The notes under the pieces were generated by a model that worked only from the letters and a program-made list of their open reading frames with translations, was not told where the DNA came from and did no database searches. This document shows, piece by piece, positions 1 through 64,000 of a DNA stretch of 64,000 bases. Within the stretch, counting starts at the first letter, position 1; the number at the start of each line of letters is the position of its first letter. Made by a program: the position numbers and the translations under genes. This DNA is from a virus, in the IMG/VR virus record IMGVR_UViG_3300047369_000650, positions 1 to 64,000 of that record, one strand, 5' to 3'.

Positions 1-158
1 ATAGATCAATTGATAGTTCACTGACCAGAATTGGTAGCCAAGGGCCAAGTTATTTTCCAAGTTATATTCAGGGATATATACAAGATGTTAGGCTTACTAA
101 CGGTCTAGCTCGCTACACCGCAAACTTCACACCACCAACAGCACCATTAGAAGGTTAA
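1..158 (+). CDS. LamG-type adhesin, C-terminal fragment
   Basis: This is the 3' end of a gene that begins before the window. The reading frame (first whole codon at 3) ends in TAA at 156-158. The last residues, with the pattern VRLTNGLARYTANFTPP followed by LEG, match the C-terminus of the next gene. The final 63 nt here are about 86% identical to nt 2596-2658 by hand alignment. It is therefore the end of a concanavalin-like LamG domain and a close paralogue of the gene at 163-2658, probably from recent tandem duplication. It is likely a virion surface or receptor-contact protein, by analogy only. Confidence 0.7.
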   Translation, partial: RSIDSSLTRIGSQGPSYFPSYIQGYIQDVRLTNGLARYTANFTPPTAPLEG

Positions 159-162
159 ATCA

Positions 163-2658
163 ATGCCAAGTAAAGCGTTTTCTCAAGCAAATCTCTTGGG
201 TACCGATAATACTCTTCAAGCCACAAGTTTATCAGCTGATATTCCTATCACAGAATTATATGCAAATATTGATGAACTACCCGCTTCTGGCACGTTAGGA
301 GAACAAGCTTTTGTCCAATCAACTAATCGTCTCTATATATGGAATGGATCGGGCTGGTATAATATTGCCTTAATTAATACTACACCTACATGGGACTCTG
401 GCGGACAGCCAGCAGCTTCATATGAACTAGATGCAGACAGCCCACAAAGTTCAGTTACTATTACTTTGTCGGCAAGTGATCCAGAAGGAATACCAATCAC
501 TTATAGTTATATTACTTCTGGTCAAATGGATTCAATGTCAACCATTTCTCAAGATTCAAGTATCTTTACTATCTCACCAAAGACAGTTACTGAAGTAGGA
601 GAAGGAGTTGAACTAACTGGTTCTATTACCTTTAGAGCAAGTGATGGTATTAATATTTTACCACAAGTTTCTAGTTTTACACTTAGTTTTATTAGTGTTA
701 TAGAAAATAGCCGATATACAACTTTATTAATGACAGTAACTGGTGCATCTGATAACAACAACATCACCGATAGTTCAACAAACAGTCACGCAATTACTGT
801 AAATGGAGATGCTCATGCTGGTACATTTAGCCCGTATCGGAGTGGAGGTTATTCTACTTACTTTGATGGAGCAGGAGATTATCTTAATGCGCCGGGCAAT
901 GCTGCATTTGAATTTGGTACAGGTGATTTTAGTATAGAACTGTTTTTTTATAGAACGGCGAGTGGTTCTGTCGATACACTGGTTCAGTATGGAAATGCTA
1001 GTGTTTCAGGTTATTCACAAATATCTTGGACTGTGTATATTTCAAGTAGTAATTATTTAGGCTTTGAAATAAGTGACGGTACTCCCGGCGGTGCAGGTAA
1101 ATTGTCACTTGTTTCTAGTGTTCTATTTCCTACTAACTCTTGGGTACATGTATCTGTAGTTAGAGATGGTAATAATTTTACTTTATATCAAAACGGTAAT
1201 TCTGTAGCTACCACAACAGATAACCGATCGGTTTATGTATCCCCATCTCCGTTATTATGGATTGCTAGAAATCATAACGCTGGCACCGGTGATACTGCGG
1301 GATTTTTCTCTAATGTACGAATAGTTAAAGGAACTGCTGTTTACACGGGTAACTTTACACCACCCGCTGAATCTTTGACCGCTATCGCAAACACAGAATT
1401 GCTTACTTGCCACCTGCCATACATTGCCGATGGATCGACTAACGATCATTCAATAACAGTAAATGGCGATGTTTCTATAGAACCATTCTCACCCTATGAT
1501 TACGACGAATACTCAGTAACTAATCACGGCGGGTCTGTTTTCTTTGACGGAGATCCCGACCACCTTCAAGGACCATCTGTCGATTTAATGGGAAGTGGTG
1601 CATTTACAGTAGAATGTTGGGCTTATATATTATCAACTATTACAAATTCTACCGATGCATTTTTAGCACAATATCAAACAAATAATAAATTTATTTTTGG
1701 GGTTAAAGCAGACGTTGTAAGAGTTTGGATGGCAGCCGTAGAAGTTCGTGTTGGTACAACTAATATTACTAATAACGGTTGGCATCATTTTGCTCTAGTT
1801 AGAGATGATAATAATTCTTGTCAATTGTATATTGACGGTAATGAAGAAGGTGCGGCATTTACTAATTCGACGGATTTTTCAACATCTTTAGAAAATTTTC
1901 AAATAGGTAGTTGGGATGGTGGAGTCAACTCAGACTTACATGGACACATAAGTGATTTAAGAGTTGTTAAGGGAACTTCTGTTTATACATCTGCATTTAC
2001 TCCTCCAACTGCGCCACTATCTACTATATCTGGCACAACACTCCACATTAAAGGTACGGATGCTTCTATCATAGATAAATCTCAAATCAACAACCTGAAA
2101 ATTCATGGTAATACTACTGGATCAACTACTCAGGTTAAGTTTGCTAATACTAAATCAGTGTATTTTGATGGATCTAGCGATTATATATCTGCTCCTACTA
2201 ATAAATTATTTGGTTTTAGTACAAATGACTTTACGGTTGAGTTTTGGGTATATTTTAATGATGTTAATAACCCAATAAGCATATACAGTAATTTAAGTTC
2301 AGTATCAGGATTACAACCACATCTTTATGTATATCAAGGCTCTATTAGATATTATACGGCAGTAGGTGATCGTATCGCAAGCTCTTCTGTTTCTACAGGT
2401 CAATGGTATCATGTTGCTTTATCAAGAAGTTCTTCGTCAACAAAACTTTTTATAAATGGTACTCAATCAGGCTCTACTTATTCAGATAGTAACGATTATG
2501 GCCTATCTCAACCTCTAGGAATTGGAACCTATTGGGACTCTGGTTCACCGGTTACCAGTCAAACTTTAAATGGGTACATGCAGGGCCTAAGAGTTACTAA
2601 AGGGCTAGCTCGTTACACCGCAAACTTTACACCTCCTACTGCAGAATTAGAAGGTTAA
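163..2658 (+). CDS. Virion adhesin-like protein: shared N-module plus three LamG domains
   Basis: 831 residues. Residues 1 to about 185 form a module also found in the genes at 2663 and 4664: a short anchor, then LYIWNGSGWYNIALIN, then a cadherin/Ig-like stretch with SDPEG and FRASDGINILP. Three LamG (concanavalin-like) domains follow, at roughly 190-405, 410-610 and 620-825. Each has a YFDG or FFDG start, a TV(E/D)FW-like core strand and an R(V/I)VKGxxVYT...FTPP end. LamG domains usually bind sugars or surface proteins, so host attachment or virion decoration is inferred. The start follows AGAAGG, 5 nt after the previous stop. No signal peptide is seen, as expected for a protein assembled in the cytoplasm. 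Confidence 0.75.
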   Translation: MPSKAFSQANLLGTDNTLQATSLSADIPITELYANIDELPASGTLGEQAFVQSTNRLYIWNGSGWYNIALINTTPTWDSGGQPAASYELDADSPQSSVTITLSASDPEGIPITYSYITSGQMDSMSTISQDSSIFTISPKTVTEVGEGVELTGSITFRASDGINILPQVSSFTLSFISVIENSRYTTLLMTVTGASDNNNITDSSTNSHAITVNGDAHAGTFSPYRSGGYSTYFDGAGDYLNAPGNAAFEFGTGDFSIELFFYRTASGSVDTLVQYGNASVSGYSQISWTVYISSSNYLGFEISDGTPGGAGKLSLVSSVLFPTNSWVHVSVVRDGNNFTLYQNGNSVATTTDNRSVYVSPSPLLWIARNHNAGTGDTAGFFSNVRIVKGTAVYTGNFTPPAESLTAIANTELLTCHLPYIADGSTNDHSITVNGDVSIEPFSPYDYDEYSVTNHGGSVFFDGDPDHLQGPSVDLMGSGAFTVECWAYILSTITNSTDAFLAQYQTNNKFIFGVKADVVRVWMAAVEVRVGTTNITNNGWHHFALVRDDNNSCQLYIDGNEEGAAFTNSTDFSTSLENFQIGSWDGGVNSDLHGHISDLRVVKGTSVYTSAFTPPTAPLSTISGTTLHIKGTDASIIDKSQINNLKIHGNTTGSTTQVKFANTKSVYFDGSSDYISAPTNKLFGFSTNDFTVEFWVYFNDVNNPISIYSNLSSVSGLQPHLYVYQGSIRYYTAVGDRIASSSVSTGQWYHVALSRSSSSTKLFINGTQSGSTYSDSNDYGLSQPLGIGTYWDSGSPVTSQTLNGYMQGLRVTKGLARYTANFTPPTAELEG

Positions 2659-2662
2659 TAGA

Positions 2663-4015
2663 ATGCCAACTAAAGCTTTTGCAAGAGCCAAATTATTAAA
2701 CAGAAATAATACTATTTCAATAAATAATTTATCAGATGATTTACCTATTACAGATGTTATAACTTCTGTAAATGATCTACCTGCTTCTGGTGCTTTAGGA
2801 GAACAAGCGTTTGTTGAAGGATCTAATAGATTATATATGTGGAACGGTACTGGCTGGTATAATGTGGCTCTTATAAATGAATCTCCGGCATGGGATTCTG
2901 GTGGTCAACCAAATGCTACTTATAATTTAAGTTCAGATAGCCCGCAGACTTCAACTACTGTTACTCTGGCAGCTTCTGATCCAGAAGGCCTTCCTATTTC
3001 TTATACTTATGTTACTGGTGGTTCTATGGATAGTATAGCAACAGTTTCACAAGATTCGTCCGTATTTACTATTACTCCTAAAACAGAAGCTCAGGCGCCT
3101 GATGGTGGTACAGGAACAATTACTTTTAGAGCAAGTGATGGTATAAACATTCTTCCATATCAGTCTACATTTACACTTACGTTTATTGTTGAAATGAATG
3201 ATATAGATAATTCTACTTTAACAAGAACAACTAATTTACAGGCTATGTCTGGAAGAACTATAGGTGGTCTATCTTTTAGTGCAGACGGAACTAAATTTAT
3301 TGCTGGTATGAAAACATCTGATCCTAGTAATCCTATGTGCTGGTACTATACATTAACAACGCCATGGGATCTTAGCACAGGAACAAGACAATCTACTACT
3401 TTTGGTGTAGATAGCTGGACATTACAAAATGTTGTTGGGGTTAATGTAAATAGCGGTCAATGGTTTACTGGCTGGCATATGACTAGTGATGGTGCTTATT
3501 TGTTTACAACAGAAGCACATTCTGCAGCAGTAAGAAGATGGGATTTTGGAACACCATATGATCCTACCACACTAACATATTCGGGATATACAGCTAACTT
3601 TGGATCTGGTGCAGCTAGAAACACTGGTGTATATTTAAGCCCAGATGGTCATAATCTTTTTATAAGCAATCATTATTATGATTATGTAGCTCATGTGTAC
3701 CTATCCACAGCCTTTAGACCAGATACTAGAGGATCTGCTACTATAGGATATATAAGTGATAATGTTATACAAGATGTTATTTTAAGTGACACAGGACTGA
3801 AACTATTTACTGTGTCTGAAACCAATAATGTAATTAGACAATGGAATTTATCTACTGCTTGGGATTTGCATTCCACTTCTTCAGGCACTGATCAACTAGG
3901 AACTGGAGATTATACACATAGTGTAGGAAGTCAACAGGCTGTTTGCTTAAATACTGCTGATGGTGATGAATTTTTTGTAGGCAACGGTTTAGCAGTAAAA
4001 ACATACACAACTTAA
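2663..4015 (+). CDS. Virion adhesin-like protein: shared N-module plus WD40-like beta-propeller
   Basis: 450 residues. Residues 1 to about 175 repeat the N-module of the previous gene (GEQAFVEGSNRLYMWNGTGW, then a cadherin/Ig-like stretch). The rest looks like a beta-propeller. Blade-like units carry (S/T)xDGxxLF and W(D/N)(F/L)xT(A/P)xD patterns, for example LSPDGHNLFISN and VIRQWNLSTAWDL. It starts 5 nt after the preceding stop and is followed by a late promoter at 4025. The swap of LamG for a propeller on the same base suggests exchangeable binding heads on a common virion anchor. No enzymatic motif is seen. Confidence 0.7.
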   Translation: MPTKAFARAKLLNRNNTISINNLSDDLPITDVITSVNDLPASGALGEQAFVEGSNRLYMWNGTGWYNVALINESPAWDSGGQPNATYNLSSDSPQTSTTVTLAASDPEGLPISYTYVTGGSMDSIATVSQDSSVFTITPKTEAQAPDGGTGTITFRASDGINILPYQSTFTLTFIVEMNDIDNSTLTRTTNLQAMSGRTIGGLSFSADGTKFIAGMKTSDPSNPMCWYYTLTTPWDLSTGTRQSTTFGVDSWTLQNVVGVNVNSGQWFTGWHMTSDGAYLFTTEAHSAAVRRWDFGTPYDPTTLTYSGYTANFGSGAARNTGVYLSPDGHNLFISNHYYDYVAHVYLSTAFRPDTRGSATIGYISDNVIQDVILSDTGLKLFTVSETNNVIRQWNLSTAWDLHSTSSGTDQLGTGDYTHSVGSQQAVCLNTADGDEFFVGNGLAVKTYTT

Positions 4016-4024
4016 ATTATTATA

Positions 4025-4032
4025 TATAAATA
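4025..4032 (+). promoter_or_regulatory. T4-type late promoter (TATAAATA)
   Basis: An exact TATAAATA octamer lies in the 45-nt gap before the gene at 4061. It fits the T4 late consensus read by gp55/gp33-modified RNA polymerase. Transcription would begin about 6-7 nt downstream and leave a leader with GGAG before the ATG. Confidence 0.7.
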
Positions 4033-4060
4033 GTATTAATAAAACTTAACGGAGAATGAA

Positions 4061-4270
4061 ATGAATAATGAACTTACAATCCAAGACTTAGCTGTAATGA
4101 GATCAATTATTGATGCAGCAACTCGTGGTGGTGTATTTAAAGCACAAGACTTAAGTGCTGTTGGTGTAGTACATGATAAACTCAATAATATTGTTGAGGC
4201 ATTTATAGAAAAGAATAAAGAAGAATCGACTGAAAGTGAAGCAGTAGCTGAAGAAGCAACCGCTGAATAA
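4061..4270 (+). CDS. Small conserved marine T4-like phage protein, unknown function
   Basis: 69 residues, starting at ATG after ACGGAGA. The pattern LTIQDLAVMRSIIDAATRGG with VHDKLNNIVEAF resembles a short helical protein that I recall from marine T4-like phages. It ends in an acidic tail rich in Glu and Ala. There is no membrane segment and no cysteine. It is the first gene after the late promoter at 4025, so it is probably expressed late. Function is not known. Confidence 0.65.
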   Translation: MNNELTIQDLAVMRSIIDAATRGGVFKAQDLSAVGVVHDKLNNIVEAFIEKNKEESTESEAVAEEATAE

Positions 4271-4313
4271 AAAATGTTTTTTTGTTATGTCCTGCTAATA
4301 GAGAGGATTTAAC

Positions 4314-4661
4314 ATGGCAGCTAAGAAGTTACAAGCAGATTCCAAATGGAATGATTTAGACGCAGACGGTGATGGAATTATCACTGATGAAGAAATGGCT
4401 CGAGCAAAAGAAATAGCTCAGTTCGAACATGAACAAGCTAAGATGGAAAATGAAGATAAGAAAGAAGATCAGATTCGTGCCATGGCATGGTTTGCTCTTT
4501 GGGGTATGTTACTTTATCCAGTTCTCATTTTAGTTACATCTTTAATTGGTGTTGATAGTGCAGCAGATATTATTGGTAATATTGCACCAACATATTTTGT
4601 AGCTATTGCTGGTTTAGTTGCAGCATTCTTTGGCGCGCAGGCTTATACTAAAGGAAAATAA
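4314..4661 (+). CDS. EF-hand protein with two predicted membrane helices, holin-like candidate
   Basis: 115 residues. Residues 15-30 hold an EF-hand calcium loop, DLDADGDGIITDEE, with acidic or polar residues at positions 1, 3, 5, 7 and 12. A charged helix follows (about 30-55), then two hydrophobic segments at about 58-80 and 88-110. Two membrane helices in a short phage protein suggest a holin or inner-membrane role, but nothing proves lysis. The calcium-site and membrane combination is unusual. It starts after GAGAGGA and ends 2 nt before the FG-GAP adhesin gene. Confidence 0.65.
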   Translation: MAAKKLQADSKWNDLDADGDGIITDEEMARAKEIAQFEHEQAKMENEDKKEDQIRAMAWFALWGMLLYPVLILVTSLIGVDSAADIIGNIAPTYFVAIAGLVAAFFGAQAYTKGK

Positions 4662-4663
4662 AT

Positions 4664-6457
4664 ATGCCTTCAAGAGGTCAACAGTTAGGTAAACTACTTA
4701 ATCCTACAGGTGATATAGTAGAAACATCATTACCACCTAAAATTGAAACATTTTCTCAATCGGTATCTAATACGGGTAAAGTTGAGAAGGCTGCTTTAGG
4801 TAATGATGTTTCTACAATTGAACAAGTTTCTGATATAAGTTTATTGACTGCATCAGGGAACTCTGTAGGCGACCAAAGAGTTGTAGAAAATAATCTTTAT
4901 ATCTGGAATGGATCAGGCTGGTTTAGAATTGCTTTAATAAATGAAACTCCTACGTGGGATTCTGGTGGTCAACCAAACGCTACTTATGATTTAAGCTCAG
5001 ATAGCCCACAAACAGCTACAACAATTACTCTTGCTGCTACAGATCCAGACGGGTTGGCCATAAACTATTCGTATGTAACAAGCGGTCAAATGGATAGTAT
5101 TGCTACTATATCTCAAGATTCATCAGTATTCACAATTACTCCAAAAACAGAAGCTCAAGCTCCGGATGGTGGTACTGGAACTATTACTTTTAGAGCATCA
5201 GATGGTGTTAATATTCTACCACAGGTTTCTAGCTTTAGTCTTTCCTTTGGTTATTCCTTTGAAGCAAATTTAACAGCATCAGATGGTGGTTATCAAGATA
5301 ACTTTGGTGGGGCTGTAGCCATATCAAATGATGGAAATACAATGGCTGTTGGAGCTAGAAGCTGGGATGGGAGTTACACGAATGAAGGAGCTGTTTATGT
5401 ATTTACAAGATCTGGAACTACATGGACAGAACAGACAAAGTTATATCCTACTCAAGAAGTGCCAAATGCTGGAGGAAGTAATCCTTACTTTGGTTCCTCT
5501 GTATCTATTTCTAATGATGGCAATTCTTTATTAGTTGGAATGCAAAATGAAAGTAATACCATGGGTAACAATACTGGAGCTGCATTATTTTATACTAGAT
5601 CGGGATCATCATGGACAAGACAACAAATTATTGTTCCCCCAAGTTATATTAGCGGCGAGGAACAATTTGGTAAGTCTTCTCATATTTCAGGTGATGGTAA
5701 CACTATAGTAATTGGGTCTTATCTGCGTGATAATCCAAATTTAAATTCTGGATCTGTTTTTGTTTATAATAGATCTGGAAATACGTTTTCTTTAGATACT
5801 GACATAGTAGGTCTTTCACAAACTAATGTTTATTGGGCTGAAGATTTGTGTATATCAGATGATGGATTAACATTTATAGGTAATGCTAGGGGTGTAAAGA
5901 AATCTTTTATTGTTGAAAAAACTGGCGGATCTTGGCCAAGCAGTTTGACTGGAACTGGTGTTACAGACTTTTTCCTAAGTGGTGGTAACGGATATGTAAC
6001 CAATGTTACAATATCAGGAGATGGATTAACAGCAGCAGCAGGTGCAGTTGGTAGTGATATGAATGGGCTTACTAATAACGGAAGAGTCGCTATATATAGA
6101 AAATCGGGAGGGACATGGAGTTTAGAGCATTCTATTATCGGCACTCAAGATAGCGGATTTTTCGGTAGTTCTCTTTCTTTAAGCACTGATGGAAATAAAC
6201 TTATTATTGGAGAAGACGGAAAAACTGTGGACACAGAGGTACGGGCGGGCAATGTTTATGTATATACAAGATCAGGATCAACTTGGAGTTTAGATTCGGT
6301 TATAAATGATCCTGATCCTCAAGAATATACATATTTTGGCGATAGAGTTGATATATCAGGAAACGGTCATTACTTGGTTATAGGTGCGGATGGGGATGAC
6401 GGTACTAGTGTATCTACAACATGGAATACTGGGTCGGTGTTTATTTTCAAGTCTTAA
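4664..6457 (+). CDS. Virion adhesin-like protein: shared N-module plus seven-blade FG-GAP propeller
   Basis: 597 residues. After a distinct 45-residue N-terminus comes the shared module (LYIWNGSGWFRIALINETP, then a cadherin/Ig-like stretch, about 50-200). Seven FG-GAP-like blades follow, beginning at DNFGGAVAIS, PYFGSSVSIS, EQFGKSSHIS, VYWAEDLCIS, GYVTNVTIS, GFFGSSLSLS and TYFGDRVDIS. Most have a (N/D)DGN turn and end in VYVFTRSG-like strands. FG-GAP propellers are typical of integrin-type adhesion proteins. Virion placement and receptor binding are inferred from the late context and the two related genes upstream. Confidence 0.72.
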   Translation: MPSRGQQLGKLLNPTGDIVETSLPPKIETFSQSVSNTGKVEKAALGNDVSTIEQVSDISLLTASGNSVGDQRVVENNLYIWNGSGWFRIALINETPTWDSGGQPNATYDLSSDSPQTATTITLAATDPDGLAINYSYVTSGQMDSIATISQDSSVFTITPKTEAQAPDGGTGTITFRASDGVNILPQVSSFSLSFGYSFEANLTASDGGYQDNFGGAVAISNDGNTMAVGARSWDGSYTNEGAVYVFTRSGTTWTEQTKLYPTQEVPNAGGSNPYFGSSVSISNDGNSLLVGMQNESNTMGNNTGAALFYTRSGSSWTRQQIIVPPSYISGEEQFGKSSHISGDGNTIVIGSYLRDNPNLNSGSVFVYNRSGNTFSLDTDIVGLSQTNVYWAEDLCISDDGLTFIGNARGVKKSFIVEKTGGSWPSSLTGTGVTDFFLSGGNGYVTNVTISGDGLTAAAGAVGSDMNGLTNNGRVAIYRKSGGTWSLEHSIIGTQDSGFFGSSLSLSTDGNKLIIGEDGKTVDTEVRAGNVYVYTRSGSTWSLDSVINDPDPQEYTYFGDRVDISGNGHYLVIGADGDDGTSVSTTWNTGSVFIFKS

Positions 6458-6617
6458 TATATTAGACTAATGTCTTTATTTACAAGTTAACGATAGAAGG
6501 CTAGTATTCCCTATCCTCAACTGATTACTCTTTTATTATAACATTTTTTTAAACCGCTGTAAACAAAAAAATAACAACATCTGGTACTTTTTTTTAAAAA
6601 AATAGCTCATATAGCTA

Positions 6618-6646
6618 TTTACAAAAACCTAATTATACTATATAAT
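6618..6646 (+). promoter_or_regulatory. Early (sigma-70-like) promoter upstream of nrdB
   Basis: TTTACA at 6618-6623, a 17-bp spacer and TATAAT at 6641-6646. It has the same architecture as seven other sites in the window. The -35 box overlaps the right arm of an 8-bp inverted repeat. Confidence 0.75.
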
Positions 6647-6690
6647 AGTACCAACAAATAAAAAAATACATAAAACCGCACTTCATTACA

Positions 6691-6728
6691 ATACCATAAT
6701 TTTAGTTAGTTATGGTATAGTATTTTTT
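6691..6728 (+). terminator. Rho-independent terminator or attenuator before nrdB
   Basis: A perfect 9-bp stem ATACCATAA/TTATGGTAT (6691-6699 and 6710-6718) with a 10-nt loop is followed by AG and a T run (6723-6728). It lies downstream of the promoter at 6618 and only 18 nt before the nrdB ATG. It either ends upstream late transcripts or attenuates nrd expression. The stem is AT-rich, so its strength is uncertain. Confidence 0.6.
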
Positions 6729-6746
6729 GTGCTCCGAGAAAGAAAG

Positions 6747-7724
6747 ATGCCCATGTTATTTCAAGAACAGATAGCCAGAAAACCAGACTTATATCCTTGG
6801 ACAAAAGATTTTATTGAAGCAATTTGGAAAGGGTTTTGGACCCCAGAAGAATTTAACTTTAGATCAGATTACTCACAATTTAAAACAGATTTAACACCAC
6901 AGGAACAGGAAATAGTTGTTAGAACTATGTCGGCTATTGGACAAATTGAAATAGCAGTTAAATCGTTTTGGGCTGAAGTTGGTAATAATTTACCACACCC
7001 ATCTATCAAAGACTTAGGTTTTGCTATGGCAAATTCTGAAGTGATTCATAATATGGCTTATGAAAAGATTCTTGATGTATTACATCTAACTCATGTATTT
7101 GAAGAAAACTTAAATGTAGAAGTTATTAAACGTAGAGTAGATTATCTCCGTAAGTATAATAACAAAGTTTATGCAGATGATAAGAAGCAATACATTTATT
7201 CAATTATGCTCTTTACATTATTTGTGGAAAATGTGAGTCTGTTTAGTCAGTTCTATATAATTATGCACATGAATAGAAATAAAGCAGTAATGAAAGATTG
7301 TGCACAACAAGTACAATATACACGTAATGAAGAAATGCTACACGCTCAAGTAGGAATTAAACTAATTAATACTTTGCGTGAAGAATATCCAGACTTGTTT
7401 GATGAAGAATTAGAAGCGAGAGTGAAAGAGGAGTGTATTGATGCACTAAAAGCAGAAAGTAAAGTTATTGATTGGATTATGGGAGATTATGAAGTAAAAG
7501 GGTTGAGTGCGGATATTCTTAAATCATTTATTGCAAAAAGAATGGCGGACTCTTTAGATCAAATTGGATTTGATAGTAGTGAGATTGTATATGATCAGAG
7601 TCATGTAGATGAGACTTTTTGGTTTGATGAAGAATTATACGGAGCAAATATGACTGATTTCTTTCAGAAAAGACCTGTTGAATATGCAAAGGGTCAGGGT
7701 ATATCTGCGGATGATTTATTTTAA
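6747..7724 (+). CDS. nrdB: Class I ribonucleotide reductase, small (beta) subunit
   Basis: 325 residues from ATG 6747. The subunit carries the metal and tyrosyl radical that start reduction of ribonucleotides to deoxyribonucleotides. Iron ligands are recognisable: likely E68, then E98 and H101 in SEVIHNMAY, the Glu of LFVENVSLF, and Glu and His in RNEEMLHAQ. The radical tyrosine fits Y105, four residues after H101 as in E. coli NrdB. A GTG at 6729 and an ATG at 6753 are in frame; 6747 is preferred because GAG lies 8 nt upstream. Its stop overlaps the nrdA region. The gene order is B then A, the reverse of T4. Confidence 0.92.
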   Translation: MPMLFQEQIARKPDLYPWTKDFIEAIWKGFWTPEEFNFRSDYSQFKTDLTPQEQEIVVRTMSAIGQIEIAVKSFWAEVGNNLPHPSIKDLGFAMANSEVIHNMAYEKILDVLHLTHVFEENLNVEVIKRRVDYLRKYNNKVYADDKKQYIYSIMLFTLFVENVSLFSQFYIIMHMNRNKAVMKDCAQQVQYTRNEEMLHAQVGIKLINTLREEYPDLFDEELEARVKEECIDALKAESKVIDWIMGDYEVKGLSADILKSFIAKRMADSLDQIGFDSSEIVYDQSHVDETFWFDEELYGANMTDFFQKRPVEYAKGQGISADDLF

Positions 7725-7735
7725 TGGAGAATATT

Positions 7736-9379
7736 ATGGGGTTTGAGTGGGCAAATGAGGACTCTCGTACTTTTTTAAGTAGAGGGTATATAGATGGAAA
7801 TATGACTGTCGAAGAACGTGTAAGGATTATTGCATGGACAGCAGAGAAAATTTTAGATAAAGAAGGTTTTGCTGATAAGTTTTATGATTATATGAGTAGA
7901 GGATTTTATTCTTTATCTTCACCAGTATGGTCTAACTTTGGAACTAAAAAAGGTTTACCTATTTCTTGTAATGGTGTTTTTATTAATGATAATATGGAAT
8001 CTATCTTAAAGAAAACAGCAGAAGTTGGTATGCAAACCAAAATGGGAGCAGGTACTTCTGGTTATTATGGGGCACTCAGAGCAAGAGGCGAACCAATTAA
8101 GAGTGGTGGAACAGCAGATGGTCCAGTACACTTTATGAATCTAACAGAAACCACAGTAGATGTTGTAGCACAAGGTAATGTCCGTAGAGGATCCTTTGCT
8201 GCATATCTTGATATATCATCACCTGATATTATGGAGTTTCTTGACGCTCGTGAAGAAGGCTCATCTATTATTAATATGTCACTTGGTGTGTGTATTGGCG
8301 ATGACTGGATGCAAGAAATGATTGATGGCGATCCGGATAAGAGAACCGTATGGGCTCGTGTTCTCCGTAAGCGCCGTGAGTCTGGTTATCCATATCTGTT
8401 CTTCAAAGATACAGTAAACAAAAATAAACCACGTGTTCTCAGACAAAAAGATATTTCTATTTGGGCATCTAATCTTTGTTCCGAAATCTGTTTACCATCA
8501 TCAGAAGATGAATCTTTTGTATGTAACTTAGCATCTATGAATATATTAAAAGCAGACGAGTGGATGGAGACAGATGCAGTAGAAACAATGATTTGGTTTC
8601 TTGATGCTGTGATGGAAGAATACATTGAGAAAACCGCTGATATACAATTTATGCAATCTGCAAATAATTTTGCAAAACGTTGGAGAGCACTGGGGCTAGG
8701 TCAGCTAGGTTGGCATTCATATCTACAATCTAAAATGATTGCATTTGAATCATTTGATGCACATCTATTATCAGCAAAGATTAGTAAGTTTATTGACGAT
8801 CGTTCTCTTGAAGCTTCAAAAGAATTAGCTATTGAGTATGGTGAACCAGAAGGTATGTTAGAAACAGGCGAACGGAATCTAACAAGAACTGCTGTTGCTC
8901 CAACTACATCATCATCTTTTATTCTTGGTCAAGTATCTCCGTCTATTGAACCTTTAGCATCTAATTACTTTACAAAAGATTTAGCAAAGGGTAAATTTAC
9001 ATATCGTAATCCATACCTAAAAGATTGTTTAACTGAGCACAATAAAGATAATGAAGAAACTTGGGTTGATATTCTAAAGCATGGTGGATCAGTACAGCAC
9101 CTAGATTTTTTAACACAAAATGAAAAAGATGTATTTAAAACATTTAGTGAAATTACTCCACTATCTATTGTCCAACAAGCAGGTGCAAGACAAAAATATA
9201 TAGATCAGTCACAAAGTTTAAATATTCTAATTCATCCAGATGTACCAGCTAAAGATGTAAATGCTTTACTTATTGAAGGTTGGAAGCTAGGTGTTAAAAC
9301 TTTCTACTATCAACGTAGTGCTAATCCAGCTCAAGAACTGGTACGTGACATTATGAACTGTGATGCTTGTGAAGGATAA
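7736..9379 (+). CDS. nrdA: Class I ribonucleotide reductase, large (alpha) subunit
   Basis: 547 residues from ATG 7736, chosen because GGAGA at 7726-7730 is correctly spaced. ATG 7724 (TAATG overlap with nrdB) is the alternative. Catalytic residues are all visible: C78 (ISCNG), N246/C248/E250 (SNLCSE), C263 (VCNL), the tyrosine pair Y524-Y525 (FYYQRS) and the C-terminal CxxC C542/C545 (NCDACEG) reloaded by thioredoxin or glutaredoxin. The N-terminus lacks room for an ATP-cone, so dATP overall-activity control is probably absent. A glutaredoxin encoded at 14953 is a plausible reductant. Confidence 0.93.
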   Translation: MGFEWANEDSRTFLSRGYIDGNMTVEERVRIIAWTAEKILDKEGFADKFYDYMSRGFYSLSSPVWSNFGTKKGLPISCNGVFINDNMESILKKTAEVGMQTKMGAGTSGYYGALRARGEPIKSGGTADGPVHFMNLTETTVDVVAQGNVRRGSFAAYLDISSPDIMEFLDAREEGSSIINMSLGVCIGDDWMQEMIDGDPDKRTVWARVLRKRRESGYPYLFFKDTVNKNKPRVLRQKDISIWASNLCSEICLPSSEDESFVCNLASMNILKADEWMETDAVETMIWFLDAVMEEYIEKTADIQFMQSANNFAKRWRALGLGQLGWHSYLQSKMIAFESFDAHLLSAKISKFIDDRSLEASKELAIEYGEPEGMLETGERNLTRTAVAPTTSSSFILGQVSPSIEPLASNYFTKDLAKGKFTYRNPYLKDCLTEHNKDNEETWVDILKHGGSVQHLDFLTQNEKDVFKTFSEITPLSIVQQAGARQKYIDQSQSLNILIHPDVPAKDVNALLIEGWKLGVKTFYYQRSANPAQELVRDIMNCDACEG

Positions 9380-9385
9380 CAATAA

Positions 9386-9532
9386 ATGAAATATTATTAC
9401 ATTGAGTGCGAAATTTGTGACGAGCAGTCTCAAATAACGGTAGAAAATTCTTCTCCAGAGCCAGAGTTTTGTCCTATGTGTGGTAACATTGCTATTCCAA
9501 ACTTCTTAGATGAAGAGGAAGATTTAGATTAA
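9386..9532 (+). CDS. Small zinc-ribbon protein
   Basis: 48 residues, beginning six nt after nrdA. Two CxxC pairs (CEIC near the start and CPMCG about 25 residues later) form a short zinc ribbon, followed by an acidic tail DEEEDLD. AAGGA lies about 10 nt before the ATG. The tight spacing suggests cotranscription with nrdA. Function is unknown; small zinc ribbons of this kind often bind nucleic acid or protein. Confidence 0.65.
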   Translation: MKYYYIECEICDEQSQITVENSSPEPEFCPMCGNIAIPNFLDEEEDLD

Positions 9533-9542
9533 ATTTTACTAA

Positions 9543-9578
9543 ATAGTATTACTTACAACTAGGGTTAAGTAATATTAT
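9543..9578 (+). promoter_or_regulatory. Hairpin covering the start of the SegE-like gene, with late-promoter-like 5' flank
   Basis: Nt 9543-9555 can pair with 9566-9578 as 13 bp with one G-T pair, around a 10-nt loop holding AGGG. The 3' arm includes the A and T of the start codon at 9577. ACTAAATA (9537-9544; 6 of 8 to TATAAATA) overlaps the 5' arm. A transcript started there would lack most of that arm. This resembles the known T4 arrangement that silences early translation of homing endonucleases. Confidence 0.5.
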
Positions 9579-9999
9579 GTGGATTTTAAATGGTAACGAA
9601 TTTGACCCAACCGAGTTTGATTTTGATAACTTGGTTGGGTTTGTTTATTGTATAACAGATTTAAGCAACAATAAAAAATATATAGGTAAAAAAGGTTTTT
9701 GGTCAAGAAGAAAACTAAAACCACTAAAAGGTAAAACCAGAAATAGAATTGTTAAGAAAGAATCCGATTGGAGAGATTACCACGGATCTAATGAGGAAGT
9801 TAAACTTCTTGTTGAGACTCATGGATCAGAAAGATTTAAAAGAGAAATACTCCGACTCTGCAGAAGTAAAGGCGAGATGTCTTACTTTGAAATGAAAGAG
9901 CAGATTGACCGTGAAGTGCTATTTAGCGACGAATATTATAATGAGTTTATAGGAGGAAAAATTCATTCTAAACACGTTAAAGGAATAGCAAATGTATGA
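9577..9999 (+). CDS. SegE-like GIY-YIG domain protein, putative endonuclease
   Basis: 140 residues. A GIY-YIG-type core is visible near the N-terminus: GFVYCITDLSNNKKYIGKKG, in which FVY and YIG correspond to the two family motifs. SRRKLKP and the DWRDYHGS pattern typical of the SegE-like family follow. The family includes T4 homing endonucleases that cut DNA and spread their own genes. Only the N-terminal catalytic-type domain is evident; no separate DNA-binding domain is obvious. The start codon lies in the hairpin at 9543-9578. The 3' end overlaps the next gene by 8 nt. Confidence 0.75.
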   Translation: MWILNGNEFDPTEFDFDNLVGFVYCITDLSNNKKYIGKKGFWSRRKLKPLKGKTRNRIVKKESDWRDYHGSNEEVKLLVETHGSERFKREILRLCRSKGEMSYFEMKEQIDREVLFSDEYYNEFIGGKIHSKHVKGIANV

Positions 10000-10441
10000 A
10001 TATAAATGTAAAGTATTAAGAGTAGTCGATGGCGATACAGTAGATGTTGATATTGATCTAGGTTTTGGAATAGTATTATCAGATGAAAGAGTTCGTATCA
10101 TGGGAATTGATACACCAGAATCACGCACTAGAGATAAAGTAGAAAAGCTTTTCGGCAAAGCAAGTAAGTATAGACTTGAATCATTACTGGGTGAAATTGC
10201 TATATTAAAAACACAAATTAATAAAGACGGCGAAGACATGAAAGGCAAGTTTGGTAGAGTTCTTGGAGACTTTGTAACAGAAGACGGAAGAATGGCTACT
10301 GAAGTAATGATCGATGAAGGACATTGTGTTCCATATTTTGGAGGATCAAAGGAAGAGGTCCAAGCGCAACATATGAAAAATAGAGAACGTCTTATATCAG
10401 AAGGTATTGTAACACAGGAACAAATAGACGAAGTTTCATAA
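9992..10441 (+). CDS. Thermonuclease-like (SNase family) nuclease
   Basis: 149 residues. It matches the staphylococcal nuclease fold: VVDGDTVDVDIDLGFG, then RVRIMGIDTPESR, then GKFGRVLG and a terminal EVMIDEGH. The calcium-binding acids (D of DGDT and of IDTPE) and the catalytic Arg, Glu, Arg set (RVRI, TPE, FGR) are present, so the enzyme is probably active. It may degrade host DNA or RNA or process phage nucleic acid. There is no signal peptide. AAAGGA lies 7 nt before the start, which overlaps the SegE-like gene. Confidence 0.8.
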   Translation: MYEYKCKVLRVVDGDTVDVDIDLGFGIVLSDERVRIMGIDTPESRTRDKVEKLFGKASKYRLESLLGEIAILKTQINKDGEDMKGKFGRVLGDFVTEDGRMATEVMIDEGHCVPYFGGSKEEVQAQHMKNRERLISEGIVTQEQIDEVS

Positions 10442-10443
10442 AT

Positions 10444-10782
10444 ATGCTTGATTATTTAACATTAAGTTTGGCTTTATCGTTACACCTTGGTATGGATGGA
10501 GAGTATAACGAATTACATCCTCATATTCGATATCAAGATAATAAGTTTATATCTGGAGCATATTATAACAGCTTAAATAAAATATCATTATATGCGGGAA
10601 TTCGACACGAAATAAATAATTTTGGAATTGAATTTACTACTACTACTGGTTATGATAATATTTTTTCGCCGTATATTCGTGCTACACAAGACGTTAGTGA
10701 GCATACTAGATTTTTTATAACTGGCGCGGCAGAGAATAAAAGCATAGGGACAATTATTGGTGTTGAATTATCAATAAACTAA
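10444..10782 (+). CDS. Hypothetical beta-rich protein
   Basis: 112 residues. A hydrophobic N-terminus (LDYLTLSLALSLHL) is followed by alternating polar and aromatic strands such as KFISGAYYNSLNKISLYAG and FGIEFTTTTGYD. These suggest a small beta-barrel or a membrane-associated beta protein. The N-terminus could be a weak signal sequence, but there is no positive cluster or clear cleavage site. No family assignment is made. It starts 2 nt after the nuclease stop and lies just before a membrane-anchored coiled-coil gene. Confidence 0.5.
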   Translation: MLDYLTLSLALSLHLGMDGEYNELHPHIRYQDNKFISGAYYNSLNKISLYAGIRHEINNFGIEFTTTTGYDNIFSPYIRATQDVSEHTRFFITGAAENKSIGTIIGVELSIN

Positions 10783-10795
10783 TAGGAGACTAATT

Positions 10796-11266
10796 ATGAA
10801 CGCTAAATTCGGAATAGGTGTCATTATAGCAATTGTACTACAAGTAAGTGCATTTGTTTGGTGGACGGCACAACAAGCACAAACTATTGAAACACTTAAA
10901 GGTGAGGTTGCAGAACTTACCGCCAAGAGTGAAATTGAAAAAGAAGTTACATTAATTAATGATGTAAAACAACTACAGAAAGATATTATCGAGCTAAATG
11001 ATAAAACACTGAAAGCAATACTTGAAACACATGATCGTATTGATGGTTTAGGGCAACATGTAAGTAAACAAGATGAACTAATTAATAGCACCTTTACAAA
11101 CCAAATGGCAGAGTTTGAAGAAAAGGTACAGAATAGTTTTAATGTAGTTGAGGGTTGGGTAGATGAGTTAGATGTTTCTGTTGAAGATTTATATTTACAC
11201 ATAGATGTGACTAGTCAAGGTCTTGATAAAAAATTAAGTGATAGAATTAAAGATCATAAACATTAG
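10796..11266 (+). CDS. Membrane-anchored coiled-coil protein
   Basis: 156 residues with a good ribosome site (AGGAG, 7 nt before ATG). Residues 5-25 (GIGVIIAIVLQVSAFVWW) form one membrane helix. The rest is charged and heptad-rich (about 28-110), consistent with a periplasmic or cytoplasmic coiled coil, and ends in KDHKH. The topology resembles an inner-membrane spanin, but no partner lipoprotein is visible and the endolysin is 4 kb away. Function is unassigned. Confidence 0.6.
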   Translation: MNAKFGIGVIIAIVLQVSAFVWWTAQQAQTIETLKGEVAELTAKSEIEKEVTLINDVKQLQKDIIELNDKTLKAILETHDRIDGLGQHVSKQDELINSTFTNQMAEFEEKVQNSFNVVEGWVDELDVSVEDLYLHIDVTSQGLDKKLSDRIKDHKH

Positions 11267-11269
11267 GGG

Positions 11270-11298
11270 TTTACATTTAATTCAAAATAGTATATAAT
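11270..11298 (+). promoter_or_regulatory. Early promoter upstream of rnh
   Basis: TTTACA (11270-11275), 17 bp, TATAAT (11293-11298). The upstream element TTAGGGG is shared with the promoters at 16299 and 16760. Confidence 0.8.
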
Positions 11299-11325
11299 GG
11301 TTTTAGTTATAAAGAGGAATATATT

Positions 11326-12177
11326 ATGATTATTATTGATTACTCTGGTGTTTCTATTGCTCCTATTGCAATGGGTCATGCTGGTGTAGATGAAAACTTA
11401 ATTCGCCATATGATTCTAAATTCTATTAGAATGTATAGAAATAAATTTAAAGATAAGTATGGCGAAATAGTTATTGTCGCAGACGGCGGTGGTAACTGGC
11501 GTAAGAAAGTATATCCTGAATATAAAGGCAATCGTTCTAAGAATCGTGAAGAATCTAAGATTAACTGGGAAGAAGCCTTCCGTGTTATTGGTATGGTTCG
11601 TGATGAACTTAGAGATAATTTTCCTTATAAAGTTATTCACCAGTGGGGCTGTGAAGCAGACGATACTATTGCCGAACTTGTAAAGTGGACACAAGAATTT
11701 GGTAATCATGAAGAAGTCATGATTGTATCAGCAGATAAAGATTTTAAACAGCTTCAAAAATATAATAATGTAAGACAGTATTCTAATATTACAAAGAAAT
11801 TTGTAGACGAGCCTAATCCCAGACTTTATCTTGCAGAACATATCTTAAAAGGTGATGGTGGTGATGGAGTACCTAATGTATTATCTGATGATAAGTGTTT
11901 AGTTGAAGGTCGCCGACAGAATGTTCTATCAAAGAAAAAGAAAGAGGCTTTACTAGAAGACCCTAAAGCTTTAGGCGAAGACGTTTATAGAAACTATTTG
12001 CGTAATAAAAAAATGATTGATTTAACAGAAAGTTCAGAATGTCCTGAAAGTATAAAACAAGAGATTATAAATACTTTTATAGAGCAAGATCAATATAAAA
12101 ACAAAGGTAAAGTTTTTCCCTTTCTTGTTCAAAAAAGATGTAAATTATTGCTAGAGAATGTACAGGAGTTTATTTAG
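11326..12177 (+). CDS. rnh: T4-type RNase H (5'-3' flap/RNA-primer exonuclease)
   Basis: 283 residues. It belongs to the FEN-1/RAD2 family and removes RNA primers and adjacent DNA from Okazaki fragments. Metal-binding acids are visible in order: D5 (IIDYS), D53 (VADGGG), E110, D112 and D113 (CEADDT), D137 and D139 (SADKDF), and D177 and D180 (GDGGDGVPN). The length is close to that of T4 RNase H. It has its own promoter at 11270 and AAAGAGGAA before the ATG. Its 3' end lies just after the Shine-Dalgarno of the next gene. Confidence 0.9.
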   Translation: MIIIDYSGVSIAPIAMGHAGVDENLIRHMILNSIRMYRNKFKDKYGEIVIVADGGGNWRKKVYPEYKGNRSKNREESKINWEEAFRVIGMVRDELRDNFPYKVIHQWGCEADDTIAELVKWTQEFGNHEEVMIVSADKDFKQLQKYNNVRQYSNITKKFVDEPNPRLYLAEHILKGDGGDGVPNVLSDDKCLVEGRRQNVLSKKKKEALLEDPKALGEDVYRNYLRNKKMIDLTESSECPESIKQEIINTFIEQDQYKNKGKVFPFLVQKRCKLLLENVQEFI

Positions 12178-12178
12178 A

Positions 12179-12598
12179 ATGGCGAAACTAATTTATGAAG
12201 TAATTGTGGAAGCCGGCAAGAAAAGATCCAAGGCTGAGAAAGTTGAATGTTTAAAACAGAATGAATCTTGGGCTTTAAAAGATATTCTTAGAGGTACGTA
12301 TGATGATGCTGTTCAATGGTTAGTTCCAGAAGGAGCGCCGCCATATACTCCCAATAAAGAAGAAAGCACACCATCTAATCTTATTAGACAAAATACTCAG
12401 TTTAGGTATCTGGTAGATTCGCCGGATGCTAGAAATGTGCTTAAAGCCAAACGTGAAAATATTTACATCAGATTACTAGAATCTATTCACCCATTAGATG
12501 CAGAGATTGTAATAAACATGGTTAGTAAAAAATCTATTAAAGGCATATCAAAATCAGTAGTGCAGGAGGCTTACCCAGGTTTAATACAAAAAGGTTGA
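12179..12598 (+). CDS. DUF6433-like conserved T4-like phage protein
   Basis: 139 residues from ATG 12179, 10 nt after AGGAG. An ATG at 12158 is in frame but lies inside rnh. The pattern ending VSKKSIKGISKSVVQEAYPGL, with LKQNESWALKDILRGTYDD earlier, fits a conserved T4-like family that I recall as DUF6433; its function is unknown. It is mostly helical and without cysteines that suggest metal binding. A terminator hairpin follows 32 nt after its stop. Confidence 0.65.
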   Translation: MAKLIYEVIVEAGKKRSKAEKVECLKQNESWALKDILRGTYDDAVQWLVPEGAPPYTPNKEESTPSNLIRQNTQFRYLVDSPDARNVLKAKRENIYIRLLESIHPLDAEIVINMVSKKSIKGISKSVVQEAYPGLIQKG

Positions 12599-12630
12599 TA
12601 ATGAATACCAATAAATCTAAAAACTTTGTG

Positions 12631-12668
12631 GCTGGTCTCCCTTTTAAGGGTTGGCCAGCTTTTACTTT
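12631..12668 (+). terminator. Rho-independent terminator after the DUF6433-like gene
   Basis: The stem pairs GCTGG with CCAGC (12631-12635 and 12655-12659) and CCC with GGG around TTTTAA, with a small internal bulge. TTTTACTTTTC follows. An ORF called from 12595 would run through this hairpin, which supports the later start at 12685 for the next gene. Confidence 0.75.
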
Positions 12669-12684
12669 TCTAAAGGAGATAATA

Positions 12685-12849
12685 ATGTCTGAACATCAAT
12701 TACAGAGATTGCTTAAAGATTCCGAAGCACTAAACACATTTGCTGGAATGCTACTCGAAGAAGGAGAGACAGAACTCGTGAAAAAAATAGAAGCAAAGAA
12801 AAAGTTTTTAGACAATCACATATCGACGGTCATGGAGGTGGCCGCCTAA
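12685..12849 (+). CDS. Small helical protein, unknown
   Basis: 54 residues from ATG 12685, with AAAGGAGA 5 nt upstream. An in-frame ATG at 12598 is rejected because a terminator lies between. The protein is charged and helical (LQRLLKDSEALNTFAGMLLEEGETELVKKIEAKKKFL), without membrane or metal motifs. No promoter is seen between the terminator and this gene, so expression would rely on read-through. Confidence 0.6.
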   Translation: MSEHQLQRLLKDSEALNTFAGMLLEEGETELVKKIEAKKKFLDNHISTVMEVAA

Positions 12850-12872
12850 TTTTAAATTTGTAAACTTAACTG

Positions 12873-12901
12873 TTTACAAGTCATTCAAAATATAGTATTA
12901 T
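12873..12901 (+). promoter_or_regulatory. Early promoter upstream of gene 12930
   Basis: TTTACA (12873-12878), 17 bp, TATTAT (12896-12901). The -35 box sits in the right arm of an inverted repeat, GTAAAC/GTTTAC (12860-12865 and 12872-12877). TTAACTGTTTAC also occurs at 18791-18802. Confidence 0.7.
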
Positions 12902-12929
12902 AATTATATAATCTTATTTGGAGTTACCA

Positions 12930-13499
12930 ATGAATATTTTTGTACTTGATAGTGATCCTATCAAATCAGCTCAACTGCAATGTGATAAGCACGTTGTTAA
13001 AATGATAGTTGAATCTGCTCAGATGCTATCTACTACTCATAGAATGTTGGATGGTTATGTAGAGAAACGTCTTTCGAAATCTGGTAAACGGATGATAAAT
13101 TACTGGGTCCATCCAGATACGCATATGGAAAATACTTTATATAAAGCTGTTCATCATGGTCATCCATGTACAGTATGGACCATGCAATCAATAGCAAACT
13201 ATGCGTGGCATTACGATCATTTCCATGCTCTTTGTATTGAATACCAATATCGCTATAATAGAATACATAGTACTCAAACTAAGCTTGAAGAAATCTTATC
13301 GGTTCCACCCAAAAACTTAAATTACCATAAAGGTCTTACACCCTTTGCCTTGGCTATGCAACACGAACCACAATGTATTCATAAAGACGAACCGGTTCGA
13401 TCATATCAAGAATATTACCAAACTAAACAAGACAGATTTAAAATGGTTTGGTCAAAACGTGATGTTCCAGAATGGTTTAATTATAATGTTGCAGCATGA
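12930..13499 (+). CDS. Conserved marine T4-like phage protein, possibly DenV-like
   Basis: 189 residues from ATG 12930 (GGAG 6 nt upstream; the TTG at 12918 is rejected). The N-terminus MNIFVLDSDPIKSAQLQCDK and the HVVKMIVESAQMLSTTHRML block are, from memory, typical of a widespread T4-like family. The later NYAWHYDHFHALCIEYQYRY and PVRSYQEYY patterns are loosely similar in layout to the pyrimidine-dimer glycosylase DenV (ending in a WYKYY-type motif). That link is a weak inference. It is rich in His and Trp. A DNA-repair role is possible but unproven. Confidence 0.6.
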   Translation: MNIFVLDSDPIKSAQLQCDKHVVKMIVESAQMLSTTHRMLDGYVEKRLSKSGKRMINYWVHPDTHMENTLYKAVHHGHPCTVWTMQSIANYAWHYDHFHALCIEYQYRYNRIHSTQTKLEEILSVPPKNLNYHKGLTPFALAMQHEPQCIHKDEPVRSYQEYYQTKQDRFKMVWSKRDVPEWFNYNVAA

Positions 13500-13689
13500 T
13501 TTAAAATGCATTGAAGAAGTATCCTGGGGTAAAGGTATGAAACTAAGACTAATGGAATCCCCGAAAGGAAATAAACAAGTACACCGATGGTCTGATATGT
13601 CAAAGAGGTGGTGTTTAATGTATAGATATAATGTTGAAGAAAATTGGGAATGGTGGAAAAATTATGCCAACTTACGTTCTAAAAAATAA
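13486..13689 (+). CDS. Small tryptophan-rich protein, unknown
   Basis: 67 residues from ATG 13486, overlapping the end of the previous gene in another frame. The sequence is basic and Trp-rich (HRWSDMSKRWCLMYRYNVE, NWEWWKNY). It overlaps the next gene by 26 nt. No good Shine-Dalgarno is seen; ATG 13537 is an alternative start. It is kept because it fills the gap between two better-supported genes. Confidence 0.45.
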   Translation: MLQHDLKCIEEVSWGKGMKLRLMESPKGNKQVHRWSDMSKRWCLMYRYNVEENWEWWKNYANLRSKK

Positions 13690-13897
13690 AGAAACAGAAG
13701 AACAGTTTGAAGTATTTTGTCAATGGACCGATCTACAGAAAATGTTAGAAGATGATAAAAATCTTACTCAAGTTATAACAGCACCTAAGATAGTATCTGG
13801 CATTGGCAATTTACATAGTAAAGTTCCAGATGGTTTTAAAGATGTTCTTAGTAGAGTGAAAAAAGGATCATCTAAAGGCAACACTATCAGAAAATGA
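13664..13897 (+). CDS. FmdB-like small phage protein lacking zinc cysteines
   Basis: 77 residues from ATG 13664. MPTYVLKNKETEEQFEVFC at the start and APKIVSGIG with KVPDGFKDVLSRVKKG at the end match a conserved T4-like small protein. The start resembles FmdB-type zinc ribbons, but only one Cys remains, so no zinc site can form. It overlaps phoH by 4 nt (ATGA), which suggests translational coupling. Confidence 0.65.
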   Translation: MPTYVLKNKETEEQFEVFCQWTDLQKMLEDDKNLTQVITAPKIVSGIGNLHSKVPDGFKDVLSRVKKGSSKGNTIRK

Positions 13898-14580
13898 AAA
13901 AGAATAATTCGTTAACCGTCTCATTTGATGAGCTTGAAAAAATTGAACCTATTACCGATAATCAAAAGAAAGCATTTGATTCTTGGGATAAAGGATATAA
14001 CTTAATACTAACTGGTAGTGCAGGTACTGGTAAAACATTTATTGCACTATATAATGCTTTTAGGGAGATGTTAGATAAGCCAGAATTATACCGTCGCATT
14101 ATGATTATGAGGTCAATGGTTCCTACTCGAGATGCTGGTCACCTACCTGGAACTAAGGAAGAAAAAGAAGATCCATATAAAGTTCCATATAAAAATATCT
14201 GTGATGAAATATTTGGCTATAAAGGTGCTTATGGTAAACTAACTACTGCAAATAAATTAACATTTGAAACAACTTCATATATTCGTGGTGCTACATTTGA
14301 TCAGACCATTATAGTAGTAGATGAAATGCAAAATTTAAACTTTCACGAACTCGATTCTGTAATTACTCGTGTAGGAAACGATTGTAAAATTATCTTTTGT
14401 GGAGATTATCTACAATCAGATTTTAAATATAAAGACGATAAAGATGGTATTATAAAGTTTATAAGTATTGTAGAACAGATGAGATTCTTTAGAGTTATTA
14501 ACTTTGGTTGGGAAGACATTGTAAGGTCGGATCTTGTTAGAGATTATATAATGACTAAAGAGATGATGAATATCGGATAA
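13894..14580 (+). CDS. phoH: PhoH-like P-loop ATPase
   Basis: 228 residues. Walker A is at 41-48 (GSAGTGKT) and Walker B at about 140-146 (IVVDEMQNL). TRDAGHLPG and FCGDYLQSDF match the PhoH family as found in many marine phages. PhoH proteins are NTPases of uncertain role, linked to RNA metabolism or phosphate stress. No PhoB box was recognised upstream. It lies in an operon-like run of overlapping genes. Confidence 0.85.
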   Translation: MKKNNSLTVSFDELEKIEPITDNQKKAFDSWDKGYNLILTGSAGTGKTFIALYNAFREMLDKPELYRRIMIMRSMVPTRDAGHLPGTKEEKEDPYKVPYKNICDEIFGYKGAYGKLTTANKLTFETTSYIRGATFDQTIIVVDEMQNLNFHELDSVITRVGNDCKIIFCGDYLQSDFKYKDDKDGIIKFISIVEQMRFFRVINFGWEDIVRSDLVRDYIMTKEMMNIG

Positions 14581-14583
14581 ATT

Positions 14584-14802
14584 ATGCCTGATGAAAAGAA
14601 TAAAGAAGCTTGGCGATTGTTCTATATGGTAAAAGGACATTTTAGATCAAACGAGTCTTCTGTTCTTTCTGCAGCTGATGGATATTTTAGAAGGTTATTT
14701 CGTGATGGAGCAGATGGGGCTCCACTTTATGATTATGATGAAGAATTTGAAATTGAATGGAAAAAATTAATGGAGAAACAGAAAAATGACGAACTGGATT
14801 AA
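14584..14802 (+). CDS. Small acidic protein, unknown
   Basis: 72 residues, starting 3 nt after phoH. It is soluble and charged, with AWRLFYMVKGHFRSNESS and an acidic C-terminal half (YDYDEEFEIEWKKLMEK). No motif is recognised. It overlaps the next small membrane-protein gene by 17 nt in another frame. Confidence 0.55.
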   Translation: MPDEKNKEAWRLFYMVKGHFRSNESSVLSAADGYFRRLFRDGADGAPLYDYDEEFEIEWKKLMEKQKNDELD

Positions 14803-14947
14803 AAATAGATTAGCCGAAAGAACAAGCTGGAATGGTATTGCTCTTGTTGCTCTAGGTCTTCTTGTCTTGTTCTTGGCTCCTCTTGCAAAAATTGCTGCTG
14901 GATTAGCAATTGCATATGGAGCTTGGACAATATGGAAAGAGGAGTAA
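14786..14947 (+). CDS. Small one- or two-helix membrane protein
   Basis: 53 residues. A basic N-terminus (MTNWIKNRLAERTSWNG) is followed by a hydrophobic stretch of about 33 residues (IALVALGLLVLFLAPLAKIA, then AGLAIAYGAWTIW). This could form one long or two short membrane helices. GGAG lies about 10 nt upstream. Small proteins of this type recur in marine T4-like phages. A holin-type role is possible, as the endolysin gene is 250 nt downstream, but this is only suggestive. Confidence 0.6.
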   Translation: MTNWIKNRLAERTSWNGIALVALGLLVLFLAPLAKIAAGLAIAYGAWTIWKEE

Positions 14948-14952
14948 AAGCT

Positions 14953-15204
14953 ATGGTAATCATATATGGTAAAAGCAATTGTGCTTTTTGTGAAAAAGCA
15001 AAGCAGCTCTGTATTGATTACAAATTAGAATATGAATATAAAAATGTGTCACAGATTGAATATTTGGAAGAATTTGTAGAAAAATTCCCAGGAGCAAAAA
15101 CTGTGCCACAAATAGTTTGGTATGATAAAGTGATTGGAACTTACGAAAACTTTGCAACAGAAATAGAAAATACCATAGGAGGTTATGGAGAAAATGTCAT
15201 TTGA
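14953..15204 (+). CDS. Glutaredoxin
   Basis: 83 residues from ATG 14953 (GGAG 8 nt upstream; in-frame ATG 14923 is rejected). The N-terminus IIYGKSNCAFCEKAKQLC holds the redox CxxC motif (CAFC). The cis-proline region TVPQIVW is also present. It likely reduces the C-terminal cysteines of the phage NrdA. Its 3' end overlaps the endolysin start by 11 nt. Confidence 0.88.
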   Translation: MVIIYGKSNCAFCEKAKQLCIDYKLEYEYKNVSQIEYLEEFVEKFPGAKTVPQIVWYDKVIGTYENFATEIENTIGGYGENVI

Positions 15205-16078
15205 TTTTGACTTTACGGAAGACCATCTTGCCAAGATTATTCCTGGCAATAGTGATGTAAGCAGTTGGTATGAAGCCCTATGCGGTATTCTACCTAAGTA
15301 TGGTATCACTAACGAACGAAGAGTTGCACACTTCTTAAGTCAGTGTGCACATGAGAGCGGAAACTTTAAACGACTCGAAGAAAACTTAAACTATTCTGCA
15401 AAAGCTTTGAGGGCAGTATTTGGTCGTTACTTTGGTGACTCACCTAAAAGAGATGCAGATGAATATCATCGTCAGCCAGAGATGATTGCTAATTATGTTT
15501 ATATGGATGAGTTCCGTAAATATAAGATGGGTAATACTGAAGACGGCGATGGCTGGCTATTTAGAGGTCGTGGTCTTAAACAACTTACTGGTCGTGAGAA
15601 TTATACACGATTTGGTAAGAGTGTTGATATGTCGGCAGAAGAAGCAGCAGAATATGTATCTACTCCACAAGGTGCCGTTGAATCTGCGTGTTGGTTCTGG
15701 GATGCTAATAATCTAAACGATATTGCCGATACTGATAATGTAGTTAAAATGACCAAGAAAATTAATGGTGGTAAAATCGGACTTGAAGATAGACAAGAAC
15801 GATATACAAATGCCATGGAAGTTTTGGGTATGTCTGCTGAAATGGTAGCAGATGACGACGATGATGACATTGAAGAAATCATTGATGATATTGGTGTATT
15901 GCGTAAGGGGTCTCGTGGAGAGGGTGTTAAGATTATGCAAGAAGCACTTGGTATCGGAGCTGATGGTGTATTCGGTCCAGGGACTGAAAGAGCGCTAAAA
16001 GAGTGGCAAGCAGCTAACGGTTTAACAGCCGATGGTGTAGCAGGTCCAGCAACATTTGGAAAACTATTAGAGGACTAA
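15194..16078 (+). CDS. Endolysin: GH19 chitinase-like domain plus peptidoglycan-binding domain
   Basis: 294 residues from ATG 15194; the alternative ATG 15185 is only 2 nt from AGGAGG. Residues 1 to about 210 form a GH19 lysozyme/chitinase-like domain with the catalytic Glu in AHESG (E54) and the family block FRGRGLKQLTGRENY. An acidic linker (ADDDDDDIEEI) leads to a PG_binding_1 domain at about 228-294 (LRKGSRGEGVKIMQ, GADGVFGPGT, GLTADGVAGPAT). It cleaves the peptidoglycan sugar backbone for host lysis. There is no signal peptide, so a holin is expected. Confidence 0.88.
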   Translation: MSFDFDFTEDHLAKIIPGNSDVSSWYEALCGILPKYGITNERRVAHFLSQCAHESGNFKRLEENLNYSAKALRAVFGRYFGDSPKRDADEYHRQPEMIANYVYMDEFRKYKMGNTEDGDGWLFRGRGLKQLTGRENYTRFGKSVDMSAEEAAEYVSTPQGAVESACWFWDANNLNDIADTDNVVKMTKKINGGKIGLEDRQERYTNAMEVLGMSAEMVADDDDDDIEEIIDDIGVLRKGSRGEGVKIMQEALGIGADGVFGPGTERALKEWQAANGLTADGVAGPATFGKLLED

Positions 16079-16079
16079 A

Positions 16080-16244
16080 ATGGCCAAATTTAGTAGGTTT
16101 GACCCTAAGAATAAAAAGAAAGATCGCAATAAAAAACTATCAATTAATAGAGACAGTAAGATTAAATCTGTTGAAAAAGATAGGCGAATACAGGGGAAAA
16201 CAATTGAATATGTTATACAAGATCAACACGATGATCTAAAATAA
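16080..16244 (+). CDS. Small very basic protein, unknown
   Basis: 54 residues, starting 1 nt after the endolysin stop. MAKFSRFDPKNKKKDRNKK opens a strongly lysine- and arginine-rich protein with a short acidic end (DQHDDLK). Small proteins beginning this way occur in marine T4-like phages; their function is unknown. It is the last gene before the strong terminator at 16249. Confidence 0.6.
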   Translation: MAKFSRFDPKNKKKDRNKKLSINRDSKIKSVEKDRRIQGKTIEYVIQDQHDDLK

Positions 16245-16248
16245 TATT

Positions 16249-16277
16249 AGAGGTCACTTCGGTGGCCTCTTTTTTTT
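16249..16277 (+). terminator. Strong rho-independent terminator with TTCG loop
   Basis: A 9-bp stem AGAGGTCAC/GTGGCCTCT (one G-T pair) closes a TTCG tetraloop and is followed by eight T residues. It ends the phoH-endolysin transcript. Confidence 0.92.
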
Positions 16278-16284
16278 ACATAAA

Positions 16285-16304
16285 ATGCATTTTAGGGGTT
16301 TACA
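16285..16304 (+). repeat. 20-nt direct repeat, copy 1 (promoter upstream element)
   Basis: ATGCATTTTAGGGGTTTACA is repeated exactly at 16746-16765. Each copy ends in the -35 box of a promoter. The repeat points to promoter-cassette duplication. Confidence 0.85.
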
Positions 16305-16327
16305 TTTCATTTAAAATATACTATATT
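16299..16327 (+). promoter_or_regulatory. Early promoter upstream of gene 16359
   Basis: TTTACA (16299-16304), 17 bp, TATATT (16322-16327). The transcript leader contains GAATCGGAA, also seen after the promoters at 16760 and 18798. Confidence 0.78.
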
Positions 16328-16358
16328 AGTAGTATAAAGAGAATCGGAAGGAACTAGA

Positions 16359-16514
16359 ATGAATGATCTTTTTGAAATTATTGAAGACCTTGAAATGATC
16401 GAAACTTTTGGTACAGACAGCCCGGGTTTTGAAGAAATCATTAACAAGTGGACAGAGCGCAAAGCAGAAGCTGAAGCATTCATGGAACGTCAGTATAAAA
16501 TGGAGTTAGTGTAA
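16359..16514 (+). CDS. Small acidic helical protein, unknown
   Basis: 51 residues, with GGAAGGAA upstream of the ATG. The N-terminal half is acidic (MNDLFEIIEDLEMIETFG) and the C-terminal half is a charged helix (EEIINKWTERKAEAEAF). The stop overlaps the next start (TAATG), which suggests coupling. No family is recognised. Confidence 0.6.
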   Translation: MNDLFEIIEDLEMIETFGTDSPGFEEIINKWTERKAEAEAFMERQYKMELV

Positions 16515-16747
16515 TGGAAAAGTACGATTTAGATGTAATTGTAAAAGGCAATAAACTTCCTCGTCATGGTTCACCTCAAGATCGTGGTGGTGCTGATGCT
16601 TACTACCATCGCCCTTATGATCCTCATTATTATGTCGGCGCTTCTATTACTTCAGAAAGAGTAGAAAAAGACAACATGACCGTTGGTGAGATTGAAGCTT
16701 ATAAGTATGGCTATGAAAATGAAGATGATAGAAAAGATTGGGGTTAA
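16514..16747 (+). CDS. Conserved small marine phage protein, unknown
   Basis: 77 residues in TAATG overlap with the previous gene. The central pattern GSPQDRGGADAYYHRPYDPH, followed by MTVGEIEAYKYGYEN, is conserved in T4-like marine phages as far as I recall. It is Tyr- and His-rich and probably soluble. Its last codons abut the second copy of the 20-nt promoter repeat. Confidence 0.62.
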   Translation: MEKYDLDVIVKGNKLPRHGSPQDRGGADAYYHRPYDPHYYVGASITSERVEKDNMTVGEIEAYKYGYENEDDRKDWG

Positions 16748-16765
16748 TGCATTTTAGGGGTTTAC
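16746..16765 (+). repeat. 20-nt direct repeat, copy 2
   Basis: Identical to 16285-16304. It overlaps the stop of the preceding gene and ends in the -35 of the promoter at 16760. Confidence 0.85.
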
Positions 16766-16788
16766 AAGCTATTAAAAATATGCTATGT
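16760..16788 (+). promoter_or_regulatory. Early promoter upstream of gene 16822
   Basis: TTTACA (16760-16765), 17 bp, TATGTT (16783-16788). The leader carries AAGAATCGGAAAG. Confidence 0.72.
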
Positions 16789-16821
16789 TAGTAATGTAAA
16801 AAGAATCGGAAAGAATATAAA

Positions 16822-17124
16822 ATGACTATTGCTAAAACACAGAATGACCGTCTTGCTCTTATCAAAGAAATCGCAGAGCGTCGTAAAGCAGAAAAGAAAG
16901 CTGAACGTGCTCGTCAGATTAAAATGTATGAAATTAAAGAGAAAGCCAAAAAAGCTCGGTTTGCAATGTTACAAGCACGTAAGAAACGCGAAGACCCTCT
17001 TGCAACACTAAATGTAAAAGAAGGTGAAAATATTAATCAATATACCGATCAATCAAAGTATGCTAAAAAATATTATGGAGAAACTCTATATGAAACAACA
17101 AGATATGATAACGAATGGGATTAA
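16822..17124 (+). CDS. Basic coiled-coil protein, unknown
   Basis: 100 residues. Residues 8-58 are a highly charged Lys/Arg/Glu/Ala helix (IKEIAERRKAEKKAERARQ), likely a coiled coil or RNA-binding helix. The C-terminal part is polar and Tyr-rich (YAKKYYGETLYETTRYDNEW). It is driven by the promoter at 16760 and followed by the hairpin at 17130. No family is assigned. Confidence 0.6.
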   Translation: MTIAKTQNDRLALIKEIAERRKAEKKAERARQIKMYEIKEKAKKARFAMLQARKKREDPLATLNVKEGENINQYTDQSKYAKKYYGETLYETTRYDNEWD

Positions 17125-17129
17125 TAATT

Positions 17130-17148
17130 AAGAGTCTAAGACTCTTTT
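17130..17148 (+). terminator. Hairpin after gene 16822 (weak terminator or switch element)
   Basis: A perfect 7-bp stem AAGAGTC/GACTCTT (17130-17136 and 17140-17146) with loop TAA is followed by only two more T. Its 3' arm shares bases 17142-17146 with the long stem of the RNA candidate, so the two structures exclude each other. Confidence 0.6.
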
Positions 17149-17325
17149 ACTCAACGTCCGTGCAGAGAGAACCGGGCTTGAAAGCAACGTCTCACGAGAA
17201 TAATTCGCCTGTGAAATATCAGTGTCGTGAAAACGTGGAGATGCTAGTTTCAGTCAAATTAGAGCGGCAATGTCAATAAGGCCGTGCAAGGAGACTGGAG
17301 ATACTAGGGGTGTTGAGTAAAGGAG
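17142..17325 (+). ncRNA. Candidate structured regulatory RNA upstream of mazG
   Basis: An ORF-less stretch that is about 48% G+C by hand count (17149-17318), well above its AT-rich neighbours. Nt 17142-17155 pair with 17312-17325 over 14 bp (one G-T), covering the MazG Shine-Dalgarno AAGGAG (17320-17325). Inside, CTAGT (17244) pairs with ACTAG (17303), CAGTC (17251) with GACTG (17293), and GCGGC (17264) with GCCGT (17281). A left domain may pair GAGA (17167) with TCTC (17190). CCGTGCA occurs twice (17158, 17282). It could be a riboswitch-like leader or a separate small RNA. I recognise no known class. Confidence 0.6.
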
Positions 17326-17332
17326 TTTTAAT

Positions 17333-17617
17333 ATGAAAGATAGTCCAATTAATAAACTTCAGCAGCTAATGATTATTACTGCAGAAGAATGTGGAGAACT
17401 TACTCAGAGATGTAGTAAGATTATTCGTAAATATAAAAAGTTTTCTGAAATAGAAGACGATCAAAAAAACAAACTTCTTGAAGAAGTTGGTGATGTTTAT
17501 TGTATGATTGATTTAATGTGTGAGCATAATGTATTAGATTGGAAACATATCTATGCTAGAAGCTCTGCTAAAAAAGAAAAACTTAAAAAGTGGAGTACTT
17601 TAATAGATGGTAAATGA
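17333..17617 (+). CDS. mazG: MazG-like nucleotide pyrophosphohydrolase
   Basis: 94 residues, a single MazG domain. The metal-binding pattern is ExxE at 19-22 (EECGE) and ExxD at 51-54 (EEVGDV), separated by a basic helix. The family cleaves NTPs or dNTPs to monophosphates, and phage MazG has been proposed to affect nucleotide pools or ppGpp signalling. AAAGGAG lies 7 nt before the ATG and is the part masked by the stem of the RNA candidate. It overlaps the next gene by 11 nt. Confidence 0.85.
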   Translation: MKDSPINKLQQLMIITAEECGELTQRCSKIIRKYKKFSEIEDDQKNKLLEEVGDVYCMIDLMCEHNVLDWKHIYARSSAKKEKLKKWSTLIDGK

Positions 17618-17897
17618 TATTAAAAAAATGACAGAAACTCTTGTGATTGATAAACTTAAAAATACATCAGAGGGTTGGATTGGAACAAGCGGAAGTATAA
17701 TTATTGATTTAGGCTTAGAAACATGCAATAATGAATTTGATGATTTTGTATTTCACGCTGTATCAAATATCTATCGTAATAATTTACTAAAGCCCTTTGG
17801 TAAAAAAATGGTAAAATTGGGTTATAAAAAAGAATATAGTCGAGGAAAAAATCGTCCTGGCAATCTCTTTAGAATTGAAAGTTGTATTGATGGATAA
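17607..17897 (+). CDS. Hypothetical protein
   Basis: 96 residues, starting inside the end of mazG (ATGGTAAATGA). It is mixed alpha/beta with a basic C-terminal half (KKMVKLGYKKEYSRGKNRPG) that could contact nucleic acid. No motif is recognised. Its end overlaps the next start by 8 nt. Confidence 0.55.
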   Translation: MVNDIKKMTETLVIDKLKNTSEGWIGTSGSIIIDLGLETCNNEFDDFVFHAVSNIYRNNLLKPFGKKMVKLGYKKEYSRGKNRPGNLFRIESCIDG

Positions 17898-18138
17898 ATT
17901 TAAAATACATAAAGCACATAAGATGTCTGAGTGGATTGAGAACCAAGTAACCGAATGGGCTTTAGAGTTAATTCAAAATCACTTTGGTGTAGACGGTCCT
18001 GAAGAATTATCACGCAATCAACTTGATGAAATTATTGTACAATGGGAAGAAATGCTAGAATATGATAAAACTTTAGCCTCGGGTCTTTATAACTGCATAA
18101 GCATTTGGGAAAATGATAGAGAGGAACACATTGTTTAA
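17890..18138 (+). CDS. Small helical protein, unknown
   Basis: 82 residues from ATG 17890; the in-frame TTG 17875 is rejected. It is acidic and helical, with Trp at several positions (SEWIENQVTEWALELI, VQWEEMLEYDK). No known domain. It overlaps the nuclease gene downstream. Confidence 0.55.
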   Translation: MDKFKIHKAHKMSEWIENQVTEWALELIQNHFGVDGPEELSRNQLDEIIVQWEEMLEYDKTLASGLYNCISIWENDREEHIV

Positions 18139-18790
18139 TCACGTTGACCATGGTTTAGTTTTACCTAAAATAGAAAGAAAAACCACTGAAGCTGGTCGTA
18201 AATACTTTACACCTGAAGGTAAGGCATATCCTTCTATTACCACAGTTTTAGGTGCTTTAAATAAGGATGGTCTCTTAGCATGGAGAAAGAAGGTTGGCGA
18301 AGAAGAAGCCAACAAAATATCTCGGCGTGCTGCTACTAGAGGAACTGCTGTACACAAATTAGCAGAAGATTATATTGATAATGTTCCCGAATGGAAAGAC
18401 GATGTAATGCCTCACAATCTATTTGCCTTTAATCATATTAAAGGTATTATAGATGAAAGATTAGATAACATTTGGTTTCAAGAAGAATTTTTATATAGTG
18501 ATCTATTAAAGACTGCAGGGCAAGTTGATTGCATTGCTGAATTTGATGGACAATTATCTATTGTAGATTTTAAGACATCTCGTAGAACAAAAAAGAAAGA
18601 ATGGATTACAAACTATTTTATCCAAGCGGCATTCTATGCTGCAGCATTCTATGAAAGAACTGGAATTCCTATTAAACAGGGTGTTATTATTATTACAGTA
18701 GATGATGCTGAACCTCAGGTTTTTAAAGTTAACACTCATGATTATCTTCCTGCATTTTTAGATGTAAGAAAAAAATATGAAAACAGTTAA
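18113..18790 (+). CDS. PD-(D/E)XK family exonuclease
   Basis: 225 residues from ATG 18113. A TTG at 18131 with AGAGGA 6 nt upstream gives a start FNHVDHGLVLP that looks more typical, so the true start is open. The nuclease core is visible: RGTAVHKLAEDY (motif I region), GQVDCIAEFDGQLSIVDFKT (D, then DxK), and a later helix QAAFYAAAFYERTG. This matches RecB/Cas4-like phage exonucleases used in DNA degradation or recombination. The stop lies in a 20-bp palindrome. Confidence 0.78.
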   Translation: MIERNTLFNHVDHGLVLPKIERKTTEAGRKYFTPEGKAYPSITTVLGALNKDGLLAWRKKVGEEEANKISRRAATRGTAVHKLAEDYIDNVPEWKDDVMPHNLFAFNHIKGIIDERLDNIWFQEEFLYSDLLKTAGQVDCIAEFDGQLSIVDFKTSRRTKKKEWITNYFIQAAFYAAAFYERTGIPIKQGVIIITVDDAEPQVFKVNTHDYLPAFLDVRKKYENS

Positions 18791-18800
18791 TTAACTGTTT
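18781..18800 (+). repeat. Perfect 20-bp palindrome at a gene end and promoter
   Basis: AAACAGTTAATTAACTGTTT is self-complementary. It contains the TAA stop of the exonuclease gene (18788-18790) and its right end overlaps the -35 box at 18798. It may be an operator. As RNA it would make a tight stem without a U run. Confidence 0.75.
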
Positions 18801-18826
18801 ACTTTTGGCTCTATATGAGTTATTAT
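18798..18826 (+). promoter_or_regulatory. Early promoter upstream of gene 18857
   Basis: TTTACT (18798-18803), 17 bp, TATTAT (18821-18826). The leader carries AAAGAATCGGAAAG. Confidence 0.68.
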
Positions 18827-18856
18827 AGTATTATGTAAAGAATCGGAAAGTATATT

Positions 18857-19063
18857 ATGACTGTATTTCCAACACTTGGAATTGAAACTAAAAAGCACTG
18901 GCTAGTCGGTACGGAATGGTCATATGCTAAAGGCACTGTAAAAATGCATACCGATGGTTTTAGCTGTTCTTGTAAAAAGAAACCTAGAGTGCCTTGTAAT
19001 CATATTAAAAATGTAAAACTAAGGTTATATGGAACCTTTGATAGCCACTATAAAGGAGAGTAA
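18857..19063 (+). CDS. Mini SWIM-type zinc-finger protein
   Basis: 68 residues. The motif CSCKKKPRVPCNH fits the SWIM pattern CxC...CxH, a zinc-binding fold seen in DNA- or protein-binding proteins. Here it stands almost alone, with a short beta-like N-terminus (VGTEWSYAKGTVKMHTDG) leading into it. This is unusually small for a SWIM protein. It is the first gene of its promoter unit and is closely followed by two further small genes. Confidence 0.65.
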   Translation: MTVFPTLGIETKKHWLVGTEWSYAKGTVKMHTDGFSCSCKKKPRVPCNHIKNVKLRLYGTFDSHYKGE

Positions 19064-19064
19064 A

Positions 19065-19205
19065 ATGTGGGCAGTTAAAGTAGATCGTAATGGTCGACCA
19101 ACCGAAGCAGTTCTTCGGAGAATGGAAAATTGTAAACTCGATTTAGAATCCCACGAGTCTCGTGCTAAGTTTGGTTACTGCTATTTGGATATGTTAGATG
19201 GCTGA
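19065..19205 (+). CDS. Small protein, unknown
   Basis: 46 residues, with AAAGGAG just before the ATG and 1 nt after the previous stop. MWAVKVDRNGRPTEAVLRRM begins a soluble charged protein that ends YCYLDMLDG. No motif. It overlaps the next start by 8 nt. Confidence 0.55.
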   Translation: MWAVKVDRNGRPTEAVLRRMENCKLDLESHESRAKFGYCYLDMLDG

Positions 19206-19341
19206 ATATCAGATTAATTTTATTGATCGCCGTTTAATGTATATTGAAGAAATGATTAAGAATTGGGAACCGACTATTAAGTTGTTAATGGAAAATCCTG
19301 ATATTATGAAAGAATTAGAAAAAAGGAAAAAAGATGACTGA
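19198..19341 (+). CDS. Small helical protein, unknown
   Basis: 47 residues. It starts inside the previous stop region (ATGGCTGA). It is a charged helical protein (LMYIEEMIKNWEPTIKLLM, then KELEKRKKDD). There is no Shine-Dalgarno of its own, so it is probably coupled to the gene before it. It overlaps the next gene by 8 nt. Confidence 0.5.
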   Translation: MAEYQINFIDRRLMYIEEMIKNWEPTIKLLMENPDIMKELEKRKKDD

Positions 19342-19600
19342 AGAAATGACACGTGATTATATGATGACTCGATTGCAACAATCTGAGTGTCGTGTAATTT
19401 TTAAGAAAACAAATGGTGAAGAACGTGATATGATATGCACTCTTCAACCAAATATTATTCCAGCAGCTAAGAAAGAAGATCCTCTTTCTCAGAAAAAAGT
19501 TCGGTCTATTAATGAAGAAGTTATTCCCGTATGGGATATAAACGCTGAAGGTTGGCGTTCTTTTCGTGTAGATAAAGTAATTAGCTTCGCTTGTAGATAA
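19334..19600 (+). CDS. WYL_2/DUF2693-like small beta-barrel protein
   Basis: 88 residues. The pattern LQQSECRVIFKKTNGEERDM, then CTLQP, and the final VWDINAEGWRSFRVDKVISF match the SH3-like WYL_2 (DUF2693) family found in T4-like phages, as I recall it. Its role is unknown; the fold is often involved in binding nucleic acids or small ligands. AAAGGAAAAAAG precedes the start. Confidence 0.65.
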   Translation: MTEEMTRDYMMTRLQQSECRVIFKKTNGEERDMICTLQPNIIPAAKKEDPLSQKKVRSINEEVIPVWDINAEGWRSFRVDKVISFACR

Positions 19601-19603
19601 ATA
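19596..19603 (+). promoter_or_regulatory. Possible late promoter (GATAAATA)
   Basis: 7 of 8 match to TATAAATA, straddling the stop of the previous gene and 21 nt before the next ATG. Transcription from it would leave a short leader with AAAGGAG. Weak evidence. Confidence 0.35.
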
Positions 19604-19623
19604 CTATAAAAGGAGTTAATCAT

Positions 19624-19971
19624 ATGACTATGCATTTAGTACGTGGAATGTCTTCTTTGAATAACAAGAAGCGTAAAATGAAAAAGAAACCTGGCTGGAA
19701 AAATACACTTCAGGAACATGATGAGTTTCTAAAGCGCATGGGTGTTACTGGTAAGAAATCTGAGTATCGTTCAGAGATTCCAAACTATCGTGAAAATAGC
19801 CCTAGAATTTCAACTTCAGATACTATATGCAGTAACGGCACTCGTAAAGAAAGTACAAAATATACAGGCGATGAGATTGCTGGTATTGTAGTCACTCATA
19901 AATCTAATCTAATGCCGATCCGTAAAGATAATAAACAGGCTGCGGTAGATGCTGCAAGTATGCGCCGATAA
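19624..19971 (+). CDS. Conserved T4-like marine phage protein, unknown
   Basis: 115 residues, with AAAGGAG upstream. MTMHLVRGMSSLNNKKRKMK at the start and DEIAGIVVTHKSNLMPIRK with AVDAASMRR at the end are, from memory, conserved in marine T4-like genomes. It is basic and probably partly disordered in the middle (RENSPRISTSDT). Function unknown. The stop overlaps the next start (TAATG). Confidence 0.65.
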   Translation: MTMHLVRGMSSLNNKKRKMKKKPGWKNTLQEHDEFLKRMGVTGKKSEYRSEIPNYRENSPRISTSDTICSNGTRKESTKYTGDEIAGIVVTHKSNLMPIRKDNKQAAVDAASMRR

Positions 19972-20216
19972 TGTTCAGTATCGAAAACGAATTTGATCAT
20001 ACAATTATAACCATAGTAGATAACGATAATCGTCAAGAAGATGCACAGGTTATCATGAGTGATGAATATGTATATGTGAGACAATATAATGCTAAAAGCG
20101 GTAGATATGATGTAATAGCATTGTCGCCGTTTATGTTCAATGAAATACTTGCTTCTATGAAATTCACTGATGGTGTTTATGTGACAGAAGATTTATCAAT
20201 AGCAGTAAAGGAATAA
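19971..20216 (+). CDS. Hypothetical small beta-rich protein
   Basis: 81 residues, in TAATG overlap with the preceding gene. Alternating strands (HTIITIVDNDN, EYVYVRQYNAKSGRYDVIAL) suggest a small beta-sheet protein. No metal or catalytic motif is visible. It ends 1 nt before the next ATG. Confidence 0.55.
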   Translation: MFSIENEFDHTIITIVDNDNRQEDAQVIMSDEYVYVRQYNAKSGRYDVIALSPFMFNEILASMKFTDGVYVTEDLSIAVKE

Positions 20217-20217
20217 T

Positions 20218-20427
20218 ATGTTTGGTATAGATCCACTTATCATTTTAACAATAGTCATTATTGGAGTATTTTACTGTTCGTACTCCATCGGTCGTAACAA
20301 TCGTAAAGAACGTGACGATGAATTAATAGAACAGACTATGTTATATCTGTGTCATGAAGGCTATGTAAAACATCGTCGTGATCGTGATGGAGAGATAGAA
20401 CTAATTAAACTTAACGAAGAATTTTAA
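20218..20427 (+). CDS. Small membrane protein, unknown
   Basis: 69 residues with AAGGAATAAT upstream. Residues 5-24 (DPLIILTIVIIGVFYCSYSI) form one membrane helix. The remainder is charged and cytoplasmic by the positive-inside rule (GRNNRKERDDE). Last gene before the promoter at 20438. Confidence 0.58.
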   Translation: MFGIDPLIILTIVIIGVFYCSYSIGRNNRKERDDELIEQTMLYLCHEGYVKHRRDRDGEIELIKLNEEF

Positions 20428-20437
20428 TAAAAAAAGG

Positions 20438-20466
20438 TTTACAAGACCTTTTAACTATGATATAAT
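20438..20466 (+). promoter_or_regulatory. Early promoter upstream of gene 20495
   Basis: TTTACA (20438-20443), 17 bp, TATAAT (20461-20466). An inverted repeat AAAAGGT/ACCTTTT (20432-20438 and 20446-20452) spans the -35 box. Confidence 0.8.
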
Positions 20467-20494
20467 AATATTATCATAGAGGAAGAATCGTGTT

Positions 20495-21598
20495 ATGGCT
20501 AAAAGAGCAAAGATCAAAAAAGTTTATTCTCGTAGAGCACGCACAGGTATTGCTGCTGCTCCTACTAATAACTTTAATCACTTTAATGATTACCTCCGGT
20601 TGGAAGTAGACAAGAAAGAATTGACTCAAGTCATAAAAGATTATATTCGTAAAAATCTAAAGAAAGCAGACGCTCAGATGGCACTAAAAGCACCTGAGTG
20701 GGCTTTTACTGCTCTACCATATCTATCTGCAACTATTGCTTGGAAAAATCTAGGCAATCCCTTTCCTTCATACTGGAAAGGCGAAGAAGTAATTAAAAAA
20801 AGAATTGCAGAGATTTTAGAAAAGGGTAGAAAGAAAGCCGAAGTAAAAGAAGAAGAAACTGATGATATACCAAAGCGTACTATTGCAGACATTGTAAAAG
20901 AACGTACTTCTGATTTTATTGCCGGTATAGAAGAAAAGATAGATGCCTTTCCAGAAGTAACTGGATTATCTGTATATGATGAGTTAAAAAAGATAGATGC
21001 TCCTAATAATACAGCAAAGGGTGTTTATGAGTTTTATCTTCCGCAACTTAAAGAGATGCAAGAATTAATTACAAAGAAGCCAGAGGATCTAGTAGAAGCA
21101 TATAGACATATGACTGCTAAGGAAAAGAAGGCATATATGAAATTCTTAGAAGACATTGTTACTGATGCAGAACGCTATATGGCTTCTAAAAAAGCACAGA
21201 GAAAAACAAGAACCCCTAAAGTTAAAACTGCAGATAAACAAGTTGCAAGATTAACTTATCTTAAGGAGTCAAAAGAACATAAATTGGTTTCTATTAATCC
21301 TACTAATGTTGTTGGTGCTAATAGAATATATTTGTTTAATGTAAAGTCAAGGCTAATTACGGAATTAGTTTGTAGATTAGCACAAGGCTTTGAAGTGAGT
21401 GGTACTACTATTAAGGGAATAGATGAAGATGTATCACGTAATATCAGATTAAGAAAGCCAGAGGAGTTTTTACCACTGGCTCTTAAAAAGACCCCTAATC
21501 AAATTAATAAAGAGTGGGGCAAACTTACTACTAAGTCCAGAAAACCAAATGGAAGGATTAACAAAGACACTATCATATTAAGGGCACTCGATAGATGA
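20495..21598 (+). CDS. Conserved T4-like marine phage protein next to gp33, unknown
   Basis: 367 residues, with AGAGGAAG upstream. The N-terminus is basic (MAKRAKIKKVYSRRARTG). The middle is helical and acidic (residues about 100-230). A Lys/Arg linker (KKAQRKTRTPKVKTADK) leads to a C-terminal domain, VARLTYLKESKEHKLVSINP, through AQGFEVSGTTIKG. Proteins of this layout lie beside gp33 and gp32 in related marine phages, as I recall, and remain uncharacterised. The position suggests a DNA or transcription role. ATGA overlap with gp33. Confidence 0.6.
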   Translation: MAKRAKIKKVYSRRARTGIAAAPTNNFNHFNDYLRLEVDKKELTQVIKDYIRKNLKKADAQMALKAPEWAFTALPYLSATIAWKNLGNPFPSYWKGEEVIKKRIAEILEKGRKKAEVKEEETDDIPKRTIADIVKERTSDFIAGIEEKIDAFPEVTGLSVYDELKKIDAPNNTAKGVYEFYLPQLKEMQELITKKPEDLVEAYRHMTAKEKKAYMKFLEDIVTDAERYMASKKAQRKTRTPKVKTADKQVARLTYLKESKEHKLVSINPTNVVGANRIYLFNVKSRLITELVCRLAQGFEVSGTTIKGIDEDVSRNIRLRKPEEFLPLALKKTPNQINKEWGKLTTKSRKPNGRINKDTIILRALDR

Positions 21599-21831
21599 CC
21601 GAAGAAAAAACAAACTTTATGAATCGTGCTAAGTTTACAAAACTTATCGAAGAGCAGGTTCTAGTAAAAAAACTAGGGTACATTGATGCCGTAGTTGAAG
21701 CATGTGATATTACTAATATAGATCCAGAGGATGTTAAAAAGTATATATCACCACTAATCAAAGAGAAGATTGAAGCTGAAGCAATGAAATTAAATTTTTT
21801 ACCAAGGCAAAATGAGCTTCTTTTTGAATAA
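21595..21831 (+). CDS. 33: gp33-like late transcription co-activator
   Basis: 78 residues. It matches the short marine form of T4 gp33: YIDAVVEACDITNIDPEDV, then ISPLIKEKIEAEAMKLNFLP with a hydrophobic C-terminus (NELLFE). In T4, gp33 binds the RNA polymerase beta flap and links the sliding clamp to late transcription with gp55. It lies immediately before gp32, close to the T4 order 33-59-32. It fits the TATAAATA late promoters elsewhere in the window. Confidence 0.8.
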   Translation: MTEEKTNFMNRAKFTKLIEEQVLVKKLGYIDAVVEACDITNIDPEDVKKYISPLIKEKIEAEAMKLNFLPRQNELLFE

Positions 21832-21837
21832 ATACTC

Positions 21838-21866
21838 TGTACAACAAAGTCAAAATGTTGTATAAT
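21838..21866 (+). promoter_or_regulatory. Promoter upstream of gene 32
   Basis: TGTACA (21838-21843), 17 bp, TATAAT (21861-21866). An inverted repeat TACAACA/TGTTGTA (21840-21846 and 21856-21862) lies within it. AATAAATA at 21827-21834 (7 of 8) may add late transcription. Confidence 0.68.
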
Positions 21867-21912
21867 ATTACAGTACATACAAAAATATATTTCAGTATAA
21901 GGAAAACAAAAT

Positions 21913-22833
21913 ATGTCATTCGCAAATCTAAAACGTAATCGTAACGCAATCGATCAACTTGTAAAAGCAGCAGAAGCTACTAATACAAATCAATCAGGTA
22001 ATAAGTACACTGACGATCGAATCTGGAAACCAACTGTAGATAAATCTAATAATGGTTATGCAGTTATCCGCTTTCTCCCAGCATCTGAAGGATCAGAACT
22101 CCCATGGAACCGTTATTGGGATCATGGTTTTAAAGGCCCAACAGGGCGTTGGTATATCGAGCGTTCTCTTACTTCTATTGGACAAAATGACCCAGTAGGC
22201 GAATTAAATAGTAAACTCTGGAACTCTGGTATTGAATCAGATAAAGAAGTTGCTCGTAAACAAAAGCGGCGCTTACATCATGTTTCAAATGTTCTAGTTG
22301 TTTCAGATCCTGGCAATCCAGCTAATGAAGGTAAGGTATTCTTATTCCAGTATGGAAAGAAAATCTTTGATAAATTGATGGATGCTATGCAACCAGATTT
22401 TCAAGATGAAGAACCTATTAATCCATTTGATTTTTGGAGTGGTGCAAACTTTAAATTGAAAATTCGTGATGTAGAAGGCTATCGTAATTACGATAAATCA
22501 GAGTTTGCTGCTCAGACTGAATTATCTTCAGATGATACTTATCTCGAAGAAGTTTATAATCAACTTCATGATCTGCGTGAATACACTGATCCGAAGAATT
22601 ATAAAACATATGATGAACTACAAGCTAAACTTATGGCTGTTCTTGGAGAGCAGGCTTCAGTTGGAGCTCCAACTATGAAGCAAGAAGAGTCTCTAGGAGA
22701 ACCACAACCAGCCCCAACAATGAGAGCAGCAGAACCAGTTCAAATGGAAACAGCAGAGATGTCTTCGGCAACACCTTCAGCAGAAGATGATGACATTATG
22801 GCACACTTTGCAAATCTAGTAAATGAAGACTAG
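21913..22833 (+). CDS. 32: Single-stranded DNA-binding protein gp32
   Basis: 306 residues. It coats ssDNA during replication and recombination. The basic N-terminus (FANLKRNRNAIDQL) fits the cooperativity domain. The core has GYAVIRFLPASEG, WYIERSLTSIGQNDPV and NPFDFWSGANFKLKI as in marine gp32. The C-terminus is acidic (SAEDDDIMAHFANLVNED), the partner-binding tail. The T4 zinc site (His and three Cys) is absent: there is no cysteine in the protein. Its stop shares a CTAG with the stop of the convergent tape-measure gene. Confidence 0.9.
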   Translation: MSFANLKRNRNAIDQLVKAAEATNTNQSGNKYTDDRIWKPTVDKSNNGYAVIRFLPASEGSELPWNRYWDHGFKGPTGRWYIERSLTSIGQNDPVGELNSKLWNSGIESDKEVARKQKRRLHHVSNVLVVSDPGNPANEGKVFLFQYGKKIFDKLMDAMQPDFQDEEPINPFDFWSGANFKLKIRDVEGYRNYDKSEFAAQTELSSDDTYLEEVYNQLHDLREYTDPKNYKTYDELQAKLMAVLGEQASVGAPTMKQEESLGEPQPAPTMRAAEPVQMETAEMSSATPSAEDDDIMAHFANLVNED

Positions 22834-24770
22834 ATAGGAGCCATTTTATCAAAGCCATCATATGTTGATGGTACAGGCGCTTGGTTAAGCACAGTAGTAT
22901 TATTATTCTGTGTAGACCGAGCGTCTACTGCATTATTCTGTTGAATTGAAGTATTATTTCTATTATCAACAGTATTAGATAACTGTCTTTGAGCATTTTC
23001 TAATATGGCATTGGTCTCTGCTGATCTTTCTGCTTTTCTTTCGATAAGCTGAGCATTTCTTTGTTCTATTCTACCTCGTGCTGCTTCAGCGGAACTAGTA
23101 CTACCAAAACCTACTCTTGTTCCTTTAAGTAGTGTAAACTCTCCGCCACCTAATAATTTAGGCAATGGGACAGAAATGGTAGGAAGACTAAATCCAATTT
23201 TAGAAATTGCAATAATAAATTTATCTTTTAAATTCATAAAAGTTGTAGCTACAGTATCAAACATATTTGCTATTTTATCGCCGATAGATGATATACCAAA
23301 TTTTATAAAACCACCAATGCTGCTAGCTAAAATTCCTATATTAGAACTAAAGTTCATAAAGAAATTCTTAACTCCATCATATAAATTATTAAACATATCA
23401 GCTAAAGAGAAATCTTTTATTTGCTGTGCTAATTTATCTGCACCAAATAATTCAAGAATTTTTCTTGGGAAAAAAGTAATAGCATCTATTAATACATCTA
23501 CACCCTCTAATATCCCAGTAATAATTCCTTTAATACCACCTTCTAAAGCACCAAGTAGCTTTGATACTATTCCGCCTGATGTTTCATTAAACCCTTTAAA
23601 AGCACCTCTTACAAAATCAAATAATGTTATAAGAGGTAGTAAAAAAGAAAATCTTGCAAATAATTTGGCAGCAGATAATATTGGTTTTAATATACTTCCA
23701 ATTGGAGCAAGTATCTTTCCTATAGCACCAAAAAATTTACCGATAGCGGATAGACCAGAGCTTATAACAGATCCGACTTTGCCTATTCCAGATCCAATTG
23801 ATTTAAAAGGTGTTAGAAGCTTTGATGCCATATCACCTATTCTTTTTACTGCATTAGTAACAGGTTCAAAGAAAGCAGCAATTCTAGTAAAATCTAATGT
23901 TTTGGTAAACATAATTAATCCGGCACTTAAGTTACGAACAGTCTTAAGTACACCTTGAAATGCTTTAGTAAATCCTCCACTTATAGCCGCATCTATTGAT
24001 TTAAATGCAGTTTTAAATGTATTAACTATTCTAGTCGGTATTGCTTTTAATGATTTCCATGCATCACCTACAAATAATGCTTTAATAAATTTATCTAAAC
24101 CTAAAAACTCTGCAGTTATTGCTAGTGCAAGACCACCTAACAATTTAGGAATGGAGCCAAGTAATCCGCCAATACCAAATATGCTAAGTTTTTTCTGGGG
24201 TGCTTCTGGAGATTGTGTTTCCGTTGGTCCAGACTGAATAGAAGTATCATCAGATGCTTGCTTTAGGTTATCAAGCTGCTGAGTTTTTAAATAATCAAAA
24301 TATGAGTCCATCTGATTATTTAAGAATAGCATTTGAGTTAAAATTTTGTCAAGCAGTATATTATTTTCTTTTTCAAAGTTAGTAGAAAATATACTCTTTA
24401 TTAAACCAAATGCGGCTGTCAGCGGTGCAGTAATAATATCTTTAAATACTTTACTTACGCCTGTGACTAATCCAAGTATTGAATTTTTAATAGTTGATAC
24501 TGCATTACCTATCATTCTGAATGGCGCGGAAATTGAATTAATTACTGCATCTTTAAAAGAACCAATAGCTCTTGTAATAGGGTTATCAATAATTGCTTTA
24601 GTAAGAGTCTGTAATCCAGGAATTCTAAGACCAGCACTTTTAATTCCACTTATGGACTTGGCTACATCAGTAATACCTTTTTTTATTTCGACTTTAATTT
24701 CGTCGTGTCTTTTTTCAGACTTCTTATTAGATTCTTCTAATTGTCTTACTACTTCAGTTAATGTAGCCAT
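22830..24770 (-). CDS. Tail tape-measure / baseplate hub protein (gp29-like)
   Basis: 646 residues, with AGGATAAG upstream. The N-terminus is a charged coiled coil (LEESNKKSEKRHDEIKVEIK). Long amphipathic and hydrophobic helical stretches follow (GLALAITAEFLGLDKFIKAL, FFGAIGKILAPIGSILKPIL). The end is polar and Asn/Gln-rich (SNTVDNRNNTSIQQNN). This composition and its place beside a small gp51-like gene and gp26 identify the tape measure that sets tail length. Sequence similarity to T4 gp29 is not obvious by eye. It ends tail-to-tail with gene 32. Confidence 0.72.
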   Translation of the reverse strand: MATLTEVVRQLEESNKKSEKRHDEIKVEIKKGITDVAKSISGIKSAGLRIPGLQTLTKAIIDNPITRAIGSFKDAVINSISAPFRMIGNAVSTIKNSILGLVTGVSKVFKDIITAPLTAAFGLIKSIFSTNFEKENNILLDKILTQMLFLNNQMDSYFDYLKTQQLDNLKQASDDTSIQSGPTETQSPEAPQKKLSIFGIGGLLGSIPKLLGGLALAITAEFLGLDKFIKALFVGDAWKSLKAIPTRIVNTFKTAFKSIDAAISGGFTKAFQGVLKTVRNLSAGLIMFTKTLDFTRIAAFFEPVTNAVKRIGDMASKLLTPFKSIGSGIGKVGSVISSGLSAIGKFFGAIGKILAPIGSILKPILSAAKLFARFSFLLPLITLFDFVRGAFKGFNETSGGIVSKLLGALEGGIKGIITGILEGVDVLIDAITFFPRKILELFGADKLAQQIKDFSLADMFNNLYDGVKNFFMNFSSNIGILASSIGGFIKFGISSIGDKIANMFDTVATTFMNLKDKFIIAISKIGFSLPTISVPLPKLLGGGEFTLLKGTRVGFGSTSSAEAARGRIEQRNAQLIERKAERSAETNAILENAQRQLSNTVDNRNNTSIQQNNAVDARSTQNNNTTVLNQAPVPSTYDGFDKMAPI

Positions 24771-24776
24771 AGGATC

Positions 24777-24962
24777 TTATCCTTGATTCTGTTGTTTTAT
24801 TCTTTCATTTTCTTTTTCAATATAATCAACAAGCATAGCAATATAAATTTCTCTTTCCCATGGTAACATATTTTCAATTTCAGTCAAAGAATATTTATGT
24901 TCTTGCATTAATAAAAAATTAGTTTTATAGTAATTTACTAAGTTATCATGAGAAAGAGCCAC
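24777..24962 (-). CDS. Small gp51-like tail assembly protein
   Basis: 61 residues, starting with GTG in a TAGTG overlap with the gp26 stop. The pattern LLMQEHKYSLTEIENMLPWE with EREIYIAMLVDYIEKENER resembles small proteins placed before the tape measure in many tailed phages. There they act as assembly chaperones, and similar proteins in marine T4-like phages are labelled gp51. T4 gp51 itself is much longer. A hub assembly role is inferred from position. Confidence 0.6.
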   Translation of the reverse strand: MALSHDNLVNYYKTNFLLMQEHKYSLTEIENMLPWEREIYIAMLVDYIEKENERIKQQNQG

Positions 24963-25669
24963 TAAAAAAAATCATCTATACCACTCAAAGTTATATTATT
25001 TTCTTTTTCACATCCACCACAAATAAACTTTATTTGCTTTTCCACTCTTGGCATATTTTCAACATATTCTCTTACTTTACCGAACTGTTGTGTATTCAAA
25101 GATTCAATAAAGTCATTTACTTCTGCATCAGAAACATCTTTTAATAAAATATTTTCTTCTTCTGTTTCAATTGATTCCATACATTTACTTATGAGCATAA
25201 ATGTCTTTTCGGTTTCAGTTAATTCTTCGCCTTCAAGTTTTAGTACATCATTAAAGTTAGGATATTTCATAGTTAAAGAAATATTTTCATCAAGTTCTAT
25301 ATCTTTGTTTACTATCTTATCCTGTTTAATTTCTACTTCATCTAATTTTACTGCAATATCATTAGTCTGTTCGCAGTGTTGACATTTAATTCCTAGTTTA
25401 CTTACTTCACCTACAGACTTTGATCTGATCATAATAAACATATATTCAATATCAAATAATGTAAGATTATTTTTATCAATATCCGCATCAATACAAGATT
25501 CAATAGTATCAACTACTGCATGTAATGCCGATGTTTTATCTTGAGATTCAAGAGCCATCATCAACACTTTTTCTTCTTTTACAAGATACGGTCTGTATCT
25601 TACTTTTTGTTCTACCGAAGGTATAGTCAATTCATACTTTGGTTTATCATTTAGCTTTGGCAGTGCCAT
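24962..25669 (-). CDS. 26: gp26-like baseplate hub protein
   Basis: 235 residues, start after GAGGATG. The pattern VRYRPYLVKEEKVLMMALES and LTLFDIEYMFIMIRSKSVGE matches the T4 gp26-type hub family of marine phages. Two CxxC pairs (CQHC at mid-protein and CGGC near the C-terminus) are separated by about 100 residues and may form a zinc site. It is placed between the tail-tube-like gene and the small gp51-like gene, within the leftward late operon. Confidence 0.75.
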   Translation of the reverse strand: MALPKLNDKPKYELTIPSVEQKVRYRPYLVKEEKVLMMALESQDKTSALHAVVDTIESCIDADIDKNNLTLFDIEYMFIMIRSKSVGEVSKLGIKCQHCEQTNDIAVKLDEVEIKQDKIVNKDIELDENISLTMKYPNFNDVLKLEGEELTETEKTFMLISKCMESIETEEENILLKDVSDAEVNDFIESLNTQQFGKVREYVENMPRVEKQIKFICGGCEKENNITLSGIDDFF

Positions 25670-25692
25670 ATTTTCATCCTCATTTCATTTTA

Positions 25693-26247
25693 TTATACAG
25701 GCGCTTCTTGTCTATTATGGACAGTCCCTTCCCAATTATTATATGATAGTTGTATAGTTAATTCTGTTAAACCACCTTGTTCGTTTGTAAACTCCATTGC
25801 ATTTACGAGAGTAGGAAATGCATCTATAAGTTTACACGTGTAAATAACGTGACCGTTTTGATCAAACTGTGATATCATAACATCTCGAGTGTAACCCGAA
25901 CCAGGAGATGATCCGTACTTATATTCTAATTCATACGTATCAAAATCTACAGACAATCCAGACCAATAATCAAAATATCTTTTTGCTTCATAAGCATTTG
26001 TAAGCATGAAGTTTATTGTTACATCATCTATTAAAAATCCATTTGCTACCTTTTCAGCTTTCGGTATGCCTATTACTCTTTCATTTACGCTTATAGATCG
26101 TCCTGGCATTGTAACACTTTTACACATAAAATTTAGTTGATCAGCACTGATATCGGGCAAGGCGGTAAAAGTCGGAAACCTAACTTTAAAAAGATTATTT
26201 CTTGCCAAACCTTCTTTTAAAGATGCTCTAAAATCTTCTACTTTCAT
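25693..26247 (-). CDS. Tail-tube-fold protein, probable gp54-like tube initiator
   Basis: 184 residues, start overlapping the previous stop (TAATG). NLFKVRFPTFTALP, then FMCKSVTMPGRSISV, and near the end EFTNEQGGLTELTIQLSYNNW are hallmarks of the gp19/gp54 tail-tube fold. In T4, gp54 sits between the hub (gp48) and the first tube ring. Context with gp26 and, across the divergent promoter region, gp48 supports an initiator. A second tube-like protein is the alternative. Confidence 0.65.
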   Translation of the reverse strand: MKVEDFRASLKEGLARNNLFKVRFPTFTALPDISADQLNFMCKSVTMPGRSISVNERVIGIPKAEKVANGFLIDDVTINFMLTNAYEAKRYFDYWSGLSVDFDTYELEYKYGSSPGSGYTRDVMISQFDQNGHVIYTCKLIDAFPTLVNAMEFTNEQGGLTELTIQLSYNNWEGTVHNRQEAPV

Positions 26248-26846
26248 TAGATCATATTCCTTGATGCTTTATATACTGCAGCGCCACTTGATTTATTCCA
26301 AGATGCTGTCGGAAGGAAGGTTGCAATCTCCCATTCTGGCGAATCCACCTTTGCAAATCTACTTCTCACATTTGAATTTAAATAGTGCTTTACACATGGT
26401 TTAAAATATCTTAAATTGGAGGCACTTTTAAGTTGTCTATATCTTATATTAAATTTAGTAGATTCATCAAATCTTTTATTATTTGTTGTATCCATAAGAC
26501 CGTCAAGAAGTTTTGCTCTTAAAACTGGCGGCAAATAATGCAAATTTAAACCTAGAAAACCTTTTTCTGCAGGACCGATTGGTATTACTAGAGGAAATCC
26601 ATCATAATATGGTAATGTGTCTTTGTGCTTTGGATCATAGAAAAACATATACATATTACCAATAATAGCTCTATTCTCAAGAGACAGTTCTTCGTCTTTC
26701 AATAGTGCATTCCTATTGATTCTGCGCATTGCTCCACCACGTAAAGCACCGATTCTTTTTCTAAACCAATCTCTCGATTCTTGTGTCCGAGGGTTAATAC
26801 CTGCTCTAAACGCTTCGATCTCAAGATTCTGAAATATACTTGCCAT
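26247..26846 (-). CDS. Conserved T4-like structural-module protein, gp2-like candidate
   Basis: 199 residues. A basic N-terminal half (RDWFRKRIGALRGGAMRRIN) is followed by MYMFFYDPKHKDTLPYYDGF, PLVIPI and GLNLHYLPPVLRAKLLDGL, which I recall from marine T4-like phages, sometimes labelled DNA end protector (gp2). Its placement directly after gp4 agrees with the T4 order 2-4, but the identity with gp2 is uncertain. No Shine-Dalgarno precedes the ATG. A late-promoter octamer ends 6 nt before the start. Confidence 0.55.
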   Translation of the reverse strand: MASIFQNLEIEAFRAGINPRTQESRDWFRKRIGALRGGAMRRINRNALLKDEELSLENRAIIGNMYMFFYDPKHKDTLPYYDGFPLVIPIGPAEKGFLGLNLHYLPPVLRAKLLDGLMDTTNNKRFDESTKFNIRYRQLKSASNLRYFKPCVKHYLNSNVRSRFAKVDSPEWEIATFLPTASWNKSSGAAVYKASRNMI

Positions 26847-26851
26847 TGTAG

Positions 26852-26859
26852 TATTTATA
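26852..26859 (-). promoter_or_regulatory. Late-promoter octamer on the minus strand
   Basis: TATAAATA reads leftward and overlaps the gp4 stop codon. A start 6-7 nt downstream would fall on the ATG at 26846 and give a leaderless mRNA. It may be functional or a chance match in AT-rich DNA. Confidence 0.4.
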
Positions 26860-27349
26860 ATGATTTTTTAATTTTTTTCATCTTCGGAAGACTCTTCATT
26901 TTAGACTGCTTTGGCATTATACCCATACTTTGTAATGTTTTTTCTGTCCAAATCTGAAACTCCCAGTTTCTGTCATCTGCAAAGTTTTTTGCGGCTTTCC
27001 ACTTATTCATATTTTTAACATATGTCATACCTTCATTAATGTATCTTTTAGTTTTTCTTCCTGGAAACTTTGGAGGGACCGTTTGACTATCTGGTTTAAT
27101 TTCCACAATAATAGTCTTACCATCTTTAAATGTTATCTTTAGATCAACAAAGTATCTATGATATTTTTTATCAACTTCATAGAAGTATGGGACTACAACT
27201 TCTTCCGATGCCCAAGTTTTTATTGAGGGGTTGTTATCGCACCATTTAAAACAATGTCTTTCCCACATTGATCTATAAATTATATTATCTGGATCACCAC
27301 GATATTTTGACCGGTGTTTTACTTTGTATTTTCCTTGGTATGTTTTCAT
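26855..27349 (-). CDS. 4: Head completion protein gp4
   Basis: 164 residues. YQGKYKVKHRSKYRGDPDN, then YRSMWERHCFKWCDNNPSI, WASEEVVVPYFYEVD and HRYFVDLKITFKDGKTIIVE match T4 gp4 (also called gp50/65), which acts at the filled-head portal before tail joining. The E...D...(V/I)EIK pattern resembles a restriction-type nuclease fold. It is the first gene of the leftward late operon. Confidence 0.85.
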   Translation of the reverse strand: MKTYQGKYKVKHRSKYRGDPDNIIYRSMWERHCFKWCDNNPSIKTWASEEVVVPYFYEVDKKYHRYFVDLKITFKDGKTIIVEIKPDSQTVPPKFPGRKTKRYINEGMTYVKNMNKWKAAKNFADDRNWEFQIWTEKTLQSMGIMPKQSKMKSLPKMKKIKKSL

Positions 27350-27368
27350 AATACTTTCATTTTAATTA

Positions 27369-27376
27369 TATAAATA
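27369..27376 (+). promoter_or_regulatory. Late promoter for gp48 operon
   Basis: An exact TATAAATA, 37 nt before the gp48 ATG. It lies in the 63-nt gap between the divergent gp4 and gp48 genes. Confidence 0.72.
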
Positions 27377-27391
27377 AGAATAAGATAATTC

Positions 27392-27399
27392 TATTTATT
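27392..27399 (-). promoter_or_regulatory. Possible late promoter for gp4 operon
   Basis: AATAAATA reads leftward (7 of 8 to consensus), 43 nt before the gp4 ATG. It and the plus-strand site at 27369 face each other across the gap, so their transcripts would overlap. Confidence 0.5.
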
Positions 27400-27412
27400 A
27401 GGAATAATTTGG

Positions 27413-28486
27413 ATGGTTACTAACGCACGTGGAACATATATGTTCCCTATTGAAAATAGAGATAAGTATAAGGCATATATTAAATTTACGCCGATTATTA
27501 AAAACGGACCTACTTATCAGAATAGAGTAAATATAGCTCAGACAGAAGCGCAATCTTCTAGCGATAATAATAGTAGTTCTCCTTCTATAGCCAGAGAAGG
27601 TTTTATAGAAAGAACCGCTAAGAGTATTTTAGAAAATTCATTAACTCAATTCGGAAACTCAGCAATTTCTGCTTCTACCGAAAGGAGAGGTGATACGTCT
27701 GTTGCTTTATATATGCCCACACCAGTTACTATTCAGGATGGAGTTAGTATAGAAGCAGCAAGTCTGGGCATTTTAGGAGAGGGTGCTTCAAGGTCAATGG
27801 ATGCTGGAAGCGGGATTGGTACAGCTGTAGGTGCAGCCCTTCAAGATGGTATGGGAAGTTTAATTGAAACACTAAAAGGAAATGTATCCGGCGATGCTGC
27901 ATCTCTTGGTGCTAGTAGATTAGCTGCGGGATTACCAGGCCCGGGTACCGATGCGGTTAGAGGATCATTAAGAGTAACACCTAATCCGAATACTAGAATG
28001 ATGTTTAGATCCGTAAATATACGAGAGTTTTCTTTTGACTTTAAGATGGTCCCAACAAGTAAAAGAGAACAACATGAAATTAAAAATATTGTTACATTTT
28101 TTAGATCAAATCTTTATCCAGAAGTTATTAAACTAGAGGGCACTGGTGGTAATAGTATAGATGCTGGTTATAAGTTTCCTAATTTATTTGAAATTAAACT
28201 AATGTATGATGGAAAAGATTTATCTAAAGATAATCCCAATTTAAGTTTTAAGCATATGTATCTTAAAGCGTTTACTGCATCATATAATTCCACTGGTGGT
28301 TTTTATAAAGATGGAGAATTTAATGAAGTTTCAATACAAGTATCACTTGCTGAAGAATTTACTTTAAATAAATCAGATGCCTTAGTCGGTAATTCTCATA
28401 AAACTAGTAAAAGTGCTAATGAGGCCATAGATCAACATTATATGAAGAATGATTTTATAGCAAGAGCTAATGATGGAGTAACTTAA
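27413..28486 (+). CDS. 48: Baseplate tail-tube cap gp48
   Basis: 357 residues, close to T4 gp48 (364). The N-terminus holds RGTYMFPIENRDKYKAYIKF. The tube-like C-terminal half is diagnostic: RMMFRSVNIREFSFDFKMVP, SKREQHEIKNIV, FFRSNLYPE and the final EFNEVSIQVSLAEEF. gp48 sits on top of the hub and starts the tail tube with gp54. The middle (about 60-180) is Ala/Gly/Ser-rich. It is the first gene of the rightward baseplate operon. Confidence 0.78.
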   Translation: MVTNARGTYMFPIENRDKYKAYIKFTPIIKNGPTYQNRVNIAQTEAQSSSDNNSSSPSIAREGFIERTAKSILENSLTQFGNSAISASTERRGDTSVALYMPTPVTIQDGVSIEAASLGILGEGASRSMDAGSGIGTAVGAALQDGMGSLIETLKGNVSGDAASLGASRLAAGLPGPGTDAVRGSLRVTPNPNTRMMFRSVNIREFSFDFKMVPTSKREQHEIKNIVTFFRSNLYPEVIKLEGTGGNSIDAGYKFPNLFEIKLMYDGKDLSKDNPNLSFKHMYLKAFTASYNSTGGFYKDGEFNEVSIQVSLAEEFTLNKSDALVGNSHKTSKSANEAIDQHYMKNDFIARANDGVT

Positions 28487-28488
28487 AT

Positions 28489-29211
28489 ATGACATTTTTT
28501 GCAGGATTCCCAGAAGTTATATACAAATATGGTAATGAGAAAGAATTTAATCTTGCTCAAAATCTTTCCGTATATGTTGATATAATTGATAGATTTAAAG
28601 ATAACTCATCAATGTACACTTTTTATAATCTATATGATGGAGAAAGACCAGATCAAGTTTCTCAAATGTTATACGGTACTACAGATTATTATTGGACATT
28701 CTTTTTACTTAATGATAATTTAAAGACAAAAGGTTGGCCACTATCAAGTAAAAGTTTAGAACAATATGTTAAAAACAAATATAACAACACTACTCTTACG
28801 ACTCGTGATTATTTTTATGATAAATTTAAAGTAGGAGATTCTATTACTGGGCAAGACTCTGCTGCAGTTGGTAAGGTGATATCAACTAATTCAAATCTAG
28901 GAACTATTACAGTTCAATCAACTCCAACTTTTATTTTAGGTGAAACTATACAATTAGTAGGAGATCCTAATAAAACTGTTACACTACACTCAACTAGTGC
29001 AGAATATAACGCAGCAAGATATTATAAATCTGGTAATGATATCGTTGATATAGATCCTACAGTAGGTCCTGGTGCGTCTTTAGTTGAAGTGACAAACCTT
29101 GAATATTATCAAGAACAAAATAATGAAAATCTTACTATAAAAATATTTAAACCAGAAACAGTTTCTAGTGTCTTTGCTGCATATAAGAGTGCTCTCCGAG
29201 AGAATATCTGA
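28489..29211 (+). CDS. 53: Baseplate wedge protein gp53
   Basis: 240 residues; GGAG 9 nt before the ATG. YNLYDGERPDQVSQMLYGTT, then DYYWTFFLLNDNL, corresponds to the gp53 LysM-like region that ties wedges together in T4. A central insertion (about 105-165, with VGDSITGQDSAAVGKV and a beta-rich stretch) is extra relative to T4 gp53 (196 residues). It overlaps the next start by 1 nt. Confidence 0.82.
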   Translation: MTFFAGFPEVIYKYGNEKEFNLAQNLSVYVDIIDRFKDNSSMYTFYNLYDGERPDQVSQMLYGTTDYYWTFFLLNDNLKTKGWPLSSKSLEQYVKNKYNNTTLTTRDYFYDKFKVGDSITGQDSAAVGKVISTNSNLGTITVQSTPTFILGETIQLVGDPNKTVTLHSTSAEYNAARYYKSGNDIVDIDPTVGPGASLVEVTNLEYYQEQNNENLTIKIFKPETVSSVFAAYKSALRENI

Positions 29212-30563
29212 TGGTCGAACAATCAAATCAAGAGATTAATGCTGAATTTCTTATTAGAAAAATTATAATTGAAAAGCAATCTTTAAATACAGAATTTAAT
29301 ATAACTTCTGTTATTAATGAAGTTAACATATATGAGCATGTTGATAAGCCATATTTAACTGGACAAGTTGTATTTGCTGATACAAATAGAATTTTAGAAA
29401 CAGCAGAAATCAGTGGAACCGAATTAGTTACTATAGAAATATCAAGTACGCTAGATGATTCTGAATTTACTATCATGAAAAAATTTATTATAAGTGAAAT
29501 AGTACAAAGCGTGAAATCAAATGATAATACTGAATTAGTTGGTATTAGTTTAATAGAGGATATAGGATATTACTCAAGGTTGATGCGTGTTCAAAAACCC
29601 TATAGTGGTGTACCAAGCTCTATTATTAATAATATATTAGGTGAATACTTAGGAAGATCAGTTGCTCAGATTGGCGGAAGTGAACACACTGATGGTAATA
29701 TGAAAGTATTAATTCCAAATATGGAACCAATTCAAGCAGCTAATTGGATAAAAGATAGAGCATCTTCGGCAACTGGTCTCCCATATTTTTTATTCTCTAC
29801 AATATGTGATGATCAATTAAGATTTTTAGATTTAGAAAAAATATTAAATTTAACACCACTTAATCAAAGCACATACGACTATACTTTTTCACAATCAATT
29901 GGTTCTGGATTTGAGACTCAAGATCCTAGACAGTTCTATTCAATAAGAAATTTTAAATATACAAATATTGAAGATCAATTAATGATGGCAAGAAAAGGTT
30001 TTACTGGATCAACTTATAATTTTATTGACACAATAAAAAATAAATCTTATACTTCAAGAATTAATGCTCAAGAAGTATTTGGTGGTATTCCATATCCACC
30101 TAGACAAAATCTTCCAATTTATGATGGAATAACAGCATTTCCTGGAGGTGCTATGCATAATTATGATACAAGTGAAATTAGTCAGATGGCTCCATCAAAA
30201 ACTTTTGAGGACGGTTCTTTTAATTATTATGAAGCCTCTGGAACGTCATCACACATGTTTAAAGCAAAGTCAAAATCTCTTAGACATTTCTTACATAAAT
30301 CTTCAATAGATATATCAGTACCAGGTAAAAACTTCTTACATAGAGGCATAAATAAATCTGTAGGCAATTTAATTAATATATCATTTAATTCTAATATAGC
30401 AGATACTTCAAATTCTAGCCCAGATAATAATTTGGATAAGAAAAAAAGTGGAGCATATATGATATATGCTACAAGACATGTATTTCAAGAAAACATTTAT
30501 AATGCTGTAATCTCTTGTGCTAAATTAGGATATAAACCTAGATCAGCTGGAGGGTTTACGTGA
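29211..30563 (+). CDS. 27: gp27-like baseplate hub protein
   Basis: 450 residues, TGATG overlap. The N-terminal half is a tube-like barrel (FNITSVINEVNIYEHVDKPY, LTGQVVFAD). The middle has PNMEPIQAANWIKDRASSA followed by GLPYFLFSTI. The end has SGAYMIYATRHVFQENIYNA, as in phage hub proteins that bind the OB-fold of gp5. Placement just before the gp5-like gene supports a gp27 role. Similarity to T4 gp27 is structural rather than obvious in sequence. Confidence 0.65.
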   Translation: MVEQSNQEINAEFLIRKIIIEKQSLNTEFNITSVINEVNIYEHVDKPYLTGQVVFADTNRILETAEISGTELVTIEISSTLDDSEFTIMKKFIISEIVQSVKSNDNTELVGISLIEDIGYYSRLMRVQKPYSGVPSSIINNILGEYLGRSVAQIGGSEHTDGNMKVLIPNMEPIQAANWIKDRASSATGLPYFLFSTICDDQLRFLDLEKILNLTPLNQSTYDYTFSQSIGSGFETQDPRQFYSIRNFKYTNIEDQLMMARKGFTGSTYNFIDTIKNKSYTSRINAQEVFGGIPYPPRQNLPIYDGITAFPGGAMHNYDTSEISQMAPSKTFEDGSFNYYEASGTSSHMFKAKSKSLRHFLHKSSIDISVPGKNFLHRGINKSVGNLINISFNSNIADTSNSSPDNNLDKKKSGAYMIYATRHVFQENIYNAVISCAKLGYKPRSAGGFT

Positions 30564-31432
30564 GAAATAATAATTTAAAAACTTTACAGGGTGATTATTA
30601 TGGTGACTATTTTAGATGGTTTATAGGCATAGTTGTCAATAATAAAGATCCCCTTAAACTTGGTAGAGTAAAAGTACGAATAAGAGGTATTCATTCTCCT
30701 AGTGTTGCACAAACTTCGACAAATGATTTACCTTGGGCTCAAGTTATAGTTCCATCAACTGAAGGAGGTATATCAGGAATAGGGAAAATGCCTCAGCTTC
30801 AACAGGGTTCTCAAGTAATTGGTTTTTTTATAGATGGTTCTAGTTCTCAGCTACCAATGGTTATGGGATCTGTACACCACTTTGAAAGAAAGAAAAATGC
30901 CACGGGCAATAATAAAGAAGAAACTCCTTTAGACGGAGAAGAACCTAGTGATGTTCAAGATGGTGAGGGCAACGATGGCCGTAAGATTGATTCTCAAGAT
31001 TTACCAGGTGGCTCAAATGGTGAGAAAATATTTAACTATTTAAAGAAACAAGGATTGACTGACGAACAAGCTGCTGGTGTTATAGGCAATTTAACAGCGG
31101 AATCAAATTTAGATCCTAATGCACTTAATCCGAACGATGTTGGTAAACCAGCTTTCGGGCTTGCACAATGGAGAGGTTCGAGATATGAGGATCTTATAGA
31201 ATTTTCTAATAGTAATGGTTTAGATCATACAACTCTTGAAGCACAGCTACCTTTCATGATGCACGAATTAGAATCACAGTCTTGGTTAGGTTACGGTGCA
31301 TTACAAAATGCAACAACAGTTTCTGATGCAACAAGAGTATTTGAAACAAAGTTTGAAAGACCTAGACCTGGAACATTTGGCAAAAGATATAACTTTGCTC
31401 AAATAGCATACGATTTATACAGTAGTTCTTGA
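30560..31432 (+). CDS. 5: gp5-like baseplate hub lysozyme (OB-fold plus tail lysozyme)
   Basis: 290 residues from GTG 30560 (GGAGG upstream; GTGA overlap). Residues 15-115 are a gp5-type OB-fold: WFIGIVVNNKDPLKLGRVKV, DLPWAQVIVP and SQVIGFFIDG. An acidic linker (about 120-150) leads to a phage-tail-lysozyme domain, LTDEQAAGVIGNLTAESNLD, with the likely catalytic Glu in AES, then GLAQWRG. The C-terminal beta-helix of T4 gp5 is missing and is found instead as a separate gene at 32986. Confidence 0.78.
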   Translation: MRNNNLKTLQGDYYGDYFRWFIGIVVNNKDPLKLGRVKVRIRGIHSPSVAQTSTNDLPWAQVIVPSTEGGISGIGKMPQLQQGSQVIGFFIDGSSSQLPMVMGSVHHFERKKNATGNNKEETPLDGEEPSDVQDGEGNDGRKIDSQDLPGGSNGEKIFNYLKKQGLTDEQAAGVIGNLTAESNLDPNALNPNDVGKPAFGLAQWRGSRYEDLIEFSNSNGLDHTTLEAQLPFMMHELESQSWLGYGALQNATTVSDATRVFETKFERPRPGTFGKRYNFAQIAYDLYSSS

Positions 31433-31445
31433 TGGAGTTTATTTT

Positions 31446-32975
31446 ATGTCTTTATTAAAAAATTCAATTAGCCCAGACGGTTTTAGTTCCATTTTAGGTG
31501 GAGTAAAAGAACAGACAAACATTTCTGAAGTTTCTGAAACTATTTCCAACTTAGGTGTTTCTAATCAATCTACATTAAGTAGTGTAGTAGCCAAAAATGC
31601 AAATACTACAGTTGCTAATATTGAATCCTTAACTTCTTTAAGTGATACATCTGACCTTAATTCAATACCAGATATTGGTCCAGTAAGATTAAAAAATCCT
31701 ATTGAGGGATTTTTCTCGGCATTTACTAGCACACCAACAAATAGTAGAGCCCTGCAAGCTATAACTGGTAAAGCTCCAGTATTAGGAAATTTAAAATCTC
31801 ACGTAATTGCATCATCGCCATTTTCTATTTTTAGTACAATAGGTAATATTAGTGGTGTTGATCCAAATGATTCATTAATAGGTCAACTTACAACCGCAGC
31901 TGCAGATACGGTTATTTCAAATATTAAAGATACAACAAGAGAAAGTTCATTTGCAAATTCTCTTGCTTCCGCAACTATATCCAGACTTAGCTCTACTAAT
32001 AATTTCGAAGGCGGTATATTAACCAATTTACTCTTATTGGGAACCGATGTTTTAAGAAATGAGCTTGTGTCGAGTACTGATGGTTTATTAAAAGACTCCG
32101 TTTTAAATCAAGCTATGCAAGAAATAGTTTTAGGTAGAAAAGAAAATGCTGTTAATATTATACAAAGAGGATTAGAAAGTTTACCTAATCAGCCTTCTAA
32201 TATAGATAATATTCTTAAGAGTGTTTATAGCATAAATCCTTCAATATCTAATGTTGTAGCTAGTAGAGGTTCTGAATTTACTCAATTAAAACCAGCAACT
32301 ACTAAAGTAGAAAGATTAAATTCAAACGAACAGAATTTTCCAATTTCTTCTACAGTAGATAAAGGTGTTCCAAGTTCTTATAATTTTAAGTTTGTTGATA
32401 GCTTAGAGGAACTTATTGCTGATTTTAGAGGAACCAATAGAGAAATTACCGAAACTGTTGTACACTGGACCGCACATTATATGGACCAAGGTCATGTTGG
32501 TTCGGAAGAATTGCATAACATAGCAATAAATAGAGGATTTTCAGGATGCTCATACCATTATATTATTAAAAGAGATGGGTCACTTCAAAGAGGAAGACCG
32601 TTGAACCGGATCGGGGCACACGCAAAAGCTAATGGTCATAATAAGTATAGTATAGGTGTTTCAATGGTAGGTGGATATAATTGTAATAGTGGTAATCCAC
32701 GCTATAATAAATTTATTAGTGCCGAGTCTATCACATCAGAACAATGGAATACTTTAGATCAATTTCTTAAAGCTTTTTATGTTGTATGGCCTGGTGGACA
32801 AGTTTGGGGTCATAACGATACTGATCCAGAGTCAAAGGTTGATCCTGGAATTGATATGCAAGAATATGTGCAAAATAAATTTAAGAAGAAAAATAAATCC
32901 GCATCGGGGACTCTTCCACCCTTGTCTCCTTCCGAACTTGTAGGCGCAAGTAATACTAATGCAAAACCTTCGTAG
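31446..32975 (+). CDS. Tail-associated N-acetylmuramoyl-L-alanine amidase
   Basis: 509 residues, with GATGGAG before the ATG. The first 300 residues are Ser/Asn-rich and probably structural. Residues about 325-485 are an Amidase_2/T7-lysozyme-like domain: ETVVHWTAHYMD (first zinc His), SYHYIIKRDGSLQRGRP, RIGAHAKANGHN and WGHNDTDPESKVDPG (later zinc ligands). It cuts the peptide-sugar bond of peptidoglycan, probably during injection. Its location between the two halves of a gp5-type spike suggests it is mounted on the hub. Confidence 0.78.
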   Translation: MSLLKNSISPDGFSSILGGVKEQTNISEVSETISNLGVSNQSTLSSVVAKNANTTVANIESLTSLSDTSDLNSIPDIGPVRLKNPIEGFFSAFTSTPTNSRALQAITGKAPVLGNLKSHVIASSPFSIFSTIGNISGVDPNDSLIGQLTTAAADTVISNIKDTTRESSFANSLASATISRLSSTNNFEGGILTNLLLLGTDVLRNELVSSTDGLLKDSVLNQAMQEIVLGRKENAVNIIQRGLESLPNQPSNIDNILKSVYSINPSISNVVASRGSEFTQLKPATTKVERLNSNEQNFPISSTVDKGVPSSYNFKFVDSLEELIADFRGTNREITETVVHWTAHYMDQGHVGSEELHNIAINRGFSGCSYHYIIKRDGSLQRGRPLNRIGAHAKANGHNKYSIGVSMVGGYNCNSGNPRYNKFISAESITSEQWNTLDQFLKAFYVVWPGGQVWGHNDTDPESKVDPGIDMQEYVQNKFKKKNKSASGTLPPLSPSELVGASNTNAKPS

Positions 32976-32985
32976 AGGATAAATC

Positions 32986-35025
32986 ATGGTTACCGAAAAT
33001 GATAATATAGAAGAAAGAATTGCAACCGACGGGAAAGCTCAGGTTAATAATGAAGGTGTGCCTACAGACGGATTTGTTGACCCAGACGGAAAATATCCTA
33101 AAGATGAATATGTTGGTGAACCATCAGTTAATAAGGGATCACGTGGAACAAAAGTTCATAATTTAAAAATTAAAAATGGTTCCATAGGCTGTGAGACAAC
33201 TTTAGTAAAACAACCAAAAGCAATATACCCTTTAAATCAAGTGAACGAGTCAACATCTGGTCATATAATTGAAATTAATGATACTCCTGGCGGAGAAAGA
33301 ATACTTATTAAACATAAAGATGGTGCAGGTGTTGAAATAAAACCCGATGGTACTATTATTGTCAATAGTTTAGGTAATAGAGTTGATTTAGTATCTGAAA
33401 ATCATACTATGGCTGTAGAAGGTAATGGTTGTATCACATATTACGGCAATTTAAATCTTACTGTTCAGGGTGATTATAATTTAGATGTGAAGGGTGATTA
33501 TAATGTAAAAGTTGGCGGGAATAATATATTAAATGTTATAGGCAATTATCGTAAAAATATTGTCGGACTGTTTAATGAAGTAATACAGAAAACAAAAACA
33601 TCTACTGTACTACAAAAAGTTGCTAATACATATTTAAGTGGATTTGGTACTTACACAAAAGGCACATTTAATAATGAAGTAGATGGTACTGCAGAATATT
33701 CACATAGTGGTAATACATATATAACTTCTGAATCTGAAATCAGTATGTCTTCACCAAATGTAAATATTGCCGCTTCAGACATTTCAGTATTCGGAGATGA
33801 TGGAACTATTGGTGGCGACAATGTAACAATGTTTTCACAAAATAGTTATGTAGATAGAACTTTGCATGCAAGTGAAGTCGAAGCAAAGAAAACTATGAAA
33901 GCAAAAGTATTTCACGGTAGTTTAAACGGTACAGCAAAAGGTGCACTGAAAGCTGGTACTGCTGCCCTAGGAGCGTCACACAGTGGATCTGTAGATACTA
34001 CTGCACATATTAAAGAAGATCCTGTAGCACAAGGTAAAAAATTTAAACCAACTTCAACCATTGTCAATGCATTTCTATTCAATGAAGATAGAGGTGTAAG
34101 AGAAATCAGAATTGACAGAGATGGTGGAATATTAGATGGCATTAATCAAACTAAAAATTCTGGTGGTATAACAGATAAAAAATTAGATACTGGAGAAGTA
34201 AGATCAAAGTTGAAAGAAACTTCTAATCTAAAAAATAATAAATTTTTGGAAAGCCAGGTTGCAAATGAATCACTTAATTCTGAATTTGCTTCTGTGGCAC
34301 CAGAAAAAATTGGCAGAATAAAAGGTATAAATCAAACAGCAAGAACTGGCTATACACCAATAGGTTCAAGAAGGGAAGAAGCCCTAAGTAAAAAATATAC
34401 ACTTAGAGAGTCTTCATCTCGTGGAGTAGAAAGAACTATACCCGTTGATTCTAAGTATGATCCTAATAAACAAAGTGATATTACTATGGGAACTAATCTT
34501 GGAAGTGGTATTCCTATTTCTAAGTTTATAGCTGGAGCTAAAGACCCCATAAATTTAAATCATACAACTAGCGCAGAACAGAGAAAAAATATAGCAAGGA
34601 ATTTATATCCTCAGTCTGAGATAATTAATTTATTTTATCAGCTTGATCAATTTCAAGGGTATAATTTAGTAGTTGTTGAAGGCTTATATAAACCCGGACC
34701 TGAAGAAACTTTGACTCCCGGAGGTATTAAAGAATCCGCTAAAGATGGCAAGTTTGTTGTATATGAAGTCTATGACTCATTTACTGGTCAAATTTCTAAT
34801 AGTAAATCTTTTGATTTTGCTGTATATTTAAAAGATAATACTAATTATGAAAATTTAATTATGTACTACGATAATTATAACACTGATGGATCTTTACACT
34901 CTCAGGTAGGTGTTGGTATGCCGACCATACCAGAAAATTATACTGCATTTTTTAATAAAAATATTAAAACAGTTTATAACGGTACATTACAGACAACAAC
35001 AGACTTAATCGAAGTATTACCTTAA
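32986..35025 (+). CDS. Tail spike beta-helix protein (gp5 C-domain-like)
   Basis: 679 residues; AGAGGATAAATC upstream. Residues about 85-270 resemble the gp5/VgrG spike: HIIEINDTPGGERILIKHKD, GAGVEIKPDGTIIVNSLGN and short repeats GDYNLDVKGDYNVKVGG and GNYRKNI, which build a trimeric needle. From about 345 the sequence is charged, then a C-terminal alpha/beta domain (about 545-679; LFYQLDQFQGYNLVVVEGLY) is not recognised. Its N-terminus lacks the OB-fold and lysozyme, which lie on the gene at 30560. Confidence 0.7.
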   Translation: MVTENDNIEERIATDGKAQVNNEGVPTDGFVDPDGKYPKDEYVGEPSVNKGSRGTKVHNLKIKNGSIGCETTLVKQPKAIYPLNQVNESTSGHIIEINDTPGGERILIKHKDGAGVEIKPDGTIIVNSLGNRVDLVSENHTMAVEGNGCITYYGNLNLTVQGDYNLDVKGDYNVKVGGNNILNVIGNYRKNIVGLFNEVIQKTKTSTVLQKVANTYLSGFGTYTKGTFNNEVDGTAEYSHSGNTYITSESEISMSSPNVNIAASDISVFGDDGTIGGDNVTMFSQNSYVDRTLHASEVEAKKTMKAKVFHGSLNGTAKGALKAGTAALGASHSGSVDTTAHIKEDPVAQGKKFKPTSTIVNAFLFNEDRGVREIRIDRDGGILDGINQTKNSGGITDKKLDTGEVRSKLKETSNLKNNKFLESQVANESLNSEFASVAPEKIGRIKGINQTARTGYTPIGSRREEALSKKYTLRESSSRGVERTIPVDSKYDPNKQSDITMGTNLGSGIPISKFIAGAKDPINLNHTTSAEQRKNIARNLYPQSEIINLFYQLDQFQGYNLVVVEGLYKPGPEETLTPGGIKESAKDGKFVVYEVYDSFTGQISNSKSFDFAVYLKDNTNYENLIMYYDNYNTDGSLHSQVGVGMPTIPENYTAFFNKNIKTVYNGTLQTTTDLIEVLP

Positions 35026-35031
35026 AAACAT

Positions 35032-35039
35032 TATAAATA
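35032..35039 (+). promoter_or_regulatory. Late promoter before gene 25
   Basis: An exact TATAAATA in the 37-nt gap between the spike gene and gene 25, 24 nt before the ATG. Confidence 0.68.
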
Positions 35040-35062
35040 ATACAATAAAATAAGAGAAAAAT

Positions 35063-35509
35063 ATGCCATCAAGATCATTATCAATTGAAGATAGAAAATT
35101 AGATGCTGGAGTAAAGATAGTTGCTTCAAGCAGTAGGATATATTCGGATATTGATTTAGCATTTAAAAAGAAAAAGAATGGTGATATATTTAAAAAGACT
35201 GACGCTAATGCGGTAAAACAAGCTGTTAAGAATTTAATTCTTACAAATCACTATGAAAAACCTTTTGTACCTTTCTTTGGTGGAAGTATTAGAGATATGC
35301 TGTTTGAACTTGGTGATCAGTTTTTAGATTTTGAAGTAGAGCAAAGAATAAAATTAGCAATAGAAAATTATGAACCAAGAGCTGAAGTAATAGACGTATC
35401 CACTTCATATAGAGACTATGCAAATTCTCTTGACGTATCAATAACTTTTGTTATATTAAGTACAAATGAAACAATTACACTAGAAACAGAAATTTCGAGG
35501 TTGAGATAA
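35063..35509 (+). CDS. 25: Baseplate wedge protein gp25
   Basis: 148 residues. The GPW/gp25 core is clear: DANAVKQAVKNLILTNHYEK, PFVPFFGGSIRDMLFE and RIKLAIENYEPRAEVIDV. gp25 forms the wedge core that connects the sheath start to gp6 and gp53, and is conserved across contractile tails. Length is close to T4 gp25 (132). The stop overlaps the gene 6 start (TAATG). Confidence 0.9.
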   Translation: MPSRSLSIEDRKLDAGVKIVASSSRIYSDIDLAFKKKKNGDIFKKTDANAVKQAVKNLILTNHYEKPFVPFFGGSIRDMLFELGDQFLDFEVEQRIKLAIENYEPRAEVIDVSTSYRDYANSLDVSITFVILSTNETITLETEISRLR

Positions 35510-37350
35510 TGGCCACAAATATTACATCAACAGCTTTAGATTTTGATGCTATAAGAAATAGTTTAAAAACTTATTTTGCACAGCAACCAGAATTTTCTGA
35601 CTATAACTTTGAAGCATCTGGCTTATCTAATGTATTAGATGTTTTAGCTTACAATACACACTTTAATGGGCTTACCGCAAACTTTGCAACTAATGAAGCA
35701 TTTTTAAATACTGCGCAATTAAGATCATCAGTTGTATCACATGCCGAAGCTCTTGGTTATAGACCAAGATCAAGAACCCCATCATCTTCTTCACTCACGC
35801 TATATGTTAATCTTTCCGGCGTTGCAAATCGGCCATCTTCAATAACTCTAACTTCTGAGTGGGTATTTAATGCATCTAATGAGTCTGAAACTTTTCAATT
35901 TATAACAGATAAAAATTATAGTGCACAAGATGATGGAAATGGATTATATAGATTTTATGATGCAAATGGGAATTCGGATATTAAAGTTTTTCAAGGCGAG
36001 TTTAAAACAAAAACTTTTATTGTTGATGATACAGCAGAAAATCAAATATACGTTATACCAGATGAATCTCTTGATACCGGAAAAATAACAGTAAATGTTT
36101 ATGATACACCAACATCTACAAAATTTACTTCATATTATTTCTTAGATACTGCACTTACTGTGGACTCAACTACTGCATTCTTTGATATAAAAGAATCGCC
36201 AAACGGATACTATGAGATTAATTTTGGTGATGGTAAGAGTTTCGGTAAATCTCCTGCAGTTGGCAGTAAAGTTGTAGTCAGATATTTTTCTTCAAGAGGA
36301 ACTGATGCAAATGGATGTACTGGTTTTAAAAGCGCAAATAGTTTTGTTTTAAATGATGTAAACTATCCTGTTAATATTCAAATACAAAAATCTTCTACAG
36401 AAGGTTATGAAAAAGAAACAATAGAATCAATCCGTAAATTAGCACCACTTCAATTTGCAGCTCAGAAAAGATTAGTAACATCTGCAGATTACAGAGCAAT
36501 GATTTTATCTAACTTCCCTGTTATAAAAGATGTTGCAGTATGGGGCGGAGAAGATAATGTCCCTATTGATTATGGTAAGGTGTATATTAGTCTTCAATAT
36601 CAAGATGGAACATCAGATGCAGTAAAAACTGCAACACAAAATAGCATTGAAACTAACTTTACTAATCAACTTTCTGTTATGTCAATTTCAAATAAATATG
36701 TAACTCCTGAAGAAACATATTTAGAAATAACGGGTAATTTTAATTATGATCCTAGTTTAACTAATGATACAGGTTCTGCTATCCAAACAACTATTACAAA
36801 TTTTCTACAAGAATATTTTACAAATACTTTAAATAGTTTTAATTCATCTTTTAGTAGATCAGAAGTATTAACCGAAGTAAGTGATTTAAATAGAGCCATA
36901 CTTTCGGCAAAGATGGACCTTAAGGTTCAGCAAAGAGTAGATATAACTGTTGGTTCTCCTAAAAATTATAATATATATTTTCCAGTAATGTTAATTCCTG
37001 CTGAAGCGCAAGACTATAGTATTGAATCTTCAATGTTTACTTATGGTGATGATGCAGTTCGTTGTACGGTTAAAAATAAATTAAACTCAAATATATTACA
37101 GGTTGTATCAACTACGGGATCTATAATTGTAGAAGATATTGGAAGTTATAATTATCAAAAAGGTAGTGTAAATCTTAACGGTTTTGCTCCAGTCTCAATA
37201 TCGACTGGAACTACATATATCACATTTAGTTCAACTCCTCTCGATCAGAGTATGATTTCTCCTCTTAGAAATTATGTACTAAGATTGGATACTGCAAAAT
37301 TAAGAATGCAACCACTAAAGAATGAACAAGATACAAAGGTAGCGTTGTAA
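35509..37350 (+). CDS. 6: Baseplate wedge protein gp6
   Basis: 613 residues, near T4 gp6 (660). FDAIRNSLKTYFAQQPEFSD, then GLSNVLDVLAYNTHFNGLTA and NEAFLNTAQLRSSVVSHAEA, form the typical N-terminal region. The baseplate-J-like part has ESIRKLAPLQFAAQKRLVTS and DYRAMILSNFP. gp6 makes the hexagonal ring of wedges. TAATG overlap with gene 25 indicates coupling. Confidence 0.9.
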   Translation: MATNITSTALDFDAIRNSLKTYFAQQPEFSDYNFEASGLSNVLDVLAYNTHFNGLTANFATNEAFLNTAQLRSSVVSHAEALGYRPRSRTPSSSSLTLYVNLSGVANRPSSITLTSEWVFNASNESETFQFITDKNYSAQDDGNGLYRFYDANGNSDIKVFQGEFKTKTFIVDDTAENQIYVIPDESLDTGKITVNVYDTPTSTKFTSYYFLDTALTVDSTTAFFDIKESPNGYYEINFGDGKSFGKSPAVGSKVVVRYFSSRGTDANGCTGFKSANSFVLNDVNYPVNIQIQKSSTEGYEKETIESIRKLAPLQFAAQKRLVTSADYRAMILSNFPVIKDVAVWGGEDNVPIDYGKVYISLQYQDGTSDAVKTATQNSIETNFTNQLSVMSISNKYVTPEETYLEITGNFNYDPSLTNDTGSAIQTTITNFLQEYFTNTLNSFNSSFSRSEVLTEVSDLNRAILSAKMDLKVQQRVDITVGSPKNYNIYFPVMLIPAEAQDYSIESSMFTYGDDAVRCTVKNKLNSNILQVVSTTGSIIVEDIGSYNYQKGSVNLNGFAPVSISTGTTYITFSSTPLDQSMISPLRNYVLRLDTAKLRMQPLKNEQDTKVAL

Positions 37351-37354
37351 TACA

Positions 37355-38902
37355 ATGTCTGAAGATAGAAATAATTTATCACTTAGAGCAGACTATGTAA
37401 GGGATATTCTCCCGGAGTATTTTACTGCAGATTATCCTAATCTTATTCAGTTTTTAGAAACTTACTATGATGCTTTAGATAGTGATGGAAATTTCGGTAA
37501 TACTATAAAAGACTTATATGAAATAAGAGATATAGGAAAAACAGATTTAAAATATCTTGATAATTTATTTGGCGAAATAGGTCTCAGTTTATCTTCGGAG
37601 TTTGTTTCTAATCCAAGAGAAATATTAAAAAATTTAGCCAAGTTTTTTAGAGTAAAAGGTTCTCTTTATTCTGCTGAAGGTTTCTTTAGAGGATTTTTTG
37701 ATGCATCAGCAGAAGTTGAATACCCAAAAGATAAAATTTTTACTTTAGATGATCCATTATCAATACTTGGACCTAAATCATCTAAGAAGATGCAAGATGG
37801 AAGATTACATCAGGTATTATCTCATCTTATAAAGACTACAGTACCATTAAAAGACTGGGAACAATTATATAAAAAGTTTGTACATCCTGCTGGATTTTAT
37901 TTACATGCTGAAGCACAGCTTTATACTAATCCAATATATAAGCCTGTTGGTATTCTTTCAGATGCAACTCCACTAAATTTAAGAATTGAAACTGATAGTG
38001 CTTTACCGAAGTTGGCTATAGATACTCGTATTATTAGTAAAACTGATATGGGAAATAGTGACATTCTTATTATGGATGGCCATAAAGAATATGTTTGTGG
38101 ATCAAATACTAGAAGATTTCAATATGCAAATATACTAGACTATGCTGATAGTGAAGGGTGGTTTATTGAAGATAGTTATGGTAGAGCATTAGAAGGTCCG
38201 GGTCTTTCTGTTAAAAATTCTGTAGATGCTGGATTGTATAGTAATAAAGAAATACATGTTGCTGCTATTGATTTATCACCAACACTTAAAAGTGAAGATA
38301 TTAATTATCAACCAAGCCTTACGGAAGTACCAGGGGAGCCATATACTATATTTGAAGCTTCTCCGGCAACAATTAAAACATTAAATACACAAACACCAAG
38401 TACATCATCAACTTTAATTCAAATAAATATTCCTTCAGAATTAAATAAAACTCTTGCTCAAATTACAAGAGGCGATAGTAAAACATATATTTCAAGAATG
38501 TATTTAACGGGCAATTATTCGTCTACAAAGCTTGATATAGCTTTGCCTGGTTTAGGGGATTCTTTTGGTGGAGATTATTTCTGTATTGGTGGAGGCACAG
38601 ATGCTGCTAATCATTCTACTGCAGTTGTATCAGCCTCAGCTCCAGTATTAAGAGTTGATGATATTCTTGATTCATATGGTATATTAAATATAAACATTAA
38701 AAAGACCGGATCTGGTTCTATTGGTGTAAAATTTAACCTTTCGCATAAATTTAACAGTATATATGAGTGGATTAAGTATGATTCTAATGCAGTTTTTGAT
38801 ATAAATAGTTTTAATTATGGTGACAACCAAAGTATGAGAAATGTGACTATTCAAGAATTAAGAAACAAGAATATGTTATATTTAAAAGATGCAATAATTT
38901 AA
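37355..38902 (+). CDS. 7: Baseplate wedge protein gp7 (short form)
   Basis: 515 residues against about 1,030 in T4. The N-terminal 200 residues correspond to the C-terminal part of T4 gp7: LPEYFTADYPNLIQFLETYY, KFFRVKGSLYSAEGFFRGFF, a (E)VEYPKD strand and FVHPAGFYLHA. The large N-terminal domains of T4 gp7 are absent. The rest is a beta-rich region of unknown fold. Gene order 6-7-8 agrees with T4. Confidence 0.75.
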   Translation: MSEDRNNLSLRADYVRDILPEYFTADYPNLIQFLETYYDALDSDGNFGNTIKDLYEIRDIGKTDLKYLDNLFGEIGLSLSSEFVSNPREILKNLAKFFRVKGSLYSAEGFFRGFFDASAEVEYPKDKIFTLDDPLSILGPKSSKKMQDGRLHQVLSHLIKTTVPLKDWEQLYKKFVHPAGFYLHAEAQLYTNPIYKPVGILSDATPLNLRIETDSALPKLAIDTRIISKTDMGNSDILIMDGHKEYVCGSNTRRFQYANILDYADSEGWFIEDSYGRALEGPGLSVKNSVDAGLYSNKEIHVAAIDLSPTLKSEDINYQPSLTEVPGEPYTIFEASPATIKTLNTQTPSTSSTLIQINIPSELNKTLAQITRGDSKTYISRMYLTGNYSSTKLDIALPGLGDSFGGDYFCIGGGTDAANHSTAVVSASAPVLRVDDILDSYGILNINIKKTGSGSIGVKFNLSHKFNSIYEWIKYDSNAVFDINSFNYGDNQSMRNVTIQELRNKNMLYLKDAII

Positions 38903-38912
38903 TAGGTAGAGC

Positions 38913-40280
38913 ATGTCGACAATTGTAACACAAAACTTTAAAAAGGAACTCATGATTGGGACCATTCGTAGTATTAATAACACTACGGAGAACTATTATA
39001 TTGGCGTGTCTCGGTCTAATTCATGGAATGCTGCAGATTCAGCACCAGCAGCTAAAGACAATGTTAGGATTCAAAATGAATTCCGAAACGGTCTTCAATC
39101 TATTCATAGAGTTGCAGCTGCTGCATTAGTTGTTCCTCGTAAATCTTGGACTACTGGATCCACGTATGTTGCATATGATGATAAAAAAGATTTAACCGAC
39201 TATGGTTCAGACTTTTTCTATGTTGCAAATAATAATCATGATGTTTATATTTGTTTAAGACAGGGAACAGATGCAACTGGCTCAGCGGTAGCTTCGACGG
39301 TTCAACCTACAGGTTCTAATAATGATCCATTTGAAACATCTGATGGATATGTTTGGAAATTTCTTTATACTATTAGTGCATTAGATGCTACTTTATTCAT
39401 GACTAACGATCATATGCCTATTGATCGTATTTTAGCCACAGATTCAAATTCTACTGGTAATGAAATAAAACAGTATGAAGTTCAGAGTGCTGCAAAGCCC
39501 GGGATGATCACATCATTTGAAGTAACAGCAGGTGGTTCTGGTTATACCAATCCATCAGTTAATATTAATGGTGTTAATTATCCAACACTTGTTGATTTTA
39601 CTTTAGATTCTCCTTCAGGAACAATTGTAAAAGCAGAATATAATCCTGATTCCTCAGGCACTACTTTAAATTATGTTCACGGATTAAGAGGAGCACAAAT
39701 CACTCTTACTGATTCTAATGGAACAAATGGCGAAGTGAGAGCTGTTATGTCCAGTGGATTAGGTATTGGTGGAGATGCATCTTCTGATCTTAAGTGTGGT
39801 TCTATGATGATTGGTGTAAGAGTTGATGGTAATACATCTGACTGGCTACTTAATCAAGATTATAGACAAATCGGTATTATTAGAGGAATTAAAGATTCTG
39901 CTCAAGGTACTCAGTGGAATAATCTTACTGGGGGTGCTTTACAATCTATGACTCTTGCGACACAAACAGTTGCATTTACAACAGATGAAGTTATTGTTGG
40001 TGCTACAAGTGGTGCAAAAGCATACGTTGATCAAACTAATGGTAATACAATTCTATTCCATCAAAATGATTCAACTGGTTATGTTGGATTTGTAGCAAGC
40101 GAAACTTTAACAGAAATGAGTGGACCAGGACAGGGTACTGTAGGCAATCCACTTATAGCATCAGAAGTTGACCCATTTACAGGTGAAATATTGTATATAG
40201 ATAATAGGTCTGCAGTAACTAGAGTTGCTAATCAGACAGAAGATATTAAAATAGTTATTCAATTGGATGAGTGTTCATGA
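38913..40280 (+). CDS. 8: Baseplate wedge protein gp8
   Basis: 455 residues. MSTIVTQNFKKELMIGTIRS, then YYIGVSRSNSWN and VRIQNEFRNGLQSIHRVAAA with DGYVWKFLYTISALD, match gp8. It is longer than T4 gp8 (334), with an inserted or added beta-rich C-terminal region (about 185-455; ITSFEVTAGGSGYTNPSVNI). gp8 is a dimeric wedge subunit bound to gp7. The stop overlaps the next start (ATGA). Confidence 0.88.
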   Translation: MSTIVTQNFKKELMIGTIRSINNTTENYYIGVSRSNSWNAADSAPAAKDNVRIQNEFRNGLQSIHRVAAAALVVPRKSWTTGSTYVAYDDKKDLTDYGSDFFYVANNNHDVYICLRQGTDATGSAVASTVQPTGSNNDPFETSDGYVWKFLYTISALDATLFMTNDHMPIDRILATDSNSTGNEIKQYEVQSAAKPGMITSFEVTAGGSGYTNPSVNINGVNYPTLVDFTLDSPSGTIVKAEYNPDSSGTTLNYVHGLRGAQITLTDSNGTNGEVRAVMSSGLGIGGDASSDLKCGSMMIGVRVDGNTSDWLLNQDYRQIGIIRGIKDSAQGTQWNNLTGGALQSMTLATQTVAFTTDEVIVGATSGAKAYVDQTNGNTILFHQNDSTGYVGFVASETLTEMSGPGQGTVGNPLIASEVDPFTGEILYIDNRSAVTRVANQTEDIKIVIQLDECS

Positions 40281-43200
40281 CCGTAAACTATACTAAAAAT
40301 TTAGAAACCCAAGTTTATAAAGACGACTTTGATCCCGATAAAGGGTTCCATAAAGTATTATTTAAAAGCGGTAAAGCACTTCAAAGTAGAGAATTGAATC
40401 AACTTCAATCTATTATACAAGAAGAAATTAAAAGACTTGGTACTAATCTTTTTAAAGAAGGTGCTTCACTTGAGTCTGCTGCTCTTACCTTTAATAATCG
40501 TTATAGGTATATTAAACTTAATACTGACCCAACTGATGCTACAACTCCTGGTGTTTCTTTACCTACAAATGTTTCTAATTTTAAAGATAAAGTTTTTATT
40601 GGACAACTTTCTGGAATTTCTGTAAAAGTTATTGAAATAGTAGAAGCTGATGGATCAGATCCAGCAACAATTTATGTTCAATATCTTGATACTCTAAATG
40701 GAACATCTGGAACAGAACCTGCTTCTGTATCCCCAGGCGAAGAATTACTTGAAAAAGACGGTTCTGTGGTATTGGTTGTTCAAACAACTAACACTACTGC
40801 AGATCCAGCAACTGGTTATGGTTTTAGAATTTCTGCTGGTCCAGCTTCATTCTTTGCTGAAGGCCATTTTGTCCATGCACCAAAACAAAGTCTTATTGTT
40901 GCAAAGTATTTTTCAAATCCAACTGCTACTATCGGGTTTAAACTTACACAGGTAGTTACTACAGCAGATGATGACGAATCGTTATATGATAATCAAGGAG
41001 ATTTGCCGAACTATACGGCTCCTGGTGCGGATAGATATACAATTAATTTAGAATTAGTAAATAAGAATACTATTCAAGCTGATGAGACATTTATCTATTA
41101 CGCTAAAATTGAACACGGGTTCCTTGTTGAAGCAGTTACTGGATACGAGCAATATAATAAAATTAATGATATTATGGCCGTACGAACGAAAGAAGAGTCT
41201 GGTAATTATACTGTAAAACCATTTAGACTTTCTTGGGATGAACATTCATCAGATAACACAAAACTATCTTTAGGTGTAAGTAGCGGTACAGCGTATGTAA
41301 ATGGTTATAGAGTAAGTAAAGCATCTGCTAGTACTTTAGATATACCAAGATCAACTACTACTATAACACAAGAAAATAAAGGCATCTCTGGAACATATGG
41401 TAATTATATACTAGTTGAAGCTGGTTTCTTCGGCGTTCCTGATGTAAATATTTTTGAACGAGTAGATATCAGTGACGATACTACAGGAACTGCCCCTTTT
41501 GGTGTTAACGATAAAATTGGTTCTTTAAGAATTAGAGGTATAGATCCTGGAGAGCCAGGATCAAATACATTTAAGGTATATGTGTTTGATATTGAAATGA
41601 ACGCCGGTAAAATATTTAATAGAGATGCTAGGGCAATCGGTTTAGATAGTGGAGCTTGTAGTTGTGAAAGACAAGAAATGAGACTTGTCAGATCAAATAA
41701 TAAAGTTATAATATATGAAACTCAAGCAAATGAGCTGTTCTTTAAAATACCAGGCAATAGACCAAGCGCAGTTTCAGATGTTTCTATGACTCTTGCAAAA
41801 AGATATAGAGGTACTGCTGCAGCAAATGGCTCGATGACAATAACTGCTTCAGCAGGAGAAGTATTTACAGATACCGCTAATTGGATTATTTCAGACCCAG
41901 GCGGAGCAACAGCAGGACAATCTCCTACATATGCTGGAGTTGGTACATCAAGTGTTACTATTACGGGTTTAGTTAGTTCTAAAAATGGAGGTACAATTGC
42001 TACAGGCTTTGATCAATTTGAAGTATATGCTTATACATTTAAAGGAGCTTGTAATGTTGCCTCTAAAACAAAAGTAACAACTACAGCACTTGCTACTTTT
42101 AACCCAAGTACGGGTGTCGCACAGCTACCCTATACTGATGTAATAGGCGTAGAAGAAATTAGAATATTGGCTTCTAACGGAAATCTTGTTACAGATAAGT
42201 TTGAAGTAGATGGCGGTCAAAGAGATAATTCATACCAGAAAGGTTCTATTACCATTAAACCTGGTAGAACAGTTACTGGTAATTTCCAGAATACAACTCT
42301 TCAGCTATTTGTTAAATTCTCTTATTTTGCTCATGGTTCTGGTGACTTTTTTGGACCTAGTTCTTACTCAACAATTGATTATCAAGATATTCCTAATTAT
42401 CAATTAGCAAACGGCCGCTATGTGGATTTAAAAAATTATCTTGATTTTAGATCATCAAAAGGAAGTAGTGGTACATATTCGACCACTGATGCCGAAATAT
42501 TTATTTTACCAAGACAAGGCTCAACTATTGTAGCTGATGTTTCATATTATCAGCCAAGATATGATAAGTTAGTTTTAACACAACAGGGCGAATTTAAATA
42601 TATTAAAGGAACCCCATCTTTAAATCCTAAGTTTCCTTCAATTCCTGATGGTGCTATGGAACTTCATAGAATTAGATTAAATGCTGGAACATTTGGTCCT
42701 GATGATTTAACATTCTCAATGCTTGATAACAAACGCTATACAATGAGAGATATTGGAAAGCTAGAGAAAAAGATTGATGATCTTGCAGAAGTAACATCTC
42801 TTACACTATTAGAAATGGATACTGCAAATATTGATGTATTAGACGAAGATAATAGGAATAGAACAAAATCAGGATTTATGGCGGACAATTTTGAGAATCA
42901 ATATTTCTCAGATATTACACATCCAGGGTATTCAGCAGCTATTGATCCAAGAAATAAACTTATAAGACCAAGAGCAATTACAAATAACATTGGTCTTTAT
43001 TATGACTCAAATGCATCCACAAATACTATTATGAAAGGTGATAATGTATATACAACTTATAATACAACACCTTACATTGTTCAAGATATTGCATCATCGT
43101 CCATAAATGTCAATCCATATTTGAATTTATTTTACAATGGTGCTATGTCACTTTCCCCAGCATCTGATGACTGGTATGAAACTGATTATATCCCAGATAA

Positions 43201-45805
43201 AATTATTCCAGGTGGATCATTACTTAATACAGACTTGGCTCTTCAATGGGGTGATCATGAATGGAATTGGGGTGGCACTGATATTAATAATCTTAATGTT
43301 GGTGATGAACAATCTATTACTTCAGAGATTGCTAGAAATAATTGGAAAGAAAGAGTCGGATATCTTTGGAACAGAAAAACTACAACCGGAACAGATGTTA
43401 CAAGTGAAACCGTTGTTAATAGAGTTGTTGCTTCAGAAACAGTCAGAGAAGTTATTGATGATAGAGTTGTAGATGTTGCATTTATTCCGTTTATGAGGTC
43501 AAAGTTAGTGACTTTCCAAGCTGAAGGTCTTGCTCCTAATACTCAAGTATTTGCTTATTTTGATGGTAGGTCAGTTGCTAAATGGGTCAGACAAGAAGTA
43601 TTTAGTGGAGTTAATGTAACAAAGCAAACTGATGTAAGTAATCTTTATAAAGCTGCAACCGAATATCCTTTAACTGGTGGTAAGACAAAATTATATACTG
43701 ATGGCCAAGGTAAAATTCAAGGTGCATTCTTTATACCATCTTCTAATACAAGAACAGCAGGAACAACAAACTTTAGAACAGGTGATATTGAATTTACTTT
43801 ATTAGATATTACTGAGTTTAATAAAAAGAATGCAAGCTGTGCCGCTTCAGCAATCTTTAGTTCTACTGGTACTCTTACTACAAGACAGGAAGATGTTTTA
43901 TCTACACGTCTTCTTCACATTGTTGGAACAAGTACCACATCAACAGAAACAATTAATGTATCATCATCTGGCGGAGGCGGCGGAATAGATATTCTTGGTG
44001 CAGTTAATACTGTGGCTGGAGGTATTGCAACAGGAATCGGAGAGGTTCTTCAAGGAGATTTAATTGGCGGTGTTTCATCCGCTGTAGGTGGTGTGGCAAA
44101 TGCTGCTGGAGATTTAATTAGTGATACTGTAGATGTTGTTGGGGATGTATTTAACTTTGTAAAAGATATTTGTTTCTTTGATCCTATTGCACAGTCTTTC
44201 CTAGTCACAGAAGCAAATGGAGTATTCTTAACAGAAGTTGGTTTATTCTTCGCTAAGAAAGACACAAGTGAGCAACCGTTTCCAGTAACTATACAAATCA
44301 GACCTACCGTAAACGGACATCCATCTTCTGATCTTTCGCTTCCCGGATCTATTGTTACTATTCCAGCAAGTGATGTTGTTGTTTCAACAGATGCTTCAGC
44401 AGAAACAAAAGCAGTATTTAAAGAGCCAGTATATTTAAAACCATTTACCGAATATGCGATTGTAGTGATTTCTAATAGTGATGCATATGAAGCATATATT
44501 TCAAAAATGGGTGAGTTTAAATTAGGTTCTACAACCGAAAAAATTAATACTCAGCCATATCTTGGTTCGTTCTTTAAATCTCAAAACAATAGAACATGGG
44601 AACCAGATCAAATGTCTGATCTTAAGTTCACATTATATAAAGCTGAGTTTAATGCAAATCTTACAACTAAGGCAATATTTAAAAATGTTGCAGTTCCAAG
44701 AAAGATTCTTCAGAGTGATCCAGTAGAATTATTCTTTAAAGATAGTTCAGATTTCTCTGATGTATATATTAGAAGCCCTCTTCATGGTTTATATGCTGGA
44801 GACACTGTTAATTTAAATGGTATTATTGGAACACCAGTAGATAGTGATTTAAATAATAATCCATATACTGTTACTGAAGTTGATCCTACAGGATTTGTAA
44901 TTACAGTTCCAACTCTTACTTCGCCAGCTCCATATTATAATTCTGTAACTGGTGGTAATGCCGTAACTGTCGAACAAGCTTATAATTATAGTACAATTTG
45001 GCCATCTGTGCAATCAATCGAGCCGCCATCAACTAGATTAGATTATAATATTAAAATGGCAGCAGGTAAATCATATGCCGATAATAGTTCTAATGCTATT
45101 AATAATGCAGATATTTTAGATACCGTAGCTACAGTAGTTGCACCTAATCAAGATAATGAGCTTGGTATTATGAAAAGAGTATCACCTCCATCCAAGCTTG
45201 CAACATCTATGGTACTAGAAGCGGAAATGAAATCAAGTAATGTTTATGTAACACCAGTTATTGATCTTCAAAGAACATCAGCAACTCTTATTACAAATCT
45301 TATTGATAATCCAAGTAATGTTCAGAGTACAACACAGAATAGACCCATTGAATGGTCTCACGCTTTAGATAGTGATACCGTAAATGATATTATGGGCACG
45401 ACTAATTATACAGCTTACTACGATCCTCTATTTGGTGAAACAAGAGAGAATGGCCCTGCTTCTGCAAAACATATTACTAAGCCTGTGCGTCTAGCAGCTT
45501 CTGCTGTAGGACTAAAAATTATTATGGGTGCTAATAGACCATCTGATACATTTATTGATATGTATTATAGAGCATCAAAAGCTGATACACTTGTTGGAAC
45601 AACTTGGACAAGAATTGACTCAGAAAAACCAGTTCAAACCGATGACGATACAAGTATCTTTAGAGAGTATCGCTATTTAGTTGGCTCTGTTGATGGAACT
45701 AGTGATGAATTTACACAGTTTCAATTAAAAATTGTTCTAAGGTCTACTAACCAAATTAAAGTGCCTAAATTAAATGATTTAAGAGTGATTGCACTAGGAG
45801 ACTAG
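40277..45805 (+). CDS. Very large gp10-like baseplate/fibre-attachment protein (DUF4815)
   Basis: 1,842 residues from ATG 40277; the GTG at 40271 is rejected. The N-terminus, DDFDPDKGFHKVLFKSGKAL and SRELNQLQSIIQEEIKRLG, is the DUF4815/gp10-like signature of marine T4-like phages. Central beta-rich regions and a conserved block, CFFDPIAQSFLVTEANGVFL, TEVGLFFAKKD and VTIQIRPTVNGHPSSDL, follow. At about 1233 a GGGGG run leads into a glycine-zipper-like hydrophobic stretch of about 50 residues. It likely joins fibres to the wedge periphery as gp10 does in T4. Confidence 0.78.
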   Translation: MTVNYTKNLETQVYKDDFDPDKGFHKVLFKSGKALQSRELNQLQSIIQEEIKRLGTNLFKEGASLESAALTFNNRYRYIKLNTDPTDATTPGVSLPTNVSNFKDKVFIGQLSGISVKVIEIVEADGSDPATIYVQYLDTLNGTSGTEPASVSPGEELLEKDGSVVLVVQTTNTTADPATGYGFRISAGPASFFAEGHFVHAPKQSLIVAKYFSNPTATIGFKLTQVVTTADDDESLYDNQGDLPNYTAPGADRYTINLELVNKNTIQADETFIYYAKIEHGFLVEAVTGYEQYNKINDIMAVRTKEESGNYTVKPFRLSWDEHSSDNTKLSLGVSSGTAYVNGYRVSKASASTLDIPRSTTTITQENKGISGTYGNYILVEAGFFGVPDVNIFERVDISDDTTGTAPFGVNDKIGSLRIRGIDPGEPGSNTFKVYVFDIEMNAGKIFNRDARAIGLDSGACSCERQEMRLVRSNNKVIIYETQANELFFKIPGNRPSAVSDVSMTLAKRYRGTAAANGSMTITASAGEVFTDTANWIISDPGGATAGQSPTYAGVGTSSVTITGLVSSKNGGTIATGFDQFEVYAYTFKGACNVASKTKVTTTALATFNPSTGVAQLPYTDVIGVEEIRILASNGNLVTDKFEVDGGQRDNSYQKGSITIKPGRTVTGNFQNTTLQLFVKFSYFAHGSGDFFGPSSYSTIDYQDIPNYQLANGRYVDLKNYLDFRSSKGSSGTYSTTDAEIFILPRQGSTIVADVSYYQPRYDKLVLTQQGEFKYIKGTPSLNPKFPSIPDGAMELHRIRLNAGTFGPDDLTFSMLDNKRYTMRDIGKLEKKIDDLAEVTSLTLLEMDTANIDVLDEDNRNRTKSGFMADNFENQYFSDITHPGYSAAIDPRNKLIRPRAITNNIGLYYDSNASTNTIMKGDNVYTTYNTTPYIVQDIASSSINVNPYLNLFYNGAMSLSPASDDWYETDYIPDKIIPGGSLLNTDLALQWGDHEWNWGGTDINNLNVGDEQSITSEIARNNWKERVGYLWNRKTTTGTDVTSETVVNRVVASETVREVIDDRVVDVAFIPFMRSKLVTFQAEGLAPNTQVFAYFDGRSVAKWVRQEVFSGVNVTKQTDVSNLYKAATEYPLTGGKTKLYTDGQGKIQGAFFIPSSNTRTAGTTNFRTGDIEFTLLDITEFNKKNASCAASAIFSSTGTLTTRQEDVLSTRLLHIVGTSTTSTETINVSSSGGGGGIDILGAVNTVAGGIATGIGEVLQGDLIGGVSSAVGGVANAAGDLISDTVDVVGDVFNFVKDICFFDPIAQSFLVTEANGVFLTEVGLFFAKKDTSEQPFPVTIQIRPTVNGHPSSDLSLPGSIVTIPASDVVVSTDASAETKAVFKEPVYLKPFTEYAIVVISNSDAYEAYISKMGEFKLGSTTEKINTQPYLGSFFKSQNNRTWEPDQMSDLKFTLYKAEFNANLTTKAIFKNVAVPRKILQSDPVELFFKDSSDFSDVYIRSPLHGLYAGDTVNLNGIIGTPVDSDLNNNPYTVTEVDPTGFVITVPTLTSPAPYYNSVTGGNAVTVEQAYNYSTIWPSVQSIEPPSTRLDYNIKMAAGKSYADNSSNAINNADILDTVATVVAPNQDNELGIMKRVSPPSKLATSMVLEAEMKSSNVYVTPVIDLQRTSATLITNLIDNPSNVQSTTQNRPIEWSHALDSDTVNDIMGTTNYTAYYDPLFGETRENGPASAKHITKPVRLAASAVGLKIIMGANRPSDTFIDMYYRASKADTLVGTTWTRIDSEKPVQTDDDTSIFREYRYLVGSVDGTSDEFTQFQLKIVLRSTNQIKVPKLNDLRVIALGD

Positions 45806-45806
45806 A

Positions 45807-46025
45807 TTGGAAGATTATAGATATGCTAAAGTGGAAAACTATCCCGGCTATAAAAGAGATTTAGAAACTGGAGCAATAGTAAATACAGATGAAGAAGCCT
45901 TAATTAGATCAAGGCAAATATTGAAAAAGAAAAGAAAAGAAAAACAGGAATTAGCAAAATTAAAAGATGATGTTGCAGAAATTAAAGAACTGCTTTCAAC
46001 ACTTTTAAATAAAATAGGTGATTAA
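45807..46025 (+). CDS. Small coiled-coil protein (TTG start)
   Basis: 72 residues. The start is TTG 45807, since no in-frame ATG exists and AGGAG lies about 7 nt upstream. DYRYAKVENYPGYKRDLETG, then AIVNTD, opens a conserved small marine phage protein. The C-terminal half is a basic-then-acidic coiled coil (ILKKKRKEKQELAKLKDD, IKELLSTLLNKIG). TAATG overlap with the next gene. It may be a fibre-assembly or linker protein. Confidence 0.65.
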   Translation: MEDYRYAKVENYPGYKRDLETGAIVNTDEEALIRSRQILKKKRKEKQELAKLKDDVAEIKELLSTLLNKIGD

Positions 46026-47173
46026 TGGCAAGGCAAATATATGTAGACCTAAGTAACTCCATTGAAGCATGGAGACAGAAGACCAACTTGATGGGAGACT
46101 ACATCGGCGATTTAGATAATCTTGCCGCACCAGCACCCTATGATTCAAGTATTGTTTCAGCATTTAATTATTTAGATGCTACTGTATTAGATTCATCTGA
46201 GACAAGAAATCTTATTTCACTTGTAACATCTGGACCTAATGCTCTTGCTTCTTTATCATATAATAATGCTAACGGAGAATTTACTTTTATTACAAACCCT
46301 CTTACACCTAGTTTAGTGCCAGCTCTTCCTGCGGGTAAAATAACATCAGGTTCTTTTAATCCAGCAAGAATTCCTAATTTATCTGCAACTAAAATTACTT
46401 CAGATAAATTGGGACTGGCTCATGTTCCGGATTTACCTGCAAGTATTATCACATCAGGAATTTTAGATTCTAATAGAATACCTAACACTCGTGGCTCAAA
46501 GATTATAAGCGAATTACCTTTAGAGCATATTCCACCACTACCTATTGATGCTATGCCTCTTGAACTTGATTCTTTAGGTTTTGGATTTCCAACTGATCTT
46601 TATGGTTCTAATCCAGATGGTCCAGTTCTTCTTACTAATTTACAAACAATAAGTGGCAATAAAACATTTACTGGTGGCATAACAATGTCATCTAATCTTA
46701 CAATTAACGACCATGTTTTATCCGCAAGTAATAATAGTTTTAACATTGGCGAAAATACTAATAGATTTGCTACCATGTATGCTACAACCTTTAATGGTGT
46801 TGCAACTTCTTCACTATATGCTGACCTTGCGGAAAAATATACAACTCGTGAAGAATTAATTCCAGGTACCGCTGTTGCTGTTTCAAACAGCGAAGAATAT
46901 GAAGTTAGAGAAGCAACTATGTCAGATTATTGTATTGGTGTAATCTCTACCGAGCCAGCACTTATGATGAATAGTGAAGCCGAAGGTCAATATGTTGGTC
47001 TAAAAGGTCGTGTTCCAGTAAGAGTAAAAGGTCCCGTTAATAAAGGTCAAGCCGTTCATGCACTAGAAGACGGTGTAAGTACAACTCTTAAAACGACTGC
47101 TTTGGTTGGTATTGCTCTTGAAACAAATTTAGCTCAAGAAGAAAAGCTAGTTGAATGTGTTCTTAAAGTGTAA
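46025..47173 (+). CDS. Tail fibre-type structural protein with DLAEKY-type C-terminal domain
   Basis: 382 residues. The N-terminal anchor IEAWRQKTNLMGDYIGDLDN also occurs in the gene at 49148. The middle consists of short repeats with proline turns (LPAGKITSGSFNPARIPN, LPASIITSGILDSNRIPN). The C-terminal domain (about 265-382), ADLAEKYTTREELIPGTAVA, then GQYVGLKGRVPVRVKG, is common in marine phage fibres and resembles Peptidase_G2-like chaperone ends. It is probably a side-fibre or adhesin base. Confidence 0.68.
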   Translation: MARQIYVDLSNSIEAWRQKTNLMGDYIGDLDNLAAPAPYDSSIVSAFNYLDATVLDSSETRNLISLVTSGPNALASLSYNNANGEFTFITNPLTPSLVPALPAGKITSGSFNPARIPNLSATKITSDKLGLAHVPDLPASIITSGILDSNRIPNTRGSKIISELPLEHIPPLPIDAMPLELDSLGFGFPTDLYGSNPDGPVLLTNLQTISGNKTFTGGITMSSNLTINDHVLSASNNSFNIGENTNRFATMYATTFNGVATSSLYADLAEKYTTREELIPGTAVAVSNSEEYEVREATMSDYCIGVISTEPALMMNSEAEGQYVGLKGRVPVRVKGPVNKGQAVHALEDGVSTTLKTTALVGIALETNLAQEEKLVECVLKV

Positions 47174-47182
47174 GGATGTAAT

Positions 47183-49093
47183 ATGGTTGCTGGAAATGTA
47201 ATAGGAGCTTCAGGAGATTTAGTAGATGAACTTCCTATAATTACAAAATTTAAAGAACTATTTCACGATAAAGTTGTTTCGGAAATAGTTTGGTCTGGAG
47301 AAAATGGCCCTGATGTTCAGAGTGATCCTAATGTTGCAGCCGCTTTTGGTGCACCTCTTGAACTTACAGGACCAAAAGTTCTTAATTTAGGTACTAGAAG
47401 TAATGTAGAATTTATAGCTGTGGCAGGCGGCGGCGGAGGCGGTGCAGGTAGAGATAATGGCGGCCCGCATGCCGGGCCCAATGGTGAAGTATCTGGAAAA
47501 AATGGAACCAATACTAAATTTGAATTTAGGGCTGGATCAGCTGATGGAACTCTTATATCATCATATAACTTGGCTGGTGGTGAAGGCGGCACAAGTTGTA
47601 ATATTAGTTGGAGTCGAAAACCAAGACGAAAAGATTTACAAAATGCTTTAGATATTGTATCTTCAGATACAAATTATAATATTATAGGTGAAGGTGGTTT
47701 TACTGCTGAAAGAAGACGTGGAACTGATGCTACTGGCTTTGGTGCTGGTGGCGGAGGTGGAGGCGGCGATCAGCCATCACCTGCAATCAAAATAGGTTTT
47801 ATCACTATAGGTTTTGATGAATCTGGTAATGGCGGTAGCCGCGGTGTGGGTGGTGAATTTAAAGAAAAAAAAGAAGACTTTTCTGCATATGCAGGACAAA
47901 ATATATATTTGGTGATTACTCAAGTGGGCGCGGCTGGTGTAGGAGCTGATGGACAAAATGATGGGGGTAATGGTGCCCCAGGTGTTGTAATAATAAAAGA
48001 AGCAAAACCTACTTTAATACCCGAAAGCGGGCCTGTGTTTGACGAACAAGGATTAATCCAATCTTTACGGGGCGATGATCATCTCGGTTTAGGTTATAAA
48101 ATTGACGGAAATAAAATATTTGATGTATTTTTAAATGAAGCAAATAAATATACTGCTATTAGAAAATTAAAAGTTATAACTGCACGTGATGATGGTTCTG
48201 TATACAATGAAACACAGGTGGCTTATTTAGGTTCACAATTTATAACTAATATAGATATTACAACTTCAGCTTTAGTTGCAGATGAGAATAATTTAGATCC
48301 TTCTGAACTAAACGAAGACGAAAATATTATACAATATTTTAATAATTTATATTATGGTTGGACTCTTATAAGAAATGATCCTATTATAAATGGCATATTA
48401 GGGTTAGGATCAGACCCTCTACCAACATTTGATTCCAATACTGGATTATTTTCAACATCACCTACATCAGTAAAATTATATACAACAAGCCAATCTTGGA
48501 GACCAACAACTTTACAGAATGTTGCTCTTGTTACCGTAGGCGCAGGAGGTTCAGGCGGGCTCGGATCCCAAAGCTATGGTGGCGGCGGCGGCGGTGTTGC
48601 TATAAGAATACTTCAAGTTACACCTGGAGAAATCTATAATTTCAACATAGGTTCTGGAGGTGCAGCAGTAAATGGTGGAAGTAATGGTGTAAATGGTGGA
48701 AATACATCTATATCAGGAGGTGCCTTAAGTTCCACAGTGTTTGCCGGCGGCGGCCAAAGAGGTGAAGCAACAGGCGATGCCCCTACTAATGGTGGAACAT
48801 CTTCAGGTGGAGATTATAATATAGATGGTGGTAATGCCGCAGGGGCAGCCTCTGGAGAACAAACATCCGGCGGACCGGCTGGTGGTCCAGATGCTTCGAT
48901 ATCAGAAGTAAATGTTGTTCCTTCAATATTCACATCATCTTCAGATTTAACAAAACCTAATGGTGTTGCAATATGCGGAAGCGGTAAAGGCACATCCTCT
49001 TCCGGTGGTAACTTTGGTGGTGGCGGCGGAGCTGCTGCTAGTGGCTATACTGGTGCCGGATCTCAAGGTGTTATTGCAGTATTCTTTTTCTAG
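47183..49093 (+). CDS. Polyglycine-rich adhesin
   Basis: 636 residues with two glycine-rich domains. The first (about 75-275) contains VEFIAVAGGGGGGAG and GAGGGGGGGDQPS. The second (about 445-636) contains VTVGAGGSGGLGSQSYGGGG, VTPGEIYNFNIGSGG and GGGGGAAASGYTG. Between them is a conventional alpha/beta stretch (about 285-430). Glycine-rich segments of this kind form polyglycine-II sandwiches in receptor-binding adhesins such as gp38 of T2-like phages. Host recognition is inferred. Its Gly codons include many GGC, unlike the A/T-ending codons of neighbouring genes. Confidence 0.68.
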   Translation: MVAGNVIGASGDLVDELPIITKFKELFHDKVVSEIVWSGENGPDVQSDPNVAAAFGAPLELTGPKVLNLGTRSNVEFIAVAGGGGGGAGRDNGGPHAGPNGEVSGKNGTNTKFEFRAGSADGTLISSYNLAGGEGGTSCNISWSRKPRRKDLQNALDIVSSDTNYNIIGEGGFTAERRRGTDATGFGAGGGGGGGDQPSPAIKIGFITIGFDESGNGGSRGVGGEFKEKKEDFSAYAGQNIYLVITQVGAAGVGADGQNDGGNGAPGVVIIKEAKPTLIPESGPVFDEQGLIQSLRGDDHLGLGYKIDGNKIFDVFLNEANKYTAIRKLKVITARDDGSVYNETQVAYLGSQFITNIDITTSALVADENNLDPSELNEDENIIQYFNNLYYGWTLIRNDPIINGILGLGSDPLPTFDSNTGLFSTSPTSVKLYTTSQSWRPTTLQNVALVTVGAGGSGGLGSQSYGGGGGGVAIRILQVTPGEIYNFNIGSGGAAVNGGSNGVNGGNTSISGGALSSTVFAGGGQRGEATGDAPTNGGTSSGGDYNIDGGNAAGAASGEQTSGGPAGGPDASISEVNVVPSIFTSSSDLTKPNGVAICGSGKGTSSSGGNFGGGGGAAASGYTGAGSQGVIAVFFF

Positions 49094-49107
49094 TGTCTGA
49101 TAATTTG

Positions 49108-49115
49108 TATAAATA
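49108..49115 (+). promoter_or_regulatory. Late promoter before gene 49148
   Basis: An exact TATAAATA, 33 nt before the ATG and just after the stop of the polyglycine gene. TTAGAGATGG provides a ribosome site. Confidence 0.72.
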
Positions 49116-49147
49116 GTATTAATTAAAAATTTAGAGATGGTATAAAA

Positions 49148-50353
49148 ATGGCCAGAAAACCTACAGTTAATTTAACAGATACATTTGAGACTTGGAGACA
49201 AAAAACAAATCTCATCTCAAGTAATGTTGGAGATCCGGATAACTTGACAACTCCGGTGACTACTGATCTTGTTCAGGCTTTAAATGAAATTAATGGTAGA
49301 ACAACTCAAGCATATATTCGTAATAGCGTTTCATTAAATGCAAGTAATAATGCACTACACGCATCCATGTCATATAATGCAGCAACTGGAGTGTTTTCTT
49401 TTCAGTCTAATACAATTACAGATTCCGATATTCCTACATTAGATGCAAGTAAAACTGGTACTGGAATATTTGATGCCCAGCGTATTCCTGGATTAGATGC
49501 CTGTAAGATTATTACGGGTGTTCTTGATTCTGCTAGAATGCCAGTTGGCTATTTTGATAAAGAATTTCTAAACAATACAACAGATGATCTTCAAGAAGGT
49601 GCAACAAATCTTTATTATACAGATCAAAGAGTGCACGCTGCTGTAGGAATATATCCTAATGATAGTACACTTGATTACAATACCGGCACAGGTCAATTTA
49701 GAGTTAATGTTTCAGGATTACTTAGCCAGCTTCCCAATATACTTGATTCCGGGGAAATTGGCGCCATTGCACAAGATGAAATTGATTCTGCATACGTTGC
49801 AGCTAGGGTGCCACCTTCTGGTATAGCCTTAACTGATTTGTCTGTAACAACTGGAACTGCTTCAGGCGGAGGTTCTTTAGCATATAATAATGGAAATGGG
49901 GCATTTACATTTAGACCAGCAGATATGAGTAATGGAGGTACTAGAGTTTATAAACAGACTATTACTATAGCTGGAGGTGTTAATGGTGCATCATATCAGT
50001 GGCCAGCCAGTAGTTTTCCTAGTGGAATATCTCGTAAACCAGATGTTATTAGTACAAAATTTATTTGTGTTCAACCCGCTGGAGGGTTTTCTGTTGGAGA
50101 TGAAATATATTTACCTCCACATTTTAATGAACCTGCTGGAGATCAGCAAGGTTATAATATATCATGGGATAATAGCGCGTCTAAACTTATATCAACTTTA
50201 GGTGACGATGGATTATCTCTTATTCAAAACAGAACGGGTGGAAAATGGTTTTATGCTTATGTAACACATTGGAATGTTGTTCATAATTTAGTTTGGTATG
50301 GAACCGATGCGGATGAAGATATAGACACAATTAGTAGCATGAGCGCTCTTTAA
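49148..50353 (+). CDS. Tail fibre-type structural protein, paralogue of gene 46025 at its N-terminus
   Basis: 401 residues. FETWRQKTNLISSNVGDPDN near the start mirrors the anchor of gene 46025. Repeats with IPTLDASKTGTGIFDAQRIP and LDACKIITGVLDSARMP follow, then NTTDDLQEGATNLYYTDQRV, a motif common in marine fibre proteins. The C-terminal third (about 270-401) is a beta-rich domain with an aromatic end (GGKWFYAYVTHWN). A fibre or adhesin role is inferred. Confidence 0.65.
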   Translation: MARKPTVNLTDTFETWRQKTNLISSNVGDPDNLTTPVTTDLVQALNEINGRTTQAYIRNSVSLNASNNALHASMSYNAATGVFSFQSNTITDSDIPTLDASKTGTGIFDAQRIPGLDACKIITGVLDSARMPVGYFDKEFLNNTTDDLQEGATNLYYTDQRVHAAVGIYPNDSTLDYNTGTGQFRVNVSGLLSQLPNILDSGEIGAIAQDEIDSAYVAARVPPSGIALTDLSVTTGTASGGGSLAYNNGNGAFTFRPADMSNGGTRVYKQTITIAGGVNGASYQWPASSFPSGISRKPDVISTKFICVQPAGGFSVGDEIYLPPHFNEPAGDQQGYNISWDNSASKLISTLGDDGLSLIQNRTGGKWFYAYVTHWNVVHNLVWYGTDADEDIDTISSMSAL

Positions 50354-50365
50354 GGAAGAAAAGCA

Positions 50366-51394
50366 ATGGTAAGAATATTAGATTTAACCGCAATACAACA
50401 AGCTGATATAGATTCAAATGACCATCTTGTTATTTCTAATATCGGTGGGTCACCGATGGCTTCTTCAAGAGTTAGGGTAGAAGACTTTGTTCAATATACT
50501 CTTGCCGGCGGCTCTTTAGGTTTTGCTACAAAATCCGAAGTTGATAGTGCAATTGATGCTAATAATACCTTACATTTTCCTTTTACTATAAATGCTGGCT
50601 TGGGTCTTGATAGTTTATCAAATGGAATTTTAGATAGTGCCAATGATACAATTACAATTAATCATACCGCTAGTTCTGCCACATCAATTACTAGTGCTGG
50701 TACGTCAAATATTATTCGTAATATTACCTTAGATGGTGCTGGACATATTTTATCTATAGATGAATCAAATGGTGGTACTATATTCTTAGAGTCTGCTGGC
50801 GTGTTTGCAGGCACAGGTTTATCTGGTGGTGGTCAAATTACTCCAGGTAGCGGACCTGTTTATATTTCTCATCCAACTGCCGGTGGCTTATCTAATTCAA
50901 CAAATACAGGCACTAATGTTCTACAGAGTATTACATTTGATACATATGGTCACGGTGCATCAGTAACACCAGTTGATTTAACAACTGTTATTGATTCTTC
51001 TTATGTCTCAGCAAGAGTCCCTGATTTTGTAAGTGCTACTTCAGGTGATTCAATGGTTGGGGACTATTACATTACTGGCGAATTATTTGTATCTGGTAAT
51101 ATTACAGGTTTTGCAAACTTCTCGGATATAACATTAAAAGAAAATCTTGAAATTATTAATAATCCAGTAGATAAAGTAATGAATCTTAATGGCTATACTT
51201 TTAACTATATTGGTAGTGATATTCGTATGCCAGGTTTAGTTGCTCAAGAAGTTGAAGAAGTTTTACCAGAAGCGGTATATGAAACACCTCAAGGTAAAAA
51301 AGCACTACACTATGCAAACATGGTAGGACTACTCGTAGAAGCCGTAAAAGAGCTGAAAGCTGAGGTAGAAGAACTGAAAACAAAGATAGGGTAA
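50366..51394 (+). CDS. Fibre protein with C-terminal S74 intramolecular chaperone
   Basis: 342 residues. The N-terminal and central parts are fibre-like (GLGLDSLSNGILDSANDTIT, DSSYVSARVPD). The last 90 residues are a Peptidase_S74 domain: FSDITLKENLEIINNPVDKV with the Ser-Asp of the self-cleavage site, LNGYTFNYIG, MPGLVAQEVEEVLPEAV and a C-terminal coiled coil (VKELKAEVEELKTKI). S74 domains trimerise a fibre and then cut themselves off. It ends 1 nt before the next gene. Confidence 0.8.
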   Translation: MVRILDLTAIQQADIDSNDHLVISNIGGSPMASSRVRVEDFVQYTLAGGSLGFATKSEVDSAIDANNTLHFPFTINAGLGLDSLSNGILDSANDTITINHTASSATSITSAGTSNIIRNITLDGAGHILSIDESNGGTIFLESAGVFAGTGLSGGGQITPGSGPVYISHPTAGGLSNSTNTGTNVLQSITFDTYGHGASVTPVDLTTVIDSSYVSARVPDFVSATSGDSMVGDYYITGELFVSGNITGFANFSDITLKENLEIINNPVDKVMNLNGYTFNYIGSDIRMPGLVAQEVEEVLPEAVYETPQGKKALHYANMVGLLVEAVKELKAEVEELKTKIG

Positions 51395-51395
51395 C

Positions 51396-52733
51396 ATGCC
51401 AGATTACAGTCTCTTCCCAGCAACAAAAGGAAATCAGTTTTCATTCGATGATTTTAGAACTGCATTAGATGTGGGTAATAATCAGCCTATTTCTTTTGCT
51501 GATTTATATCCTGGTGGAGTGTATATACCAGATGATAATAATTTCTTTACTTTTTTATTATCGGTTCCAGATACTGGTGAAGTTGCTATAAATGATTTTC
51601 AGAAAAACGGTACTTCATTAGCAGATTTTACCATTAGCACACCTGATGCTAATAATCATGTTGAAGATCAGACAACTAGAAATCTTGCAACAATATCATT
51701 AAATAATGGAACATTTACCGAAGGTCAAAGAATATATTATGAATTAGAACCGTCAACTGGAGTTGCTGATCCAGATTTTACTGGTGATGACGTGACATTC
51801 ATGACTGGAAGAATAGGAACTACTTTATCCGGCATTGCTACTCCAACTCCAGGTACTAATAGTATAACACTTTCCGCTGCATTTAAAACAGATACGACAA
51901 CGGAAGGTAATATTGTATTAAGATTAAAAATTCCTGGTTTAGATAATAGCACTCCTGTAGGAACTAATGACTGGACACCTACAGTTGTTTCGCCTCTAAC
52001 TGATACTAGTACAAATTTTATTAATCTTGATTTTGCAGACACAACAGTTCTATCTAGTAATTCTAGTATCACGGAAATAAATGGGTGGACAATTCAAAAA
52101 CAGAATTTAAGACTTGGCAATAACCAAAACGGACCATATGGGCTTTGGAGCGGTTCCGGTATTACTTTTCACAATGCTGGCGTGAATAGTACAATTGCTG
52201 CACCAGTTGATCCTACACCATTCCCCACTGGTTCATTCGGGAACAGCAACGGTGATAAATTTGGATTTACGGGAACACCAACACTCGACTATGAATTTAA
52301 AGACCCTACCGATCTTGTGCATAATGGCAATACACAATTAGGCTACTCGTGCATAAGACTATATAGCTCTGGCAGTAGTGCCGGCGGTGATGTTGCACAC
52401 GGACCTCTAATTAAAGGAAAGGTATGGCTTCCTCTTACGACAAGTGATTCAGTTAGGTTTAAGTGGAGAGCCGTTGGTGGAGGTGACGCTTATGATATAT
52501 TTGCATGGCTGCAAGAATGGTATGATCCGAATAATCCAAGTTCATTCAGGCAGCAAATTATTTTAAATCAAACTCAAGGTTCCGCAAGTGGAGACAGTGG
52601 TTGGCAAACCGTTACTGCTCAAGTTGCTTATAGTGGTTTATATACGTTTGCATTTATGTCTGGAACATTTGATTATACTGGTGGTACAGCTTTAGGGGCA
52701 AATTTATATATTACAGATATTGAAGTTATTTAA
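51396..52733 (+). CDS. Virion structural protein, beta-rich, unknown
   Basis: 445 residues. NQFSFDDFRTALDVGNNQPI, then SFADLYPGGVY, forms the N-terminal anchor. A repeat-like Ser/Thr/Asn-rich middle and a C-terminal jelly-roll-like region (about 230-445; GPYGLWSGSGITFHNAGV, VRFKWRAVGGGDAYDIFAW, GSASGDSGWQTVTAQVAYSG) follow. The C-terminal part resembles carbohydrate-binding modules in character, but no family is assigned. It lies between fibre genes in the late operon. Confidence 0.6.
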   Translation: MPDYSLFPATKGNQFSFDDFRTALDVGNNQPISFADLYPGGVYIPDDNNFFTFLLSVPDTGEVAINDFQKNGTSLADFTISTPDANNHVEDQTTRNLATISLNNGTFTEGQRIYYELEPSTGVADPDFTGDDVTFMTGRIGTTLSGIATPTPGTNSITLSAAFKTDTTTEGNIVLRLKIPGLDNSTPVGTNDWTPTVVSPLTDTSTNFINLDFADTTVLSSNSSITEINGWTIQKQNLRLGNNQNGPYGLWSGSGITFHNAGVNSTIAAPVDPTPFPTGSFGNSNGDKFGFTGTPTLDYEFKDPTDLVHNGNTQLGYSCIRLYSSGSSAGGDVAHGPLIKGKVWLPLTTSDSVRFKWRAVGGGDAYDIFAWLQEWYDPNNPSSFRQQIILNQTQGSASGDSGWQTVTAQVAYSGLYTFAFMSGTFDYTGGTALGANLYITDIEVI

Positions 52734-52745
52734 TAGGAAAAGAAA

Positions 52746-53132
52746 ATGGCACAGTACGAAGATATAACAATTGATAAAGGATCCGATGTAACTATTCGTC
52801 TGGATTTATATAATACTGATGGGTCTCCTAAACAAATGAATACGCAAGACGAAAATGCTAATTTTGTACCTCTTTATAATATAAATGCAAAGATGAAAAA
52901 AACTTATAATACAAAAGATTCTGATGCTACAGCGTTCTTTGCAACAACTGTTGATCCAGATAATTTAGATTATGTAATTCATCTATCTTTAACAAATACT
53001 CAGACTGATGCACTTAAGCCTGGTAGATATGTTTATGATGTAGAAATTTCAAGATTTGATTCAGCTGAAGGTGCTACAATAGTAGAAAGAATATTGGAAG
53101 GTAATATACAAGTTACCCCATCAGTAACGTAG
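52746..53132 (+). CDS. Conserved marine phage virion protein, Ig-like
   Basis: 128 residues. ITIDKGSDVTIRLDLYNTDG, then INAKMKKTYNTKDSDATAFF, LSLTNTQTDALKPGRYVYDV and LEGNIQVTPSVT are conserved in marine T4-like phages and describe a BppU-like or Ig-like beta-sandwich. Such domains connect receptor-binding parts to the baseplate in other phages. The present role is inferred. Confidence 0.65.
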   Translation: MAQYEDITIDKGSDVTIRLDLYNTDGSPKQMNTQDENANFVPLYNINAKMKKTYNTKDSDATAFFATTVDPDNLDYVIHLSLTNTQTDALKPGRYVYDVEISRFDSAEGATIVERILEGNIQVTPSVT

Positions 53133-53142
53133 AGGTGTAAAA

Positions 53143-53388
53143 ATGTCTGGTATAAAACTAGTATCAAACCGAACAATTATAAAAAAGATTACTGTAGGAA
53201 CTCCGATTTTTACAACCAAGCGTGTTCAACTTCGTGCTAGTTTAGGTGATATTACTGATGTGGATGTTTCAGAAACAGATACAGATGATCCTAATCTTTT
53301 AGGTTTAGCAAATGGGCATGTTTTAGTTTTTAATTCTATTACAGAAAAATATGAAAGTCAAGAACTAGATGGAGGGGATACCTTCTAA
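53143..53388 (+). CDS. Small conserved structural protein, unknown
   Basis: 81 residues; AGAGGTG upstream. MSGIKLVSNRTIIKKITVGT, then a central acidic strand (SETDTDDPNLLG) and GHVLVFNSITEKYES, the last a motif common at the base of phage fibre proteins. Its gene abuts the late promoter at 53395. Function unknown. Confidence 0.58.
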   Translation: MSGIKLVSNRTIIKKITVGTPIFTTKRVQLRASLGDITDVDVSETDTDDPNLLGLANGHVLVFNSITEKYESQELDGGDTF

Positions 53389-53394
53389 AAAGTA

Positions 53395-53402
53395 TATAAA
53401 TA
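53395..53402 (+). promoter_or_regulatory. Late promoter before gene 53438
   Basis: An exact TATAAATA, 36 nt before the ATG, in the 49-nt gap after gene 53143. It would drive the PKD-domain protein and the giant fibre gene. Confidence 0.72.
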
Positions 53403-53437
53403 CTATTAATTCAGAATTTATCAAGGTTTGATCTAGT

Positions 53438-56400
53438 ATGGCAACTTTCAGCACCATTAGAATAAAAAGATCTGCTACACAGGCAGCGCCAAGTACACTT
53501 AAAACCGGCGAATTAGCATATTCTTCATTAGACTCTTCAAGAGCACTTTTTATTGGTGTTGGCAATCCTATTGATTCATCAGGAACTGCTCCACGCATTG
53601 CAAAAATAGGTGGTGAGTATTTAACAGCACTTCAGCCAGATTCTACTGGTGTTAATCAATCTTTAAGATTCTTAATAGCAGGTGATAGTCGTGATCTTGA
53701 TTATCTAAGACTTAATAATGAATTTATAGTTCCTACTGGTACTACTGCTGAAAGACCAGCTGATGTAACTGGGTCAATTAGATTTAATACTCAAGATACC
53801 ACATTTGAAGGATATGATGGTAATGTATGGAGTGGTCTTGGCGGAGTAAAAGATGTTGATCAAGATACATATATTATTGCAGAACTAACTCCGGGTAGTG
53901 ATGAAGATACATTACAATTCTATACTGCTGGAGAAAAAAGATTTTCAATTACAGACTCTGGGCAATTAGTTGCTGCTTCTGGATATTCTCCAGATAGCTC
54001 TCAGTCTCTTGTTACAAAAATTTATACTGATAACGTAAAAGCTGGTACTCCATTAGATGGTGCTTGGGATGATGGTGCATACAAATTCTTTAACGATGAT
54101 GATAGAGTAACCGATGTTCTTGATGGATTAAATGAAGCAATTAACAATGTAAGAAATAATGCCTTTTGTAGAGACCTTACTTTTGTTGCTTCTCCAACTG
54201 CAGCTGGTGCAGGATTTACCGCAACAATGACAGTAACAAATGATGGTACACCAAATAGATATGATATTGATTGGGGTGACGGCACTATTGATTCAGCAGT
54301 AACTGCAACAAATCCAACTCATCAATATATAGATCCTTTATCAAGCCCTGCTACAGTTACTGTAAGAGCATGGCATACAGATGGTGTTGGAACCGGTAGT
54401 GAAGCAACAAGAACAAATACAGATTATATTACAATATACACTCCAGATCCTGATGCACAGTTTACTCTTCATAGGCAAGAACCAGCAAACTCCTTTGCAT
54501 TAACAGGAAATGATTTATATGCTATTGAGGGTCAAGATTTATGGTTAAATAATTTAACGACAAATACAAACGTATCTGATAAAAATGGACCAGCAACAGT
54601 TGCTTATACTATGGATTGGGGTGATGGATCAGCCATAGAAAATATCACTGATAATTCTGGTGCTGGTGGCGCATTAGGATCAAGATTATCACATACGTGG
54701 CCCGCGGGCAGTGCTACAGGTACCGGTAAAGATACCTTGACATTTTCCTTAGTAACTCATACTACAGCAGATCCTACTTTAATACCAGAAACCGCAACCA
54801 CTCAATTAAAAGTTTATGATCCAAATATTGCCGCACCTCAAGGCTTAAATACAAAGACTATTTCATTTACAGGTAGTGTTGGAGATAGCCCTAGACTTGC
54901 AGTAGGATTTACAGACAATAGTTCGGGTGGCGGTCCAGTAGCAGGTCAAAGTGTTGATCGTGTAACACAGTCTTCAGGCAATGTTGCAACAACTATAACA
55001 TCTTCAGGCATTGCTCACAGCGGAAATTCTGGAGTATTAACTTCTGTGATTAATAATTCTATTGATGGTTCTGTTACCTTTACTACCGATAATCAAAACG
55101 GAACATATAATAGTTTAGTTGTATCGGATAATGTTGATTATAATTTATTTAATGCCGCAGGACAACCCACATCATTTAATACTAGCATCTACCATCCAGA
55201 ACTATATCAAGGATTTAAAGCAAAAATTACTAAAAATGCCACATTGTTACCTACTGGTTTAAATAGTTATGTTATTACTCACTCTCAGACTGGTTCAACC
55301 AATGAATTATTTTTTGCTAAAGACGATAATACAAATACTCCTACATTAACAGGCGGCACTCTTACTGAAAATGCAGCTGGAACATATAAGTACATAAGTG
55401 GCATTCCGCATTATACAACTGGTTCATCTTTAAATTTATCCGGATTAAATATAGCAGACTTTATTGGTCAAACTTATCAACAAACAAATAGCCCCTTTCA
55501 GGTTTCTTCTGGAACTACAGTTTTTGGAAGTGGTAATGCTATTAGTGACCAATATTATAGATATGATCAAATAGATGGAACATCATCATTTTTATCTTCA
55601 GGAACTCCTACTATTAATGTTGGCACTTCATCACCATATGCACTGGGTAGTGTTTCCGTTTCTATAACAAGCGGAAGTTCAACTCGTTCTATGCAAAAGA
55701 TTAAAGCCAGATCAAGAAATCCAAACGGGTGGGGTTCTTATAGAGAAATGCCAGAAAATATTTTAGTTCATACTGCATCACAACAAGGGATTAGTGAAAT
55801 AGCAATTAATGTGGATAATAATTTAGGATTTGGATTTGATGACGACGGCATTCGCATTTTTGACTTCAGTTCTGAAGTTATAAATACTCCTAGTTATACA
55901 AGTTCAACTAATTTTTATACTAATAATGTTTATAGTGAATCAGCTGATCCAGGAGTCCAAGGTACACAAGAAGCCACTTTAAGTTTTGGTGTTATACAAC
56001 ACGATTTAACTGATTATAGTGGTGGTTATTTACCTGCAGGACCTAACAGATCTGGAGATACTGGAACACAATATTTTACATTTGCGTTTAGAAGAACGGT
56101 TGTGCCAAACTTTAATATTAATATAACCAGTACAACAGGAGTTGAAGGTATTTTTATAGCAGCACCAGGAACAGCAATAGATAATTATAGCACATTAAAC
56201 GGTTGGTTAGATTGTTCTATCCAAGCAAATGATGGTGGTGTGCCTGGAGCAAATTTAGGAGCTGGCGGTAACGGAAGCAACGGTTGTGCTAAAACTGGTA
56301 GTGATAGAATAATTGCAAATACCGCTTTAAGCGGATCTTACTTAATGACACTCGGTGAAGAAAATTTAACAAATGCTACAGGGAATGTAGGATTAGTTAG

Positions 56401-56449
56401 AATTGCATTATCTGCTAATCAAAAAATAACATCTTTGAGTATTTCATAA
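53438..56449 (+). CDS. Virion structural protein with PKD-like domains
   Basis: 1,003 residues. The N-terminus IRIKRSATQAAPSTLKTGEL, then AYSSLDSSRALFIGVG, is the typical attachment module of marine phage fibre proteins. A second common motif, GSIRFNTQDTTFEGYDGNVW, is at about 125. Two PKD-like domains follow, recognised by YDIDWGDGTIDSAV (about 280) and YTMDWGDGSAIENI (about 390). The remaining 550 residues are beta-rich and Ser/Thr/Asn-rich. PKD domains act as spacers or weak protein-sugar binders. It is probably a fibre or decoration protein. Confidence 0.7.
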   Translation: MATFSTIRIKRSATQAAPSTLKTGELAYSSLDSSRALFIGVGNPIDSSGTAPRIAKIGGEYLTALQPDSTGVNQSLRFLIAGDSRDLDYLRLNNEFIVPTGTTAERPADVTGSIRFNTQDTTFEGYDGNVWSGLGGVKDVDQDTYIIAELTPGSDEDTLQFYTAGEKRFSITDSGQLVAASGYSPDSSQSLVTKIYTDNVKAGTPLDGAWDDGAYKFFNDDDRVTDVLDGLNEAINNVRNNAFCRDLTFVASPTAAGAGFTATMTVTNDGTPNRYDIDWGDGTIDSAVTATNPTHQYIDPLSSPATVTVRAWHTDGVGTGSEATRTNTDYITIYTPDPDAQFTLHRQEPANSFALTGNDLYAIEGQDLWLNNLTTNTNVSDKNGPATVAYTMDWGDGSAIENITDNSGAGGALGSRLSHTWPAGSATGTGKDTLTFSLVTHTTADPTLIPETATTQLKVYDPNIAAPQGLNTKTISFTGSVGDSPRLAVGFTDNSSGGGPVAGQSVDRVTQSSGNVATTITSSGIAHSGNSGVLTSVINNSIDGSVTFTTDNQNGTYNSLVVSDNVDYNLFNAAGQPTSFNTSIYHPELYQGFKAKITKNATLLPTGLNSYVITHSQTGSTNELFFAKDDNTNTPTLTGGTLTENAAGTYKYISGIPHYTTGSSLNLSGLNIADFIGQTYQQTNSPFQVSSGTTVFGSGNAISDQYYRYDQIDGTSSFLSSGTPTINVGTSSPYALGSVSVSITSGSSTRSMQKIKARSRNPNGWGSYREMPENILVHTASQQGISEIAINVDNNLGFGFDDDGIRIFDFSSEVINTPSYTSSTNFYTNNVYSESADPGVQGTQEATLSFGVIQHDLTDYSGGYLPAGPNRSGDTGTQYFTFAFRRTVVPNFNINITSTTGVEGIFIAAPGTAIDNYSTLNGWLDCSIQANDGGVPGANLGAGGNGSNGCAKTGSDRIIANTALSGSYLMTLGEENLTNATGNVGLVRIALSANQKITSLSIS

Positions 56450-56458
56450 GGATCGAAT

Positions 56459-59400
56459 ATGTCAATAAGTGACAATCAAAAGTTAGACTTTCTGTGGAAA
56501 AAGCTCGGTTACGGAGCAACTAAGACAGACGTTAATTCCGTTAAGACCGCTACAAACGAGTCTATTCCAAGCCCGCTTCTTTTAAGCGGAACAGGTCTTT
56601 GGACAGATGCATATCAAATTCCAACTCTAATACCAAGCGCAAGTAGCCATATTGTTGAAATTTATGATGATACTGGTAATGGCTCCACTACTGTAGAAAC
56701 AGTAGAAGATACAACAGCAACACCAAATAGAACATGGAAAACAGGTTTAACCAATTGGATTCCACCACAGTTTGGATCTACTTATGCAATAAAAGTTTAT
56801 ATTGCTCCTACAGGTACTGCGGATCCTCAGACTTCAGGAACAAGAATTTTTGCTGCAGGTTCTGGTAATAACGATGAATTTTTCTTTGATTATCAGTCTG
56901 GTGTTCTTAATTTTATTGGTACAAATCTTCCATCTGGTATAGACGGTAATGAAATATTTATTGTTGGTGGTAGATATATCGGTAAAACTGGTAATAGATT
57001 TACTGCTCTTTATGCAGATTCAGCTGATATTGGTCATGCATTTATTGATTCAGCCGATATTGATATGGCTGACATTATTACTGCCTATATTGATAGTGCA
57101 GATATTTTACATGCGATTATTGATTCAGCGGATATTACTCTTGCTAAAATTACAAATGCAACTATTGACTCTGCTTATATAAAATATGCCGATATAGATC
57201 ATACAGATATTGATTCTGCTGATATCACTTTAGCCGATATTATAACTGCAAATATTACAACTGCTAACATAAACTATGCAGATATTGATTCCGCTGACAT
57301 AGATTTAGCTAAGATTATAACTGCAAATATTGATTCCGCTGATATAGGGCACGCTTATATTGATAGTGCTGAAATTGGTGTTTTAAATATTACTGGACAA
57401 ATAAATGGTCCACAAGATTTTATTATTGATCCTGCTGCTGTTGGTGATAACACTGGTAGAGTTATTATTAAAGGTGATCTACAAGTAGATGGTACTGAAA
57501 CAATTGTTAATTCTACTACTGTTACTATTAATGATAAAAACATTGTTCTTGCAGATTCAGCTCAAGATTCAAGTCAAGCCGATGGGGCTGGTATTACAGT
57601 ATTTGCAGCTAATGCCAAAATAACATATGAAGCAGCTCAAGATCGTTGGGTATTTAATAAAGATATTGATGCTCCAGCAATATATGCTGATAGTGGTATT
57701 ATAACATATCTCACGTCAACGTATGGAACAATTCAATATTTAACAAGCGATAGTGCTACTATAGGCAATATTACTTCAACAAACATTGATACTGTTAATC
57801 TTGATGCTGATAGTGGTACAGTCACTAACTTATATTCATCAACAGGAGTAATAGTTAATCTTACTTCATCTAATGGCGTTATAACTGTTCTTGCCTCAAA
57901 TTATGCAGATATTGATTCAGCTGATATAGATCAAGCAAGAATTTTAAAAGCAACCATTGATTCGGCTGGAATAGAATATGCTGATGTCGACAGTGCCGAT
58001 ATTGATGTACTTCGTGTTAAAGAGTTAACAGTAGATAGATTATATGCAGGATATGCAGATATTGATTCTGCTGACATAGATGTTCTTAGATCACTACAGA
58101 TTTCTGTAGATAGTGCAGGTATTAAATATGCAGATATTGATTCTGCTGATATTGAATTGGCTAAAATTGTTGGTCTTAATGCAGATAGTGCTAATATCAC
58201 AAACCTTACAGCTTTTGATGCAGATGTAACAGATTTATTTGCTAATCAAGGTGTTATAACAACACTTATATCACATTTTGCAGATATTGATTCGGCTGAA
58301 ATTGAGATTGCTAAAATTACAGGATTAACTGCTGATAGCGCCCATGTAACAGGTAATCTAACAGTTGGTGGTGATCTTACTGTAGCAGGTAATGCCACCA
58401 TTAGATCCGATGTTGGTGGAAATATTTATCTTGGTGATAGTAATGAAGATAATATTGTATTTAGCGGCGACATTAATTCTCATCTAATACCTAATACAAC
58501 TGAAACATTTAATCTTGGTAGTTTAGATAAAAGATGGAGAGACTTATATCTCTCTGGTCAGTCGATTTATTTAGGTGGGTTAATACTAAAAGAGTCAGAC
58601 GGTAAATTTGTAATTTATGATTCCGCTGGTAATCTTACTGACATTTTAGCTAAAGATATAACTGCTCAAACTTTAAATATTTCAGACAGTGCTTTTATCC
58701 AAAGATTTAGTGCCGATAGCGCAGTTATTCAATATCTAAAAGTTGGTCAAAGCTTAACTGTTACTGGCGATGGACTACAGTCAAATCAAATTACAACAGA
58801 TAGACTAAATGCGGGATTTGCTGATATAGATTCGGCAGAGATTGATGTTTTAAGAACTGGTAATCTAACAATAAGCGGAGACGGTATTACAACTCCATAT
58901 ATTAGTGCAGACTCTGCTGATATTGGTGTTTTAAGAATTGACTCTGGTAATTTTGAACATGTTATTATTGACTCAGCCGATATTAATGGAGCTTATATTG
59001 ATTCGGCAACAATAAGAAATTTATATATTAGTGGATCACTTTCTGGCGTAGGATTATCTGGGTTCATTCCTACCGCTGTTGGTGTAATGGATGCAAACGG
59101 TAGTTTAACTTCAGATTCGGGTTTAACATATAATGTAGATACAAATGATCTTACCGTACAAAATAATGTAATTGCAAAAGATGTAAAAATAACATCACTT
59201 TATCCGGGTTATATTTTAACTTCAGGTGCTAATGATTCAGTTGGTTTTACTGAAGGTCTTAAGTATGGTAATCATACTAGTGATATTATATCAAACGATG
59301 GTTTTGCTACATCTTTCCAAAAACTATATGATTCAGGATATTATAGATTTAATATCGATGATAATACTGGTAAACTTATTAATACGGGTGATGTACAACT

Positions 59401-62400
59401 TGGAAGATTTACAGATGCCGAGTTTGGAACATATTATGCACCATCATCTTGGACACTGCCAACCAATATTTCCGCACCAAGAGATTTTTATGGTTTAGAA
59501 ATATTTACTGATTCGGCTAAACTTGTATCAACTGCTCATACTAATATTTTTAAATCATCATTAAATAAAGATGGTATTGGTGCAGATTCAAATATAATTG
59601 AAGTATTAAGTCGTGAAGATAGTACACTCTTTGAAGTAAGAAAAGACGGATCTATAAACTTTACCGGAGATATCTATAAAAATGGCGACGTGTTTACTGG
59701 TGGTGGCATCTTTATTAAAGATGAGCCAAGTGGAGATGCAGCATATAATGTAGATCCTAGCAATGTAACTGATACAGTAGCTTTAGCACTTAAACTAACC
59801 GATGGTGTTACACCGTATGCTTATGGTAGAGTTGCTATAGGCACAGACACTCCAAAATATAAACTAGATGTTGTTGGTGATATATCTGTTAGAGGTCAAA
59901 TTGATTCTAACGTAAACTGGGCCGTATTAAAAGCTGGAGCAATTGCTCCGACATTTGATGAGTTTGTGGATGAAAGTGATGGTTCCAGATTTAGTTATAT
60001 AACACCGATTGGTGCAACTAGAGGTGGTTATTTTAGAGGTGGCTTAAATGGAGACTATCATTCTAATAATATAGGTCTATTCTCTACAGCATTCGGCGAG
60101 GCAACTAGAGCTGCTGGAATTGCATCATTTGCTGTTGGTTCTTTAACAGAAGCTGGTGGTAATTATTCAATAGCATTAGGTAAAAATGCTAGAACAAATG
60201 GTGCAAATACTGGTGCTATTCTTATAGGTACTGATGCTACTGTTGATTCTTCTACTGCGGCAGGGTCTTCTAATTATTCAATTGGTATAGGTTATGATGT
60301 TACCGTATTTGGTACTAATGCATTAGCCATAGGTGCTGAAAATTCAACAAATGGTAATCAGTCAGGTACATTTGGTTATAATAATAATATAGGCACTTCT
60401 TCAAGTAGAACTGCAACTGCTGGTTCATATGCAATAGGTACAGGAAATACGGTAGAAGCTGCTGGTTCATATACAATAGGTAGTAACAATACTCTAAAAG
60501 GTAATCCATCATTTGCCTTTGGTGGAGCCAATGTTGTTGAAGGCGCCAATGCATTCTCGATAGGTATACAAAATTCAGTATATGGACCTAGTGGTATTGC
60601 TATAGGTACTGATATTAGAATCGATTCAAGTGCATCAAATGCTATCGGCATCAACTTAAATGCCTCAAACTCTATGAATGTTGCTGATCCAAGAATTTTA
60701 AGTATTCAAAATGGTAACGTAATTATTGGAGACTCCGCTCAAAAATTTAGTAATGATGATGGTAATCTTTATGTTAAAGGTGATATTATTCTTGCCGGTG
60801 AAGTTCTTCAAGAAGGAGCTCCAGGTGTTTTCCAAAGTACAACACCATTTGTTGATGGCGGCACTGAAGTAACCTATCAAGTTTTAGATCCTGAAGGAGT
60901 ACCAAAGCCATTAGGTATTAACAAAGAGCCATCTTTCTCTTTGGATGTTGCAGCACAAGATGGTTTTGCAGTGTCTGGTATTACAGATGGTGCATTTACT
61001 ATAGCAGATAGCGCTCTAATTGATTCAGCACCATTTGTTGGTGGCGCCGATCAAAACTTCTTAGTATATCTTCCAGCACTAGAAGCCTTTAGAGTTGGTA
61101 AATTTACAGACTATGAAGAACAGCTTGCAAATGATAAAATAGGTCTAGGTTCTATTGCACTAGGGAAAGATAATTCAGTATCTGGTCTCTATAGTACTGC
61201 ATTAGGTAATAATAATACAATACCTAGAGGTGGAGATGCTTCACTCACTAGCACTAAGGGTAGTTATATAACATTCTTAGGCAATAATAATATATTTGAT
61301 AGTGAAGCTATTGGATCTAATAATTATGTTTTAGGTGAAGATAATATTATAAAAGGCACTACCACAGACACAGTCTTAATCGGTAGAAATATTACGGCTA
61401 CTGATCTTACTCGCCAAATTATAATGAAAACAGCAAATGCGGGCGATAGTGCACTTGATAATACTAAAGTTGCAATCGGTAAAGATTCCGCTACATATGC
61501 ACTTGATGTTCGTGGTACAATTAGAGTTGATAGTGGTGCTACAATGTACTTCGGCTCTAAAACAATTCAAGATTATCTTGGGTTTGGTGTTCCGCAACCA
61601 GTAGGAGCAGGTTTTGGCTCGGGCACTGCGATCGCAAATGGAATTGATTCCATACAGTTTGATCATACTATTGATGCCATTAATAATGTAGCAAGAGTTA
61701 AAGTACCATATGATCATCAGTTATATATTGATCCAACTATGGCACCAGACTTAACGAAAGCCATACAACTTGATAACATTCTTCTAACTGAACTAACTAC
61801 AAAATCTGGTAACGATTTAGATACAATTTTCTATTTTGCCGATCCTATTGACTCATTCCAGTTTGCATTACGCAGGGATTCACATGAGGGCCCACCAGTT
61901 ATATCTACTGGTACAATAGATAGTAATATTTCTATTGTTGATGGATTTGATTTCGGAGATAGTGGCGACTTAATTATTGTTCCATATACTGCTCCTAGAA
62001 TTATTAGCCCAGATTTAAATGTTGCTGGTAATCTTGTTGTTGGTGGAGACGGAACAAATCTTAGAGTTGATTCGAATGGTGTCTCATTTAATAATGATCT
62101 AGCATTTACAAGTAAAAAAGGTGGTACATCATTTAGATTTGATTCTGCTGGTATTACGGTTGGCGGTAGTTTTGCTCTAGGCGGTAATAGTGTTACTATT
62201 GGAGGTTTATCTTTTGATAGCCATGTTATTAGACCTGGTAACTTACTAACCAATTTTATAGATACAGACTATGTTCAAGAAAGACTCTCCGTTGATGCAA
62301 ATTGGGTTGTTAAATCCGATGCCTTAGTTTATAATCCGTCAGGTATTAAGAAAATAATATTAGGTGGTCTTGGTGTAGGAGATTTAACATCTACTCAACT

Positions 62401-64000
62401 TCTTGAGCATAGCTTTGCAACTGATGTAAGAGGTAACGGTAAAGCACCATTAGTATTTAAAGAAACTACTGGTAAAGCTATTGATGATGCTTTAGGTCAA
62501 AGCCCGATTAATATTATTAATAGTGCGGGTGTTGCAAGAGCTTGGCCAAATGCAGATTATCTTTCAAATATTATTGATCCAACATATATCAACAGTAGAG
62601 TCGTAATTGATGGTAATACGATTGCTAACTTTATAGATGATACCTATGTTAAAAGTATTGTTGATAGTGCATATATTCTTTCTGCAGCAAATGATAGTTC
62701 AGAGTGGCAAAGAACTAGTGATACACTATTCTTCGGTACTTATCCAAATGTACAAAATGTTAAAGTCGGTATTGGAACAGATAATCCACAAACTAAATTT
62801 CATGTTACAGGTGTCGGTAGATTTGATAGTGGATTAACAGTAACTGGTGGACCAGTTAATATATCTGGAACACAAATTACTGTTGATAGTGATTATTTCT
62901 ATCAGATTACTCCATCAATTCTTACAGATAATATTGTAACAATTAATAATGGTACACTACTTACATTCTTGAATAATGATACGGATTCACAGTTTGTTAC
63001 TTATACTATGGGCGGCGAAGATGAAAGATTTATTGATGTATATAGAACAGATAGTTTAGGTGCAACTCAAGCAGTATCGCCTTTAGACTATGAAATTATA
63101 GGTTCTTCCTTTATTATTAATAGATCAGCAGTTGATTCGGCTGATAGTGATCTTAATTTAAACTTTAGAACATTACCATCAAATATAGTATTCTCTGGAG
63201 CTGATCTTAACGGCGATACTCTTAATATTAATACAACATACAGTAGTGGTGTTCTTTTAGATTCACAACAGAATCCGAAAGCTGGTTATGGCGGAACATT
63301 TACTGCAGTTAATTCTGGACAAGTAAGTTTTACTGATCATAGTTCATTACAATTAGGTGATGTATTTAGAGTTGATGATAAATCTCCTAAGATTACAACA
63401 TCACTATCTCTAACTGGTCCTACATCATTAACTGGCAATCTAACAGTTAATAATGGTTATGCAACAACTCTTGATACTTTAATTGCTAATTCTATCACAT
63501 CGTCTTTAACTACATTTACGGGTCCTGTGGTTGTAGATAGTTCTACAGTATCATTTACCTTTGACTCAAATGTCACAATGTACTATGGCCCTGGTAGTTT
63601 ATCATTTGATTCAAATATTGAAAGAATTGTTGATTCAAATTATATCGGTAATAGACTTCAGGGAATCTGGAGTTTTAATAATGATGCTTATGGTAATCAG
63701 CAGATTTATTATGATGATGGTGGTGCAGTTGTTATCGGCGAACCAGAAGATATGGTTGCTGGAGACAGTGATACTAAGCTATTTGTAAAAAGTGGCAATG
63801 TTATCTTTAGACATGGTGATTGGGATAGCGCAAATGTTGCGGTAACAACTCCTGGAGTGATTCCTGATTTTAGTACAAATACAAGATACGGCGATAATGC
63901 TGGTGCTAGACTTATGTGGATTCCACAACGTGGAGCATTTAGAGTTGGCGCAGTAGACGGTGTTGATGTAGATTGGGGCGATGAAGAAGTAGGAAGAGCA
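56459..64000 (+). CDS. Giant tail fibre protein, 3' end outside the window
   Basis: 2,514 codons are open from ATG 56459 (AAGGA upstream) to the window edge. The frame was spot-checked at several points and at the end (...VDWGDEEVGRA). Residues about 185-620 contain many pentapeptide-like units (ADIDSADIDLAKIITANIDS). IIKGDLQVDGTETIVNSTTV with NDKNIVLAD (about 340-370) is a recurrent marine fibre motif. Residues about 1230-1400 and 1570-1640 hold YadA-head-like SxAxG repeats (YSIALGKNART, NALAIGAEN, GSYAIGTGN). Trimeric long-fibre architecture is inferred; the receptor-binding tip lies beyond the window. Confidence 0.8.
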   Translation, partial: MSISDNQKLDFLWKKLGYGATKTDVNSVKTATNESIPSPLLLSGTGLWTDAYQIPTLIPSASSHIVEIYDDTGNGSTTVETVEDTTATPNRTWKTGLTNWIPPQFGSTYAIKVYIAPTGTADPQTSGTRIFAAGSGNNDEFFFDYQSGVLNFIGTNLPSGIDGNEIFIVGGRYIGKTGNRFTALYADSADIGHAFIDSADIDMADIITAYIDSADILHAIIDSADITLAKITNATIDSAYIKYADIDHTDIDSADITLADIITANITTANINYADIDSADIDLAKIITANIDSADIGHAYIDSAEIGVLNITGQINGPQDFIIDPAAVGDNTGRVIIKGDLQVDGTETIVNSTTVTINDKNIVLADSAQDSSQADGAGITVFAANAKITYEAAQDRWVFNKDIDAPAIYADSGIITYLTSTYGTIQYLTSDSATIGNITSTNIDTVNLDADSGTVTNLYSSTGVIVNLTSSNGVITVLASNYADIDSADIDQARILKATIDSAGIEYADVDSADIDVLRVKELTVDRLYAGYADIDSADIDVLRSLQISVDSAGIKYADIDSADIELAKIVGLNADSANITNLTAFDADVTDLFANQGVITTLISHFADIDSAEIEIAKITGLTADSAHVTGNLTVGGDLTVAGNATIRSDVGGNIYLGDSNEDNIVFSGDINSHLIPNTTETFNLGSLDKRWRDLYLSGQSIYLGGLILKESDGKFVIYDSAGNLTDILAKDITAQTLNISDSAFIQRFSADSAVIQYLKVGQSLTVTGDGLQSNQITTDRLNAGFADIDSAEIDVLRTGNLTISGDGITTPYISADSADIGVLRIDSGNFEHVIIDSADINGAYIDSATIRNLYISGSLSGVGLSGFIPTAVGVMDANGSLTSDSGLTYNVDTNDLTVQNNVIAKDVKITSLYPGYILTSGANDSVGFTEGLKYGNHTSDIISNDGFATSFQKLYDSGYYRFNIDDNTGKLINTGDVQLGRFTDAEFGTYYAPSSWTLPTNISAPRDFYGLEIFTDSAKLVSTAHTNIFKSSLNKDGIGADSNIIEVLSREDSTLFEVRKDGSINFTGDIYKNGDVFTGGGIFIKDEPSGDAAYNVDPSNVTDTVALALKLTDGVTPYAYGRVAIGTDTPKYKLDVVGDISVRGQIDSNVNWAVLKAGAIAPTFDEFVDESDGSRFSYITPIGATRGGYFRGGLNGDYHSNNIGLFSTAFGEATRAAGIASFAVGSLTEAGGNYSIALGKNARTNGANTGAILIGTDATVDSSTAAGSSNYSIGIGYDVTVFGTNALAIGAENSTNGNQSGTFGYNNNIGTSSSRTATAGSYAIGTGNTVEAAGSYTIGSNNTLKGNPSFAFGGANVVEGANAFSIGIQNSVYGPSGIAIGTDIRIDSSASNAIGINLNASNSMNVADPRILSIQNGNVIIGDSAQKFSNDDGNLYVKGDIILAGEVLQEGAPGVFQSTTPFVDGGTEVTYQVLDPEGVPKPLGINKEPSFSLDVAAQDGFAVSGITDGAFTIADSALIDSAPFVGGADQNFLVYLPALEAFRVGKFTDYEEQLANDKIGLGSIALGKDNSVSGLYSTALGNNNTIPRGGDASLTSTKGSYITFLGNNNIFDSEAIGSNNYVLGEDNIIKGTTTDTVLIGRNITATDLTRQIIMKTANAGDSALDNTKVAIGKDSATYALDVRGTIRVDSGATMYFGSKTIQDYLGFGVPQPVGAGFGSGTAIANGIDSIQFDHTIDAINNVARVKVPYDHQLYIDPTMAPDLTKAIQLDNILLTELTTKSGNDLDTIFYFADPIDSFQFALRRDSHEGPPVISTGTIDSNISIVDGFDFGDSGDLIIVPYTAPRIISPDLNVAGNLVVGGDGTNLRVDSNGVSFNNDLAFTSKKGGTSFRFDSAGITVGGSFALGGNSVTIGGLSFDSHVIRPGNLLTNFIDTDYVQERLSVDANWVVKSDALVYNPSGIKKIILGGLGVGDLTSTQLLEHSFATDVRGNGKAPLVFKETTGKAIDDALGQSPINIINSAGVARAWPNADYLSNIIDPTYINSRVVIDGNTIANFIDDTYVKSIVDSAYILSAANDSSEWQRTSDTLFFGTYPNVQNVKVGIGTDNPQTKFHVTGVGRFDSGLTVTGGPVNISGTQITVDSDYFYQITPSILTDNIVTINNGTLLTFLNNDTDSQFVTYTMGGEDERFIDVYRTDSLGATQAVSPLDYEIIGSSFIINRSAVDSADSDLNLNFRTLPSNIVFSGADLNGDTLNINTTYSSGVLLDSQQNPKAGYGGTFTAVNSGQVSFTDHSSLQLGDVFRVDDKSPKITTSLSLTGPTSLTGNLTVNNGYATTLDTLIANSITSSLTTFTGPVVVDSSTVSFTFDSNVTMYYGPGSLSFDSNIERIVDSNYIGNRLQGIWSFNNDAYGNQQIYYDDGGAVVIGEPEDMVAGDSDTKLFVKSGNVIFRHGDWDSANVAVTTPGVIPDFSTNTRYGDNAGARLMWIPQRGAFRVGAVDGVDVDWGDEEVGRA
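57010..58330 (+). repeat. Imperfect tandem repeat encoding IDSADI units
   Basis: About 17 degenerate copies of a 15-nt unit reading roughly GATTCAGCTGATATT (Asp-Ser-Ala-Asp-Ile) occur here, in two clusters (57018-57375 and 57910-58300), with a few more to 58985. In protein they read as A(D/N/E)Ixx pentapeptides with a 15-nt period. Confidence 0.72.

What the first reader, a model, noticed from the sequence alone, without database searches (positions are those of the whole stretch)
17130..17333. Switch-like structured RNA in front of mazG
Between gene 16822 and mazG lie about 170 nt with no useful ORF and about 48% G+C in an AT-rich genome, a mark of structured RNA. Hand folding gives a 14-bp stem between 17142-17155 and 17312-17325 (13 Watson-Crick, one G-T) that buries the mazG Shine-Dalgarno. 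Its 5' arm shares bases with the hairpin 17130-17146, so only one of the two can form: hairpin formed means ribosome site free, long stem formed means site blocked. A nested set of stems lies inside. This fits a riboswitch-type or trans-regulated leader controlling a nucleotide pyrophosphohydrolase, or an excised small RNA whose ends pair. I recognise no known class.
Basis: partly seen in the sequence, partly recalled or inferred. Interest (0 to 1): 0.85.

Follow-up and report, generated by a model that had tools for sequence, protein, structure and literature searches.

The report
New paired-end phage RNA before mazG
The stretch before mazG is one copy of a previously undescribed family of folded RNA, found here in about 90 uncultured-virus contigs, whose ends pair tightly and one of whose loops is always self-complementary, so it probably works as a free-standing RNA pair that in this phage also covers the start signal of the next gene.

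Summary
In detail: the 14-bp stem, the 17130-17146 hairpin and the buried Shine-Dalgarno (SD) are as described, and the fold beats every shuffle (z = -3.7). But it is not a mazG riboswitch. It is one copy (17137-17330) of a conserved 136-221-nt RNA found in about 90 IMG/VR contigs (the three capsid-typed ones are T4-like), without Rfam match and not found in isolated phages, plasmids or 84,980 bacterial/archaeal genomes. A covariance model with 47 pairs shows compensatory changes at 25. In 36 of 69 non-redundant contexts it carries no SD: it sits 3-7 nt before tRNA genes (10 cases), sometimes behind its own sigma-70-type promoter, or before a terminator. In 33 contexts, the window's among them, the 3' arm of the closing stem carries an SD, mostly that of an adjacent gene (at least seven unrelated genes); a competing hairpin occurs in 24 of these against 1 of 36 others. 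One loop is self-complementary in all 76 distinct sequences through five different palindromes, pointing to kissing homodimers. Best reading: a new phage ncRNA family, comparable in kind to GOLLD/ROOL, here lodged in an mRNA where folding or excision competes with translation of mazG. Function unknown; nothing was tested experimentally.

The parts
17137..17330 (+). whole RNA element, closed by the terminal stem P1 (model match 17140-17327)
   Evidence: model R1 match, E 1.2e-37, only copy in the 177.5-kb record; fold z -3.7
17130..17146 (+). competing hairpin HP0, AAGAGUC(UAA)GACUCUU; its 3' arm is the outer 5' arm of P1
   Evidence: sequence; hairpin present in 24 of 33 SD-bearing copies against 1 of 36 without SD, p = 5e-10
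17137..17159 (+). 5' arm of closing stem P1
   Evidence: compensatory changes at 9 of 21 P1 pairs in alignment A1 and 11 of 21 in A2
17308..17330 (+). 3' arm of closing stem P1, containing the mazG Shine-Dalgarno AGGAG at 17321-17325
17160..17187 (+). hairpin P2 (17160-17163 with 17184-17187)
   Evidence: compensatory changes, e.g. GUG/CAC to GAA/UUC in L195
17172..17175 (+). palindrome CCGG in the P2 loop, proposed kissing-loop (homodimer) site
   Evidence: self-complementary in 76 of 76 distinct RNAs: GGCC 36, GAUC 22, CCGG 11, GUAC 4, GCGC 1, two with a G-U pair; no consistent intramolecular partner
17189..17242 (+). P3 and its exchangeable inner module (about 17194-17237)
   Evidence: 5 of 5 counted P3 pairs compensated; module replaced by a short hairpin or absent in other copies and present in other, unrelated RNAs
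17244..17307 (+). P4 (17244-17247 with 17304-17307; 17251-17255 with 17293-17297)
   Evidence: compensatory changes CCAG/CUGG and CAGUC/GACUG
17264..17285 (+). P6 hairpin with the most conserved loop, AAUGUCAAUAAG
   Evidence: compensatory G-C to A-U in L323 and L326
16822..17124 (+). upstream ORF, 100 aa, no Pfam or PHROG match
17333..17617 (+). mazG-like pyrophosphohydrolase gene, 94 aa
   Evidence: PHROG 4856, E 2.2e-17; Pfam MazG only E 0.02, below its cut-off

Best explanation
The element is one member of a new family of phage-encoded structured non-coding RNAs of about 136-221 nt. Its two ends pair in a stem of about 20 bp (P1) that defines the RNA. Inside are hairpin P2, whose apical loop is always self-complementary, an exchangeable domain P3, and a conserved core P4-P6. 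In many phages it is a free-standing RNA gene, directly in front of tRNAs (so that 5'-end cleavage of the tRNA would also make its 3' end; inferred), in some cases behind its own promoter, or in front of a terminator. Two copies probably join by kissing of the palindromic P2 loops (inferred from covariation). In the window and about half of the contexts the RNA lies between genes in an mRNA, and the 3' arm of P1 contains a Shine-Dalgarno, usually that of the adjacent gene. There, forming P1 (and perhaps excising the RNA) closes that start site, while a 5' hairpin that takes up the 5' arm of P1, probably helped by ribosomes finishing the upstream gene whose stop codon lies at or in that hairpin, reopens it (inferred). 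Structure, distribution and co-occurrence are shown here; dimerisation, processing, translational effect and the task of the RNA in the phage are inferred or unknown.
For: Covariation: A1, 23 of 50 listed pairs with changes on both sides, 97.1% of cells paired against about 37-45% for slid controls, 0 of 500 shuffles as good (two of the 50 are the loop palindrome); A2, 25 of 47 pairs over 76 distinct sequences. Spread: 90 model matches in 88 fetched loci of IMG/VR contigs; Gp23 capsid gene in G000, G011 and G057, three of the four records above 170 kb tested. Free-standing copies: tRNA gene begins 4-8 nt after the P1 end (3-7 nt spacer) in 10 copies; TTGAC-type promoters right upstream in L092, L095, L111, L320; terminators after L119, L207, L224. 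In SD-less copies P1 is still complementary but with other sequence (AAUAGUC instead of AAGGAGU). SD and HP0 occur together: 24 of 33 against 1 of 36, p = 5e-10; after collapsing by upstream context 9 of 13 against 1 of 28, p = 1.8e-5. P2 loop: 76 of 76 self-complementary with five Watson-Crick palindromes and two G-U intermediates; background palindrome rate 6%; of 88 variable 4-column windows the only one that is always palindromic. HP0 overlaps or directly follows the upstream stop codon (read from sequence).
Against: No expression data: that the RNA exists as a separate molecule is inferred from context. Palindromic loops could serve something other than a dimer. Four close relatives of the window locus (L004-L007) have lost the P4b-P6 core but keep HP0, P1, P2, the module and mazG, so in that lineage the cis role may be the one under selection, or the copy may be decaying. 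9 of 33 SD-bearing copies lack HP0, and not all of the 33 have an intact start codon next to them (L102, L124). The SD-closed form is more stable than the HP0 form by 1.7-7.4 kcal/mol where both can form. The window's own tRNA genes lie at 95.5-96.1 kb, far from the element.
Confidence: 0.62

Rival explanations
1. Cis-regulatory leader only: a riboswitch- or protein-controlled element that tunes translation of mazG and other small early genes; no separate RNA is made.
For: SD in the P1 arm with normal spacing to an adjacent ATG and a competing hairpin in most SD-bearing copies; core-less relatives keep exactly these parts before mazG.
Against: 36 of 69 contexts have no SD in the arm, yet P1 and the whole core are conserved; copies stand before tRNAs and terminators; downstream genes are unrelated.
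Confidence: 0.15
2. Mobile DNA element with terminal inverted repeats (MITE-like), its RNA fold a by-product.
For: Changing genomic position relative to the same neighbour genes, inverted-repeat ends, loss and exchange of internal parts.
Against: The end repeats differ between copies but stay complementary, with G-U intermediates; internal helices covary too. One full-length copy per record, apart from short degenerate tandem remnants in L095 and L160.
Confidence: 0.08
3. Self-cleaving or self-splicing ribozyme that frees itself from tRNA or mRNA precursors.
For: Ends meet in a stem; a highly conserved unpaired loop; lodged directly against tRNA genes.
Against: No Rfam ribozyme or intron match for the window copy, even at E 10. 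Catalysis could not be tested.
Confidence: 0.07
4. Retron-type RNA (paired ends like a1/a2) used by a reverse transcriptase.
For: Paired-end architecture of similar size.
Against: No RVT_1 match in 14 records that carry the element, including the three T4-like genome-sized ones; controls ring.
Confidence: 0.02

Closest known systems
GOLLD and ROOL RNAs (phage/prophage ornate RNAs; PMC12286853)
   Same: Phage-encoded structured RNAs of unknown function, often near tRNA genes; multimers joined by kissing loops (there shown by cryo-EM, here inferred from a palindromic loop).
   Different: This RNA is 136-221 nt against about 660-800+ nt, has no Rfam match to them at gathering score, and about half of its contexts lie inside mRNAs with an SD in the closing stem.
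T4 small stable RNAs rnaC and rnaD (species 1 and 2)
   Same: Small RNAs of 139 and 119 nt in the tRNA operon of a T4-like phage.
   Different: No meaningful match of model R1 in the T4 region even with filters off; T4 copies lie at the far end of the cluster, after the tRNAs.
phi29 packaging RNA (pRNA), from own knowledge
   Same: Small phage RNA with paired ends and intermolecular loop-loop contacts.
   Different: pRNA uses two different complementary loops, not one palindrome; no Rfam hit here.
Translational riboswitches and thermosensor leaders
   Same: An SD-closing stem and a mutually exclusive hairpin in SD-bearing copies.
   Different: Not tied to one pathway or gene; the closing stem is conserved where there is no SD at all.

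Membership tests
Any Rfam 15 family | covariance-model match at gathering score | tested here: not met
   0 hits over the 64-kb window at gathering score; at E up to 10 on 16700-17700 only chance hits outside the element; in 14 related loci only tRNA and tmRNA
GOLLD / ROOL | sequence and structure match to the family model | tested here: not met
   no match at gathering score
GOLLD / ROOL | encoded near phage tRNA clusters | tested here: met
   10 non-redundant copies 3-7 nt before a tRNA gene; not so in the window's own phage
GOLLD / ROOL | homo-oligomer through kissing loops | not testable with these tools
   only indirect: always self-complementary P2 loop
Riboswitch / mazG leader | consistent association with genes of one pathway | tested here: not met
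   mazG, MRTVHYVG-, MTWTVTTQ-type ORFs and several small membrane ORFs follow; tRNAs in others
Riboswitch / mazG leader | conserved alternative pairing that controls SD access | tested here: inconclusive
   the alternative pairing is conserved: HP0 in 24 of 33 SD-bearing copies against 1 of 36; its effect on SD access was not tested, and the closed form is thermodynamically favoured
Retron | neighbouring reverse transcriptase | tested here: not met
   no RVT_1 in 14 records
T4 rnaC/rnaD | homology to the T4 RNAs | tested here: not met

The most novel reading that the evidence does not exclude
A homodimeric phage RNA that lives two lives: a free RNA gene at the head of tRNA clusters and an mRNA-embedded form in which making the dimeric RNA and translating the next gene exclude each other, assembled from exchangeable RNA domains shared with other undescribed phage RNAs.
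Probability: 0.35. Interest if true: 0.88.

Novelty: new variant of a known kind. Interest (0 to 1): 0.72.

Why it matters
It adds a small, well-supported structured RNA family to the few phage RNAs of the GOLLD/ROOL kind. It is short enough for ordinary biochemistry, carries a built-in, easily mutated dimer test, and links phage tRNA clusters with translational control of early genes. Families like this stay invisible to protein-based annotation and, as here, to collections of isolated phages.

Tried and rejected
mazG-specific riboswitch: rejected, downstream genes vary. Known Rfam class: none. DNA similarity in isolated phages and plasmids: none (one search gave only 10-15% query coverage at E of 3 or worse). 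Bacterial/archaeal genomes: 0 hits for the core 24-mer; the 10 module hits there are chance matches without the surrounding structure. H-type pseudoknot or alternative hairpin UUAGUU/AACUAG (cols 109-114/122-127): 96% paired but no compensatory change, left open. Retron: no RT. T4 rnaC/rnaD homology: none. Three literature searches on phage structured RNAs gave no description of this RNA in the listed titles and abstracts. The recurrence of the core loop CGGCAAUGUCAAUAAGNCCG after another gene in L200-type contigs was seen but not explained.

Full report
WHAT IS THERE. The region folds far better than shuffled sequence (-63.1 against -48.1 +/- 4.0 kcal/mol, z -3.7). No Rfam family matches the window at gathering score; with a laxer threshold on 16700-17700 three chance-level hits appear, none overlapping the element. 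No tRNA is in the window. The window is part of a 177.5-kb IMG/VR record with T4-like baseplate, SSB and NrdA genes and a Gp23 capsid gene.

A FAMILY, NOT A LEADER. Relatives of mazG and of the upstream gene 16822 showed the element in other positions: before mazG in L004-L009, but before other genes in L013-L017 and L088. Pattern scans of IMG/VR with two conserved stretches and two relaxed ones gave about a hundred contigs. A covariance model (R1) built from 49 sequences finds the window copy at E 1.2e-37 and nothing else in its 177.5-kb record, and 90 matches in 88 fetched loci. Blastn found nothing credible in INPHARED phages or PLSDB plasmids, and the core 24-mer is absent from 84,980 GTDB species genomes. 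The family is thus known here only from uncultured viruses. Of four records above 170 kb tested, three are T4-like by capsid gene.

STRUCTURE. Closing stem P1 (about 20 bp), hairpin P2, variable P3, P4 in two parts, and hairpin P6. In A1 23 of 50 listed pairs have changes on both sides and 97.1% of cells pair, against about 37-45% when the partner is slid by 1-3 columns; no shuffle reaches any measure. In A2 it is 25 of 47 pairs over 76 distinct sequences (this alignment was fitted to the structure). Much of P1 changes between copies and stays paired. P6 gained support from L323 and L326, where G-C became A-U. P3 is absent, a short hairpin, or an approximately 45-nt module. In L004-L007 the core P4b-P6 is lost while HP0, P1, P2, the module and the outer P4 pairs remain.

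A SELF-COMPLEMENTARY LOOP. The four bases in the middle of the P2 loop are self-complementary in all 76 distinct sequences: GGCC 36, GAUC 22, CCGG 11 (window), GUAC 4, GCGC 1, and GGCU and UCGG once each with a G-U pair. In the longer loops the palindrome extends to 6 or 8 (UGAUCA, CCGGCCGG, CCGUACGG, CAGCGCUG). Of 88 variable four-column windows in A1 it is the only one that is always palindromic; the background rate is 6%. No second copy of the 4-mer serves as a consistent partner within the RNA (the GGCC near P6 stays GGCC in most copies when the loop changes). The simplest reading is pairing between two identical RNAs, as in retroviral dimer initiation sites and in GOLLD/ROOL; the G-U intermediates speak for RNA rather than DNA. 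This is inference.

TWO LIVES. Of 69 non-redundant contexts, 36 have no SD in P1. There a tRNA gene begins 4-8 nt after the end of P1 in ten (Pro, Asn, Trp, Thr); TTGAC-type promoters lie right upstream in L092, L095, L111 and L320; L119, L207 and L224 end in a GC-rich terminator. In 33 contexts the 3' arm of P1 contains GGAG, in most of them at normal spacing before an ATG; the following genes include mazG, a 68-69-aa MRTVHYVG protein, a 66-aa MTWTVTTQ protein, a 73-aa protein and several membrane peptides of 29-44 aa. In a few (L102, L124) no adjacent start codon was found, and in others the contig ends. A 5' hairpin competing for the P1 arm is present in 24 of these 33 and in 1 of the 36 others (p = 5e-10; 9 of 13 against 1 of 28, p = 1.8e-5, after collapsing by upstream context). 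The hairpin sequence changes with the arm (GAGUC/GACUC, GAGUU/AACUC, AGUAG/CUACU) and it overlaps or directly follows the stop codon of the upstream ORF. At equilibrium the P1-closed form is favoured by 1.7-7.4 kcal/mol where both can form (7.3 in the window copy), so the hairpin by itself is a kinetic or ribosome-assisted opener rather than a balanced switch.

MECHANISM PROPOSED. Shown: conserved fold, palindromic loop, both contexts, and co-occurrence of SD and hairpin. Inferred: a discrete RNA delimited by P1, its 3' end made at the tRNA 5' end or by cleavage in P1; dimer by P2; in mRNA copies, folding or excision competes with translation of the next gene, and ribosomes ending the upstream gene favour reopening. 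Unknown: what the RNA does for the phage. A multimeric scaffold or decoy like GOLLD/ROOL is a guess by analogy.

COMPARISON. GOLLD and ROOL are phage RNAs near tRNA islands that form homo-oligomers by kissing loops and have no known function (PMC12286853). This RNA resembles them in kind but is several times smaller and unrelated by model. T4 rnaC/rnaD lie in a T4-like tRNA operon but are not homologous. A retron is disfavoured: no reverse transcriptase in 14 records.

LIMITS. Contexts are not fully independent; the 45-base clustering only partly corrects for shared descent. Patterns used for the scans require conserved stretches, so more distant members are missed, and conservation inside those stretches (parts of P6 and P4) is partly imposed by the search. 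The P2 and HP0 features were noticed in the same sequences on which they were then counted, so the p-values are descriptive. No transcript data were available.

Noticed in passing
L091, L100, L104, L108, L131, L139: The inner module CUGGUGAAUAUA(UU)CGCCCGUGAAAUAYCGGUGNCGUGAAAACCAG also occurs inside other, unrelated RNA-like regions near phage tRNAs and, in L139, alone between a gene and a terminator; no convincing Rfam match around it in L108 and L100. It looks like a portable RNA domain.
   Followed up: partly
L200, L201, L203, L204, L209, L210, L212, L214, L219, L221, L225, L228, L230, L231: The core hairpin CGGCAAUGUCAAUAAGNCCG recurs just after the stop codon of a small gene behind a conserved CCCUGCAGUGUGCGUA, in what look like other phage genomes.
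   Followed up: no
L092 9451-9796, L227 6599-6949: Phage-encoded permuted tmRNA (alpha-type) in contigs that also carry the element.
   Followed up: no
L095 420-530 and L160 5901-5994: Degenerate second copies of the element in tandem with an intact one.
   Followed up: no
L004-L007, about 2700-3013 in locus coordinates: Close relatives of the window locus carry the element without its conserved core, and a small membrane-protein-like ORF between the upstream gene and the element that the window lacks.
   Followed up: partly
L142 13454-13670; L187 3857-4077; L196 9931-10151: P3 carries extra hairpins or a longer insert, so this domain tolerates large insertions.
   Followed up: no
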